A stretch of 50,337 nt of DNA from Anaerolineae bacterium (GTDB lineage Bacteria > Chloroflexota > Anaerolineae > Aggregatilineales > Phototrophicaceae). Within the stretch, counting starts at the first letter, position 1; every line of letters starts with the position of its first letter. The position numbers and the translations under genes were made by a program. The stretch covers positions 1 to 50,337 of the forward strand of contig JABWBO010000020.1 in NCBI GenBank assembly GCA_013360465.1. The letters run 5' to 3'. The notes beneath the pieces were generated by a model. That model was not told where the DNA came from. It did not search any database and saw only the letters and a list, made by a program, of their open reading frames with translations. This document shows, in pieces, positions 1-50,337 of this stretch.

Positions 1-392
1 GCGGCGGCGGCGCGCTGACGGAGATCCGCGCGCTGACCGGCGGGCGCGGGGCGGATGTGACTTTCGAGGCGGTCGGCACATCGGCGCTGCAAGAGATGGC
101 GTTTGCGGCGGCGCGCCCCGGCGGCATGGTCATCCTGGAGGGCTTGTCGCCGATGGGCACGGCGACCAACCTGCCCGGCGCGGTCATCACCCGCCAGGAG
201 AAGACGATCAAGGGCAGCTACTACGGTTCGGTCGATGCGCGGCGCGACTTTCCGCTGTTCATCGAAGAAGCGGCGGCCGGCAGGCTCAAGCTGGATGCGC
301 TGGTCAGCCGAACCTGGAAGCTGGAGGAGATCAACGACGCCTACGCCGAGATGCTGACCGGGGAGGTCGCTCGTGGAGTCATCGTCTTCTGA
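1..392 (+). CDS. Zinc-type alcohol dehydrogenase family protein, C-terminal part (5' end outside window)
   Basis: The reading frame is open from the first base, so this is the C-terminal 130 or so residues of a longer protein. It shows the end of the nucleotide-binding Rossmann fold of medium-chain dehydrogenases (GRGADVTFEAVG, then RPGGMVILEG) and the C-terminal return to the catalytic domain (LEEINDAYAEMLTGE). Enzymes of this family oxidise alcohols or reduce aldehydes or quinones with NAD(P). The catalytic zinc ligands lie upstream of the window, so the substrate cannot be judged. The 3' end overlaps the start of the next gene by 20 bases, which suggests translational coupling with the flavoprotein. 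Confidence 0.85.
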   Translation, partial: GGGALTEIRALTGGRGADVTFEAVGTSALQEMAFAAARPGGMVILEGLSPMGTATNLPGAVITRQEKTIKGSYYGSVDARRDFPLFIEEAAAGRLKLDALVSRTWKLEEINDAYAEMLTGEVARGVIVF

Positions 393-1959
393 TGTCGTGC
401 CGGTCGTCGTCATCGGCGGCGGGTTGGCGGGGCTGACCGCCGCCGCGCATCTGGCGGAGCGGGGCGTCCTGCCGCTGGTGCTGGAAGCCGACGGGCTGTG
501 GGCGGGCGGGCGGCTGAGCGGCGGCGCGCTGGAAACTTTCACCTATCAGGGGCGTGTGTGGTCGTTTCCCACCGAACACGGTATGCACGCCCTGTGGGGC
601 GGCTACGGCAACATGCGGGCGACCCTGGAGCGCTTCACGACGACGGAGCTTGCCCCCTCGGACGGCGAAGAATGGATCAACCGCTGGGGGCGGGCGGTGC
701 GGCGCATCGAAGCCGGGACGGCGGTGCGGTCGGGCTGGCTGCCCGCGCCGTTTCACTATCTGCAGCTGCTGTTTCGCCCGCGCTTCTGGTCCACTATCAC
801 GCCGCTGGATTTTCTTTCGCTGCCGGGCTTCCTCGCCACGCTGCTGATGACCGTCGGCTTCGACCCGCTGCGCGAAGAGGCGGCGCTCGACGGCATGACG
901 CTGGACGATTACTTTCGCGGCTGGACGCCCAACCTGCGCGCCACCTTCATCGGCTTGGCGAAAAATCTGCTGGCGGCTCCGCGCGAGACCATCTCCTGGA
1001 CGGCGATGATCGCCGCAGTGCGCTTCTTCACCATGCTGCGGCGCGATTCCTGGCATCCGCATTATCTGACCGATCACGCCGACGCCGCCGTCATCCAGCC
1101 TTTGATCGCGGCGATTCGGGCGCGCGGCGGGGAGGTCATGCTGGGTGCAACGGCGCAGGCGCTGCGCCGGACGAGCGAGGGCTGGCGGGTCAGCGTCGAA
1201 GACCAGATGCGCGGAGGGGTGCGCGCCGTGCTGGCGAAACATGTCGTGCTGGCGGTCGATCCTCCGGCGGCGGAGCGGCTGCTGCTGGCGTCGGAGTCGA
1301 CTCGCCCGGCGGCGGAAGGGCTGCGTTTTCCCGGCGCGGTGCGCACCACGACGGCGCGCCTATGGTTCGCCCGGCAGCCGAACGCCGGCACGAGCGGAGG
1401 GATGCTCACCGGCGATTTCGCCTTCGACAACTTCTTCTGGCTGCACCGTATGCAGCCCGCCTTCCGGCGCTGGGCGGACGAGACGGGCGGGAGCGTCATC
1501 GAGCTGCACCTCTACGGCACGGACAGCCAGCTGGACGAGCCGGATCAGGTGATCGCCATCCGCGCGGTCGATGAAGTGCAGCGGGCGTTCCCGGAAGTGC
1601 GCGGCAGCTTCGTGCATCACGCCGTCCGCCATAACAGCCGAACGCAGACCGTCTTCCGCGTGCCGACGGCGGACTCCCTGCGTGTGACGACGCCCTGGCA
1701 GGATGTGACCGCCTGCGGCGACTGGATCGGCTTCGAGACGCCGTCGCTGTGGATGGAGCGGTCCTGCACGACGGCGGTTGCGGCGGCGAACGTCATTTTG
1801 CGTGCCGAAGGCTGTGAACCGTTCGCGCTGGTCGAGCCGCCTCCCCCGGAAGCCCTGGTTCGGGCGCTGGGCGGGCTGGTGCGCGGCGGGCGGCGGTTGT
1901 TCGCCCCGGCGGTGCGAGGTCTGCGGCGGAGACGACAAAAAGGCGGACAGGAGATATGA
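373..1959 (+). CDS. FAD-dependent oxidoreductase, phytoene desaturase / isorenieratene synthase (CrtU)-like
   Basis: A 528-residue flavoprotein. The N-terminus carries the dinucleotide-binding signature VVVIGGGLAGLTAAAHLAER (about residues 11-30), followed by an acidic residue (LEAD) and the GG-R segment typical of the amine oxidase/carotenoid desaturase superfamily. The C-terminal part (TACGDWIGFETPSLWMERS) resembles the second FAD contact of CrtU/zeta-carotene-desaturase-like proteins. Family members desaturate or isomerise carotenoids; the exact substrate is inferred only weakly, and no other carotenoid gene is nearby. The start chosen is GTG at 373, overlapping the preceding gene; GTG at 397 is a possible alternative. 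The basic C-terminal tail may contact the membrane. Confidence 0.8.
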   Translation: MESSSSDVVPVVVIGGGLAGLTAAAHLAERGVLPLVLEADGLWAGGRLSGGALETFTYQGRVWSFPTEHGMHALWGGYGNMRATLERFTTTELAPSDGEEWINRWGRAVRRIEAGTAVRSGWLPAPFHYLQLLFRPRFWSTITPLDFLSLPGFLATLLMTVGFDPLREEAALDGMTLDDYFRGWTPNLRATFIGLAKNLLAAPRETISWTAMIAAVRFFTMLRRDSWHPHYLTDHADAAVIQPLIAAIRARGGEVMLGATAQALRRTSEGWRVSVEDQMRGGVRAVLAKHVVLAVDPPAAERLLLASESTRPAAEGLRFPGAVRTTTARLWFARQPNAGTSGGMLTGDFAFDNFFWLHRMQPAFRRWADETGGSVIELHLYGTDSQLDEPDQVIAIRAVDEVQRAFPEVRGSFVHHAVRHNSRTQTVFRVPTADSLRVTTPWQDVTACGDWIGFETPSLWMERSCTTAVAAANVILRAEGCEPFALVEPPPPEALVRALGGLVRGGRRLFAPAVRGLRRRRQKGGQEI

Positions 1960-1968
1960 AAAACTCAA

Positions 1969-1974
1969 TATAAT
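1969..1974 (+). promoter_or_regulatory. Perfect -10 box (TATAAT) for the LuxR-type regulator
   Basis: TATAAT lies in the 55-base gap before the regulator, placing a start site about 35 bases upstream of its ATG. Only a poor -35 (CGGACA, with a 19-base spacer) is visible, so promoter strength is uncertain. Confidence 0.35.
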
Positions 1975-2014
1975 GGACTAAAAGCCATGATACGAATAGC
2001 TGTCGAGCAAGCTT

Positions 2015-3232
2015 ATGGTCGATTACGCTGCCCCCGCCGCATCTCCCCTGGTGGGCAGAGAGGCTGAACTAGAGGACATCGCCCGATTCATGGGCGATCC
2101 TCTGTGCCGCCTGCTGACGCTCACCGGACCCGGCGGCATCGGCAAGACGCGCCTGGCGATAGCGACGGCGCAGCGGCAGCGCGATGAATATTCCGTCCAA
2201 AGCTGCTTCGTCCCGCTTCAACCGTTGAACTCCCCCGAATTCATCGTTTCCGCGATAGCGCAGAACCTTCAGTTTCCGTTTGCTGCTGATCGCGATCTGT
2301 CTTCACAGCTGCTGGAATACCTTGAGGATAAGGCTCTTCTTCTCGTCCCAGACAATTTTGAGCATCTGCTGGAAGGCGCTCATCTGCTCAGCGACATCCT
2401 TGGGCGCGCGCCGGGGGTGAAGATCCTCGTGACCTCGCGGGAGCGGCTGAACCTGGTTGAAGAATGGGTTTATGAGGTCGGAGGGCTGTCCCTGCCTTCC
2501 GACATGCCGGACGCTGATTTCGAGAGGTGTGGCGCTGTGCAGCTGTTCGTTCAGAATGCCCGGCGCGCGCATCACAGCTTTGCGCTGACGCAGGAGAACC
2601 GATCCGCGGTGAGCCGCATTTGTCGGCTGGTGGGGGGGATGCCGCTGGCGATTGAGATGGCTTCCGCCTGGGCGCATGTGCTGTCCTGTGCGGTCGTCGC
2701 CGATGAGATCGAGCGCAGCCTCGACATCCTGGAATCCTCCGTCCGAAATCTTGCGCCGCGTCACCGAACGATGCGCGCGGTGTTCGAGCCGACCTGGAAC
2801 CGCCTCGCTGAGGAAGAACGCGCCGTCTTCGCCAGGCTCTCGGTCTTTCGCGGCAGCTTTGCCCTGGAAGCAGCGGAACAGATCGCCGGCGCATCACACC
2901 CTGTCCTGCGGGCGCTTGCCGACAAGTCTCTCATCAGGATGGTTGGCGCCGGTCGCTACGCTGTACATGAACTCCTGCGTCAGTACGGGGAAGAACATCT
3001 GAAGAGGTCGCCCCGGATGCACGAGTATACGCTCGATACTCACCGGGAATACTATATGAGCTTCCTTGGCGAGCGTGAGAAACAGATGGTATTCCTGGGC
3101 AGGCAAAAAGAAGCCTGCGCGAAAATGAGCGAGGAACTGGAGAATCTGCGTCTCGCCTGGCAGCGCACGGTGGAACAGGAGTGCTTCGCAGAAATAGCCG
3201 CCGGCGGCGAAGGGTTGTGGGGCTTCTACTGA
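2015..3232 (+). CDS. N-terminal half of LuxR-type regulator: AAA/NB-ARC-like ATPase domain
   Basis: This 405-residue segment holds the signalling ATPase. The P-loop GPGGIGKTRLA is at about residues 38-48, a Walker B-like LLLVPDNFEHL follows near residue 109 (Pro where most relatives have Leu), then the sensor-like LVTSRERL. The later part (RTMRAVFEPTWNRLAEEERA, then LLRQYGEEHL) is the winged-helix/linker region found in AfsR/MalT-like STAND ATPases. Translation would stop just as the TPR region begins. Without the downstream part this chain cannot bind DNA through the LuxR domain. The start is ATG at 2015, with no strong ribosome-binding site. Confidence 0.75.
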   Translation: MVDYAAPAASPLVGREAELEDIARFMGDPLCRLLTLTGPGGIGKTRLAIATAQRQRDEYSVQSCFVPLQPLNSPEFIVSAIAQNLQFPFAADRDLSSQLLEYLEDKALLLVPDNFEHLLEGAHLLSDILGRAPGVKILVTSRERLNLVEEWVYEVGGLSLPSDMPDADFERCGAVQLFVQNARRAHHSFALTQENRSAVSRICRLVGGMPLAIEMASAWAHVLSCAVVADEIERSLDILESSVRNLAPRHRTMRAVFEPTWNRLAEEERAVFARLSVFRGSFALEAAEQIAGASHPVLRALADKSLIRMVGAGRYAVHELLRQYGEEHLKRSPRMHEYTLDTHREYYMSFLGEREKQMVFLGRQKEACAKMSEELENLRLAWQRTVEQECFAEIAAGGEGLWGFY

Positions 3233-3328
3233 ATACGGGGCTGGGATCAAGAAGGCGCAGATGTCTTCCGCTGGTCAGCGACACATCTTCGCACCTCCCC
3301 AAACCAGGGAGTAGAAACATATCAGAGG

Positions 3329-4525
3329 GTGCTGGCGGCGACGCTGGCGTTTCAGGGGCTTTGCGTACAGGCAGCTTCCAAGCAGGAGGCGCGCGCCCTG
3401 GCTGAAGAAAGTCTGGCGATCCTGCGCCGATTCCCTGTCGGCAAGGAGATGATCTACGCCCTTCAACTCCTCGGCGCCCTGGCTGACGATGACGCCGAAA
3501 AAACCAGGATCACCCAGGAATGCCTGGCAATCGCCAGGACGGGACACTCGCGCTGGTGGGTGCATGTCTGCATGATCGATCTGAGTTATCTGGCGATGAA
3601 CCGCGGCGACTACGCTGAAGCCAGAGCGCTCCTCGAAGAGGTCCTGCTTCTGGTCCAGCAGGAGAACAATCAGGCAGGCTTGTGCCAGTCCTGCGCTGCT
3701 TTGAGCCAGATCGCCATGCTTGAGGGAAAGTACAGCGAAGCGCGATCACTGGCGCTGGCGGCGCTGACTGCCGCTGAGGATATGGGTTATGGGTCCGCAA
3801 TCTGGTGGAGTCATTCCGCCATTGCCGACAGCGCCTTTCTGGAAGGAGACTATACGACTGCCCAGTGCCATTATCAGAAAGGGCTGGAGATATGCCGGCA
3901 GCTCAATAACCTGCAGGGGTCTGTTTTTGAACTCAGCGGGTTGGGAGGCGCTGCCTGCGGATTGAAGGCGTACGCCGAGGCGCGCCGATACTGCTGTGAT
4001 GCCCTGCGGGTCGCAGCAGAGACCGGCAGTATCCCAGCCATCCTGGAATCGATCAATACGACTGCCGGACTTCTGGCGGAGACCGGCGAGCCGGAACGCG
4101 CCGCACAGCTTGCCGGATTCGTCGCCGATCAGCCCGGTTTGGAAAGAATCACCCGGCTGCGAAACGAGCGGCTTCTGCAAACGCTCAAAGCTGTCCTGCC
4201 CTCAAACGAATTTTTGCGGGCTGTCGAACAGAGCCGGTATTTCGAACGCGATGAGGGGGTCGGTATCCTGATCGCGGAAATGCAGCAGGTGACGCAAGAG
4301 ACGCTGCCGTCAGCCCGCTTGCAAAGGTTGGCTGATGCTCTCACTGAGCGCGAGTCAGAAGTACTCACCCTGATCAGCGAGGGTCTTTCCAACTATGACA
4401 TCGCAGTGCGTCTGTTTCTCGGAGTGAGTACAGTCAAGACGCACATCAACCGTATCTTCGGCAAACTGGACGTGAAAAACCGGACTCAGGCGGTCGCCCG
4501 CGCGCGGGAACTCAAGCTGCTGTGA
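3329..4525 (+). CDS. C-terminal half of LuxR-type regulator: TPR-like repeats and LuxR helix-turn-helix
   Basis: This 398-residue segment consists of TPR-like helical hairpins (for example YAEARALLEEVLLLVQQENN and YSEARSLALAALTAAEDMGY) followed by a C-terminal LuxR/FixJ-type DNA-binding domain: LTERESEVLTLISEGLSNYD, then STVKTHINRIFGKLDVKNR. GTG at 3329 is the first good start after the internal stop, but the frame is open back to 3233 and no convincing ribosome-binding site is visible, so independent translation is doubtful. If it is made, it would be a DNA-binding protein without its ATPase control domain. Confidence 0.7.
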   Translation: MLAATLAFQGLCVQAASKQEARALAEESLAILRRFPVGKEMIYALQLLGALADDDAEKTRITQECLAIARTGHSRWWVHVCMIDLSYLAMNRGDYAEARALLEEVLLLVQQENNQAGLCQSCAALSQIAMLEGKYSEARSLALAALTAAEDMGYGSAIWWSHSAIADSAFLEGDYTTAQCHYQKGLEICRQLNNLQGSVFELSGLGGAACGLKAYAEARRYCCDALRVAAETGSIPAILESINTTAGLLAETGEPERAAQLAGFVADQPGLERITRLRNERLLQTLKAVLPSNEFLRAVEQSRYFERDEGVGILIAEMQQVTQETLPSARLQRLADALTERESEVLTLISEGLSNYDIAVRLFLGVSTVKTHINRIFGKLDVKNRTQAVARARELKLL

Positions 4526-4711
4526 CCCCTTCTCTGGACCCCTGACACCTCCCCGCTGTCTGAACCCCGCGCGAGGTCGCTCGGCGGGCTGAAGGCAGAT
4601 TCAGACTCCACCCGATTATCCATCGAAAGGTTGACGACCGCGTTTCGGTCTGCCTGTACCCTGATATGTGTAAGGCTGTGGAACGGTGTTGAACTTGAAA
4701 AGGACAGGAAC

Positions 4712-5116
4712 ATGGCTAAGACATTCGGACAGATGGTGGCGGAAGCTTTTGCCCAGGTCCCGGCGGTCAGCGCATCAGAAGCCCACAGGCGTCTTCAGCA
4801 AGACTCGAACACCCTGGTGATCGATGTCCGTGATGCGGCGGAGATCGCCATGACCGGGACCATACCGGGGGCGGCGACTATCTCGCTGGGCAGCCTGACC
4901 TACAAAGCCGACGGCGAAGTCCCTGAAGACTGGCGCGATCCGGCGCTGGCGGACCGTTCACGCCCTATCATCACGACCTGTATCCTCGGTCCGTTGGGCG
5001 CTCTGGGCGGCAAACTGCTCCACGATATGGGTTTCACCCATGTCTCCATCCTTGAGGGTGGGGTGCAGGCTTGGATAGATGCCGGTTTCCCGACCGAGCA
5101 GGCACGCGAAGCGTAG
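4712..5116 (+). CDS. Single-domain rhodanese-like sulfurtransferase
   Basis: A 134-residue rhodanese domain. The fold is marked by [10 protein letters not shown] (about residues 35-44), IPGA, a Cys at about residue 90 in [14 protein letters not shown], and the closing [15 protein letters not shown]. Rhodaneses pass sulfane sulfur through a cysteine persulfide. Here the active-site loop is C-I-L-G-P-L-G, which lacks the arginine of classical thiosulfate-type loops, so the substrate may differ or activity may be low. The start is ATG at 4712, preceded by AAAGGACAGG; an upstream in-frame ATG at 4631 lacks a ribosome-binding site. The next gene is a two-domain rhodanese 9 bases downstream, so the two probably form an operon. 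Confidence 0.85.
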
Positions 5117-5125
5117 GAGGATATG

Positions 5126-5995
5126 ATGTCGGATTATGCGCATCCTGAAAGGATTGCCGGCACACAATGGGCAGCCGACCACCTCGATGGTCCGAACGTG
5201 CGCTTTGTCGAGGTAGGCTTCAGCGCAGATGCTTATGTCTCTGGACACATCCCCGGAGCGGTCTATTGGAGCTGGAACGGCAGCGTGCTGCAGGCGGGCA
5301 GCCGCGACATCCTGGACAAGGCGGGGCTGGAAACACAGCTCGCGCAGGCGGGGATCAGGTGGGATACCACCGTCGTCCTGTACGACGGCTTGAGCAACCT
5401 GCTGGCAGCGATGGCGCTGTGGATGCTGACGATATATGGACATCAGGACGTGCGTCTGCTCGATGGCGACCGGGCGAAATGGACGCGCGAGGGACGCCCC
5501 ACGACAGCCGAAGTTCCCGACATTCAGCCCACACCTTACGAAGCCGAAAAACCGGATTGGACGCTGCGCGCGCATCGTGATCTGGTCCTGGAAGGGATCG
5601 GCAATGCTAACCGGGTGCTGGTGGATGCGCGCACGACGGCGATGTACAGCGGCGAAGACCCAATGGGCGGGAGCTTCGGCGGTCATATCCCCGGCGCGGT
5701 CAATCTGCCTGCCCTGATGAGAATGGAAAATGGGCAGTTCGCAGGCTGGCAAACGCTGACCACAAATGCTGACGGGACGTTTAAGTCAGCCGATGAACTG
5801 CGCGCGCTGTTCGAAGAAAAGGGGATCACTTCCGACAAGGAGATCATCACCTACTGCGTGCGGGGTGGTTTGTCCACGCATCTGTGGTTTGTGCTGAAAT
5901 ATCTGCTGGGCTATCCAGAGGTGCGAGAATACGACGGCTCCTGGGCGGAATGGGGGAATCTGGTTGGCGTCCCCGTCGAACGCGCGAATGCCTGA
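5126..5995 (+). CDS. Thiosulfate/3-mercaptopyruvate sulfurtransferase, tandem rhodanese
   Basis: A 289-residue protein with two rhodanese domains. The N-terminal one (about residues 5-130) is structural: VVLYDGLS has Asp where the cysteine would be. The C-terminal one has the catalytic Cys at about residue 244 in ITYCVRGGLSTHLWFVL and the conserved ending YDGSWAEWGN, which matches CysA/SseA-type sulfurtransferases. It would move sulfur from thiosulfate or mercaptopyruvate to cyanide or thiol acceptors in the cytoplasm. AGGAGG at 5115-5120 favours ATG 5126 over ATG 5123. The gene lies 20 bases from a convergent peptidase gene. Confidence 0.9.
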   Translation: MSDYAHPERIAGTQWAADHLDGPNVRFVEVGFSADAYVSGHIPGAVYWSWNGSVLQAGSRDILDKAGLETQLAQAGIRWDTTVVLYDGLSNLLAAMALWMLTIYGHQDVRLLDGDRAKWTREGRPTTAEVPDIQPTPYEAEKPDWTLRAHRDLVLEGIGNANRVLVDARTTAMYSGEDPMGGSFGGHIPGAVNLPALMRMENGQFAGWQTLTTNADGTFKSADELRALFEEKGITSDKEIITYCVRGGLSTHLWFVLKYLLGYPEVREYDGSWAEWGNLVGVPVERANA

Positions 5996-6015
5996 GTCAG
6001 GTCTGGGGCGCGGCG

Positions 6016-7074
6016 CTATCCCCGGTAGTGCCGCCACCAGCGCAGCAGCGCCTCGTGCGGCAGGGCGTGCAGCGTGTTGCCAGCGCGCCCGGTCAGGGTC
6101 TCGGCGGCGACCACCGCATTCCAGATCGCCTCTTCCAGCGCTTCGACGGCGGCGAGGAAGCACTGGTTGATCGCCTGGTTCGATTCGGTGAAGCGCTGCA
6201 CCTCCGCGACCGCGTCCGCCGGGGTATGCGCCCAGGGGTAAGCGGTCGAAAAGGCGATGGCGAAATCGCCGCTGCCGTCGTGTCCCACCGTGCCGGTGCG
6301 CCCCAGGGTGAAGGCGGCGCGCATCGCCAGCCGGGTGAGCTGGCGCGCGTCCAGCGGGGCATCGGTGGCGAAGATCATCATGATCGAGCCGGGTCCGGGC
6401 TGCGGCATATAGGCTTCCAGCAGGTGTCTGCCAATAGGCGCGCCGAAGAAGCGCATCTCGGCGCGGTCGCCGTAGTTGGTCTGCGCCAGCGCGCCGACCG
6501 TGAAGCGCCCGTCGATCACCCGGCGCGACGCCGTGCCGATGCCGCCCTTGAACTGAAAGCACGCCGTGCCCGTCCCCGCGCCGACGCAGCCTTCCGCCAC
6601 CGCGCCGTCGGACGCGCCCTCTATCGCCGCCCACACCTCGGTTTGACCGAGGACGCGGGCGCGGATGTCGTTGAGGAAGCCGTCGTTGCATTCGCCGACC
6701 ACCGGGCTGACTGTCCCCGTCGAGATGCCGATGGCGGGGTGGTCGCGCAGCATGTAGGCGGTCAGCGCGTCGGACACCCGCCCGACATTGAGGGTATTGG
6801 TCAGCAGGATCGGCGTTTCGATCACCCCGCGCTCGCGAATCTGTTCCAAGCCGGTCGCCTTGCCAAAGCCGTTGATGGCGGCAGCCCCGGCGGCGACTTT
6901 GCGCTCGAACAGGCTGCCGCCGTGCGGCAGGATGGCGGTCACGCCGGTGCGGATGGAGTCGCCTTCGATGCGGGTGGTATGTCCGACGCGCACGCCGGGC
7001 ACATCGGTGATGGCGTTAAGGGGTCCGGCGGGCAGGCTCCAGCCGGGGTCGATGCCGAGATCGCGCAGACGCAT
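6016..7074 (-). CDS. P1 family peptidase (DmpA-type L-aminopeptidase/D-esterase)
   Basis: A 352-residue protein with hallmarks of the DmpA/OAT-like fold: the N-terminal NAITDVPGVRVGHTT, the GTGTACFQFKGGIGTASR segment, and PGPGSIMMIFATDAPL. In this family the precursor cuts itself between Gly and Ser, and the new N-terminal Ser is the nucleophile. The expected site here is Gly229-Ser230. Substrates are N-terminal residues of small peptides, amides or esters. No signal peptide is visible, so it is probably cytoplasmic. It converges with the rhodanese gene and stands alone. Confidence 0.9.
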   Translation of the reverse strand: MRLRDLGIDPGWSLPAGPLNAITDVPGVRVGHTTRIEGDSIRTGVTAILPHGGSLFERKVAAGAAAINGFGKATGLEQIRERGVIETPILLTNTLNVGRVSDALTAYMLRDHPAIGISTGTVSPVVGECNDGFLNDIRARVLGQTEVWAAIEGASDGAVAEGCVGAGTGTACFQFKGGIGTASRRVIDGRFTVGALAQTNYGDRAEMRFFGAPIGRHLLEAYMPQPGPGSIMMIFATDAPLDARQLTRLAMRAAFTLGRTGTVGHDGSGDFAIAFSTAYPWAHTPADAVAEVQRFTESNQAINQCFLAAVEALEEAIWNAVVAAETLTGRAGNTLHALPHEALLRWWRHYRG

Positions 7075-7477
7075 GAGCGTTCTTTCTATCCCATCGCGGC
7101 TGCGCCGAGCGCAGCGAAGGGAGGATGGTGTTCGTCCAGGTTCAGGTCACAAAAGCATATCACGCACTACCATACCCAGGTCAAGCGCCGGAAAATCGGC
7201 AGCGCACTCCATCCCGGCAGCGCGCACATGCAGATAATTCATCCCCCAGCACCATGCAGGATTGACGCCTACGGCAGTCCCAGGGCAAACGCATCAAATT
7301 TTCAATCAGGTCATGATGGGTTATGGCTGTCCGCCGTATCGGACGCGCAGAAGCGCATCCCTACGACACCTTGTAACCTTTTCTGACCCCTTCATCGATT
7401 TTGGTGCGTTTGCCCTGACGGCAGTCCAGTCGTACCGCGACAGACCGGGCTGGGACACCTGCCTGCAAACGCCTCGA
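7075..7477. other. 403-base gene-free stretch between two minus-strand genes
   Basis: I see no supported gene here. The main content is the MITE-like element at 7271-7427, listed separately. The part next to the peptidase gene contains a small GC-rich hairpin (CTGCG/CGCAG near 7100) and no clear promoter. Confidence 0.6.
7271..7427. mobile_element. MITE-like element with 18-bp inverted ends and 10-bp target duplication
   Basis: The 137-base core (7281-7417) begins CAGGGCAAACGCATCAAA and ends with its inverse complement, 17 of 18 positions matching. Outside it on both sides stands the same 10-mer, ACGGCAGTCC (7271-7280 and 7418-7427). Perfect direct repeats bracketing inverted ends are the signature of transposition. 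The element has no coding capacity and carries a central hairpin (7341-7360), so it would need a transposase supplied in trans. An 8-12 bp duplication is typical of ISAs1- or IS4-like families; which of these applies is inference. Confidence 0.75.
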
Positions 7478-8668
7478 TCAGACAATCACGCCGGACTGGC
7501 GCAGGGCGGCGATCTCCTGCGGCGTCATTCCCAGCAGATCGCTCAAGACCGCATCGGTGTGTTCGCCCAGATCGGGCGGCGGCAGGCGCAGCGCCGGCGG
7601 CGTTGCCGAAAACCCGACCGGGTTGCCCACCACCGCCGTCTCTCCCATCGACCAGATCACCCCGCGTTCGCGCAGGGCGGGGTCTTGCAGGGCTTGGGTT
7701 ACACTGTTGATCTTACCGGCAGGGATGCCGGCTTCGATGCAGCGCCCAATCCAGTGCGCCGCCGGGTGTTCGGCGAAGACCGCCTCAAGCAGTTCGACCA
7801 GCCTATCGCGGTTCGCCACACGCGCCGGGTTGGTGGCGAAGCGCGCATCAGATGCCCATGCCGGGCGGTCGATCAACCGGCAGAGGGCGGCGAACTGGCG
7901 GTCGTTGCCGACGGCGAGGGCGAACATGCCGTCGGCGGCGTGGAAAGGTTGATAGGGCACGATGCTGGGGTGGGCGCTGCCGTAGCGTCCCGGCGTCACG
8001 CCGCTGATCAGCGCGCCGCCGGCGATATTGACCAGCGCCGCGATCTGCGACTCCAGCAGGGTGATGTCGAGATGCTGCCCGACGCCAGTCGCTTCGGCAT
8101 GGCGCAGCGCGGCGAGGATCGAAGTGGCGGCAAACAGCCCGGTGAACACGTCGCTGACGGCGACGCCGACCTTGGTCGGTTCGCCCGTCGGCGCGCCGGT
8201 GATCGACATCAGCCCGCTCATCGCCTGAATGATGAAATCATAGCCGGGATGATCGGCGCGCATCCCGGTCTGCCCGAAGCCGGTGACGCTGGCGTAGACC
8301 AGCGCCGGAGAATCCGTCCGCAAGGTCTGGTAATCCAGCCCGAAGGACGCCATCGCCCCGGCGCGGAAGTTTTCCACCAGGACCTGTGCGTGCGCCGCCA
8401 GGGCGCGGGCGATGCGCTGTCCCTCCGGCGTCTTCAGGTTGAGGGCGATGCCGCGCTTGTTGCGGTTGATGCTCAGGTAATAGGCGCTGCGCCCGCGCCA
8501 ATCGAAGGGGGGACCCCACTGGCGGGTTTCATCGCCGTCGAAGCTCTCGATCTTGATCACATCCGCGCCCAGGTCGCCCAGGAGCATGGTGCAAAACGGT
8601 CCCGCCAGGACACGGGTGAAATCGAGGACGCGCACGCCGGAGAGAGGGAGGTTCGATGACAGGGACAT
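7478..8668 (-). CDS. CaiB/BaiF family (class III) CoA-transferase
   Basis: A 396-residue protein. It begins LSGVRVLDFTRVLAGPF, the standard N-terminus of family III CoA-transferases, and contains the loop PGYDFIIQAMSGLM whose Asp (about residue 144) is the residue that carries the covalent acyl anhydride in formyl-CoA transferase. Later hallmarks are GVAVSDVFTGLFAATSIL, GQHLDITLLE and the C-terminal LGEHTDAVLSDLLGM. The enzyme moves CoA between carboxylic acids in the cytoplasm; the substrate cannot be read from sequence. The start chosen is ATG 8668, because the in-frame extension upstream to 8800 is a low-complexity, non-conserved stretch. Confidence 0.9.
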   Translation of the reverse strand: MSLSSNLPLSGVRVLDFTRVLAGPFCTMLLGDLGADVIKIESFDGDETRQWGPPFDWRGRSAYYLSINRNKRGIALNLKTPEGQRIARALAAHAQVLVENFRAGAMASFGLDYQTLRTDSPALVYASVTGFGQTGMRADHPGYDFIIQAMSGLMSITGAPTGEPTKVGVAVSDVFTGLFAATSILAALRHAEATGVGQHLDITLLESQIAALVNIAGGALISGVTPGRYGSAHPSIVPYQPFHAADGMFALAVGNDRQFAALCRLIDRPAWASDARFATNPARVANRDRLVELLEAVFAEHPAAHWIGRCIEAGIPAGKINSVTQALQDPALRERGVIWSMGETAVVGNPVGFSATPPALRLPPPDLGEHTDAVLSDLLGMTPQEIAALRQSGVIV

Positions 8669-8748
8669 GAAGGGCTGCCTCGCACGCTGAAACGGATCGC
8701 CAGGGGGATTGTACCCCGGCGTTCCAGAGTCCCGGTTCAGCCGCTTTT

Positions 8749-8777
8749 TTGGCGGCGGCGGCAAAAGGACGTACAAT
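8749..8777 (+). promoter_or_regulatory. Candidate promoter of the Tat-exported GH43 gene
   Basis: TTGGCG (8749-8754) and TACAAT (8772-8777) are separated by 17 bases, in the gap between the CoA-transferase and GH43 genes, which are divergently transcribed. The predicted start is near 8784, about 45 bases before the GH43 ATG. Confidence 0.45.
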
Positions 8778-8827
8778 TGCTTGAATACGATTAACGGCAT
8801 TCGATTTCATGCGAGAGGATCAGCCAG

Positions 8828-9865
8828 ATGACAAAATCCATCACCCGTCGAGACTTTCTGCGCAGCGGCGCCATGCTCGGCGCGGGCGCAGGGCTGAGTC
8901 GGGTTCGTTTCTTGCCGCGTCGCCAGGAGACTCCGCAAATGCCGCCCACCATCCCCTTCGAGGTCACCGGAAGCATCCTGCACGTTCATGATCCGGTCAT
9001 CGTGCGCGGCGAGGACGCCTACTACCTCTTCTCGACCGGAGCCAACATCCCGGTGCGCCGCTCGGTCGATCTGATCGACTGGGAGATGGCATTTACGCCG
9101 TCCGTACAGCGCCGGCTGCCCGACTGGGCGAGAGAGGCGATCCCCGGTGCGGGCGATATCTGGGCGCCGGATGTCTCCTACTTCAACGGCAAATATCACC
9201 TCTACTATTCGGTCTCGACCTTCGGCAGCAACCGCTCCGCCATCGGGCTGACCACCAACACAACGCTGGACGCCGCTTCCGACGCCTTTGAATGGGTCGA
9301 TCAGGGGATGGTCGTGGAATCGCAGCGCAGCTTCAACTACAACTGCATCGATCCCAACCTGGTGCTGGACGCCGACGGCGCGCCCTGGCTGGCGTTCGGC
9401 AGCTTCTGGACCGGCATCAAGATGCGGCGGATCGACATCGCCACCGGCAAACCGTCCACCGAGGATGACCAGCTCTATTCGCTGGCGCAGCGCTTCGTGG
9501 AAGCCGGGTCGGTCGAAGCGGCGTTCATCATCCGCCGGGAAGGCTTCTACTACCTGTTCGTGTCGTTCGACTTCTGCTGCCGGGGGGTAGACAGCACCTA
9601 CCGCGTCATGGTCGGGCGCTCCGAGGCGGTCACCGGTCCCTATGTGGACCACGACGGGGTGGAAATGCTGCGCGGCGGCGGGACTCAGATCACCTTCCCG
9701 ACCGAACGCTGGAAGGGTCCCGGTCACTGCTCGATCTTGCAGGAGAACGGCATCGATTATCTGGTCTACCACGCCTACGACGCGGAGCTGCGGGGCACGC
9801 CGACGCTGCGCATCGACATCCTGCGGTGGGACGCCGACGGCTGGCCCTCGATCATGCAGGCGTAG
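8828..9865 (+). CDS. Glycoside hydrolase family 43 (arabinanase-like), Tat-exported
   Basis: A 345-residue enzyme. The N-terminus ITRRDFLRSG is a twin-arginine export signal. The five-bladed GH43 fold is marked by the three expected carboxylates: Asp55 in HVHDPVIVRG (base), Asp175 in CIDPNLVLDADG (pKa modulator) and Glu230 in GSVEAAFIIRREG (acid). The segment IWAPDVSYFNGKYHLYYS is typical of endo-1,5-alpha-L-arabinanase-like subfamilies. It would cut arabinan or related pentose polymers outside the membrane. The start is ATG 8828 after GAGGATC. It converges on a second GH43 gene across a shared hairpin. Confidence 0.9.
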   Translation: MTKSITRRDFLRSGAMLGAGAGLSRVRFLPRRQETPQMPPTIPFEVTGSILHVHDPVIVRGEDAYYLFSTGANIPVRRSVDLIDWEMAFTPSVQRRLPDWAREAIPGAGDIWAPDVSYFNGKYHLYYSVSTFGSNRSAIGLTTNTTLDAASDAFEWVDQGMVVESQRSFNYNCIDPNLVLDADGAPWLAFGSFWTGIKMRRIDIATGKPSTEDDQLYSLAQRFVEAGSVEAAFIIRREGFYYLFVSFDFCCRGVDSTYRVMVGRSEAVTGPYVDHDGVEMLRGGGTQITFPTERWKGPGHCSILQENGIDYLVYHAYDAELRGTPTLRIDILRWDADGWPSIMQA

Positions 9866-9866
9866 A

Positions 9867-9926
9867 CCCTGACCCTCTGACCCCCTCTCCCACGCAAGCT
9901 GAGGCGAGGGGGTCAGGGGGTCAGGG
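9867..9926. terminator. Long hairpin between convergent GH43 genes, likely bidirectional terminator
   Basis: The 21-base arm 9867-9887 pairs with 9906-9926 with a single G-T wobble, around an 18-base loop. Both genes end within about 16 bases of it. There is no strong T tract, so termination or 3'-end stabilisation is inferred from position. Confidence 0.6.
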
Positions 9927-9941
9927 GGGAAGTGATCGCGC

Positions 9942-11450
9942 CTACGGACGGGTGATGCGGAACGTAGCGTCCTCGCGCATCGCCGCCGGGCTGACATCGG
10001 TGATCGACGACAGCGCATTGATGCCCATCATGCGCCCGATGGTTCTGCCGGGGCTGCTGAACGACTCCAGCGAGACCCACTCCCCTTCACCGGCATCCAC
10101 TTCAGCCAGCGCATCCCGTACCCACCAGGTGGCATCTCCCGCAAACTCGGCGCTGCCATCGTCTGGCGCGATGAACAGGACGTTGTCCTGCTGGCGCAGA
10201 TAGAAGGTGGGGAAATTGAAGGATTCCAGCGAGATCGCCTCCGGGTCCGCCAGCCCCGGCACGACGACGAACATCGAATCGGCAATCGGGCGCACCGCAG
10301 AGTCCTGACGGATCATGAAGGCGGAATGGCGCAGATAGGTCTCGCGCCGGCTGAGCGATTCCAGTCGGACGAGGTCCAGCGGCGGAAGGGCGATGTCCGT
10401 CCCGGTATCGCCAGACGGCAGCGGGATCGCCATCTCGGCTGCGACGGGTTCGCCAAATTCCGGCGTGCCATCTTCATTCCAGACGATGGGCTGGGCGCGG
10501 GTGGTGCGCGTGCCGTCACAGCCGTAGGCGTCGGAATCGTTGGCGTGGTAGACGATCCAGTCTTCTGTGCCGTCCGGCGACTTGAAGAAACCGTTGTGTC
10601 CCGGCGCGAAGACGCCGTTGGCATCGGAGCGGCTGAAGATCGGTTCGGGGTGTTTGACCCAGGAATCAGGACTCAGCGGGTCGCCGCCGACGTAGCGCAG
10701 CATACCGAGTTTGTAATCCGGTGTGGCGCAGGCGCTGGCGCTGTAGACGATGAACGTTTCGTCCCCGTGATAGAGCGCGGCAGGTCCCTCGTTGACATTG
10801 CTGCCCTGCCGTTCCCAGGGCAGGTCCGGTCGCGAGATCAGCGAACCGGGCGCGCCGAGAGTCCAGGGGTCGCTCATCGGCGCGATGAACAGCGACTGCA
10901 GCTCACCCACCCACGAGGAGTACAGGAAGTAATCCTGCCCGTCGAGCGTCACGATGCTGCCATCGATCATCCAGAAGTTGGTCCCTGGGAAGTGGACGCG
11001 CCCCTTGTAGGTGTAGGGACCGAGCGGGTCCGTGCCGGCGCTTTCCAGGACGTGGGTGCGCTGATTGTCATAGGTTCCCGCCGTCCCGGCGCTGTAATAG
11101 AAGTACCAATGTCGGCTGCCATCCGGAGCGGTCAGCAGGTGGAACTCCGGCGCCCACATGTTGCAGCAGCGCGACGGATCGGTCTCGTGATAGATCGCCA
11201 CCGCCTCGGCAGTCTTCAGCCCCGCCAGCGTTGGCGAGCGGCGCAGGGTCAGCGTGGAAGACCCGGTGGTGGCGGCGAGATAGTAACTGCCTTCGTAGGT
11301 GGTCAGCCAGGGGTCCGCCCCGCCATGTCGGTTGAGCGGGTTGCGAAAGGTCCCCGGCGGCGCGTCCGACGGTTCCTGAGCGGCGGCGGGCGAAACGAGC
11401 AGCGCCAGCAGCGCCAGGACGATCAGGGAGCAGCGGAAGAGGTTGCGCAT
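9942..11450 (-). CDS. Secreted GH43 arabinofuranosidase-like enzyme with AbfB (CBM42) domain
   Basis: A 502-residue protein with a Sec signal peptide (hydrophobic residues 8-20, cleavage probably after SPAAA). The GH43 domain (about 35-345) has Asp46 in HGGADPWLT, Asp163 in WMIDGSIV and Glu221 in NVNEGPAAL as the three catalytic carboxylates. The C-terminal domain (about 360-500) starts VRLESLSRRETYLRHSAFMI and repeats the ESFNFPTFYLR pattern of the AbfB beta-trefoil that binds arabinofuranose side chains. It should release arabinose from arabinan or arabinoxylan outside the cell. It lies downstream of a sugar ABC transporter on the same strand, so its products are probably the importer's cargo. 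Confidence 0.9.
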   Translation of the reverse strand: MRNLFRCSLIVLALLALLVSPAAAQEPSDAPPGTFRNPLNRHGGADPWLTTYEGSYYLAATTGSSTLTLRRSPTLAGLKTAEAVAIYHETDPSRCCNMWAPEFHLLTAPDGSRHWYFYYSAGTAGTYDNQRTHVLESAGTDPLGPYTYKGRVHFPGTNFWMIDGSIVTLDGQDYFLYSSWVGELQSLFIAPMSDPWTLGAPGSLISRPDLPWERQGSNVNEGPAALYHGDETFIVYSASACATPDYKLGMLRYVGGDPLSPDSWVKHPEPIFSRSDANGVFAPGHNGFFKSPDGTEDWIVYHANDSDAYGCDGTRTTRAQPIVWNEDGTPEFGEPVAAEMAIPLPSGDTGTDIALPPLDLVRLESLSRRETYLRHSAFMIRQDSAVRPIADSMFVVVPGLADPEAISLESFNFPTFYLRQQDNVLFIAPDDGSAEFAGDATWWVRDALAEVDAGEGEWVSLESFSSPGRTIGRMMGINALSSITDVSPAAMREDATFRITRP

Positions 11451-11494
11451 CAGGTTGTGTGCATCACTTTGATATGGGGAGGTTAAAACGAGAA

Positions 11495-11542
11495 TTCCCC
11501 TCAGCCCGCCCTGTCCGCGTGAACGGAGCGGGCTGAGGGGAA
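11495..11542 (-). terminator. Strong hairpin between permease and GH43 gene
   Basis: The 15-base arms 11495-11509 and 11528-11542 pair perfectly around an 18-base loop that can pair within itself. It sits between the last permease gene and the GH43 gene on the minus strand, so it could end or dampen transcription into GH43, or stabilise the upstream message. Confidence 0.6.
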
Positions 11543-11552
11543 AAGCACAGAC

Positions 11553-12398
11553 TCAGCGGCCACCCATGCCGGTCAGGGTGACGCCCTGGATGATGCGGCG
11601 CTGGAACAGCGCATAGACGATCAGGATGGGCAGCGTGGACAGGACCGCGCCCGCCAGGATCATCGGGCGGTACTGCCCCGCGTAGGACGACTGGATGATC
11701 GATAAGCCCACCGGCAGGGTGCGCGTCTCCAGGGAGCTGGTCACGATGATGGGCCAGAACAGATCATTGTAGTGCCCCAGGAAGACGAAGATCGCCAGCG
11801 CAGTCAGCGCGTTGGTGGAAAGGGGCAGGATGACATGCCGGAAGCGCCCGAAGTAGCCCGCGCCGTCCAGGACCGCCGCTTCCTCTAGTTCCAGCGGAAT
11901 CTGCATGAAGAACTGGCGCAGCAGGAAGACGCCGAAGACGTTCGCCGCGCCGGGAAAGATCAGCGCGTTGAAGGTGTCGAGCCAGCCCAGGTCGCGCATC
12001 AGCAGATAGTTGGGGATCAGCGTCACCTGACCGGGGATCATGATCGTCACCAGCAGCAGGGCGAACAGCGGGCGATTCCCCGGAAAACGCAGCCGGGCGA
12101 AGGCATAAGCGGCAGGCGAGCAGATGACCAGCACGGCGAGCGTATAGCCCGACGCCGCCAGCAGGCTGTTGCGCAGCCACAGGTCCAGGCGGATGTCCTG
12201 CTGGGTCACTACCGCGCGATAGCCTTCAAGCGTCGGCTCGGTCGGGATGACCTTGGGGGGCCAGCGGTTGACCTCCTGGTTGGTCATGAACGACTGCGAG
12301 ACGGCAATCGCCAGCGGAAACAGCACGAATGCCGATACCACCAGAAGGAAGGCATAAGCCCCGAAGTTTTTGTAAAGACCTGTATGTCGAATATTCAT
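11553..12398 (-). CDS. Carbohydrate ABC transporter permease, MalG type
   Basis: A 281-residue inner-membrane protein with six predicted hydrophobic helices. The cytoplasmic EAA loop, LELEEAAVLDGAGYFGRFRH followed by VILPLS, is the contact site for the ATPase subunit and is characteristic of CUT1 sugar importers. The start is ATG 12398 with an excellent ribosome-binding site (AAAGGAGGACATACG). It follows the MalF-type permease by 19 bases. No ATP-binding subunit is encoded in the operon, so a shared MsmK/UgpC-like ATPase elsewhere is expected. Confidence 0.92.
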   Translation of the reverse strand: MNIRHTGLYKNFGAYAFLLVVSAFVLFPLAIAVSQSFMTNQEVNRWPPKVIPTEPTLEGYRAVVTQQDIRLDLWLRNSLLAASGYTLAVLVICSPAAYAFARLRFPGNRPLFALLLVTIMIPGQVTLIPNYLLMRDLGWLDTFNALIFPGAANVFGVFLLRQFFMQIPLELEEAAVLDGAGYFGRFRHVILPLSTNALTALAIFVFLGHYNDLFWPIIVTSSLETRTLPVGLSIIQSSYAGQYRPMILAGAVLSTLPILIVYALFQRRIIQGVTLTGMGGR

Positions 12399-12417
12399 CG
12401 TATGTCCTCCTTTCCGT

Positions 12418-13353
12418 CTAGTACTCGACCCGCCGGCTGATCACGAAAAACTGGAAGGCGGTGATGATCGCCATGATGAGCGCGATGGTCACGGCGACCG
12501 CAGCGCCATAGCCCATGCGGAAGCCGACCCAGGCATTCTGATAGAGGTAGATGATGACCGTCCAGGAAGCGCGTCCCGGTCCGCCGCCGCCGGTGATGAT
12601 GTACGGCTGACCGAAGACCTGGAAATGACCGATCACGCCGGTGACGGTGACGAACAGGATGGTCGGGCGCAGCAGCGGCAGGGTGATGTACCAGAACGCC
12701 TGCCGTCCGTTGGCGCCATCGATCTTCGCCGCTTCATACAGATGTTCCGGGATGCCCTGCAGTCCGGCGATGAAGATCAGCATCGGGAAGCCGAAGGTCC
12801 ACCAGATGGTCGCCAGACTGAGCGCCGGCAGCACCAGATTCGGGTCGCCCAGCCAGTTGATCGGGCGGACGCCGAAGAAGCTTAATAAGTAGTTGATGAC
12901 GCCGAACTGTCCGCTCAGCAGCCAGTTCCAGATGAGACCGATTGCCCCCACCGACATGAGCTGCGGAATGTAGAGCAGGACCCGGTAGAACCCCTGACCG
13001 CGAACGGGGCGGGTGACGGCGAGCGCTGCCGCCAGACCGAGGACCGTCGTGCCCGTCACCGTCATGATAGTGAAGGTGATCGTGTGTTCGACGGAAGCCC
13101 ACCAGATGTCGTCGTCGAACAGATCGATGTAGTTGTCGAGACCGACGTAGGGCGTTGAGGGGCGCAGCAGACGCCAGTCATGAAAACTGATGCTGACCGA
13201 GGAGATGGCGGCGCGAACGAAGAAGATCGAGAAGAAGATCAGAAACGGCGCAAGAAACAGGTATGCGGCGATGATCTCTCTGTTCTTCAGACTCGCCGAA
13301 AACGGCAGAGATAACCGACGGGGACCGCCAAGCCGCTGATTCAGGGTAGACAT
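12418..13353 (-). CDS. Carbohydrate ABC transporter permease, MalF type
   Basis: A 311-residue membrane protein. After a short cytoplasmic N-terminus come about six helices, starting IIAAYLFLAPFLIFFSIFF. The EAA loop is LYEAAKIDGANGRQAFWYIT, which couples to the ATPase. It pairs with the MalG-type permease to form the translocation channel. The substrate-binding protein gene lies 341 bases upstream on the same strand; the gap contains a MITE-like element and a strong hairpin, which may lower permease expression relative to the binding protein. Confidence 0.92.
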   Translation of the reverse strand: MSTLNQRLGGPRRLSLPFSASLKNREIIAAYLFLAPFLIFFSIFFVRAAISSVSISFHDWRLLRPSTPYVGLDNYIDLFDDDIWWASVEHTITFTIMTVTGTTVLGLAAALAVTRPVRGQGFYRVLLYIPQLMSVGAIGLIWNWLLSGQFGVINYLLSFFGVRPINWLGDPNLVLPALSLATIWWTFGFPMLIFIAGLQGIPEHLYEAAKIDGANGRQAFWYITLPLLRPTILFVTVTGVIGHFQVFGQPYIITGGGGPGRASWTVIIYLYQNAWVGFRMGYGAAVAVTIALIMAIITAFQFFVISRRVEY

Positions 13354-13433
13354 GTTCTGATAGGTCCTCTACTCCAGGCGCCCGATGTTCGAAAGTCTTT
13401 TTCCGCCGGCAAAGGCTTGCAGGCGCAGGAATC

Positions 13434-13566
13434 TAAGGCTGTTCCAAGAATATAATCGAGCAGTTGTAGGGGCGGAGCTGTGTCGTGTCTCCGCCCGCCG
13501 TTCACGGGCGAACACGTGGGTTCGCCCCTGCAACCGCTGGCGCGTCTTTTGTCTGGAACAGCCTAA
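13434..13566. mobile_element. MITE-like element with GGCTGTTCCA inverted ends and TAA duplication
   Basis: The perfect 10-base ends GGCTGTTCCA (13437-13446) and TGGAACAGCC (13554-13563) are flanked by TAA on both sides (13434-13436 and 13564-13566). The 127-base interior has no gene but two tandem GC-rich hairpins of the GGGGCGGAG/CTCCGCCC and GGGCGAACAC/GTTCGCCC kind. A TNA duplication is known for some IS5-family elements, so mobilisation by such a transposase is possible. A 3-base duplication could occur by chance, so support is weaker than for the element at 7271. Confidence 0.5.
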
Positions 13567-13627
13567 TTCTCATCGTTTCGCAGCATTTCGCGAATCTTTG
13601 GGTGGATCGTCGGAAGTGTTTCAGGAG

Positions 13628-13657
13628 TGTGGGGCGGGTTCGAAAACCCACCCCACA
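13628..13657 (-). terminator. Hairpin after the substrate-binding protein gene
   Basis: The 13-base arms (13628-13640 and 13645-13657) pair with one mismatch around the tetraloop CGAA. The hairpin lies 38 bases past the stop codon of the binding-protein gene and before the permease genes. Such hairpins commonly protect the binding-protein message or partly terminate transcription. Confidence 0.6.
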
Positions 13658-13694
13658 TCTATTAAATGCACTTGTGCCGCGGCGCGGACTGCCG

Positions 13695-15032
13695 TTAGGC
13701 GCGGTCCAGCGCTTCCTGCATCAGTTCTGCAGCTTCGTTCAGCGCCTGGTCGGCGGGCTTTATGCCGTTCAGCGCTTCCTGGAGGCTGGCATCCATGAGG
13801 CTGAGCAGTTCCTGGGTGACCGTCGTGCGCGGGTCCTGAATGCCGTAGGCGCTGAAGGTCTGACCGAGGAGGATGTTGGACGGAAATTCCTCAGGGTTGA
13901 GGGCAGCCTGCGCCGAAAGACGCGCCGGGACCTGACCGGAGGACGCCCAGGTCACCTGGTTCTCGCTGACCCACTGGATCAGCTTGAGCGCGGCGTCCAG
14001 CTTCTCGCCTTCCAGACCGGCGGGGAGCATGAAGGTGTGCGTGCCGAACCAGGTCGCCTGGTTGGGACCCCACTGCCAGTTGGGCCACGCCATGCTGTCG
14101 ATGTCCGACTGCAGGAGCGACTGATTGCGATACCACGTGCCGGTGGGCAGCACGGCAACCGTGCCCGCGCCGAAGCCCTGCCACGTGTCGAAACCAGCCG
14201 ACGGCGGGGAGACATGATAGGTGTAGACCAGATCGACCGCCTGCTGAAGCGCCGTGATGCCCGCCTCAGAGTTGATCGTGATGGTCGAGCCGTCTTCGCT
14301 CAGGAAGGAGCCGCCGTTCTGATAGAGGGCAGCCAGGAAGTTGACGTTGGGCCACTCACCAACCGTGTAACCCCACTGCACGACGTTGGCGGGGTCGAAA
14401 TCGGGCGACAGGGCGTTATTGCCATTGGCGTCGAGCGTGAGCTTCTGGAACAGTTCGACCCAGCCTTCATAGGTGGTCGGCGCGGTGGCGGGATCGGTGG
14501 AAAGTCCAGCCGCCTCGAACATGGTCTTGTTGATCCACAGACCACGCCCGTGATTGTCCAGCGGGATGCCGTAGTTCACGCCATCATACATCATGCCACT
14601 CATGGTGGTCGCCGAGACGTCGTCGTCCGGCAGCCAGCCGCCGCCAGAGGTATATTGGTCACCCATGTCGCGCAGCACGCCGAAGCTGGCGTACTGGGGA
14701 ACTTCCGAAGCGTGCAGCATGAACACATCGGGGTATGTGCCCGCCACGAAGGCGGTCTGGAGCTTCTGATACAGCGTGTTCCAGGCGATGATTTCGACGG
14801 TGACGGAAACATCGGGGTTTTCGGCGGCGAACTGCGTCAGCATCTCGTTGAGGGTGACGCCATCCGAACCGGTGAGACCATTCCAGAAGGAAATATGCGT
14901 GCCGCCGGAGCCGATTTCAGCCACGTTGGGGGTGGCGGTGGGCGCTGCATCCTGCGCCTGAACGCTGAGGACCGAAAAGGAGAGCAGAAGGATGGCAAGG
15001 AGTGCCAGGGCAGAGAAACTACGTTTGGACAT
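13695..15032 (-). CDS. Extracellular sugar-binding protein of ABC transporter
   Basis: A 445-residue family 1 solute-binding protein. The signal peptide is MSKRSFSALALLAILLLSFS plus VLSVQAQ, followed by a short Thr/Pro linker and the mature domain starting THISFWNGLTGSDGVTLNEM. The hinge segment YGIPLDNHGRGLWINKTMFE is typical of CUT1 binding proteins. No lipobox Cys is present, so it is either anchored by an uncleaved signal or free. The start is ATG 15032 with a GGAG site; an upstream in-frame ATG at 15233 would place a non-conserved stretch before the signal peptide. It is transcribed from the operator-containing promoter at 15134-15191. Confidence 0.92.
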   Translation of the reverse strand: MSKRSFSALALLAILLLSFSVLSVQAQDAAPTATPNVAEIGSGGTHISFWNGLTGSDGVTLNEMLTQFAAENPDVSVTVEIIAWNTLYQKLQTAFVAGTYPDVFMLHASEVPQYASFGVLRDMGDQYTSGGGWLPDDDVSATTMSGMMYDGVNYGIPLDNHGRGLWINKTMFEAAGLSTDPATAPTTYEGWVELFQKLTLDANGNNALSPDFDPANVVQWGYTVGEWPNVNFLAALYQNGGSFLSEDGSTITINSEAGITALQQAVDLVYTYHVSPPSAGFDTWQGFGAGTVAVLPTGTWYRNQSLLQSDIDSMAWPNWQWGPNQATWFGTHTFMLPAGLEGEKLDAALKLIQWVSENQVTWASSGQVPARLSAQAALNPEEFPSNILLGQTFSAYGIQDPRTTVTQELLSLMDASLQEALNGIKPADQALNEAAELMQEALDRA

Positions 15033-15133
15033 TTTTAAGCTCCTGTATCGTAAATCAATTGCCGGGACCCGCTGTGAAACTCCGGTCTGGATTTGGGATT
15101 CGCCTAACCTCCAATGTGCTGTCATAATGTAAC

Positions 15134-15155
15134 CGAATGCATGTATTCGTATGCA
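15134..15155 (-). promoter_or_regulatory. Candidate LacI-family operator at the importer promoter
   Basis: CGAATGCATGTATTCG (15134-15149) is a near-perfect palindrome centred on CATG, extended by TATGCA. Read on the minus strand, the 22-base site matches the one before the GH2 gene at 19 of 22 positions. It begins 8 bases after the -10 box, so a bound repressor would block initiation. Confidence 0.7.
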
Positions 15156-15162
15156 CCATCCG

Positions 15163-15191
15163 ATTAGAACATAGTCCGAAAGGGCTGTCAA
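15163..15191 (-). promoter_or_regulatory. Sigma70-type promoter of the sugar importer operon
   Basis: On the minus strand, TTGACA (15186-15191) and TCTAAT (15163-15168) are spaced by exactly 17 bases. The operator lies immediately downstream. The leader to the binding-protein ATG is about 125 bases. Confidence 0.75.
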
Positions 15192-15335
15192 GCACTTCGC
15201 GAAATCTTTCGGGATAGGGGGGGAAAGGTCCAAAAGTCACCATACGAGCTACCCGGGTCAACAGGTAGAATTTTGTATCCTTTTTCATAGCAACCTATCC
15301 ACACCCTCCCCTAACGGAGATGTGCAGAGAGTGAT

Positions 15336-16379
15336 ATGGCGATGGCGAAGAAACCATCAAGCAGGCTAAAAATGCCGACGATGTACGATGTCGCCAAACT
15401 GGCGGGCGTCTCTCAGCCGACGGTTTCGCGCGTCCTCAACGACAACGACACTTCGGTGCAGATCAGCGACGAGACTCGGCAGCGTGTCCTGGCGGCGGTG
15501 GCAGAACTCGGCTACCGCCCGAACATCCTGGCGCGCAGTCTGCGCACCCAGAAGACGCAAACCCTCGCCCTGATGATCGCCGATCTCTCCAACGCCTTTT
15601 ACCACCGCATCGCCCGGGCGGTGCAGGACGTGGCGCATCTTCAGGGCTACGAGGTACTCATCTTCAATACCGAACATCTTTATGAAAACGAACTGCACTT
15701 TTGTGAGGTGGTGTCGCGCCGCCCCGTCGATGGGGTGATCATGGCGCCCTATCACCTGACGGTAGAAGACATCGATAAGTATTTCATCCCGACGCGCACG
15801 CCGGTCGCCATCCTGGGGCAGCATTTATATCACCCCGAAGTCGATGCGGTCTTCCTGGATGACGAGCGCGCCTCCTATGAGGCGATCCGCTGGATGATCG
15901 GCGAACGCGGCTACAAGGATTTTGGGTTTCTGGGCGTCCCCGACTCGCTGCGCCCCGGCGCGCGGCGCTTTCGCGGATTCCAGCGCGCTCTGGGCGAGTT
16001 CGACCTGTCGTTTGATCCGCGACACCTGGTCATCAGCGACTTCTCGCTGGAAGGCGGCGCAGAAGCGGCGCAGGAATATCTGCGGCGGGGAAACCTGCCG
16101 CGCGCCATCTATGCCATCAACGATCTGATGGCGATCGGGCTGATCCTGAGCCTTCAGGAAGGCGGCGCGCGGGTCCCCGACGACGTGGCGGTGCTGGGCT
16201 TCGACGATATCCCTGAAGCGCGCATCGTCCGCCCCATGCTCACCACCATCGCCCAGTATCCGCGCGAGCTGGGGCGGAATCTAGCGATGGCGGTCTTCGA
16301 GCGGCTGAATCACCCGGAAGGGTACTCGCGCCGGGCGATTGAGTGCGAGTTCCGGTTGATCGTGCGCGACTCCACCTGA
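15336..16379 (+). CDS. LacI-family transcriptional regulator
   Basis: A 347-residue repressor. The N-terminal helix-turn-helix is PTMYDVAKLAGVSQPTVSRV (residues about 14-33) with the hinge helix YRPNILARSLRTQKT. The rest is a periplasmic-binding-protein-like sensor domain with conserved blocks LALMIADLSNAFYHRIARAV, VDGVIMAPYH and VAVLGFDDIPEARIVRPMLT. It lies between the sugar importer operon and the GH2 gene, and each of their promoters carries the same palindrome. It therefore very probably represses both until a pentose- or uronate-type sugar binds; the inducer is not known. The start is ATG 15336, with an alternative at 15342. Confidence 0.93.
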   Translation: MAMAKKPSSRLKMPTMYDVAKLAGVSQPTVSRVLNDNDTSVQISDETRQRVLAAVAELGYRPNILARSLRTQKTQTLALMIADLSNAFYHRIARAVQDVAHLQGYEVLIFNTEHLYENELHFCEVVSRRPVDGVIMAPYHLTVEDIDKYFIPTRTPVAILGQHLYHPEVDAVFLDDERASYEAIRWMIGERGYKDFGFLGVPDSLRPGARRFRGFQRALGEFDLSFDPRHLVISDFSLEGGAEAAQEYLRRGNLPRAIYAINDLMAIGLILSLQEGGARVPDDVAVLGFDDIPEARIVRPMLTTIAQYPRELGRNLAMAVFERLNHPEGYSRRAIECEFRLIVRDST

Positions 16380-16431
16380 CCCACCGACGGTGGGAAAGCG
16401 AAAACAACGCTGTCTGCGGCGCTGGCGCTTT

Positions 16432-16461
16432 TTGACAGGTTCATGCCGGGCTGGTTAGAAT
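16432..16461 (+). promoter_or_regulatory. Sigma70-type promoter of the GH2 gene
   Basis: TTGACA (16432-16437) and TAGAAT (16456-16461) with an 18-base spacer. The candidate LacI operator follows directly. The leader to the ATG at 16561 is about 92 bases. Confidence 0.75.
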
Positions 16462-16462
16462 A

Positions 16463-16484
16463 CGAATACCTGTATACGTATGCA
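16463..16484 (+). promoter_or_regulatory. Candidate LacI-family operator at the GH2 promoter
   Basis: CGAATACCTGTATACG plus TATGCA lies at the expected transcription start. It shares 19 of 22 bases with the site at 15134-15155. Two matching sites in the same position relative to two promoters, flanking one LacI gene, make a regulatory role likely. Confidence 0.7.
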
Positions 16485-16560
16485 CGCACACCGCAGATGC
16501 GATCATTTTTTGAAGCAGTACGATCTCGAAAACGCTTAAAAACCTCCTAAGGACTGAAAA

Positions 16561-19329
16561 ATGCGCCAGCAGCAGTCGCTTTCCGGGCAGTGGCAGTTCC
16601 AACTTGATCCGCAAGGGGCGCTCAGCATCGAGACGCTGCGCCCCGACCGGGTGATCCCGGTGCCGATGCCCATCCAGGCAGCTTTCCCTGAACTTCAGCA
16701 GGTTGACGGTTTCGCGTGGTACAACCGCACCTTCCTGGTCGAAGACCTCGACGGCGAGCTTCTACTCGACTTCGGCGCGGTTGATTACTGGTGTCAGGTG
16801 TTCGTCAACGGCGCGCTCGTCGGCGAACACGAAGGCGGCTATACGCCGTTCCGCATCCCTCTGCGGCGCTGGGTGCAGACCGGCGAAAACACGCTGGTCG
16901 TGCGCGTCTACGATGCCGTGCAGAAGGCGATCACCGTCCGCCGCTGGGTCGAACAGCCCGTCCCAGAGCGCAGCGCACCGCCCTTCAACGCCGAGACGAT
17001 CCCGCACGGCAAACAAACCTGGTATCTGGACGCCAGCGGCATCTGGCAGGATGTCACGCTGACCCGCGTCCCGGCGCGCTATATCGAGCGCGTACAGGTG
17101 ACGCCGAACATCCACACCGGCGAGGCGGCGGTCCGCGTGCTGCTGGCGGGCGCGGCGCAGAGCGCCACAGCGCGCGTGACCGTCGCCGGCATCACGGTGG
17201 AAACGGCGCTTGCGCCCGATCAGACCGAGGCGACGCTGACAGTGCGCGTACCCAACGCGCAGTGGTGGACGCCGGACACCCCGACCCTCTACACGGCGTG
17301 GGTCGAAGTCGGCGACGATGCGCTCGCCGTCCGCTTCGGCTTCCGCGAGATTCGCGCCGAAGGCGGGCAGCTCCTGCTCAACGGCGCGCCCTTCTATCTG
17401 CTGTGCGCGCTCGATCAGGATTTGTATCCCGATACGATCATGATCGCCCCATCCGAAGCCTTCCTGCGCGATCAGTTCGCCAAGGCGAAGCAGATGGGGC
17501 TGAACAGCCTGCGCTGTCACATCAAACCGCCTGAACCGCGCTATCTCGACCTCGCCGACGAGATCGGCTTGCTGATCTGGGCGGAAATCCCGTCCTGGCG
17601 GACATTCTATGGCAACAAGTCGAATCACCGGGCGGCGTACTTCCTGGACGCCGCCGTGACGGCGCGGGCGCAGGCGACCCTGGAGGCGATGATCGCCCGC
17701 GACTACAACCATCCGTCGCTGATGATCTGGACGATCATCAACGAGGATTGGGGGACGACTCTGCTGCTCAGCGAAGCCGACCGGGCGTGGATCGCCGGGA
17801 TGTACGATCTGGCGAAGCGGCTCGACCCGACGCGCCTGGTGGTGGATAACTCGCCATGTCCCGCGCCCTGGGGCTTGAGCGTCCATGTCAAAAGCGACCT
17901 GGACGACTTCCACACCTACACCAACATCCCTGATCAAGCCGATCAGTTCGAGCAGTTCGTCGAAGGACTGAGCCGCCGCCCGCTGTGGAGCTTCTCCAAC
18001 ACCGGCGATTCGCAGCGCACCGGCGGCGAACCGCTGATCCTCTCCGAATTCGGCAACTGGGGACTGCCGTCGCTGCGCCAGTTCGGCGGCGGAGAACCGG
18101 AATGGGCGGCGCTGAGCGGCTGGTGGGCGCCCTTCGACGGCGAAGCCGGGCGCGCCGAGGGGCTGCTGGAGCGCTTTGGGCGGCTCGGCTTGAACGCCGT
18201 CTGGAACGATTATGAAGCCTTCGCCGAAGCGACGCAGTGGCATCAGTTCCAGGCGCTCAAGCATGAGATCGAGACGATGCGCCGCCTGAACAGTCTGCAG
18301 GGCTACGTCATCACCGAGCTGAGCGACATCTACTGGGAAAGCAACGGCTTGCTGGATTTCGCGCGCGGGGCGAAGGTGTTTCATCAGCGCCTGGGCGAAT
18401 TCAACGCCGAGGATGTCATCGTCCCGAAGCTGGATCGCTATGCCTACTGGGATGATGAGACGGTGCGCCTCCGGCTGTTCGTCTCGCATTACAGCGCGTC
18501 AGACTGGGCGGATGCCGCCGCCGCAGCCACGACCGAAGCCGGCGAAGCGATCTTCGTCACGCCGGTCGGCGGGCTGGATCGCGGCGAAGTGCGCGACCTG
18601 GGCGAAGTGGTCTGGACTCTACCGCGCGTCGGTGCGGCGCGGTTGGTCGAGCTGCGCCTGAGCATCGACGGGCAGACCCCGCTCGCTCGCAACGCGGTCA
18701 GCGTCCTGGTGCTGCCCGCCGAGTCGCGGCGCGCGGCGTTCCAGGGCGAGACGGCGATCCTGCTGCGCCAGGGCAGGGGCGAATATACGCCAGCGCTCGA
18801 CGCGGCGGGCGAGCTGCTGCGCCAGCAGGGCTACCGGGCGGCGGCGGCGCTCGGCGACGAAACCCGCCTGGTCATCAGCGACTACCCGTCAGAAGAAGTC
18901 CTGGCGTGGGTGCGAGCGGGCGGCAGCCTGCTCTATCTCGCCAACAATGCCGGCAGCCCGTTCTACTGGGTGCAGGGGCGCGGCGGCAATTACGGCGGAC
19001 GCTGGATCACCAGCTGGAGCTGGCTGCGTCCGGGAGTCTACCGCCGCGTGCCGGCGCAGAACCCGCTGACCCTGCCCTTCATGGACATGATGCCGCACGG
19101 CGTCATCCTCGGTCTGCCGCTGGAGGACCCGGCGATGCAGGCGAACGTCCTGGCGGGACAAATCGCCGGTTGGGTGCGCCACCCTGCTGTCCACACGGTG
19201 CAGTTCCCCTATGGGCAGGGGCGCGTGCTGATGACCACCTACCCGATCCGCGAGGCGCTGTCGTTCCAGCCGCTCGCCCTGGCGATGCTGAACGACCTGG
19301 TCGATCACCTGACCGGTGCGGCGCTGTAA
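16561..19329 (+). CDS. Glycoside hydrolase family 2 (beta-glucuronidase/beta-galactosidase-like)
   Basis: A 922-residue enzyme without a signal peptide, so cytoplasmic. The sugar-binding jelly roll (residues about 1-170) contains FAWYNRTFLV and GEHEGGYTPFRIPL. An immunoglobulin-like domain follows, then the TIM barrel with the acid/base Glu395 in IWTIINEDWG and the nucleophile Glu496 in PLILSEFGNWG. A C-terminal extension of about 300 residues is longer than in LacZ-type minimal enzymes and includes a segment resembling a glutamine-amidotransferase-like fold (about 740-900), seen in some GH2 relatives. It would hydrolyse imported oligosaccharides. The linkage specificity cannot be fixed from sequence. 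It is controlled by the promoter and operator at 16432-16484. Confidence 0.9.
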   Translation: MRQQQSLSGQWQFQLDPQGALSIETLRPDRVIPVPMPIQAAFPELQQVDGFAWYNRTFLVEDLDGELLLDFGAVDYWCQVFVNGALVGEHEGGYTPFRIPLRRWVQTGENTLVVRVYDAVQKAITVRRWVEQPVPERSAPPFNAETIPHGKQTWYLDASGIWQDVTLTRVPARYIERVQVTPNIHTGEAAVRVLLAGAAQSATARVTVAGITVETALAPDQTEATLTVRVPNAQWWTPDTPTLYTAWVEVGDDALAVRFGFREIRAEGGQLLLNGAPFYLLCALDQDLYPDTIMIAPSEAFLRDQFAKAKQMGLNSLRCHIKPPEPRYLDLADEIGLLIWAEIPSWRTFYGNKSNHRAAYFLDAAVTARAQATLEAMIARDYNHPSLMIWTIINEDWGTTLLLSEADRAWIAGMYDLAKRLDPTRLVVDNSPCPAPWGLSVHVKSDLDDFHTYTNIPDQADQFEQFVEGLSRRPLWSFSNTGDSQRTGGEPLILSEFGNWGLPSLRQFGGGEPEWAALSGWWAPFDGEAGRAEGLLERFGRLGLNAVWNDYEAFAEATQWHQFQALKHEIETMRRLNSLQGYVITELSDIYWESNGLLDFARGAKVFHQRLGEFNAEDVIVPKLDRYAYWDDETVRLRLFVSHYSASDWADAAAAATTEAGEAIFVTPVGGLDRGEVRDLGEVVWTLPRVGAARLVELRLSIDGQTPLARNAVSVLVLPAESRRAAFQGETAILLRQGRGEYTPALDAAGELLRQQGYRAAAALGDETRLVISDYPSEEVLAWVRAGGSLLYLANNAGSPFYWVQGRGGNYGGRWITSWSWLRPGVYRRVPAQNPLTLPFMDMMPHGVILGLPLEDPAMQANVLAGQIAGWVRHPAVHTVQFPYGQGRVLMTTYPIREALSFQPLALAMLNDLVDHLTGAAL

Positions 19330-19663
19330 TCCCCCGGCAGACTCAGGCGAAACCCCGAAAAACAGAGACGTGATTCACCGAGAACCGGTGAATCACGTTT
19401 TCCGTTTGTTCCTCAACCGACAGGACGCGCCGGCGCACGGCACCGCTTCAGGCAGCCCATACAAATACCGTGATACACACCGGCTCGAAAGTTTGGGCGA
19501 TCTGCACGACTCAATGCGACGGCGGCAATGGTCGGTACGCCTGATCTAGCGCTACACTCTGGGTCATCGTTGTTCCCGGAAAAAAGACCCTGCACGATTC
19601 GGAACAACGCGTCATCTGTCAATTGCATTACCATCGCTATCGCAAGATTCAGGAAGGTTCGAA
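19330..19663. other. 334-base gap: GH2 terminator and leader of the second sugar importer operon
   Basis: No gene is supported. After the terminator at 19368-19400 comes an unannotated leader with a 9-base inverted repeat, CGTTGTTCC (19568-19576) and GGAACAACG (19601-19609), 24 bases apart, which could be an operator or mRNA hairpin. No convincing promoter was found. Confidence 0.55.
19368..19401 (+). terminator. Rho-independent terminator after the GH2 gene
   Basis: Perfect 13-base arms ACGTGATTCACCG (19368-19380) and CGGTGAATCACGT (19386-19398), a 5-base loop and a short T run. It follows the GH2 stop codon by 38 bases. Confidence 0.8.
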
Positions 19664-20887
19664 ATGTCTCGCAGCAAAACGCTTCTCTTTGCTCTTCTGT
19701 TCCTCCTGGTCCTGGGCGCGTTCAGCGTCTCCGCTCAGGACTCCGTCAACCTGGTGATCTGGAGTCAGGACGGCGACGCCAATAACGTCGTCCTCGCCGA
19801 ACAGTTCGCCGTCTGGGCTGAAGCCGTCTCCCCCGGTTCGACCCTCGAAATCGTCCAGAAAGAGACCGAAGTCCTGCGCAATGATGTCCTGACCGCCGGA
19901 CTGGCTGGCTCTGGTCTGCCCGATCTGATCCTCGGACCCAATGACGCCATCGGCGTGTACGAAGACGCGGGTCTGCTGCTGGGGCTGGACGACCTGATCG
20001 ACACGTCCATGTATCCCTACAACCTGGGCGCGGCGCAGATCGGCGGCGTGACCTACGGCGTGCCGACCAATGCCGGCAACCACCTGATGCTGATGTACAA
20101 CAAAAGCCTGGTCGCCGAAGCTCCCCAGACCTGGGAAGACCTGATCGCCGCCGCCCGCGCATTTGAAGAAGCCAATCCTGATCTTCAGGGCTTCGCCTAT
20201 AACCTGAACGAGCCGTTCTGGTTCCTGCCCTTCGTACACGGCTTCGGCGGTACCACCTATGCCGAGGACGGCAGCATGGTCCTGGACAGCGAATCCTGGG
20301 TGAACGCCTACCAGTTCGTGCAGGACCTGAAGTTCGTCGAAGAAATTGTGCCGGAAGAATGCGATTACGCCTGCGCCGACGCCCTGTTCAAAGAAGGCAG
20401 CGTCGCCATGATCCTCAACGGCGACTGGGCGATTGCCGAATACCTGGACGTGGAGAAGTCGCCGGCGTTGGGTGAAAACCTGGCTGTGGCTCCGTGGCCC
20501 GTGCTGCCCAACGGCGAGCGTCCGAAGCCGTTCACCGCCGGCAAGTTCATCAGCATCCCCGTGACCACCGCCGACGCGCAGCTCGACGCCGCCGTCTCCT
20601 TCGTCACCTGGCTGACCACCGACCCGGCTGCGGTCGAAGCCTACGCCGTCGGCACGGGGCGTCTGCCCGCCATCGCCGCCGTCACCGTTGATGCCGATGT
20701 GGACCCGATCCTCGCCGCCTCCAACGAAGCGCTGGCATCCGGCGTCGGCATGACCTCCGACCCGACTCTGCGCTGCATGTGGGACAGCGTCCGCCCGAAC
20801 CTGGAAGGTGTGATGAGCAACAGCATGACGGCAGCCGATGCCGCGATGGAAGCGCAGATCGCCGCCGAGGAATGCCTCGAAGGATAA
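19664..20887 (+). CDS. Extracellular sugar-binding protein of second ABC transporter (MalE-like)
   Basis: A 407-residue family 1 solute-binding protein. The signal peptide runs MSRSKTLLFALLFLLVLGAF then SVSA, and the mature domain starts VNLVIWSQDGDANNVVLAEQ. Hallmarks are LPDLILGPNDAIGVYEDAGL and the central hinge YGVPTNAGNHLMLMYNKSLV. The closing segment AVGTGRLPAIAAV fits maltose-type binding proteins. It is preceded by AGGAAGG. It belongs to the operon with the two permeases downstream. Its relation to the LacI regulator is unclear, because no full operator was seen before it. Confidence 0.92.
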   Translation: MSRSKTLLFALLFLLVLGAFSVSAQDSVNLVIWSQDGDANNVVLAEQFAVWAEAVSPGSTLEIVQKETEVLRNDVLTAGLAGSGLPDLILGPNDAIGVYEDAGLLLGLDDLIDTSMYPYNLGAAQIGGVTYGVPTNAGNHLMLMYNKSLVAEAPQTWEDLIAAARAFEEANPDLQGFAYNLNEPFWFLPFVHGFGGTTYAEDGSMVLDSESWVNAYQFVQDLKFVEEIVPEECDYACADALFKEGSVAMILNGDWAIAEYLDVEKSPALGENLAVAPWPVLPNGERPKPFTAGKFISIPVTTADAQLDAAVSFVTWLTTDPAAVEAYAVGTGRLPAIAAVTVDADVDPILAASNEALASGVGMTSDPTLRCMWDSVRPNLEGVMSNSMTAADAAMEAQIAAEECLEG

Positions 20888-20909
20888 GTTCGTCCAGCTA
20901 ACGTGAAGT

Positions 20910-20945
20910 CACACCGGGTGGGGTCTGCCGACTCCACCCGGTGTG
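20910..20945 (+). terminator. Hairpin between binding-protein and permease genes
   Basis: CACACCGGGTGG (20910-20921) pairs perfectly with CCACCCGGTGTG (20934-20945), and inner bases can extend the stem. It stands just after the binding-protein stop codon and just before the permease ribosome-binding site, the same arrangement as in the first importer operon. It probably favours binding-protein expression over permease expression. Confidence 0.65.
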
Positions 20946-20962
20946 CTTTAGGAGAAGCGCTC

Positions 20963-22075
20963 ATGGAATTCAGCGGTCTGTCTGGCGAAATCATACTCGG
21001 CACTTTAGGTCAGATACTTCCTCTTATTATTGGCATCATCATCGGCATCATCGCCCTGGAAGTAGGCATGTACCTCTTCCTGGCGAGGGTTGTGAAAACC
21101 AAGCATGCCCTGCCTTTCACGCTGCTGGCTCCCGCCATCATTGCGATTACTCTTTTTATGGTCTACCCGCTGATCTTCAACGTGCTGCTGGCATTTTCCG
21201 ACCTCAAGCGCAGCACGTTTCCCTGCTACAGCCCGGTCGCGCTCGGAGCCTGCGAGCTGGACCACCTGTACGGTCTCGACTACGCGATCAAGAATTTCAC
21301 CGATGTCTTCTTCCGCGTCCGTGACGGCGAAATCCTCGGTTGGGGGCGTCTGCTGCGCACCGCCGATTCCACTTTCCCGGTGCTGTTGGGGCGCACGATC
21401 ATGTGGACTGTCGCTAACGTGATCTTCCACTTCACGATCGGCATGGGTCTGGCGCTGATCATGAACATGAAGATCCGTTTCAAGGGCATTTACCGCGCGC
21501 TGATCGTCATCCCCTGGGCGATTCCCGGCGTCATCGTCGGTCTGACCTGGAAGCAGGAATTCCACGCCCAGTATGGCTTCGTCAACGTGCTGATCCAGGC
21601 GTTAGGGGGGCAGGCGATCAGCTGGCTGGATGACCCGGCGGCGGCATTCGTGGCGGTGGTCTTCGTCAACATCTGGCTGGGTGTGCCGTTTTACATGGTC
21701 ATGCTGCTCGGCGGCATCCAGAGCATCCCCGGCGACTACTACGAAGCCTCGGAGATCGACGGGGCGAACGCCTGGCAGCGCTTCAACCGCATCACCATGC
21801 CGCTGCTCCGCCCGATCATCATCCCGGCGATCACCCTCGACGTGATCTGGACGTTCAACCGGCTGGACATCATCTTTCTCATCACCGGGGGCGGACCGCA
21901 GGAGAGTACCAACATCCTGGTGTCGGCGCTGTATAACGCCGCCTTCGGTCCCGCCGCCACACAGCAGCTCGGCTTCGCGGCAGCCTTCTCGATCATCATC
22001 TTCCTGATCCTGTTCGCCTTCGCCCTGGTCTGGATCACCACCAGCGGCGGCTTGAAGGAGATTTACGACCGATGA
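20963..22075 (+). CDS. Carbohydrate ABC transporter permease, MalF type
   Basis: A 370-residue membrane protein. An extra N-terminal helix (IIGIIIGIIALEVGMYLFLA) precedes the core helices, as in MalF-type permeases. The EAA loop is YYEASEIDGANAWQRFNRIT (Ser replaces the second Ala), followed by MPLLRPIIIPA. The start is ATG 20963 preceded by AGGAG; translation from 20903 would read through the hairpin and is unlikely. It overlaps the next permease gene by 4 bases (ATGA), indicating coupled translation. Confidence 0.92.
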   Translation: MEFSGLSGEIILGTLGQILPLIIGIIIGIIALEVGMYLFLARVVKTKHALPFTLLAPAIIAITLFMVYPLIFNVLLAFSDLKRSTFPCYSPVALGACELDHLYGLDYAIKNFTDVFFRVRDGEILGWGRLLRTADSTFPVLLGRTIMWTVANVIFHFTIGMGLALIMNMKIRFKGIYRALIVIPWAIPGVIVGLTWKQEFHAQYGFVNVLIQALGGQAISWLDDPAAAFVAVVFVNIWLGVPFYMVMLLGGIQSIPGDYYEASEIDGANAWQRFNRITMPLLRPIIIPAITLDVIWTFNRLDIIFLITGGGPQESTNILVSALYNAAFGPAATQQLGFAAAFSIIIFLILFAFALVWITTSGGLKEIYDR

Positions 22076-23058
22076 ACAGCAGCGCTGCGGTGAAACCTGC
22101 TTCTCGTTCGAGCCTGACCGGCGAAGGCTACAGACAGCTTCGCCAGTACGGCGCTGTAGCGCTGCTCATCGGCGGGCTGGTCCTGACCGTGACCAACGGC
22201 ATGAGCTGGGGCTATGCCCTCGGCGGCGCACTGCTGGGGCTGCTGCTGTGGAAGCCGCTGCACGGCATTTTGGTCTTCTATTCGGCGATATCGGTCTACC
22301 CGGTGCTGCGCGTCATCAGCATCTCGCTCCGCCCAACCGACGGCTTACTCTCGCGCTCGCTGGACATCATCCCGCCCGGCGCGACCTTCAACAGCTTCGT
22401 CGAACTGTTCACCGAAGAGGAATTTCTGCGCTGGGTGTGGAACAGCCTGACGATCACCATCGCCGTCTCGCTGATCGGCATCGCCATTTCGGCGACGGGC
22501 GCTTACGCCTTCAGCCGGTGGCGCTTCCCCGGTCGCCGTCCGATGCTGATCTTCCTGCTGACGACTCAGATGCTCCCCGCCTCGATGCTGCTGATCCCGA
22601 TCTTCGTGATCGTGGCGCAGCTCAACCTGACCAACAACGTTCTTGGCTTGGTCCTCGCCTACACATCGACGGCGGTCCCGTTCAGCATCTGGATTCTGAA
22701 AGGCTACTACGACACCATCCCGCCCGACCTGGAAGAAGCGGCGATGGTCGATGGCTGCCAGCGGATGGAGGCGTTCTACAAGGTGATCCTGCCGCTCTCC
22801 ACGCCGGCGCTGTCGATCGTCTTCCTGTTCAACTTCCTGGCGGCGTGGGCGGAATTCCTCGTCGCCAAGGTGATTTTGCAGTCGAATGCGGTCATGACCT
22901 GGTCCCTGGGCTTGAACGAGCTGATCGGCACGTTCAACACCGACTGGGGCAAATATGCCGCCGGCTCGGTGCTGGTGACTCTGCCGGTGCTGCTGCTGTT
23001 CATGTGGCAGTCGAAATATCTGATCTCCGGGCTGACCCTGGGCAGCGTCAAGGGATAG
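22072..23058 (+). CDS. Carbohydrate ABC transporter permease, MalG type
   Basis: A 328-residue membrane protein whose N-terminal part has additional helices (YGAVALLIGGLVLTVTNG, then WGYALGGALLGLLLW). The EAA loop is LEEAAMVDGCQRMEAFYKVI followed by LPLSTPALSI. It completes the second importer; again no ATPase gene follows, so an ATPase encoded elsewhere must energise it. The operon ends at a hairpin shared with the convergent hydrogenase protease gene. Confidence 0.92.
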   Translation: MNSSAAVKPASRSSLTGEGYRQLRQYGAVALLIGGLVLTVTNGMSWGYALGGALLGLLLWKPLHGILVFYSAISVYPVLRVISISLRPTDGLLSRSLDIIPPGATFNSFVELFTEEEFLRWVWNSLTITIAVSLIGIAISATGAYAFSRWRFPGRRPMLIFLLTTQMLPASMLLIPIFVIVAQLNLTNNVLGLVLAYTSTAVPFSIWILKGYYDTIPPDLEEAAMVDGCQRMEAFYKVILPLSTPALSIVFLFNFLAAWAEFLVAKVILQSNAVMTWSLGLNELIGTFNTDWGKYAAGSVLVTLPVLLLFMWQSKYLISGLTLGSVKG

Positions 23059-23076
23059 ATGAACCTGCCGGGTGAC

Positions 23077-23101
23077 GGGCGACCCGGTGGGTCGCCCCTA
23101 C
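23077..23101. repeat. Palindromic repeat copy A (GGGCGACCC type), likely terminator
   Basis: A GC-rich palindrome GGGCGACCC-GGT-GGGTCGCCC followed by CTAC lies between two convergent genes. The same 25-base sequence recurs at 23640-23664 with one change. Its position fits a bidirectional terminator. Confidence 0.65.
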
Positions 23102-23565
23102 GGCAGATGGGTTGGGGCGCATTCCTGGCGGATGATCTCCGCCGCGCGGACTGCCGCCTCCTCTACCGCCGGAGTGACTGGCGCGCCGGCGTCAAAACAG
23201 GCTCCTTCGATGGCGAACACGATCAGCCGTCGGGGGAGCATCCCCAGCGCCCGCGCCAGTTCGACCGCCTCGACCGGTCCAAAACCATGCGTCAGTCCCT
23301 CAATGCGCAGCAGCGGCAGCGGCGCTTCATGCGCCGCGAAGCGCCGCACCGTCCCCGGCGCAGACCCCGACTGCATGGCGTCGATCAGATAGACGGACTC
23401 CGCGCCGGCGGAGTCCCACAAGGCGATCAGGGCGGCGGCGTCGCCGCGCGCTTCGACGATGCGCGCGTCATCCAGTGAGAGGGCGTCCAGCAGGCGCGCC
23501 GCCAGGATGCCGGCGGCGTCATCCCCGCGATCAGCGTTGCCGACGCCGACGATCAGCATCTTCAT
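23098..23565 (-). CDS. [NiFe]-hydrogenase maturation protease for the group 3b enzyme
   Basis: A 155-residue HyaD/HycI/HoxW-family endopeptidase. The N-terminus MKMLIVGVGNADRGDDAAGI contains the nickel-sensing Asp region of the family, and VYLIDAMQSGSAPG and the His in GLTHGFG are further conserved points. Such proteases remove the C-terminal tail of the hydrogenase large subunit after nickel insertion. It closes the operon whose large subunit (24076-25380) has a 9-residue cleavable tail. It is separated from the preceding gene by 95 bases containing a palindromic repeat. The start is ATG 23565; ATG 23559 is equally possible. Confidence 0.88.
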   Translation of the reverse strand: MKMLIVGVGNADRGDDAAGILAARLLDALSLDDARIVEARGDAAALIALWDSAGAESVYLIDAMQSGSAPGTVRRFAAHEAPLPLLRIEGLTHGFGPVEAVELARALGMLPRRLIVFAIEGACFDAGAPVTPAVEEAAVRAAEIIRQECAPTHLP

Positions 23566-23639
23566 CTGTGAGTCAGCTCTCTCGCAGCGATGCTGCGATG
23601 AAAGCGCGGCGATCTTCCGGGCGACCCGTTTTACCGACC

Positions 23640-23664
23640 GGGCGACCCGGCGGGTCGCCCCTAC
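23640..23664. repeat. Palindromic repeat copy B (GGGCGACCC type)
   Basis: Differs from the copy at 23077-23101 at one of 25 bases. It overlaps the stop codon of the DUF302-like gene and precedes the protease gene, so it forms a hairpin inside the hydrogenase message. A partial third GGGCGACCC lies just upstream near 23620. Confidence 0.65.
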
Positions 23665-24065
23665 GCTTTCAATGCCTCGACCGCCTGATCCAGACGGGCG
23701 CGCAGCTCTTCGACAATCGGTCGCAGGTAGCCTTCGGGTTGGTCGCGCAGCAGCCCCATCGGGTCGGCGGCGTTGATCTCCACCTGATCGTCCAGCGTTT
23801 GCGTGACGGCGACCGGGTGAACCATGCGAAAGCCGATCTCCGGCGCGACGGTCAGGGCGCGGTGCGTCAGCTCGGCATGAAACACAAAAATGACCTTGTT
23901 CGGCTTGATGCGACCATCCACCCGCCGGGCGAGCGCGTCTTGCAGATCGACCTCGCTCACGATGTCGAAGCCGGCAGCTTTCAGGGCGGTGAGGACGCGC
24001 TTGTAAGTTTCGTCGAACGCCTCCTGCAGGCGCAGGTGCAGGCGTGAAGATACCGTCGGAGTCAT
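23661..24065 (-). CDS. DUF302-like protein in hydrogenase operon
   Basis: A 134-residue cytoplasmic protein. The layout FDETYKRVLTALKAAGFDIV, then EVDLQDALARR, then APEIGFRMVHPVAVTQTLDD matches the DUF302 fold. The cysteine found at the turn in many DUF302 proteins is absent here (PNKVIFVFHAELTHRA). DUF302 function is not established. It begins 10 bases after the hydrogenase large subunit stop, so it is cotranscribed and may take part in assembly or electron transfer of this enzyme; that role is inferred only from position. Confidence 0.7.
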   Translation of the reverse strand: MTPTVSSRLHLRLQEAFDETYKRVLTALKAAGFDIVSEVDLQDALARRVDGRIKPNKVIFVFHAELTHRALTVAPEIGFRMVHPVAVTQTLDDQVEINAADPMGLLRDQPEGYLRPIVEELRARLDQAVEALKA

Positions 24066-24075
24066 AAAATCCTCC

Positions 24076-25369
<1,294 letters not shown>

Positions 25370-25380
<11 letters not shown>

Positions 25381-26149
25381 GGAGATCGCCCTCCTTGCGG
25401 AACGCATCGGCGTAAGCGTTATAAGTGCGGAAGGCGCGCGCCAGGTCCTTGGGCGTCTGCCCCATCGCCTTCCACTGCTCGCTCAGCGAGCGCGTGTTGG
25501 GGGCATCCGAGGGTCCATAACAGCCGAAGCAGCCGCGCTGGTAGAGCGGGCACAGCGCGCCGCAGCCCGCCTGCGTGACCGGTCCCAGGCACGGGGTCCC
25601 GTGCGCCACCATGACGCAGGGCGTCCCCCGGCGCTTGCATTCGATACACACGCTGTAGCGGGGCACGTTGGGCTTGCGCCCGTTCAGGTAGGCGCTGATC
25701 ACCTCTACCAGCTGCATCTTGTTGATCGGGCAGCCGCGCAGCTCAAAATCCACGAAAACGTGATCGGCAATCGGCGTCGATTTGCTCAGCGTTTCGATGT
25801 ATTTGGGAGTGGCATAGACCACCGAGGTGAACTGTTTGACATCCTTGAAATTGCGGAGCGCCTGAATGCCGCCCGATGTCGCGCAGGCTCCGATGGCGAT
25901 CAGCGTCTTCGACGCCCGCCGCACCTTGTGGATGCGCTCGGCGTCATGTTCCGTCGTGATCGAGCCTTCGACCAGCGAGACATCATACGGTCCCTTGAGG
26001 CTGGCGCGGGTGGCTTCAGGAAAATAGGCGATCTCGACCGCATCGGCGACCGCCAGCAGTTCATCTTCGCAGTCCAGCAGGCTTAACTGGCAGCCGTCAC
26101 AGGAAGCGAATTTCCAGACGGCGAGCTTGGGTTTGGTTTTTCGCGGCAC
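25370..26149 (-). CDS. hydD: Group 3b [NiFe]-hydrogenase small subunit
   Basis: A 259-residue iron-sulfur subunit. The proximal cluster ligands are Cys17 and Cys20 ([13 protein letters not shown]), the Cys in IGACATSGG and the Cys in [10 protein letters not shown]. The C-terminal part ([20 protein letters not shown]-like and GCFGCYG segments) supplies further clusters. It carries electrons between the NiFe site and the beta/gamma subunits. The start is GTG 26149: AGGAGG lies 7 bases upstream and no ATG is suitably placed. It follows the gamma subunit stop by 10 bases. Confidence 0.93.
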
Positions 26150-26159
26150 GGAGATCCTC

Positions 26160-27023
26160 CTAGATTTCCCACTTGGAGAGGAGGTGCTGAACGCGGCGGT
26201 ACGGGAAGACCGGTCCATCCTTGCAGATGAAGAACGGTCCATACTGGCAGTGACCGCACAGCCCGATGGCGCACTTCATGTTCCGCTCCATCGACACGTA
26301 GATCAGGTCGCCTTTGACGCCGCGCTTCTCCAGCTCGGCAGCGGTGAAGCGCATCATCACTTCGGGACCGCAGACCATCGCCGCCGTGTTGAGCGGGTCG
26401 AAGGGCGCGCGACCGATCAGCGAAGTGACCAACCCGACGCTGCCGCGCCAGCTTCCCGTCGCGCGGTCCACCGTCACGAAGACATCCAGGTCGAAATGGG
26501 CGCGCCACTGTTCCAGTTCCTTGCGATAGAGGACATCGCCAGGGGTGCGCGCGCCGTAGAGCAGCACGACCCGGTTGTAATGTTCGCGGTGCGCCAGGAT
26601 GCGGTACATCGCCGGACGCAGCGGAGCCAAGCCGATGCCGCCGGCGACGATCACCACGTCGCGTCCACGCGCCGCATCGACGGGCCAGGTCGTCCCGAAG
26701 GGACCGCGCACGCCGAGGCTGTCGCCCACTTTCAGGGTACTCATGGCGCGCGTCACCGTGCCGACGGCGCGGGTGGTATGGACCAGCAGGTCGCGCCGGG
26801 CGGGGTCGCCGCTGATCGAGATGGGAATCTCGCCCACCCCGTACACGTAGAGCATATTGAACTGCCCCGGCTCAAAAGGCGGGATGGTCGCGCCATCGAC
26901 GCGGGCGAGTTCCAGTGAGAACGTATCGTCGGTATCCCAGCGGGCGTACTCGACGCGGTGCAGGCTGGGGAGCATCGGGTCGTACAGGCGGGCGGCAGGA
27001 GGTTGAACAGCCGGTGTGAGCAT
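26160..27023 (-). CDS. hydG: Group 3b hydrogenase gamma subunit, FAD/NAD(P)-binding diaphorase
   Basis: A 287-residue ferredoxin-NADP reductase-like protein. The FAD domain includes [20 protein letters not shown], and the nucleotide-binding domain begins [15 protein letters not shown]. Near the C-terminus [17 protein letters not shown] gives four cysteines in the pattern of the [2Fe-2S] site of dihydroorotate dehydrogenase electron-transfer subunits. It links the hydrogenase to NAD(P)H. The start chosen is ATG 27023, because the upstream in-frame extension overlaps the preceding gene and is not conserved in character. Confidence 0.93.
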
Positions 27024-27037
27024 ACAGGAACCCTTTC

Positions 27038-27496
27038 TTAATGGATGCTGTAGAGGTCGAGCAGCTGCAGCCGGGTCGCCTGGAGTCGTTCCACCAGCAG
27101 GTGCGAGAAACGCTTGAAGAACTCGTAGCCCAGGCTGTGATCCTCCTCGCACTTCTTGCGCAGGCATTCGCCGTCCAGGGCAATCGCCCGCACCGGCTGA
27201 AGGACGCGCCCGCTGAACATCCAGCGGTACGGCGGGAACAGCCAGGACCAGCCCACAATGTCGCCCTCTTCCACCGTCTGGATGGTGACGTTGCCCTGAC
27301 CGGGCACGAAGATTTCAATGGCGATAGCGCCTTCACGCAGGATGAAGAACTGTTTGGCGTCTTCGCCCTCACGGAAGACCAGCGTATCCGGCTTGAACGC
27401 CACGTTCGAGGCGCAGCCGGTGAGCAGTTCCAGATAGCGTTTGTCCAGCCCCTCAAAGAAGGGATGTTTCGCCAGGATCGGTTCAAGCGTGTGCAT
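27038..27496 (-). CDS. Cyclic-nucleotide-binding-domain protein in hydrogenase operon
   Basis: A 152-residue protein consisting of one CRP-like sensor domain: [40 protein letters not shown], and [20 protein letters not shown]. The DNA-binding helix-turn-helix of CRP/FNR regulators is missing, so it cannot be a classical transcription factor. It starts within the end of the beta subunit gene (14-base overlap) and lies 14 bases before the gamma subunit, so it is made with the enzyme. A ligand-dependent effect on hydrogenase activity is plausible inference. The canonical phosphate-binding Arg of cAMP pockets is not evident. Confidence 0.88.
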
Positions 27497-28670
27497 CTTT
27501 TTTCTTCCTCCCTGCCCCGTCGCTGACCGCCGCGTGCTGGGCTTGGATGGCGCGGACTTCTTCCGTGATGTCGATCTCCACCGGGCACCAGGTGATGCAG
27601 CGCCCACAGCCCACACAGCCCAGAGTCCCGAACTGATCGACCCAGGTGGAGAGCTTATGGGTGAGCCACTGGCGATAGCGAGATTTGACCGACGCGCGGA
27701 CGCTGCCGCCGATGACGTAAGAAAATTCAGTTGTGAAGCAGGAGTCCCACAGCCGCCAGCGTTCGGCGTTTTCGCCGGTCAGGTCGGTGGTGTCCTCGAC
27801 CGTCGCGCAGAAGCAGGTGGGGCAGACGAGCGTACAGTTGCCGCAGGCGAGACAGCGCGCCGCGATGGCGTCCCAGTGGGGCGATTCAGCACTGGCTGGC
27901 AGCAGTTCCTTCAGCCCTCGCGTGTTCATCGAGCGCTCGATGTGTTCGGCGGCGCGGGAGATCAGCGTGTCGGCGGCGGCTTTCTCTTCGCGCGTCGCCG
28001 GACGATGCGGCACGGCTTCCAGCATCTTCGCGCCGGCGTCGCTGCCCACCTGCGTCAGCAGGTAATGACGGTCTGCTTCCAGCACTTCGGTCAGCGCCAG
28101 ATCAAACCCGCCGGCGGCGCGCGGTCCGGTGTTCATCGACGTGCAGAAGCAGGTGCTTTCCGGGTGGATGCAGTTGACGGCGACGATGAAGAGCTGTTCG
28201 CGCTGCGCCTTGTAGTGCGGGTCCGGGTAATCGCCCATGAAGACGCGATCCTGTATAGCGAGGGCGGCAAGTTCGCAGGCGCGAACCCCGATGAGCGCCA
28301 AAGGCTGCACCTCCTGATCGGTCGAGTCGTCGGCTGCGATGGCGAAGGAGCCGTTATAGCGCTGCGCCTGCCACAGCCGCATTCTGGGAGGAAAGAGGTA
28401 TTTCTTCCAGGAGTGGGGTCCCAAGCCGTATCCGAAGAAAGCGCTGCCGCTGCTGTGCGTCAGGCGGTACGTCCCCTTCTCCTGCTCATCGATGTAACCG
28501 ATGGGCAGTTCAGAGACCTGGGCGATCTCATCGATAATAACGACGCCCTCTCGCACCGTCGGTCCGACCAGTCGATAACCCTGTTTCGCGAGGCTATCGA
28601 ACAGCGCCTGGAAGTCTCGGCTCTCGATGATGTCGGGGGTCTCGGAGTCCTGTCTGGTCCGTTTGGTCAT
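27483..28670 (-). CDS. hydB: Group 3b hydrogenase beta subunit, 4Fe-4S protein
   Basis: A 395-residue iron-sulfur protein of the anaerobic sulfite reductase A/sulfhydrogenase beta family. Two ferredoxin-like motifs lie in the C-terminal half: [12 protein letters not shown] (Cys273, 276, 279, 283) and [12 protein letters not shown] (Cys352, 355, 358, 362). The N-terminal part has the family segments [19 protein letters not shown] and [12 protein letters not shown]. It passes electrons between the flavin subunit and the hydrogenase small subunit. It is the first gene of the group 3b operon, downstream of its own promoter, and is preceded by AAAGGA. Confidence 0.93.
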
Positions 28671-28787
28671 AAGGACAGTCCTTTATTCGGTTGAAGGCAC
28701 TCTACAAAACAGCGGGGTCTGGGGAGCGGTCAGCCTCTTTTCCGCAGGGGAGCGGTCCCTGCTCACATCTCTGTCGAACCACCACAG

Positions 28788-28816
28788 ATTGTATGCGAAT
28801 TTATCGACTTGTGCAA
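28788..28816 (-). promoter_or_regulatory. Promoter of the group 3b hydrogenase operon
   Basis: On the minus strand, TTGCAC (28811-28816) and TACAAT (28788-28793) are 17 bases apart. It begins only 5 bases past the stop codon of the upstream protease gene and leaves a leader of roughly 110 bases that contains a small GCAGGG/CCCTGC hairpin. This gives the group 3b genes their own start, separate from the membrane hydrogenase operon. Confidence 0.65.
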
Positions 28817-28820
28817 TAAT

Positions 28821-29414
28821 TCACAAATAATCGTTTGAGACATGGACATCAGACTCTTTTTCCCCACCCAAGACTGCGGCGGCGGTGAGGATTTCCGCCA
28901 GCGCATCGACGATTTCGGCGGCGGCGGCGGCGACCTCTGGCGAAAGGTCCGCGCCGAAGCGTGCGCCGTCTTTCGAGGCTCCAGACGAGATAACAGAAGA
29001 GTCGCCCACCTGGACGCCCAGCAGCGCCAGATCGCAGCCGCACGCCAGCGTCAGATAGCGTCCCAGCAGGGTAAGCGGCAGGGTGTGCGTCGAGGCGCTC
29101 AACCCCGCCGCCCTCTCCCAGTCCAGCAGACGGATGCAGCCCGGCGGCGCGCCCATCTCCGCCGCATCGATGACGATCACCAGCGCCGGGTCCCAGGCGG
29201 CGATCCAGCCGGCGTAATTTTCCGGCGCAATCCCGCCGTCGATGATGCGCCACATGCCAGGATCATCGATTCGCCGCAGCAGCCGGCGCACCACTTCCAG
29301 ACCCGCGCCGTCGTCGCCGCCGAATTCCTGCCCGACGCCCAACAAGACGACCTTAGGGTTCTGCGGCGGGCAGCGCTTGATCCGCCCGCGCAGCGCACTT
29401 CTCCAGGAGGGCAT
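28821..29414 (-). CDS. [NiFe]-hydrogenase maturation protease for the membrane-bound hydrogenase (HycI-like)
   Basis: A protease of about 197 residues in the HycI/HyaD family: PKVVLLGVGQEFGGDDGAGL at the N-terminus, LVIVIDAAEMGAPPG, and the His in STHTLPLTLLG. It would trim the C-terminal tail of the group 4 large subunit (30718-32385), which ends 30 residues beyond the nickel-binding motif. It is the last gene of the membrane hydrogenase operon. The ATG at 29414 lies inside the preceding ferredoxin gene (62-base overlap); a shorter protein starting nearer PKVVLLGVG is possible but no ATG or GTG is available there. Confidence 0.85.
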   Translation of the reverse strand: MPSWRSALRGRIKRCPPQNPKVVLLGVGQEFGGDDGAGLEVVRRLLRRIDDPGMWRIIDGGIAPENYAGWIAAWDPALVIVIDAAEMGAPPGCIRLLDWERAAGLSASTHTLPLTLLGRYLTLACGCDLALLGVQVGDSSVISSGASKDGARFGADLSPEVAAAAAEIVDALAEILTAAAVLGGEKESDVHVSNDYL

Positions 29415-29784
29415 GAATATCTTCCTCGCTGCCGTAATAGACGGTGAACGGCTCTTTGTCCTTCGCCGCCAGCTCCCACTGGTCGCTGGACATGCTCAGG
29501 CATTTGAAGCGGCAGTTCTGCACGCACTGGGCGCAGAAGGCGCAGCGGTCGGCGTGATAACGCAGCACGAAGCGCCGGGCGGCTTTGTCCAGCGTGATCA
29601 TCTCGATGGCATCCGCCGGACAGTCCTTCACGCACAGGCAGCAGCCGGTGCATTTTTCCGGGTCCCAGTGCAGCTGCCCACGCAGACGGCTGGGAGCATC
29701 GCGCCGCACGGCGGGATACGCCTGCGTCATCGGGCGGCGCACCAGCGCGCGCAGCATATCGCCCAGGATCGTCGTGATTCTCAT
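29353..29784 (-). CDS. Group 4 hydrogenase ferredoxin subunit (NuoI/HycF-like)
   Basis: A 143-residue two-cluster protein. The first site is CTGCCLCVKDCP (Cys45, 48, 51, 55), the second is CAFCAQCVQNCR (Cys81, 84, 87, 91), with Arg in place of the usual Pro after the last cysteine. It corresponds to NuoI of complex I and HycF/EchF of energy-converting hydrogenases, and carries electrons from an external donor to the NuoB-like subunit. The C-terminal 50 residues are a less conserved extension. It lies 7 bases after the NuoH-like gene. Confidence 0.9.
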   Translation of the reverse strand: MRITTILGDMLRALVRRPMTQAYPAVRRDAPSRLRGQLHWDPEKCTGCCLCVKDCPADAIEMITLDKAARRFVLRYHADRCAFCAQCVQNCRFKCLSMSSDQWELAAKDKEPFTVYYGSEEDIHALLEKCAARADQALPAAEP

Positions 29785-29791
29785 GATGCCG

Positions 29792-30721
29792 TCATCCTCG
29801 CGAAACCATCATGACGAGCCACTGCACCAGCAGCAGGATCATCACATAGCGCCACCACAGCGTCGTACTCTGGTCGATGCGCAGCCGGGCGAAGAGCGCC
29901 TGCACGCCGGTGATCAGGACCAGCAGCGCCAGCGTCTTGACCAGGAAGGTCAGCGGGTCGGCGATGCCGCCCAGGTACAGCCCGGCGACCAGAGTCAGCC
30001 CGATGACCAGCGCCGTATCCTTGCTCAGGCGAAACAGCGCCAGATGCCGCCCGCCGTATTCCGTCAGCGGACCAGAGACGATCTCGGTGTGCGCTTCCGG
30101 CGCATCGAACGGAGCCATCTCCAGCTTCGCCATCAAGCCGACGACGGCGACGAAGAAGCCGAGCGGCTGCGTGAAAAGCATCCAGGGGTTCGCCTCGGCG
30201 TAGCGCATGATGACATCGATCTGCCAGCTGCCCGCCGCCGCCGCCGGACCGAGCAGCGCCAGCAAAAACGGCGCTTCGTAGGAGAAGAGCTGCATCAGGG
30301 CGCGCATCGCCCCGACCAGCCCGAAGCTGCTGTCCGTGCCGAACCCAGCGAGGCTCAGGCACAGGGTGAGCAGGCTGAGCAGGCAGACGGTGACGATCAG
30401 GTCGCCGGGGAAGGCGTAGGCGGGCGCAAGCCCCAGCATCGGCAGCGCCAGCGCCGAAGTCAGCACGCTCGCCAGGGCGATCATCGGCAGGAGCGCAAAG
30501 AGCGTCGGGTGGGCGGCTGCCGGCACGATGCTCTGCTTCGCCAGCAGCTTGATCACATCGGCGAGCGGCTGAAACCAGCGCGGACCCAGGCGGTTTTGCA
30601 GCCGAGCGATCAGCTTGCGGTTCGCCCATTCGTAGATCAGCCCGATCAGCATCAGCGCCAGCCCGCCGGGCAGGATCAGGAGCGCCGCCAGCGCCCCGGT
30701 TAGCGAGTCGAAGGCATTCAC
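29792..30721 (-). CDS. Group 4 hydrogenase membrane subunit, NuoH/HycD-like
   Basis: A 309-residue membrane protein with about eight helices. Conserved landmarks are ANRKLIARLQNRLGPRWFQP, LAKLEMAPFDAPEAHTEIVS and GPLTEYGGRHLALFRLSKD, matching the quinone-chamber subunit of complex I and its hydrogenase counterparts. It anchors the hydrophilic arm and starts the proton path. The start is GTG 30721, which overlaps the stop of the large subunit gene as GTGA; the leader before it encodes no membrane helix. Confidence 0.92.
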   Translation of the reverse strand: MNAFDSLTGALAALLILPGGLALMLIGLIYEWANRKLIARLQNRLGPRWFQPLADVIKLLAKQSIVPAAAHPTLFALLPMIALASVLTSALALPMLGLAPAYAFPGDLIVTVCLLSLLTLCLSLAGFGTDSSFGLVGAMRALMQLFSYEAPFLLALLGPAAAAGSWQIDVIMRYAEANPWMLFTQPLGFFVAVVGLMAKLEMAPFDAPEAHTEIVSGPLTEYGGRHLALFRLSKDTALVIGLTLVAGLYLGGIADPLTFLVKTLALLVLITGVQALFARLRIDQSTTLWWRYVMILLLVQWLVMMVSRG

Positions 30722-32385
30722 CGGGTTGCCTCGATTCCGTAGCGGCGCAGGCGTTCCCATGTCCAGGTCTCGTCCTCGGCGCTGCCGTCGGCGGTGTGGA
30801 TCGTCGCCGTGCGGTCGTTGCACGAGAAGCAGGGATCGACCCCGACCAGGATCATCGGGATGTCCGCCAGCGGGCGACCGATGGACAGGATGAGCGCCGA
30901 AGCCAGATTGCACAGCGTCGGCGTGCGGGCGTGGATGCGTTCCGGCATCTCGCCGCCGCCGCTCTTGACGAAATAGAACAGCTCGCCGCGCGGCGCTTCC
31001 ACCCGGCTGATCGCCTCGCCGGCGCGGATACGGCGGGGCATGCGCGTCTGAAGCGCGCCTTCCGGCAGGGTTTCCAGCAGCACGCGGATCAACCGGCAGC
31101 TTTCCAGCAGTTCGCGGATGCGCACGCTGAAGCGCGCCGCCAAATCGCCGTCTGTCTCGACGATCGGCTCGACCGGGCAGCGGGTATATGCCAGATAGGG
31201 CGCTTCGACCCGCACGTCGCGGACGATGCCCGATCCGCGCGCCGTTGGACCGACGACGCCGATGGTCTCCGCCTGTTCGGCGGTCATCACGCCGACTCCG
31301 CGCGTGCGCCGGTTGAACAGCGGATCATGATTGACCAGATCAAAGTAGTAGCGCGCCCGTTCTTCGATGAAAGCTGCGCCGTTCAGCAGCGCGTCGATGT
31401 GCTGCGGCTCCAGGTCGAACTTCACCCCGCCCAGCACATTGACCGAGTAATGCACGCGGTTGCCGCTGATCTGTTCCAGCAGGTCCATGACCGTCTCGCG
31501 GTCGCGCCAGGCAGCCATGAACAGGGTGTCGAAACCGGCTTCGTGCGCCGCCACGCCCAGCCAGAGCATGTGACTGTGCAGGCGTTCCAGCTCGGCGAAC
31601 AGCGTGCGGATCGTCTCGGCGCGCGGCGGCACGGTGACTTCGGCGAGCTTCTCCACCCCCAGACAGTAGGCGGTGGCGTGGATGTGCGAGCAGATGCCGC
31701 AGATGCGTTCCAACAGGTAGAGGTCCTGCACCCAGTTGCGCTGTTCCACCGCCTTCTCGATGCCGCGATGCGCATAACCCAGGCGCACCGTCGCGCCGAT
31801 CACCGTCTCGCCGGCGACGGAAAACTCGAAATGACCGGGTTCCTTCAGTGCCGGGTGCTGTGGACCGATGGGGATGATGAAGTGTTTGCCGTTCTCGCCG
31901 TTGGTCGGCGGCGGGCGCACCGGGACGGTGTTCGGCTGCGACAGATCGATGTCCTTGCGCAGCGGGTAGGCGTCCGGCGACCAGTCTTCGGGCAGAAACA
32001 GCGGCGTCACGTCGGGCGTGCCGACGAAGGTCACGCCCAGCATTTCGCTCAGCTCGCGCTCGAAGATGCTGGCGGAAGGGTATGCCGCGCAGATGCTCGG
32101 CAGGCGCGCCTCGGCGCGCGGGGTCGTGACGCGCAGCGCCGCCACCGCCGCCCCGGCGCAGAAGTGATAAAGCGCCTCGATGCGCCCGTCATCCGCGCCG
32201 CGATCCAGCCCGGTGATCGCCGCCAGATAGCCCCAGCACGCCGCGTTCAGCGCCGCCGCCGCCGCCGGCAGATCGTTCGCGTCGATGACGACATCCAGCC
32301 GGTTCGCCTCTGGCGCGGTGAAGGATTTGCCCCAGGGTGTCGTGATCTGCGCCGCCTGTTCGAGAAGCCGGCTCGTCTCTGTCAT
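30718..32385 (-). CDS. Group 4 [NiFe]-hydrogenase large subunit (NuoC-NuoD/HycE-like fusion)
   Basis: A 555-residue catalytic subunit. Residues about 1-150 are a NuoC-like domain (SIFERELSEMLGVTF), and the rest is the NuoD/HycE-type domain starting IIPIGPQHPALKEPGHFEFS. Both nickel-binding motifs are intact: ERICGICSHIHATAY (Cys229, Cys232) and DPCFSCNDRTATI (Cys519, Cys522). Complex I NuoD lacks these cysteines, so this is a true hydrogenase. The 30 residues after Arg525 form a cleavable tail, as in HycE, where the protease cuts after the equivalent Arg. It starts at ATG 32385 in an ATGA overlap with the NuoB-like gene. Confidence 0.95.
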   Translation of the reverse strand: MTETSRLLEQAAQITTPWGKSFTAPEANRLDVVIDANDLPAAAAALNAACWGYLAAITGLDRGADDGRIEALYHFCAGAAVAALRVTTPRAEARLPSICAAYPSASIFERELSEMLGVTFVGTPDVTPLFLPEDWSPDAYPLRKDIDLSQPNTVPVRPPPTNGENGKHFIIPIGPQHPALKEPGHFEFSVAGETVIGATVRLGYAHRGIEKAVEQRNWVQDLYLLERICGICSHIHATAYCLGVEKLAEVTVPPRAETIRTLFAELERLHSHMLWLGVAAHEAGFDTLFMAAWRDRETVMDLLEQISGNRVHYSVNVLGGVKFDLEPQHIDALLNGAAFIEERARYYFDLVNHDPLFNRRTRGVGVMTAEQAETIGVVGPTARGSGIVRDVRVEAPYLAYTRCPVEPIVETDGDLAARFSVRIRELLESCRLIRVLLETLPEGALQTRMPRRIRAGEAISRVEAPRGELFYFVKSGGGEMPERIHARTPTLCNLASALILSIGRPLADIPMILVGVDPCFSCNDRTATIHTADGSAEDETWTWERLRRYGIEATR

Positions 32386-32864
32386 CCTGGTTTCTCCTTC
32401 TCCCCCGCCTGAAGCTGTGCCAGCAGCTTGACCATGCCGTCGATGATCGCTTCCGGGCGCGGCGGACAACCCGGCACGTATACATCCACCGGCAGGACCG
32501 CATCGACCCGCCCGACGACGTTGTAGCAGCCCTGAAAGACGCCGCCGGAGACGGCGCACGCTCCCAGCGCGATCACATATTTGGGTGAGGGCATCTGTTC
32601 ATAGACGCGCAGCAGACGTTCGCGCGCCAGGCGCGTCACCGGACCGGTGCAGATCAGGATATCCGCCTGGCGCGGGCTGGCTTGCAGCTTGACCCCCAGG
32701 CGCTCCAGGTCGAAGCGCGGGGTCAGCGTGGCGAGCAGCTCGATGTCACAGCCGTTGCACGAACCGCTGTTGAAGTGCAGCGCCCAAGGGGAGTTTATGC
32801 GCGACCAGCGCTTGACGGTCTCTACGGCGTCGCGCCAGCGTTCGGGCAGGTTGAGCGTATTCAT
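32382..32864 (-). CDS. Group 4 [NiFe]-hydrogenase small subunit (NuoB/HycG-like)
   Basis: A 160-residue subunit with the ligands of the proximal [4Fe-4S] cluster: Cys36 and Cys39 (GSCNGCDIELLA), Cys103 (LGACAVSGG) and Cys133 (VPGCPPRPEA). It receives electrons from the NuoI-like ferredoxin and delivers them to the NiFe centre. The N-terminus has no export signal, so the active site faces the cytoplasm. It starts 15 bases after the NuoA-like gene and overlaps the large subunit by 4 bases. Confidence 0.95.
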   Translation of the reverse strand: MNTLNLPERWRDAVETVKRWSRINSPWALHFNSGSCNGCDIELLATLTPRFDLERLGVKLQASPRQADILICTGPVTRLARERLLRVYEQMPSPKYVIALGACAVSGGVFQGCYNVVGRVDAVLPVDVYVPGCPPRPEAIIDGMVKLLAQLQAGEKEKPG

Positions 32865-32879
32865 CGTTCCCGTCCTCCC

Positions 32880-33200
32880 TCATCCGATGACCAGCGCCAG
32901 CAGAGTCACCGTCAGCCCGATCAGATAGACCACCGCCGCCGCCGAAGCCCCGCCGCTGCCCAGCATCAGAATGCCGACGTGCAGCACGGCGAAGAACAGG
33001 GCGATGGTGAAGGCGCTGCGATAGTTCGGCAGCGCGCCGCCGCTTTCCGCCGGCTCGCCGCTGGCGTAGGTACTCGACTGCATCAGCGTGGTCGGCGGGT
33101 GTTTTCCGTCCGAAAGCCGCCGCCCCACCCAGGCGATTCCGGCGGCAAGCCCCAGATAGATCAGGAAGGCGAGCGGCGGGGTCAGAAGAAAAGTCGCCAT
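32880..33200 (-). CDS. Group 4 hydrogenase membrane subunit, NuoA-like
   Basis: A 106-residue protein with three predicted helices: FLIYLGLAAGIAWVGRRL, SAFTIALFFAVLHVGILML and AAAVVYLIGLTVTLLALVIG. The loop after the first helix (STYASGEPAESG) occupies the place of the conserved loop of NuoA, whose Cys is Ser/Ala here. In complex I NuoA closes the contact with NuoH; a separate NuoA-like subunit is not part of Hyc/Hyf complexes. The ATG at 33200 lies within the last codons of the NuoN-like gene (19-base overlap). Confidence 0.82.
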   Translation of the reverse strand: MATFLLTPPLAFLIYLGLAAGIAWVGRRLSDGKHPPTTLMQSSTYASGEPAESGGALPNYRSAFTIALFFAVLHVGILMLGSGGASAAAVVYLIGLTVTLLALVIG

Positions 33201-34738
33201 AGGCTGTCTCCATTCAGGCTGATCAGCCGGTCCAGACCGCCGAAACCGCCTTGCAGCGCCGCGCTCGCCGGGTCGGTCAGCAGGCGCGCCAGATCGGGCA
33301 GGATGCCGAACAGCAGCACGAAACCGAGCAGGAGGATCAGCGGAATCTGCATTCGCCAGGGCAGAGGGCGGCGCGGCGCGCCAGCCTCCGCCGGAGCATC
33401 GGCGAAGAGGAGCATCACCACCGGCAGATAGTAGGCGAGCGACAGCAGGGTGTTGAGCGCGGCGAAGAGGGTCAGCGCCCCCGCCGCCGGACTGCCGCTC
33501 GCCATGCCCGCCTGGAAGACCTGCCATTTGGAGATGAAGCCCGCCAGCGGCGGCAGCCCGGCGAGGCTGAGGATCGCCAGGGTCAGCGCCAGAGCAGCGA
33601 GCGGGCTGCTGCGCCCCAAACCGCGCAGCTGACGGAAGGGCATCGGGCGGTCGGCGTCCATGCCCAGGCTGTACAAGCCGCCGCCGATGGTCAGGAACGC
33701 CAGCGCTTTCATCACGCTGTGATTGAGCAGGTGGAACAACCCTGCCTGCGCCGCCGCCGGCTCGCGGGTGTAGAGGGCGACGCCTAACGCCAGCAGCATG
33801 AAGCCGATGTGGCTGATGCTGGAATAGGCGAGCAGCCGCCGCAGCTCTTTCTGGCGCAGCGCCAACAGGTTGCCCGCCACGATGTTCAGCGCGCCGAAGC
33901 CCAGCAGCAGACTGCCCCAGACCTCCGCCGCGCCGCCCAGGGGAGCCAGCGCCCGCAGCATGGCGATCAGCCCGCTGACGGTGATCGCGCCGGAGAACAG
34001 CGCGGCGGTCCCGATCGGCGCGTGGGTGTAAACATCGGGCAGCCAGGTGTGCAGCGGGACCAGCGCGCATTTGACGCCAAAGCCCAGGATGAACAGCGCC
34101 CCCGCCGTCAGCAGCGCCGGCGAACCCGCCTCATTGAGGACGGCGTCCAGGCGCAGACTGCCGGCGCTGCCCAGCACCAGCGCGATACCCATCAGCGCCA
34201 GCAGCGAGCCGACAACGTTCTGCACCAGATACTTGATGGCGGCGTCGAGCGCGGCGGGACGGTCATAGGCAAAGGCGACCAGCATCAGCGAGGCGATCAT
34301 CATCGCCTCGAACCACAGCCACAGGTTGAACAGGTCGGCGGCGCACGCCATGCCGATCATCGCGCCGCCCGTCGCCAGGATCATGGCGAAGTACTTCTCC
34401 GCGCCCGCTCTGCCGGAAACGCCTACGCCGGAAAAAATGAGCGTCAGGGTGCTGACCCCCAGGACCAGCGCCGCCGTGAACAGGCTCAGTCCGTCGATGC
34501 GCAGGTTCAGCGCCCCAACCTCGACGGTGAGCGCCGGGACTGGTGCTGCCGAGAGCGCCGCCAGATCGCGCGCGGCGGCGGCGAAGACTGCCCACATCCC
34601 CGCCAGGACGGCGAGGCTGAGCGCCCATGAGATCTGCCAGCGCGCCGCCCGGCGCGGTTCCAGTGGCAGACGCCCCGCCAGGTAGATCAGCGGCGATGAA
34701 GCCAGCGGCAGCGCAATCAGCCAGGCGACAGGGTTCAT
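33182..34738 (-). CDS. Antiporter-like membrane subunit, NuoN type
   Basis: A 518-residue membrane protein with about 14 helices. It has the paired charged residues of Mrp/Nuo antiporter-type pumps: Glu144 in LWLWFEAMMIAS and Lys223 in LGFGVKCALVPLHTWLPDVY. The second half includes RRLLAYSSISHIGFMLLALG and FHLLNHSVMKALAFLTIGGG, also conserved. It should translocate H+ or Na+ when the hydrogenase turns over. It overlaps the NuoL-like gene by 4 bases. Confidence 0.92.
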   Translation of the reverse strand: MNPVAWLIALPLASSPLIYLAGRLPLEPRRAARWQISWALSLAVLAGMWAVFAAAARDLAALSAAPVPALTVEVGALNLRIDGLSLFTAALVLGVSTLTLIFSGVGVSGRAGAEKYFAMILATGGAMIGMACAADLFNLWLWFEAMMIASLMLVAFAYDRPAALDAAIKYLVQNVVGSLLALMGIALVLGSAGSLRLDAVLNEAGSPALLTAGALFILGFGVKCALVPLHTWLPDVYTHAPIGTAALFSGAITVSGLIAMLRALAPLGGAAEVWGSLLLGFGALNIVAGNLLALRQKELRRLLAYSSISHIGFMLLALGVALYTREPAAAQAGLFHLLNHSVMKALAFLTIGGGLYSLGMDADRPMPFRQLRGLGRSSPLAALALTLAILSLAGLPPLAGFISKWQVFQAGMASGSPAAGALTLFAALNTLLSLAYYLPVVMLLFADAPAEAGAPRRPLPWRMQIPLILLLGFVLLFGILPDLARLLTDPASAALQGGFGGLDRLISLNGDSLWRLFF

Positions 34739-36750
34739 CGCAGCGCTCCTATCGTGGCGACGATGGCGAAGACGACGATCAAGCCGCCGATGATGCCGAC
34801 GACGTTCCAGTTCAACTGCCCGGTCTGGGTGCGTTCGGAAGCGCCCGCCAGCCCCTGCACGAAGCTGCCGGTCGAATGCTCCAGTCCCTCGAACAGGGTT
34901 TCGTCGGCGTCGGCGAGCGCTTCGGTCAGGCGGTTATAGCCGGCATAAGTCAGGCGGTCGAAGACCAGCTCGGTCTCTTCAGCGGCTTTCAGCGCCAGTC
35001 CGGTGCGCTTGAAGGCGCAGATGAAGGTGCGCCGGTACAACTTGTCGATCCACCAGCCCTGGCGCATCACCTGCATCAGGCGTTCGGCGCGGGCTTCCAG
35101 CGGGTCGCGCCAGGCGGCGTTCGCTGCGCGCCGCACCGCCCGCCCGTAGATCAGGATCGCCAAGCCCATCCCACCCGCCGCCAGCGCCAGCGACGCGATG
35201 GCGACGCTCAAATGGAACGACTCCTCTTCTGCGCCGAGCCAGCCGGTCAGCGCGCCGCGTCCCGGCAGGTTGAGCGCGCCGCCGACGAGGCACAGCCCCG
35301 CCAGCAGCAGCAGCGGGCGCGTCATGATCGGCGGCGATTCCACCGCTGTTTTTGCCATCGGCGTGCGCGGCGCACCGAAGAAGACCATGACCCACTGCCG
35401 CCCGACATAGAACGCCGTCAGCCCGGCGGCGGCGGCGAGCGCCAGAAATGCCGCCGGGTTATGGTCCGCCGCCCAGCCCAGGATGGCATCCTTGGAGAAG
35501 AACCCCGCCAGCGGCGCAGCCCCGGCGAGGGTCAGCGCGCCAAGCGTATACGTCCAGAAGGTGAGCGGCATCCGCTTTCGCAGCCCGCCCATCTGCCGCA
35601 TATCCTGCGGAAACGGCTCGCCGCCGCGCCCCGCGTGGTCTGCCGCGTGGTGGGCGGCATGTTCCAGGGCGTGGACCACCGACCCGGCGCTGAGGAAGAG
35701 CAGCGCCTTGAAGCAGGCGTGGGTGATCAGATGAAACAGCGCGGCTGTGTACGCCCCCATGCCGACCGCCGCCATCATGAAGCCGAGCTGGCTGATCGTC
35801 GAATATGCCAGGGTGCGCTTGATGTCGCGCTGAGCGACGGCGGCGCTCGCCCCTAACAGCGCCGTGAGCGCGCCAATCGCCACGATCAGCGTCCCCGTGA
35901 CCGGCGCGAGCGCGAACAGCGCCTCGGAGCGGAGGATCAGAAAGACGCCGGCGGTGACCATCGTCGCGGCGTGGATCAGCGCCGAGACCGGCGTCGGTCC
36001 CGCCATCGCCTCCGGCAGCCAGACGAACAGGGGGATCTGCGCGCTCTTGCCCAGCGCCCCCGCCAGCAGACAGATCGTGACGGCAACCAGGAGCGGATCG
36101 CCGGCGGGCAAAAGCGACGCCCCGGCGAACACGGCGTCGAACTGAAGCGAGTCGAAATGCCAGAACAGCAGCCCGAAGCCGATCAGCAGTCCGGCGTCGC
36201 CGATGCGGTTGACGATGAAGGCTTTGCGCCCCGCCGTGCTGTTCTTCACGCCCTGCCCGTGCGGTTTGTCGAACCAGAAGCCGATCAGCAGGTACGAGCA
36301 GACGCCGACGCCTTCCCAACCGACGAACAGCACCAGATAGTTGTCGGCACTGACCAGCAGCAGCATCGCCGCCAGGAACAGGTTCAGATAGACGAAAAAG
36401 CGGGCATAGCGCGAGTCGCCGCGCATGTAGCCGACCGCATAGACGTGGATCAGCGTCCCGACGCCAGTGATCATGACCATCATCGCCGCCGACAGGGCAT
36501 CAAGGCGCAGCGCCCAGGGGACCTGCAGAGCGCCGACGGCGATCCAGTCGAACAGGTGGACGTGAACGACGCCGCCCGACGCCGCACCGACCATCCCCGC
36601 CGCCCACAACGCAGCGAGAAAGGCGGAGCCTGCCGCCGCGCCGGCGATCAGCCCCGGTGTTGGCTCGCGCAGACGGTGCGCCAGGAAGAGATTCGCCAGC
36701 ATGCCCAGCAGCGGCAGCAGGATGACGAGGATGACGGGGTGGACTGGCAT
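34735..36750 (-). CDS. Antiporter-like membrane subunit, NuoL type
   Basis: A 671-residue membrane protein. Glu146 in FVGWEGVGVCSYLLIGFW and Lys235 in AGALGKSAQIPLFVWLPEAM are the key ion-pump residues. The C-terminal part beyond about residue 500 is long and ends in a helix (GIIGGLIVVFAIVATIGALR), consistent with the lateral arm of NuoL that clasps the other pump modules. It is the largest pump of this complex and would sit at the distal end of the membrane arm. It lies 1 base after the NuoK-like gene. Confidence 0.93.
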   Translation of the reverse strand: MPVHPVILVILLPLLGMLANLFLAHRLREPTPGLIAGAAAGSAFLAALWAAGMVGAASGGVVHVHLFDWIAVGALQVPWALRLDALSAAMMVMITGVGTLIHVYAVGYMRGDSRYARFFVYLNLFLAAMLLLVSADNYLVLFVGWEGVGVCSYLLIGFWFDKPHGQGVKNSTAGRKAFIVNRIGDAGLLIGFGLLFWHFDSLQFDAVFAGASLLPAGDPLLVAVTICLLAGALGKSAQIPLFVWLPEAMAGPTPVSALIHAATMVTAGVFLILRSEALFALAPVTGTLIVAIGALTALLGASAAVAQRDIKRTLAYSTISQLGFMMAAVGMGAYTAALFHLITHACFKALLFLSAGSVVHALEHAAHHAADHAGRGGEPFPQDMRQMGGLRKRMPLTFWTYTLGALTLAGAAPLAGFFSKDAILGWAADHNPAAFLALAAAAGLTAFYVGRQWVMVFFGAPRTPMAKTAVESPPIMTRPLLLLAGLCLVGGALNLPGRGALTGWLGAEEESFHLSVAIASLALAAGGMGLAILIYGRAVRRAANAAWRDPLEARAERLMQVMRQGWWIDKLYRRTFICAFKRTGLALKAAEETELVFDRLTYAGYNRLTEALADADETLFEGLEHSTGSFVQGLAGASERTQTGQLNWNVVGIIGGLIVVFAIVATIGALR

Positions 36751-36751
36751 C

Positions 36752-37090
36752 TCATCCTCCGTTCTCCGCTTCCGGCGGGGTGTGAAACTTCATCGACAGC
36801 GTGCGCAGGTCGAGCGAACCGTGACAGCGCTGCATCTGCACCGCCAGCGCCAGCCCAATAACGGCGACCAGCGTATCGGCGACGATCACGCTGGCAGCCA
36901 TGCTCTGCGCGATGGCGATCTCGCCGCTGATGCTGCCGGCGACGACGACCGCCAACACCGCCGCCTTGCCGATGATCTGAAGCGAGAGGATCACCTTGAT
37001 GAGGTTGCGCAGGGTCATCAGCCCGTACAGCCCGATGCCCAACAGTCCGAAAACGGCGGCAATGCCCGCCGCGTACATGTCAATGATCAT
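36752..37090 (-). CDS. Membrane subunit, NuoK/MrpC-like
   Basis: A 112-residue protein with three helices. The segment LRNLIKVILSLQIIGKAAVL matches helix 2 of NuoK, but the buried Glu of bacterial NuoK is Gln38 here. In helix 3 the motif is SVIVADTLVAVIGLALAVQM, with Asp72 near the position of the second Glu, closer to MrpC/MnhC. It therefore sits between NuoK and MrpC in character. It overlaps the NuoJ-like gene by 11 bases. Confidence 0.85.
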   Translation of the reverse strand: MIIDMYAAGIAAVFGLLGIGLYGLMTLRNLIKVILSLQIIGKAAVLAVVVAGSISGEIAIAQSMAASVIVADTLVAVIGLALAVQMQRCHGSLDLRTLSMKFHTPPEAENGG

Positions 37091-37568
37091 GGCGGATTCC
37101 CGGCGGTTCCGCGTCCGTCCGGCGAAGGATGTTCAGCACGCTGATGATGCCGGCGAAGATCAGCACGATCTGTACCAGCATGTCCAGGCTGCGGTCCTGC
37201 CAGAGGATTTGACTGAAGGTGATGGGGACCTTATCCTGCCCGGCGGTGTTGATGGGCAGCAGCGTCAGCCCCAACAGGACGAGGCACAGCAGCGCGAGTC
37301 CGCCGGCGGCGGTTCTGGGGATGATCGGGGTCGGCATGGACGAAGTGCGTCCCATGAGACTCATCGCGAAGACGAACAGCACCGGCACCAGCCCCGTGCC
37401 CACGCTGAATTCGATCACGGCGATCTCGTGCGCGCCCAACATGTAGAGCAGTGCGGCTGCCCCTGCGCTGGTGACCGCCAGCCATAAGGCGGCGGTCAGC
37501 AGCCATCTGACGCTGATCGAGAGCAAAGCGCTGAACAGCATCACCAGGACAGCGGCGACGGAGAGCAT
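37080..37568 (-). CDS. Membrane subunit, NuoJ-like, first gene of membrane hydrogenase operon
   Basis: A 162-residue protein with about five helices. The segment LLYMLGAHEIAVIEFSVGTG followed by LVPVLFVFAMSLMG is the NuoJ helix 3 region, which undergoes rotation in complex I. A hydrophilic loop and a final helix (MLVQIVLIFAGIISVLNILR) follow. It could also be described as MbhD/MrpB-like, but length and motif favour NuoJ. The start is ATG 37568 preceded by AAGGAGG. The candidate dyad operator lies 29 bases upstream. Confidence 0.8.
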   Translation of the reverse strand: MLSVAAVLVMLFSALLSISVRWLLTAALWLAVTSAGAAALLYMLGAHEIAVIEFSVGTGLVPVLFVFAMSLMGRTSSMPTPIIPRTAAGGLALLCLVLLGLTLLPINTAGQDKVPITFSQILWQDRSLDMLVQIVLIFAGIISVLNILRRTDAEPPGIRHDH

Positions 37569-37596
37569 AGGACCCTCCTTCCAACATCCTGTACTG

Positions 37597-37622
37597 GCGC
37601 AACATTACATCTAGTGTTGCGC
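37597..37622 (-). promoter_or_regulatory. 26-base dyad upstream of the membrane hydrogenase operon
   Basis: The perfect 8-base arms GCGCAACA (37597-37604) and TGTTGCGC (37615-37622) enclose a partly symmetric centre; 11 of 13 positions pair. It lies just before the ribosome-binding site of the ten-gene operon. It could be an operator or a leader hairpin. It does not match FNR, CRP or Rex consensus sites that I know. Confidence 0.5.
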
Positions 37623-37759
37623 ATCGCATGAGCGCCCGCCAGTGTCGGATGTCACGCTCCAAGGGGATGTTTAGGCACGCCTAGAGTGCCGCCGCTTGAG
37701 CCTTCGCCCGCGCCTGCCCGCCTACCCCTAACTTTGGGGGGATACCTTTGAAGGCGCGC

Positions 37760-38374
37760 TCACCCACGCCGGCGCATGAACTGGATCATCAGCATCATCG
37801 CCAGCAGCAGGCGCATCTCCTCCTGCGGCGTCACGTCGCCAGCCTGCTCGATGCTGAACGCACCCTCAAAGAAGGCGGACTCTTTCTTCAGGCGCAGGAC
37901 CGGCGCGCTCAGATCTTCGGTGCTGCTGCCGCGATATGCCGTGTACGCCGGATGCAGCACGTAGCCGGAGAACATACCGATGATCGGCAGTTCGGAAAAG
38001 ACGGCGTCCAGCAGCTTAACCCAGGGATCATCCTCGCGGATATGATGCGTGACCGTGCCGTCGGGCGCGAAAATCTGGTAGGTCGCCCGCCAGATCGTCA
38101 TCAGCGTCTTGGGCTGCACATAGCCGAGCGGCTGACCGGTGGTGGAGTCGGTAAAATGGTATTTGGCGCGCACGTCGATCACCCGGTCGGCGTTGATGCG
38201 GAAGATCTCTCGCGATTTGCTCTCGTCGGTATAGATGCGCACGTCTTCGCGCAAATTCCACAGTTTTTGGTGTACGTAGGCGACCTGCTGTCCGGCGGCA
38301 TCGGTCACGATGATGCGCGGCGCGAGGGCGATCAGCTTAAAACGCAGGTTCAGGGGATAGTTGAAGTACGACAC
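37760..38374 (-). CDS. LURP-one-related / Tubby C-terminal-like protein
   Basis: A 204-residue protein. The pattern LNLRFKLIALAPRIIVTDAA, then GQQVAYVHQKLWNLREDVRI, REIFRINADRVIDVRAKYHF, GQPLGYVQPKTLMTIWRATY fits the LOR (DUF567) beta-barrel. The C-terminal segment (LLLAMMLMIQFMRRRG) is hydrophobic and may contact the membrane. Bacterial members have no settled function; a lipid- or membrane-associated scaffold role is often assumed. It uses GTG 38374 as start, with AGGAG upstream. It lies upstream of the hydrogenase operon on the same strand, about 190 bases away. Confidence 0.8.
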   Translation of the reverse strand: MSYFNYPLNLRFKLIALAPRIIVTDAAGQQVAYVHQKLWNLREDVRIYTDESKSREIFRINADRVIDVRAKYHFTDSTTGQPLGYVQPKTLMTIWRATYQIFAPDGTVTHHIREDDPWVKLLDAVFSELPIIGMFSGYVLHPAYTAYRGSSTEDLSAPVLRLKKESAFFEGAFSIEQAGDVTPQEEMRLLLAMMLMIQFMRRRG

Positions 38375-38601
38375 GGCGTTCCGGCTCCTTCTTCATGCTT
38401 ACTCATCGCTCACACGCTACAGTATAAGGCTGGTTTCCAGAATCGCGCTGGCGCATGACAGTGCGCGGGGCAATTCCGCCAGAAAGTGGGGTTTTTCGCC
38501 GCCGCGCCGGGTCAAAATGCGACAATTTCACGTCCTGCGTCGTATTTAACTGTATGGAACGGCTCTTTGGGCAATTGAGAACCATTTGAGGTGCTTGCAT
38601 C

Positions 38602-39063
38602 ATGTGGAGTCGTGAGCGTGGGCGCGGACCCGGACCGGGTCAGGCAGAGGTCGGACGGATGATGGTCATCGCGATGGTGATCGCCATCGTCGTTGGCACG
38701 ATAATCGCGCGGGGCGGCTTCAGCTTCGGCGGATGGTGGTGGTTTGTGGTCTTCATCCCAATCTTCATGGGCTGGAACCGGCGCAGCCGCCGCAGGGACG
38801 GGCGCGGCGATGCCATCGAGGGCGAAGCGTATGCATCTGGCAAACGCAAGAATGACGAGGGCAGCGACCTGGACGACGAAAAATCGAAGCGTACGGCGTT
38901 CGTGTTGGGCGACGACGGGGAATTGATCGAAGTGACGGCAGGCGGCGACCGCAGCCGGATCGCGGAGTCGTCCGAGGCGAGCGAAGCCGATCCGCCGCCG
39001 TTCGGCGCGGACCGCGCGCCGCTGCTGCGCCAGCAAGACGGGGATCGCCCGAATTACGTTTAG
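38602..39063 (+). CDS. Small membrane protein with charged cytoplasmic tail, function unknown
   Basis: A 153-residue protein. After a short basic N-terminus there are two closely spaced hydrophobic segments, MMVIAMVIAIVVGTIIA and WWWFVVFIPIFMGW, followed by an Arg-rich stretch (RRSRRRDGR) and a hydrophilic, Glu/Asp-rich tail. No family was recognised. The start is ATG 38602 with GAGGTG upstream. It lies 71 bases before the Ser/Thr kinase gene and could be cotranscribed, although the kinase has its own -10 box. Confidence 0.75.
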   Translation: MWSRERGRGPGPGQAEVGRMMVIAMVIAIVVGTIIARGGFSFGGWWWFVVFIPIFMGWNRRSRRRDGRGDAIEGEAYASGKRKNDEGSDLDDEKSKRTAFVLGDDGELIEVTAGGDRSRIAESSEASEADPPPFGADRAPLLRQQDGDRPNYV

Positions 39064-39086
39064 CGTCGCAGTCACCGCAACACGGG

Positions 39087-39092
39087 TATAAT
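39087..39092 (+). promoter_or_regulatory. Perfect -10 box before the Ser/Thr kinase gene
   Basis: TATAAT 42 bases before the kinase ATG. The region at -35 has no good match, so an activator or extended -10 may be needed. Confidence 0.4.
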
Positions 39093-39134
39093 GCAAAAGA
39101 CAGACCGCGGCAGCGTTCGAGAGGCAGGGGGGGC

Positions 39135-41129
39135 ATGACAGCGCTGGAAGGACAAACACTGGGACCCTATGAGGTACGCCACCAGATGGGGTCGGGCGGC
39201 ATGGCGACCGTCTACAAAGCCTATCACTCCCGCCTGGATCGGCACGTCGCCATCAAGGTGCTGCACGAGGCATTCCAGCAGGATGAGAATTTCCTGGCAC
39301 GGTTCGAGCGCGAAGCGCAGATCGTGGCGCGCCTTGAACACCCGAACATCGTGCCGATCTACGACTTCGCCGACATCAATGGGCGTCCTTACCTGGTGAT
39401 GAAGCACATCGAAGGGCAGACGCTCAAGTCGTTCCTGTTTCACAGCCCGCCGACGCTGGAGACCATCCGGCAGATTCTGCCGCCCATCGCCGACGCGCTC
39501 GACTATGCCCACCGCCAGGGCATCCTGCACCGCGACATCAAGCCGTCGAACATCATCATCGACGCCCAGGGCACGCCCTATCTGACCGATTTCGGGCTGG
39601 CGCGCATCGCCCAATTGGGCGAAAGCACGCTCAGCCAGGATGTGATCCTGGGTACGCCGCAGTACATCTCCCCGGAACAGGCGATGGGCAAGCGCGATCT
39701 GACGTCGGCGACCGATCTGTATTCGCTGGGCGTGGTGCTGTACGAGATGGTCGTCGGGCAGGTCCCCTTCAGCAGCGATACGCCCTTCGCCATCATTCAC
39801 GATCACATCTACCGCGCCCTGCCGACGCCGAGCGAGATCAACCCCGAGCTTCCGCCCGCCATCAACACGGTGCTGGAAAAGGCGCTCGCCAAGCGCCCGG
39901 ACGAGCGTTATGGGACGGCGACGGCGATGATCGCCGCCTTCCTGGAAGCGCTCGCCGCTTCAAACCTCTCGTCCCTCAACCCGAACCGCCGCGTCGTCGC
40001 CTCAGAGTCGCTGGCGCGCCTGCGCGAAAGCGATTCGCCGGAGGGGTTGAGCGACGAGGCTCCGACCACCCCGCTGCCCGCCGACCAGGCGCGTCAGCTG
40101 TCGCAGCAGGGGACGGGTCCTCAGCAGATTCTTCAGCCGCCCACGCCGCCGCAGCCGCCGCTCCCGCCCGGTCGCGAACGACCAAAACGCAAGGTCGAAG
40201 CCACCCTCGACCTGGGCGACATCAACTGGGGGCAGCTCGGGCAGCGCTTCGGCAGCGTCATCGAAGAGGTCGCCGAAAGCGTGGAAAAAGCCGTCGATCC
40301 CCAGCCGGTCGATGCGCTGCTCAGCCGCGACTCGGCATCGATTCGCCGGCGCGTCGAGGAAGAGTTCAAGAAGCGCCGCGAACTCATCAGCCACTTCATC
40401 GTGTTTGTAGTGGTGCAGATCATCCTGTGGGCGATCTGGGCTGCGGCGTCAGATTTCACCTTCGAGGTCGGCGCCGAAACCATCCGCTTCGGCAGTTTTC
40501 CCTGGCCCCTGATCATCTTCTTCGGCTGGGGATCGGGTCTGCTGGCGCACGCCGTCGAGACCTTTTACGACACCGGCAGACGTCTGCGCCGGCGCGCCGA
40601 AGCGGTGGAGCGCGAGCTGATTCGCAACTACGGCGAAAACTGGAGCGCCATCGCCGACAAGAAGGCGATCAAGGCGCTGCGCAAGCGGGTTGAAGCGCCC
40701 CATAAGAAGGTGTCGGAATTCTTCCAGCACGCCGGCGTCTACGTGATGATCAACCTGATGCTGTGGCTCATCTTCTTCCAGGCGAACGGCGACGGCATCC
40801 CCCTGCCGCAGGAGGTCTTCAACTTCATGCAGAACATGCCGTTCCCCTGGCCCCTGCTGGTCACTGCCCTTTGGGGCATCGGACTGGTGATCAACGGCTT
40901 CGAGGCGTTCTTCGCCGGCAGTCACGAGCGCGCCGTGCAGCGCGAGATCGCCCGCGAGGAATCGCGCCTGCTGGAGCGGGAATACGCCAAACCGAAGCGT
41001 TCTGCCGAGGCGCTGCTGGACGCGCCAACGACGGCGGAGGGCGTGCGCCTGACCGAAGACGGCGAGTTCACCGACAGCCTGATCGAGGAGATGGAGCGGG
41101 AAGACCGCCGGGGACACCGGCGGCGCTAG
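39135..41129 (+). CDS. PknB-like serine/threonine protein kinase with two 2TM domains
   Basis: A 664-residue protein. The kinase domain (about 10-275) is complete: glycine loop HQMGSGGMATVYKA, Lys41 in VAIKVL, catalytic loop ILHRDIKPSNIII (Asp134, Asn139), DFG (Asp152) and LGTPQYISPEQAMG. A Pro/Gln-rich linker (about 300-350) leads to two copies of a 2TM-type module: RRELISHFIVFVVVQIILWA to FPWPLIIFFGWGSGLLAHAV, and HKKVSEFFQHAGVYVMINLM to FPWPLLVTALWGIGLVINGF. No extracellular sensor (PASTA or similar) is present, so the input is probably membrane state or partner proteins. It is preceded by a G-rich ribosome-binding site. Confidence 0.93.
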   Translation: MTALEGQTLGPYEVRHQMGSGGMATVYKAYHSRLDRHVAIKVLHEAFQQDENFLARFEREAQIVARLEHPNIVPIYDFADINGRPYLVMKHIEGQTLKSFLFHSPPTLETIRQILPPIADALDYAHRQGILHRDIKPSNIIIDAQGTPYLTDFGLARIAQLGESTLSQDVILGTPQYISPEQAMGKRDLTSATDLYSLGVVLYEMVVGQVPFSSDTPFAIIHDHIYRALPTPSEINPELPPAINTVLEKALAKRPDERYGTATAMIAAFLEALAASNLSSLNPNRRVVASESLARLRESDSPEGLSDEAPTTPLPADQARQLSQQGTGPQQILQPPTPPQPPLPPGRERPKRKVEATLDLGDINWGQLGQRFGSVIEEVAESVEKAVDPQPVDALLSRDSASIRRRVEEEFKKRRELISHFIVFVVVQIILWAIWAAASDFTFEVGAETIRFGSFPWPLIIFFGWGSGLLAHAVETFYDTGRRLRRRAEAVERELIRNYGENWSAIADKKAIKALRKRVEAPHKKVSEFFQHAGVYVMINLMLWLIFFQANGDGIPLPQEVFNFMQNMPFPWPLLVTALWGIGLVINGFEAFFAGSHERAVQREIAREESRLLEREYAKPKRSAEALLDAPTTAEGVRLTEDGEFTDSLIEEMEREDRRGHRRR

Positions 41130-41215
41130 GGCTGGCGCACGCGGCGAACGATCATCGACAACGACAGCACGAGGTCACAGGGCAGAGCGCCGCGCTGACG
41201 CGCGGCGCCCTCCTT

Positions 41216-42997
41216 TCAGAACAGCCGTTTCTGCGAGTATGTTCCTTCAGGATACTCTGTCTCTTCCCGTGTCTCTGTCATGCCGCTTGTTCGCGCCGCC
41301 GCACAGACTTCTCCCCAACTGGTGAAGTAGTCGTCATAGTAGTGGATGGAATAATCGCCATGTTCGATCATTTCCTTGCGCGATGGAAGGTGTCCAATCA
41401 TCTGCGCAACGCGGCGCACCTCAAGCTGAAGCGTTTTCTTTGAGACCTTGTATTTTTGCTTTTTGAGTCGGGCGACCGGGCTGTTCTTCGTCGTCAGCAC
41501 ACGATCCGCTTTTCTGAAGGGGTCTATGCCCTCGTCGATTTCTGCGTGGCGTTCCGTCGCCATCTGGAAGTATCGCTCTTCTCGCTCGATTCCGATGTAT
41601 CTTCTACCCAGCTGATGCGCCGCGAGCGTTGTCGTCCCTGCGCCATTGAAACAATCCAGGACGATCTCACCGGGTCTCGTGAAGAGCGAGATGAGCCGAT
41701 ACATCAGCTGTGGCGGCAGCTGGCACGGGTGATCAACACGGCGGGAATTATGTTTCAATCGATGGACATCCCACCAGATGTCAGACAAGATACCGCGATC
41801 ATCCATGCCGATTCTGGCGCGCTTCGCCAGGCATTGTGATCTCAGACAATATCCTTCACCCAGCGGAGTCAGTGAGCGAAAAGATGATGAGCGTTGGAAG
41901 ATTTCGTCGTCTACAGATGCGCCAGTCAACCCTGGGAGGGGTCGAGGGATTCCCTTACTGAAACACAGGATTGTGTAGTGGGCAGGCATGATCATCCGTA
42001 CGGGAAATGAAAGGGCATCCCACACAATCCAGTTCTGATAGGTAAGGATAGTCCCCATGTGCAAAAAATGACGCACTGCCCAGAGGGGTATGTTTAGCAG
42101 GGCGAATGTCGCCCCTGGGCGAAGCACGCGCGCCACTTCACTGATCCACGCATCGCACCATGTGAAGTAGTCGGAAATCTTCAGATCATCCGCATATCCC
42201 AGGTAGTGCTTCTTCAAGTTGTAGGGAGGGTCCACAAACGCGAAGTCAATCGAATTGTCTGGGAGTGCCTTAAGCTCTGAAAGCACATCCCCGTGAAGCA
42301 AGCGGCTCTCAAGGTGCAGGGGGGCTGAGGTGTTCTCTACAAGCAGCTTGGACACGCTTCTTCGGCTGTGGAGCAGCCGCCGCAGGTCGCAGACGTGGAG
42401 TTCATGGTACTGCTCTATGCCGAACAAGTCCGCAAAACGCTCCAGAACCGGCGATAAATCCCCTTCTGGATTCACCGAAATATCCCGCCAGACATCGGAT
42501 ATGAGCGTGCCGTACGGGTGATACGTATGTTTTTTGCCGCCGTAATCTTTGGTCGTCTTTTGACATGCCGGACAGTAAGAATACTCAAGCCGTGTCTTGG
42601 TGTGATGAAGCTGTCCATCGTATTTCGTGTAGACCAGCGCACCCACATGCTGATGCTTCAGGGCGGCAGATCGTTCATTATCAATCAGGGGTTCTCGTTT
42701 CACAGCGATCCATAGATGAAAGCGGAGATGTGATTCGACAGCCTGATGAACGTGAACCAGATCGACGGCTTCGCCGAAAACGATCAGCGTTGCCTGATCG
42801 CCGAGTTGATCGGTGATGGACGAAATCATCGTGCCGACTCCATCCAGGGGGATCGACATTGCGTCCAGATGGGGCGTGGGCAAGCGCACGAAGTACACAT
42901 CATTGTACCTCGCGGCGCTCTGCACAAGCGCCTGTTGGGTCTCAGGAGAAGTGACTCTGATATCCAGACGGCGGCTTCCCTCGGAAAGGTGAACCAT
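41216..42997 (-). CDS. Solitary DNA methyltransferase (DPPY type, beta order) with extra N- and C-terminal domains
   Basis: A 593-residue protein. The catalytic motif IV is FVDPPYNLKK (256-265), before motif I LDCFNGAGTTTLAAHQLG (447-464), the order of beta-class amino-methyltransferases; DPPY suggests N6-adenine. Residues 1-200 look like a degenerate second methyltransferase copy (VYFVRLPTPHLDAMSIPLDG in the motif IV place) carrying a CPAC zinc-ribbon-like pair at 142-145. Residues about 523-573 (VRRVAQMIGHLPSRKEM, then YYDDYFTSWGEVCAAA) resemble the homing-endonuclease-associated repeat. No restriction endonuclease is adjacent. Base composition is visibly less GC-rich than its neighbours, suggesting transfer. 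The start is ATG 42997 with AGAGGCAGG. Confidence 0.85.
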   Translation of the reverse strand: MVHLSEGSRRLDIRVTSPETQQALVQSAARYNDVYFVRLPTPHLDAMSIPLDGVGTMISSITDQLGDQATLIVFGEAVDLVHVHQAVESHLRFHLWIAVKREPLIDNERSAALKHQHVGALVYTKYDGQLHHTKTRLEYSYCPACQKTTKDYGGKKHTYHPYGTLISDVWRDISVNPEGDLSPVLERFADLFGIEQYHELHVCDLRRLLHSRRSVSKLLVENTSAPLHLESRLLHGDVLSELKALPDNSIDFAFVDPPYNLKKHYLGYADDLKISDYFTWCDAWISEVARVLRPGATFALLNIPLWAVRHFLHMGTILTYQNWIVWDALSFPVRMIMPAHYTILCFSKGIPRPLPGLTGASVDDEIFQRSSSFRSLTPLGEGYCLRSQCLAKRARIGMDDRGILSDIWWDVHRLKHNSRRVDHPCQLPPQLMYRLISLFTRPGEIVLDCFNGAGTTTLAAHQLGRRYIGIEREERYFQMATERHAEIDEGIDPFRKADRVLTTKNSPVARLKKQKYKVSKKTLQLEVRRVAQMIGHLPSRKEMIEHGDYSIHYYDDYFTSWGEVCAAARTSGMTETREETEYPEGTYSQKRLF

Positions 42998-43049
42998 CTG
43001 CCTGCCTCTATCCGGTGGCGAAAGAGTCTTGGCGCGAAGAGTCGAAGCC

Positions 43050-43514
43050 TCACCCCGCCGATTCGACGTAATCGCGCCGGGCGCGCTCCGCCAGGTGGAA
43101 GAGCGGCGTCTCTTCCAGCGGCAGATCGTTGACCGCGTGCCAGTACGCCGCCATCAGCATGCCCAGGGCGTGATCGCCGCGCGGACCGCCGGGTTCGTCG
43201 CTGCACACAAGGATCTCCGCGCCGGGCAGCGCCGGCAGGTCGATCAGCGCCGTCACCCCCGCCGCATAGAGCGCCCAGCGCGGCAGCGGACGATGCAGCA
43301 GCGTCTCACGGCGGACAGCGCTGCGGATGGTGAAGCGCACCTGCCGCCCGGCATCGGCGTCGATCAGCTTGACGAATGCCGCCCCGTTGAAACGAACCGC
43401 CGCCCAGATGTCGCGCCCCGGCACGCACACCAGCAGGTCCGGCGCATCATGGGCGCACAGCGATTGATACTGCACCAGCAGCCGCACAGGCGGATCGTTG
43501 CGTTCTTCGGTCAT
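43050..43514 (-). CDS. Hypothetical protein, possible GHMP/galactokinase-like fragment
   Basis: A 154-residue protein. The run RWALYAAGVTALIDLPALPG followed by ILVCSDEPGGPRGDHALGML and LFHLAERARRDYV is reminiscent of the middle of galactokinase-type GHMP kinases (W-x-x-Y-x-x-GV, then the P-x-GxG phosphate loop region). The phosphate loop is not canonical, and both the N-terminal substrate-binding part and the C-terminal domain are absent. It may be a degenerate or divergent fold, and the likeness is weak. It ends 52 bases before the methyltransferase gene on the same strand, so an insertion there could have removed its 3' part. Confidence 0.55.
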   Translation of the reverse strand: MTEERNDPPVRLLVQYQSLCAHDAPDLLVCVPGRDIWAAVRFNGAAFVKLIDADAGRQVRFTIRSAVRRETLLHRPLPRWALYAAGVTALIDLPALPGAEILVCSDEPGGPRGDHALGMLMAAYWHAVNDLPLEETPLFHLAERARRDYVESAG

Positions 43515-43543
43515 TGCGCCTCAGCTTCCTCACGGACGCCTAC

Positions 43544-43564
43544 TGTAGCACAAATTCTGCTACA
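43544..43564. promoter_or_regulatory. Dyad TGTAGCA-N7-TGCTACA in divergent promoter region
   Basis: Perfect 7-base arms (43544-43550, 43558-43564). The right arm overlaps a -10-like TACAAT (43561-43566) reading toward the SH3b gene. It lies between the kinase-like fragment and the SH3b gene and could serve as an operator for both. Confidence 0.45.
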
Positions 43565-43603
43565 ATCGACACTACCGTTGACGCTGGTTGGCAAACCACC
43601 TGC

Positions 43604-45004
43604 ATGGGAACACCGAGTCACCCGCTGAATCCGCTGCATTTCACACTGCGCCGCGCCGTCGCGCTGCTGATATTCGCTGCCCTGGCGGGTGCGGCGCTGT
43701 CGCCGCTCCGGGCGCAGGACGGTCTGCCGCTGATGCCCGCCGAGCAGTGCGCCCCGGTGCTGACCCACCTGTGGACGACCGCCAGCAACGCCTGCGTGAA
43801 CAAACCCGCCGGCTACGCCTGCAACGGCGGCGCGCCGGCGGGGGTTGAACCCTCCGCCGCGCTCGGCGCTTCCTTCGCGCCCGTCGGAGCGCTGGTCGAG
43901 GCGTCCACCCTCGACGCCATCGACACCCAGCCGATCCAAGTCGAAAACGTCAGCGCCGGCATCGTCTGGCTGCGGCTTCAGGACGAGAGCAATGCGACCT
44001 TTCTGCTGATCGGCGACATCACCCTGTACGACGTGACGACGCCCGACTTCCCGCCCTGGACGCGCAGCCTGCTGGTCACCAATCCCGCGCCGCCTTCCTG
44101 CGCCGCCGCGCCGATCAGCGGGATGGTGCTGCAAACACCCTACGGTCAGCAGGCGAATCTGGTCATCAACGGCGCTTCGGTGGCGATCATCGGCACGGCG
44201 CTGGTGCGTACCACCGAGTCGGAGACGGTCTTCTCGATGATCTCCGGTCGCGCGACGGTCTTCAGCCAGGGGCAGCGCCAGTCCGCCCTGCCGGGACAGC
44301 AGATTCGCGTCAGCTACCCGCCGGGCAATTTCTCCTTCCCGATCAGTGCGCCCAGCCTGCCGGAGCTGATCGACCCGGTGCCGCTGCAAAACCTGCCCGT
44401 CGCCCTCTTCGACCGCCCGCTGCTGCTGCCGCAGCCCGGCTACCTGACCACCACAGGAACCGTCAATCTGCGGACTGCCCCCGATGTCTACGCGGCGCTG
44501 CTGCGCGAGCTGCCCGGCGGCGAAGTCCTCACCCTGCTCGGTGCCAACCCGGATCAGACGTGGTATCACGTGCAGCTCGACAGCGGCGAGACCGGCTGGG
44601 TCTTCGCCGAACTGCTGGTGCGCAACATCGGCGCGATCAGCGCGCTGTACACCGCCACCCCGCTGCCCCCGCAGCGCCTTGGCGAACTGGGGACGCGCGC
44701 CCGCGTCCGCGCCGCCGATGGAGCCAATCTGCGCAGCGGACCGGACCTCGGATTTAGGGCGATTGCCCGCGTGGGCAGCGGCACGCTGGTCGATCTCATG
44801 GCGCGCAGCCCCTACAGCCCGGACTGGCTGAAGGTCAATGTCGGCGGCACGGTGGGCTGGATGTCGCTGCTCACGCTCGACACCCAGGCGTTCCTGGAAG
44901 CCCTGCCCATCGACTGGAACGCCCCGCTGCCGCCCACGCCGACGCCGCTGCCGGGTTCGTTCGGCAATGCCTTCCCTGACCCGGAAGGAGAAACGGGAGA
45001 ATAG
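43604..45004 (+). CDS. Secreted protein with two SH3b domains
   Basis: A 466-residue exported protein. The signal peptide contains RRAVALLIFAALAGAALSPL with cleavage near RAQ. The N-terminal 270 residues are not recognised. Two bacterial SH3 domains follow: TTTGTVNLRTAPDVYAALLR to TGWVFAELLV (about 295-350), and ARVRAADGANLRSGPDLGFR to VGWMSLLTLD (about 375-430). The tail is Pro-rich (PLPPTPTPLPG). SH3b domains usually bind cell-surface polymers or peptides. The start is ATG 43604 just before the signal sequence; an upstream in-frame start at 43514 is rejected because it would bury the signal. Confidence 0.85.
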   Translation: MGTPSHPLNPLHFTLRRAVALLIFAALAGAALSPLRAQDGLPLMPAEQCAPVLTHLWTTASNACVNKPAGYACNGGAPAGVEPSAALGASFAPVGALVEASTLDAIDTQPIQVENVSAGIVWLRLQDESNATFLLIGDITLYDVTTPDFPPWTRSLLVTNPAPPSCAAAPISGMVLQTPYGQQANLVINGASVAIIGTALVRTTESETVFSMISGRATVFSQGQRQSALPGQQIRVSYPPGNFSFPISAPSLPELIDPVPLQNLPVALFDRPLLLPQPGYLTTTGTVNLRTAPDVYAALLRELPGGEVLTLLGANPDQTWYHVQLDSGETGWVFAELLVRNIGAISALYTATPLPPQRLGELGTRARVRAADGANLRSGPDLGFRAIARVGSGTLVDLMARSPYSPDWLKVNVGGTVGWMSLLTLDTQAFLEALPIDWNAPLPPTPTPLPGSFGNAFPDPEGETGE

Positions 45005-45138
45005 GCGTAGAGCGCCCCTCATCCTGTCCGACTCGATAAATATTTCGAATTCACGATTCGGATGTCACAAACCCTCGAAAAGCACTTACAATGAAGAGGT
45101 CATTGCATGATACGCGGCTCATATGTGCAACCTTATGC

Positions 45139-45171
45139 CTATTGACGAGCAATAGTTGTTCTTCATACGAT
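45139..45171 (+). promoter_or_regulatory. Promoter and overlapping dyad of the ArsR-type gene
   Basis: TTGACG (45142-45147) and TACGAT (45166-45171) with an 18-base spacer. The -35 lies inside the inverted repeat CTATTG-N5-CAATAG (45139-45155), a suitable place for autoregulation. Confidence 0.5.
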
Positions 45172-45205
45172 CACGTGAAACATACAGGTTTTAGGAAGAG
45201 TCAAG

Positions 45206-45593
45206 ATGCACGATTCAAATTCCGCCGGTGACAGCGGTCAGATGACTGACGTTAAGCGCAAGAAGAAATCTGAAGTCATGACTCTGGGGGATGCCCGCCT
45301 GATCGCACGCTATTTCCAGGCGCTCTCCGATCCCACCCGCGTGCGCATGATTCGCGCGCTTGCCGACCAGGAATGGAGCGTTTCCGACCTCACCGTCGCC
45401 CTGGGGATGGATCAGCCGGCGGTCTCGCATCAGCTCAAGTATCTGCGCGAGATGGAACTGGTGAAATGGACCAAGGTGGGGCGGCACGTCTACTACACGC
45501 TGGCGGACCCCCACCTGATCAAGATTCTGCTGTCCAGCATCGCCCGTTTCCAGATCGATGGCGCTGAGCCGCCTGTCTCGCCGGTTCGCAAAG

Positions 45594-45604
<11 letters not shown>
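45206..45604 (+). CDS. ArsR/SmtB-family transcriptional regulator
   Basis: A 132-residue winged-helix protein: FQALSDPTRVRMIRALADQE, recognition region VALGMDQPAVSHQLKYLREM, wing VKWTKVGRHVYYTLADPHLI. The metal-binding cysteines of ArsR-type helix 3 are absent (DLTVALGM replaces ELCVCDL). In the C-terminal helix Asp and His (ADPHLIKIL) of the SmtB alpha-5 site remain, but the second His is missing. It may therefore sense a non-metal signal or act without a ligand. The extended basic N-terminus is unusual. Its last 11 bases overlap the end of the convergent histidine kinase gene. Confidence 0.9.
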
Positions 45605-47128
<1,524 letters not shown>

Positions 47129-47132
<4 letters not shown>

Positions 47133-47812
47133 TCTTCTTCGCGCAGCACGTAACCGACCCCGCGCACCGTATGCACGAGGCGCGCCTCATTGTTCTGTTC
47201 GGTCTTCTGGCGCAGGTAGCGGACGTAGACTTCGATGATGTTGCTTTCGCCGCCGAAATCATAGCCCCACACGCGGTCGAAGATCACGTCGCGGGTGAGG
47301 ACCTGGCGGGGATTGCGCATGAAAAGTTCCAATAATTCATATTCTTTCGCCGTCAGGTCAATCGCCCGGTCGCCGCGATACGCCCGGTGCGTGCCGGTAT
47401 CGAGCGTGAGATCGGCAAAGCGCAGGATTTCCGGCTTGGACTGCGGAGTCGAGCGGCGGAAGAGCGCCCGCACGCGCGCCATCAGCTCGTCGATCTCGAA
47501 CGGCTTGACCAGGTAATCGTCCGCGCCGGCATCCAGCCCCAGGACGCGATCCTTGATGTCGTCCTTCGCCGTCAGCATGAGGATCGGCACTTCGCTGGCG
47601 GCGCGCAGCCGCTTACAGACCTCCAAGCCATCCAGCCCCGGCAGCATCCAGTCGAGTACGACCAGATCGGGCGGGTTGTCGCGGGCAATCGAAAGGCCGG
47701 ACTGACCATCGCGCGCCACGCTGACGCGGTAGCCCTCATAGATGAGCGCGCGCTCCACGAACTGGGCGATTCGCGCCTCATCTTCGATCAATAGTATGCG
47801 TTCCCCAGCCAT
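47129..47812 (-). CDS. OmpR-family response regulator
   Basis: A 227-residue regulator. The receiver domain has [10 protein letters not shown], the phosphoacceptor Asp54 in [13 protein letters not shown], Thr81 in LMLTAKDD and Lys103 in YLVKPFE. The C-terminal winged helix shows [20 protein letters not shown] and [20 protein letters not shown]. It is activated by the adjoining histidine kinase. A TACAAT box lies about 40 bases upstream on the minus strand, with a poor -35. Confidence 0.95.
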
Positions 47813-48001
47813 ACTGCCATCCTGTCGGGAAAAATATCTTCAATCCTTCCATTGTACCCAAAAGCTTTAGAGGAATCTAAATATCGGCTGCAATAATTGG
47901 TGAGAGGGCGCACTGGGCGTTCTTGCAGCCCACCCTGGATGGATGCGCCCCAGCGCCCTGGGACGGGCTACAATAGGGTAAAAGTGAGCATCCGACAGGG
48001 C

Positions 48002-48694
48002 ATGAACATGGCAAAACTGACCCCACAGCAGCTCCTTAACGCCCCTTCGCACGTGCGCACCGCAGCGCAGGGACTGGACCCGGCGACGGCGCTCCTGCGC
48101 GTCTGGCAGTCGGAACGGCTGAGCAAGACCTACGCCGACCTGCTGGACATGCCGGACTATGCGCCCGCCTGCCGCTATTTTCTCAATGACCTGTACGCCG
48201 CGCGCGACTTCAGCCAGCGCGACCACGACACCGAGCGCATTCATCATCTGCTGGGACAGGTGATGCCGCCGGTCGTCGAGCGGTCGCTGGCGGACATCAT
48301 TGCGCTGAATCAGATGAGCCATGCGCTGGACGCCCGGCTGGTGAACGTGCTGGTCGGTCGGCTTGGCGTGACGGAGGCGATCAGCACGGCGCAGTACTGC
48401 CAAGCCTACCGCCTCTGCGACAACCAGGACGCCCGCGCCGCGCAGATCGCGCTGCTGAGCAAGCTGGTGCGCGAAGTGGGCGCGCTGGCGCAGCAGAACA
48501 TGGTGAGCTGGAGCCTGAAGGTGATCAAGGGACCGGCGGTGCGCCTGGGCTGGGGGGAGCTGTTCGGCTTTCTGGAACGGGGCTTCGACGCCTTCCGCAA
48601 GATGCGCGATGCCGCGGCTTTCGCGGCGATCATCGAGGCGCGGGAGGGGGACATCCTGGTACGCATCTTCGCCGGGGAGGATGATCCGTTTTGA
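48002..48694 (+). CDS. Conserved hypothetical protein of the FFLxxLY-type family
   Basis: A cytoplasmic, largely helical protein of about 230 residues. The segment ACRYFLNDLYAARDFSQRDH resembles a conserved block (FFLEELYGPRDFSQRD) that I recognise from uncharacterised bacterial proteins. No catalytic motif is visible. The start is ATG 48002 (or 48008) after ACAGGG; extending to 47897 would add a Cys/Pro-rich non-conserved leader. It stands alone, divergent from the two-component genes. Confidence 0.8.
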   Translation: MNMAKLTPQQLLNAPSHVRTAAQGLDPATALLRVWQSERLSKTYADLLDMPDYAPACRYFLNDLYAARDFSQRDHDTERIHHLLGQVMPPVVERSLADIIALNQMSHALDARLVNVLVGRLGVTEAISTAQYCQAYRLCDNQDARAAQIALLSKLVREVGALAQQNMVSWSLKVIKGPAVRLGWGELFGFLERGFDAFRKMRDAAAFAAIIEAREGDILVRIFAGEDDPF

Positions 48695-48811
48695 GGGGGA
48701 CATCTTGAATTGTGCTGTCGGCAGAAAGGAGTGTATGCCGTTAAGATGCTGTTCAAAAGACCATGTGAGTGCCGCAGAGATGAATCATAGAGACTGTTTG
48801 CAAACTGCTCA

Positions 48812-48891
48812 CCTCACCCCGTTTCGCTGCGCTCAACCGCCCCCTCTCCAATTGGAGAGGGGCAGGAAACCGTCAGGTTTCCGGGGTGAGG
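48812..48891. repeat. Branched palindromic element
   Basis: The outer arms CCTCACCCCG (48812-48821) and CGGGGTGAGG (48882-48891) pair perfectly. Inside are a 22-base perfect palindrome (48841-48862, CCCCTCTCCAATTGGAGAGG plus GG) and a second hairpin with arms GGAAACC and GGTTTCC. The whole could fold as a three-way junction. Similar CCCTCTCC palindromes are common dispersed intergenic repeats in GC-rich bacteria. Confidence 0.6.
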
Positions 48892-48963
48892 TTGTGTGAA
48901 AACCGGCTTTGCAGATACGCTCATAGACCCATCGGTGGCGACGCCGCACCCCGACGCTGACTC

Positions 48964-48996
48964 CCTCCAGGCAGGCAACCACTGCCTGCCTGGAGG
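48964..48996 (-). terminator. Perfect 14-bp hairpin after the SH3b gene
   Basis: The arms CCTCCAGGCAGGCA (48964-48977) and TGCCTGCCTGGAGG (48983-48996) enclose a 5-base loop. It lies 13 bases past the stop codon of the minus-strand SH3b gene. There is no T tract, so termination strength is uncertain. Confidence 0.6.
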
Positions 48997-49009
48997 CGAC
49001 AATGCAGTG

Positions 49010-50023
49010 CTACCGGACGATCAGCTCGACCCAGTAGCGCCCCGGCGTCCCTTCGGCGATCCAGCCGGTGATCCCGGTCGTCAGGATGCGCACGTGCCAC
49101 CAGTTGTAGCCGCCGCTGCACACCGCCGACCCGTCGATAACCTCGAAGGCGACCCCGTCGAGCAGTTCCAGCACCAGCGCGCCGCTCACGCTGGGTTCGG
49201 CGCGCAGCCGGCGCGGCACGCCGTCGCCATAGCTGATCGCTGCCCGCGTGCCTGCCCGCCAGCTCAGCGGATGGGCGCAGGGCAGCGGTGTGCTGGCAGC
49301 GCCAACCCCGCCCACGATCCAGTATTCGCCGGGGTAGCCTTCGCCCACCCAACCTTCGATCAGCGTCTCGGTCACCTGATAGCGCGTCCGCACGCGATAC
49401 CAGTTCAAGCCGTTCCAGCAGCGCGGACCTTCCAGGACGGTCATCAGCGACCCCGGCGGGGCGACGGTGATCACCAGCGCGCCGGGGTCGGCGGCGTCGC
49501 GGACGCGGCTGCCGGTGATGGCGCGCACCTGCCCACCGACGGCGATGCCCTCGCGCGCCGGGAAACAGCCGGTCGTCCCAGGGTCCGGCGCCTGTTCCAT
49601 CAGATACCGCCCCGGCGTCCCTTCGATGACCCAGCCCGGTTCGCCCACCCCGGCGACGCGCCACCAGTTGTAGCCGTTGGCGCAGACCGGACCGTCGATC
49701 AGCCGGACCAGCTTCTCTTCGGCGAAATAGTTGAGCAGCACGCCGGAGACGGAAGGCGTGGCGCGCACATTGACCCCGCCGGTGACGACCACCAGCCCGC
49801 CGATGCGCAGCTGAAGCGGCGCGTAGCAGCCGGACGCCGGCGTGACCACCAGGATCGGCAGGGTCGCCGTCGGCGTGAAGACCGGCGTCGAAGTCGGAAT
49901 CGCCGTCGTCGTGGTGGTCTGCGCCTGCGTGATCTGCGCCGGCGCGGCGATCAACGCGCCGATCAGCAGCGCGATCAGCGTGCCGATCAGCAGATAAGGA
50001 AGGCGAACGGGAGTCTGGCGCAT
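49010..50023 (-). CDS. Secreted protein with multiple SH3b-like repeats
   Basis: A 337-residue exported protein. The signal peptide is PVRLPYLLIGTLIALLIGAL ending near QITQAQ, then a Thr/Pro linker. At least three SH3b-like repeats follow, each ending in a near-identical signature: VVVTGGVNVRATPSVSGVLL to NWWRVAGVGEPGWVIEGTPG; AITGSRVRDAADPGALVITV to NWYRVRTR and EGWVGEGYPG; PRRLRAEPSVSGALVLELLD to NWWHVRIL and TGWIAEGTPG. Each repeat also has a Cys before the N-W pair (VCANGYNWW, RCWNGLNWY, VCSGGYNWW), matched by a Cys earlier in the repeat, suggesting disulfides. The role is probably surface binding. The start is ATG 50023 at the signal peptide. Confidence 0.85.
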   Translation of the reverse strand: MRQTPVRLPYLLIGTLIALLIGALIAAPAQITQAQTTTTTAIPTSTPVFTPTATLPILVVTPASGCYAPLQLRIGGLVVVTGGVNVRATPSVSGVLLNYFAEEKLVRLIDGPVCANGYNWWRVAGVGEPGWVIEGTPGRYLMEQAPDPGTTGCFPAREGIAVGGQVRAITGSRVRDAADPGALVITVAPPGSLMTVLEGPRCWNGLNWYRVRTRYQVTETLIEGWVGEGYPGEYWIVGGVGAASTPLPCAHPLSWRAGTRAAISYGDGVPRRLRAEPSVSGALVLELLDGVAFEVIDGSAVCSGGYNWWHVRILTTGITGWIAEGTPGRYWVELIVR

Positions 50024-50219
50024 GGGCGGTCTCTCCGTCTGAGCGTCTGAACCTGCACGAATGCCTCCTATTGTAGCCGGGATGGCCAGATCGCGCCGCG
50101 ATCCGACCGACTGCGGCGCGACGGGCGTATCTGTCTGTAGGGGCCGGCAACCCATGAGTCACTGAAGTTGCATCGGTTCCTCTATCATGGAGAATAGGTT
50201 TAGACCTGGCGGGATGTAG

Positions 50220-50239
50220 GGACGCGCAGAAGCGCGTCC
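50220..50239. repeat. Hairpin repeat, second copy of the one inside the MITE at 7341-7360
   Basis: GGACGCGCAGAAGCGCGTCC matches the centre of the element at 7341-7360 in 19 of 20 bases. It lies within a 9-base inverted repeat spaced 90 bases apart (50167-50274), but no direct repeats flank that, so a mobile origin is unproven. Confidence 0.5.
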
Positions 50240-50299
50240 CCATATGTAGCAAGTTAGCGACCGATCGATGCAACCCGGACATCATTTGTCGCGTGATCC

Positions 50300-50321
50300 G
50301 CCGGGTGTTTAAACACCCGGC
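50300..50321. repeat. Perfect 22-base palindrome
   Basis: The sequence is GCCGGGTGTTT followed by its exact inverse complement AAACACCCGGC. It lies near the window end, outside any gene. Confidence 0.5.
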
Positions 50322-50337
50322 TACCCGAAAAGACAGG

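Follow-up and report, generated by a model that had tools for sequence, protein, structure and literature searches.

The window analyzed here, a stretch of DNA of 50,337 nucleotides, carries a solitary DNA methyltransferase gene whose product appeared, in an original prediction made from the sequence alone, to combine an active enzyme with a degenerate second copy and a repeat resembling those associated with homing endonucleases. This raises the question of how such a methyltransferase came to stand alone and of what its additional parts might contribute. The gene and the segments of its product are the following:

41216..42997, minus strand: orphan beta-class DNA methyltransferase gene, 593 codons plus stop, ATG start
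42353..42997, minus strand: N-terminal half, residues 1-215, catalytically dead methyltransferase copy (profile match, hhalign and predicted fold)
42875..42886, minus strand: RLPT (38-41), aligned with the catalytic DPPY by hhalign; coordinates computed from residue numbers
42563..42574, minus strand: CPAC knuckle (142-145) of the dead half, from alignment A2
41555..42250, minus strand: active methyltransferase domain, Pfam residues 250-481
42221..42232, minus strand: motif IV DPPY (256-259), invariant in 13/13 rows of A2
41831..41851, minus strand: YCLRSQC (383-389), Cys pair of the active half, aligned with CPAC
41630..41659, minus strand: LDCFNGAGTT (447-456), SAM binding, which we take to be motif I, located in the sequence
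41294..41443, minus strand: HNH_repeat PF18780 (519-568), from Pfam, in 13/13 A2 members

The active beta-class motifs expected in the middle of the protein are indeed found there. The Pfam model N6_N4_Mtase matches residues 250-481 with an E-value of 3.8e-40 (138.6 bits against a cut-off of 26.7), and DPPY (256-259) precedes FNGAGTT (around residue 450). In the beta class the catalytic DPPY comes before the SAM motif FxGxG, and the central domain has the sequence features of a beta-class amino-methyltransferase (N6_N4_Mtase). The likeness of the C-terminal segment to the homing-endonuclease-associated repeat was likewise confirmed by a profile search, in which HNH_repeat PF18780 matched residues 519-568 (E 3.3e-10, 40.6 bits against a cut-off of 26); both this repeat (at E <= 0.001) and the methylase are present in all 13 A2 members. 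A Pfam listing that runs nominally to E 10, and whose filters drop most matches above about 0.1, gave no homing-endonuclease nuclease domain (HNH, LAGLIDADG or GIY-YIG), and the repeat at the C-terminus probably binds DNA. A CPAC zinc-ribbon pair had also been proposed for the N-terminal half, and this was not borne out: among the ten cysteines of the 593-residue protein (142, 145, 203, 281, 345, 384, 389, 425, 449 and 565) there is a single CxxC in this half, at C142 and C145 near its middle, so that no classical two-CxxC zinc ribbon is possible within it. H157, or C384 and C389 of the other half, are possible further metal ligands.

Three tests agree that the N-terminal half is a dead METHYLTRANSFERASE. 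Residues 1-225, searched alone, matched the type II methyltransferase model PADLOC PDLC03238 at 87-174 with an E-value of 1.3e-8. When the profiles of the two halves (11 rows for the N-half, 13 for the C-half) were aligned with each other, they ran collinearly through 174 columns (E 6.6e-7 for one comparison, probability 92), and hhalign paired DPPY with RLPT (38-41), YCLRSQC with YCPAC, and SDIWWD with SDVWRD. In RLPT both the Asp and the Tyr of DPPY are lost, and the N-half has no counterpart of the SAM loop, the alignment stopping before it. The third test is the predicted fold. For the whole protein the structure model is of poor quality (mean pLDDT 57.9), with unreliable contact between the halves, and its list of VIA matches spans residues 225-490 only; a separate model of the N-half was therefore made and used for the search. 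The resulting model (8 sequences, mean pLDDT 73.2, pTM 0.77) has beta-class enzymes as its top VIA matches, with a Z of 9.0 both for MboIIA 1g60 (152 aligned residues, 4.0 A) and for M.BceJIV 8urk (163 aligned, 6.1 A), while its best Foldseek match is CcrM 6pbd (E 6.0e-6). A Z of 9.0 for a predicted structure is a middling fold match, and the two sequence tests are independent of the Z values.

Could this half be no more than the decaying, functionless relic of a tandem duplication? The missing SAM motif and the replacement of DPPY by RLPT are what such a reading would draw on, and yet we give it very little credence, since the N-half is kept in 12/12 full-length copies, which come from four phyla and a phage. 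The three-part architecture occurs in Chloroflexota (L001, L002 and L003, at 83 %, 59 % and 57 %), in a cyanobacterium (L004), in Bacteroidales (L005) and in Latescibacterota (L006), and further in L051, L057, L064, L065 and L067. The core of the N-half also argues against decay: Y139, C142, C145, K147, T148, K150, D151, G153-K155, H157, S167 and D168 are near-invariant in the 13-row alignment A2, in which L007 lacks coverage of the 139-168 region, and C142 and C145 are both kept in all 12 rows that cover CPAC. L007 is cut by a contig end and L066 begins inside the N-half, so neither supports nor opposes its conservation; both are in A2 and in the Pfam count, and were left out of the 12 copies scored for nuclease status (see below). 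These two sequences (L007 2-2124 and L066 146-1489) form a more distant subgroup at 36-38 % identity with the same methyltransferase-HNH_repeat tail. L007 has a DpnII-like nuclease (2.7e-6) downstream, itself weakly BanI-like (0.0011), instead of a BanI-type nuclease upstream.

The selection acting on the gene was estimated against a sister genome of the same genus, G006, whose locus (L001, taken as G006's) lies at the same place. The methyltransferase dN/dS is 0.19 between the window and L001, a pair test that pools the time before and after nuclease loss, so that part of the constraint is that of the nuclease-bearing lineage. Across the CPAC/GGKKH core at residues 139-175, dN is 0 with a dS of 0.80 between the sister genomes. 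Derived changes number 25 on the window side and 24 on the L001 side, with 50 undecided, and no window-derived change hits a position at which 8 or more of the 9 other sequences are alike. On these sequence measures the orphan shows no excess of change, and its N-half is conserved, under purifying selection, and catalytically dead but functional. The description of this module as decayed therefore stands for catalysis, and "degenerate" does not stand for function. The methyltransferase dS of 0.48 (window 41219-42997 against L001 628-2406) is about two to five times the 0.09-0.26 of six neighboring genes, with synteny kept; because of this excess the sister alleles may not be simple orthologues, and the high dS may come from replacement of an allele, or from a weaker constraint on the codons of a gene of low GC content.

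The sister locus also bears on why the methyltransferase is solitary. In blastn, window 33246-43031 aligns with L001 594-10406 over 9,828 bp at 90.9 %, and the alignment breaks off within the final codons of the nuclease, at window 43031 / L001 594: L001 3-617, directly upstream of the methyltransferase and cut by the contig end, encodes 204 nuclease residues that match RE_BanI PF24447 with an E-value of 3.4e-87. A run of NADH dehydrogenase-like subunit genes at 34735-37568 (named by reading) is also kept in the sister locus. Around the breakpoint and the methyltransferase the window holds:

43008..43031, minus strand: remnant of the lost BanI-type nuclease gene, its last 7 codons plus stop, 22/24 bases identical to L001 594-617
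43050..43514, minus strand: gene now upstream of the breakpoint, 154 aa, with a sub-threshold OB-fold match only
39135..41129, plus strand: convergent protein-kinase gene, common to the sister locus at 96 %

The remnant reads QDSFATG* in the window (CAA...TAG) and QDSFDNG* in L001. Beyond it lie 18 bases and then the stop codon of the 154-residue gene, relatives of which are present in 12/15 same-genus genomes and absent from G006. No nuclease gene is adjacent to the methyltransferase in the window, as had been observed at the outset, and tblastn of 14 nucleases (E <= 1) gave elsewhere in the window seven weak, scattered matches (best 0.074), none of them convincing. The window's own genome has no match to the nuclease query P0002 at E <= 1 and none to PF24447 at E <= 1e-10. 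This genome is 97 % complete in 256 contigs, which leaves some room for a nuclease gene in the missing part of the assembly. We consider this hardly likely, given that in all 10 relatives with any nuclease it lies directly beside the methyltransferase, and that the window has a truncated remnant and another gene at that very place. The cognate nuclease that might have turned up nearby outside the window was thus not found in the genome itself, and is present at the same place in the sister genome.

The methyltransferase is therefore solitary because its nuclease partner was lost at this locus, by deletion or by rearrangement; with only a 24-base remnant and no PF24447 nuclease, what the window holds is an orphan that descends from a restriction-modification (RM) system, rather than such a system. 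At E <= 1e-60 the methyltransferase was found in 2/15 same-genus genomes, and the other 13 gave no match. The sister locus, the 24-base fossil and two or three separate losses together provide a before-and-after case of the passage from a restriction system to a lone methyltransferase.

That the loss was not confined to this locus emerges from the 12 full-length methyltransferases scored for nuclease status, the window included. An open, full-length BanI-type nuclease lies directly 5' in eight of these (L003, L005, L006, L051, L057, L064, L065 and L067); the nuclease is cut by the contig end in L001, has one in-frame stop in L004, and is absent from the window and from L002, whose genome has no PF24447 match at E <= 0.001. 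The RE_BanI E-values are 2.4e-142 for L003, 8.6e-108 for L006, 1.6e-100 for part of L004 and 3.4e-127 for L005, and the layout in the relatives has the methyltransferase directly 3' of the nuclease on the same strand, the two overlapping or at most 16 bases apart. The nuclease is gone or broken in 3/12, which takes 3 changes on the methyltransferase tree (the 5-95 % bootstrap range likewise gives 3). At least 2 of them are required by well-supported branches, and so nuclease loss has recurred.

The history of these genes is also linked to phages, which brings up the reading of the window gene as a phage-derived solitary methyltransferase, a shield of phage DNA against host restriction that a prophage left behind. 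One full-length relative, L067 1-8735, lies on a tailed-phage contig with genes for an HNH protein, terminase, portal, head protease and head protein beside it; the GC content is low, and the relatives are scattered over phyla. The original observation of lower GC than in the neighbors holds, the 1-kb windows that fall within 41001-43000 having 0.54-0.575 and the remaining ones of 37001-47000 having 0.59-0.69, although 0.56 recurs at 14501-16000. Several points nevertheless make this reading improbable. The methyltransferase of L067 has an open, full-length BanI-type nuclease beside it (recognized by tblastn at 48 %, not by Pfam), and this phage contig therefore carries a whole restriction system rather than a solitary shield; the nuclease remnant upstream in the window weighs against the gene having begun at this locus without a nuclease; and the neighboring genes read between 34735 and 48703, namely a kinase, NADH dehydrogenase subunits, an SH3-like protein, an ArsR-type regulator and two-component genes, are not phage genes. 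As L067 is a viral contig, what travels on phages is the nuclease-methyltransferase pair. A mobile, phage-linked history thus survives from the suggestion of a selfish or phage-derived enzyme, and a stand-alone selfish origin is not supported.

Searches of mobile elements were of mixed yield. A scan of viral contigs with the single methyltransferase protein found nothing; an alignment-based scan matched at least 600 stretches, and among the matches listed 463 were confirmed and 80 kept. L067 is the only full-length copy among these 80, again of the matches listed, the other 79 starting at residue 201 or later. Neither the 30 phage records nor the 42 plasmid records matched by the methyltransferase protein cover 80 % of the query. 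The nuclease P0002 matched nothing among phages and 28 records among plasmids. In L005 (1415-12160) the pair lies in an island with a resolvase-like recombinase that splits a comM-like gene, the two parts of which flank it (names by reading).

A second alternative holds that the orphan is a domesticated epigenetic regulator, kept to control host genes. Its intact frame, and the absence of surplus change in the window's copy since the nuclease was lost, would fit such a role. For regulatory orphans wide conservation is reported in the available text of PMC6471742, and the presence of the methyltransferase in only 2 of the 15 same-genus genomes falls short of the genus-wide conservation of a regulatory orphan like Dam or CcrM; moreover, the constraint measured between the sisters belongs in part to the nuclease-bearing lineage. 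We accordingly see this as an unlikely reading, if the least unlikely of the alternatives weighed here, and return to the loss of a nuclease from an RM system.

The nuclease family was then approached from the other side. A PF24447-first search, with the centers G501 and G502 previously known to carry the system, found 3/400 genomes in the phylum of G000, 12/373 in that of L004's genome and 3/267 in that of L005's genome. A methyltransferase lies directly 3' of the nuclease in 18/18 of these loci. The partner is the fused beta-class protein in six of the 18 (G417, G501, G599, G502, G902 and G1065) and a cytosine-5-like enzyme in the other 12 (G134, G178 and ten of the phylum of L004, one of them cut by a contig end). 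The two plasmid records examined, out of the 28, both have an annotated cytosine-5 partner. On the nuclease tree (14 rows) partner type requires 2 changes, 1 of them forced by well-supported branches, and 15-20 of 500 shuffles give as low a number. Unrelated cytosine-5 and fused beta-class methyltransferases appear interchangeable as guardians of PF24447 nucleases, and the exchange of one kind for the other next to a single nuclease family raises the question of which base provides the protection. In three genomes of the L004 phylum (L155, L157 and L158, also L169-L171), nucleases beside a cytosine-5-like partner are truncated or contain stops.

For the site itself, the available text of PMC10298124 gives the BanI site as G^GYRCC. 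If the site here is GGYRCC, adenine methylation cannot protect its GGCGCC form, and either N4-methylcytosine is made or the nuclease reads another site. Two pointers were considered and set aside. GGYRCC occurs 19 times in the window against 122.2 expected (observed/expected 0.16), but over the hexamers of window 1-50337 the median ratio is 0.42 for the 32 palindromes with an expected count of at least 8, against 0.99 for 1,932 non-palindromes. The depletion is not specific, because six-base palindromes in general are depleted in the window, and a site drawn from palindrome avoidance was rejected, GGYRCC not being singled out among them. DPPY was rejected as proof of the methylated base, as S/DPPY/F is counted as a hallmark of N4-cytosine enzymes in the part of PMC6712171 available. 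M.Acc65I, a type II beta enzyme that makes m6A in GGTACC (PMC5364224), is a lead only.

Taken as a whole, we hold it to be highly probable that the protein belongs, as modification enzyme, to a BanI-type type II RM system whose nuclease was lost in this lineage, the dead half serving as a subunit substitute and the HNH_repeat gripping DNA. The protein would act as a one-chain pseudo-dimer, with the dead half and the C-terminal repeat on DNA while the central half methylates one short site. In this arrangement the N-half, as a fused dead copy, would stand in for the other subunit of a dimeric methyltransferase and might help to bind or open the DNA, and the HNH_repeat may grip DNA in the manner of the C-terminal domain of CcrM. 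Order of loss matters in such systems: the available text of PMC6471742 has the nuclease lost first, since a nuclease left behind alone would cut the genome once it was no longer methylated. The orphan is most likely kept by methylating the old site, which would protect the cell when systems with that specificity arrive by phage, as the phage-borne pair could, or by plasmid; alternatively, it may persist because the nuclease loss is recent.

The wider proposition, namely that this is a bacterial single-chain pseudo-heterodimer, independent of METTL3-METTL14 and interchangeable with cytosine-5 enzymes, in which a dead but conserved copy supplies DNA recognition or strand separation, seems to us about evenly balanced. 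In the open-access literature we found no description of the fusion, nor of an HNH_repeat linked to a methyltransferase. As a compact natural fusion of an active and a dead methyltransferase, expressible as one gene, the protein could be used to test the role of dead partners such as METTL14.

Among known systems, the BanI-type type II systems are the natural point of reference, with a PF24447 nuclease directly 5' in relatives of the window methyltransferase. M.BanI is a C5 enzyme. The window locus differs in the loss of its nuclease and in having as partner an unrelated beta-class amino-methyltransferase with a dead copy. The catalytic half resembles MboIIA 1g60 (VIA Z 20.8, 189 aligned, 2.8 A) and CcrM 6pbd (Z 19.8, 195 aligned, 3.3 A), and can be likened to the beta-class set of CcrM, RsrI, MboIIA and M1.HpyAVI, an accessory C-terminal domain being common to CcrM and the window protein. 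CcrM works as an unequal dimer, and its C-terminal domain offers a precedent (in the available text of PMC6787082). However, its dimer consists of one gene product, whereas the window protein has two unequal halves fused, one of them dead, and carries an HNH_repeat where CcrM has its own C-terminal domain; against the CcrM family NF050803 it scores 95.4 bits, below the cut-off of 830.

In METTL3-METTL14 and MTA1-MTA9 an active methyltransferase is paired with an inactive partner, METTL14 being the inactive one. The window protein shares this arrangement of active and dead halves, but it is bacterial, a single chain, and has the dead half first. In VIA, METTL14 (chain B) is the best chain for the N-half in 31/31 METTL3-METTL14 rows, with a weak Z of about 7, and METTL3 (chain A) is the best chain for the C-half in 30/30 such rows; Foldseek gives mixed chains for the N-half, 14 METTL14 (B) and 10 METTL3 (A) in 24 rows. 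Pfam listed no MT-A70 profile up to E 10, and the likeness is one of fold and arrangement only.

As far as the available text of PMC12898733 describes it, MhoVII of Mycoplasma hominis likewise has two methyltransferases, M1 and M2, fused within one type II system, although both of its halves are active, belong to different classes and methylate complementary motifs, unlike those of the window protein. Phage orphan methylases with intein or homing-endonuclease insertions, as presented in the accessible part of PMC9957025, also link methylases to homing-type elements and to phages; those elements are insertions, whereas here the repeat is terminal, lacks a nuclease domain and is kept in 13/13 rows. 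A comparable history is that of the orphans from decayed systems treated in the available text of PMC6471742, in which the nuclease is lost, the methyltransferase kept, and a degraded nuclease adjoins it; what sets the present case apart from those is that the sister locus reveals the lost part, and that the protein has an unusual architecture.
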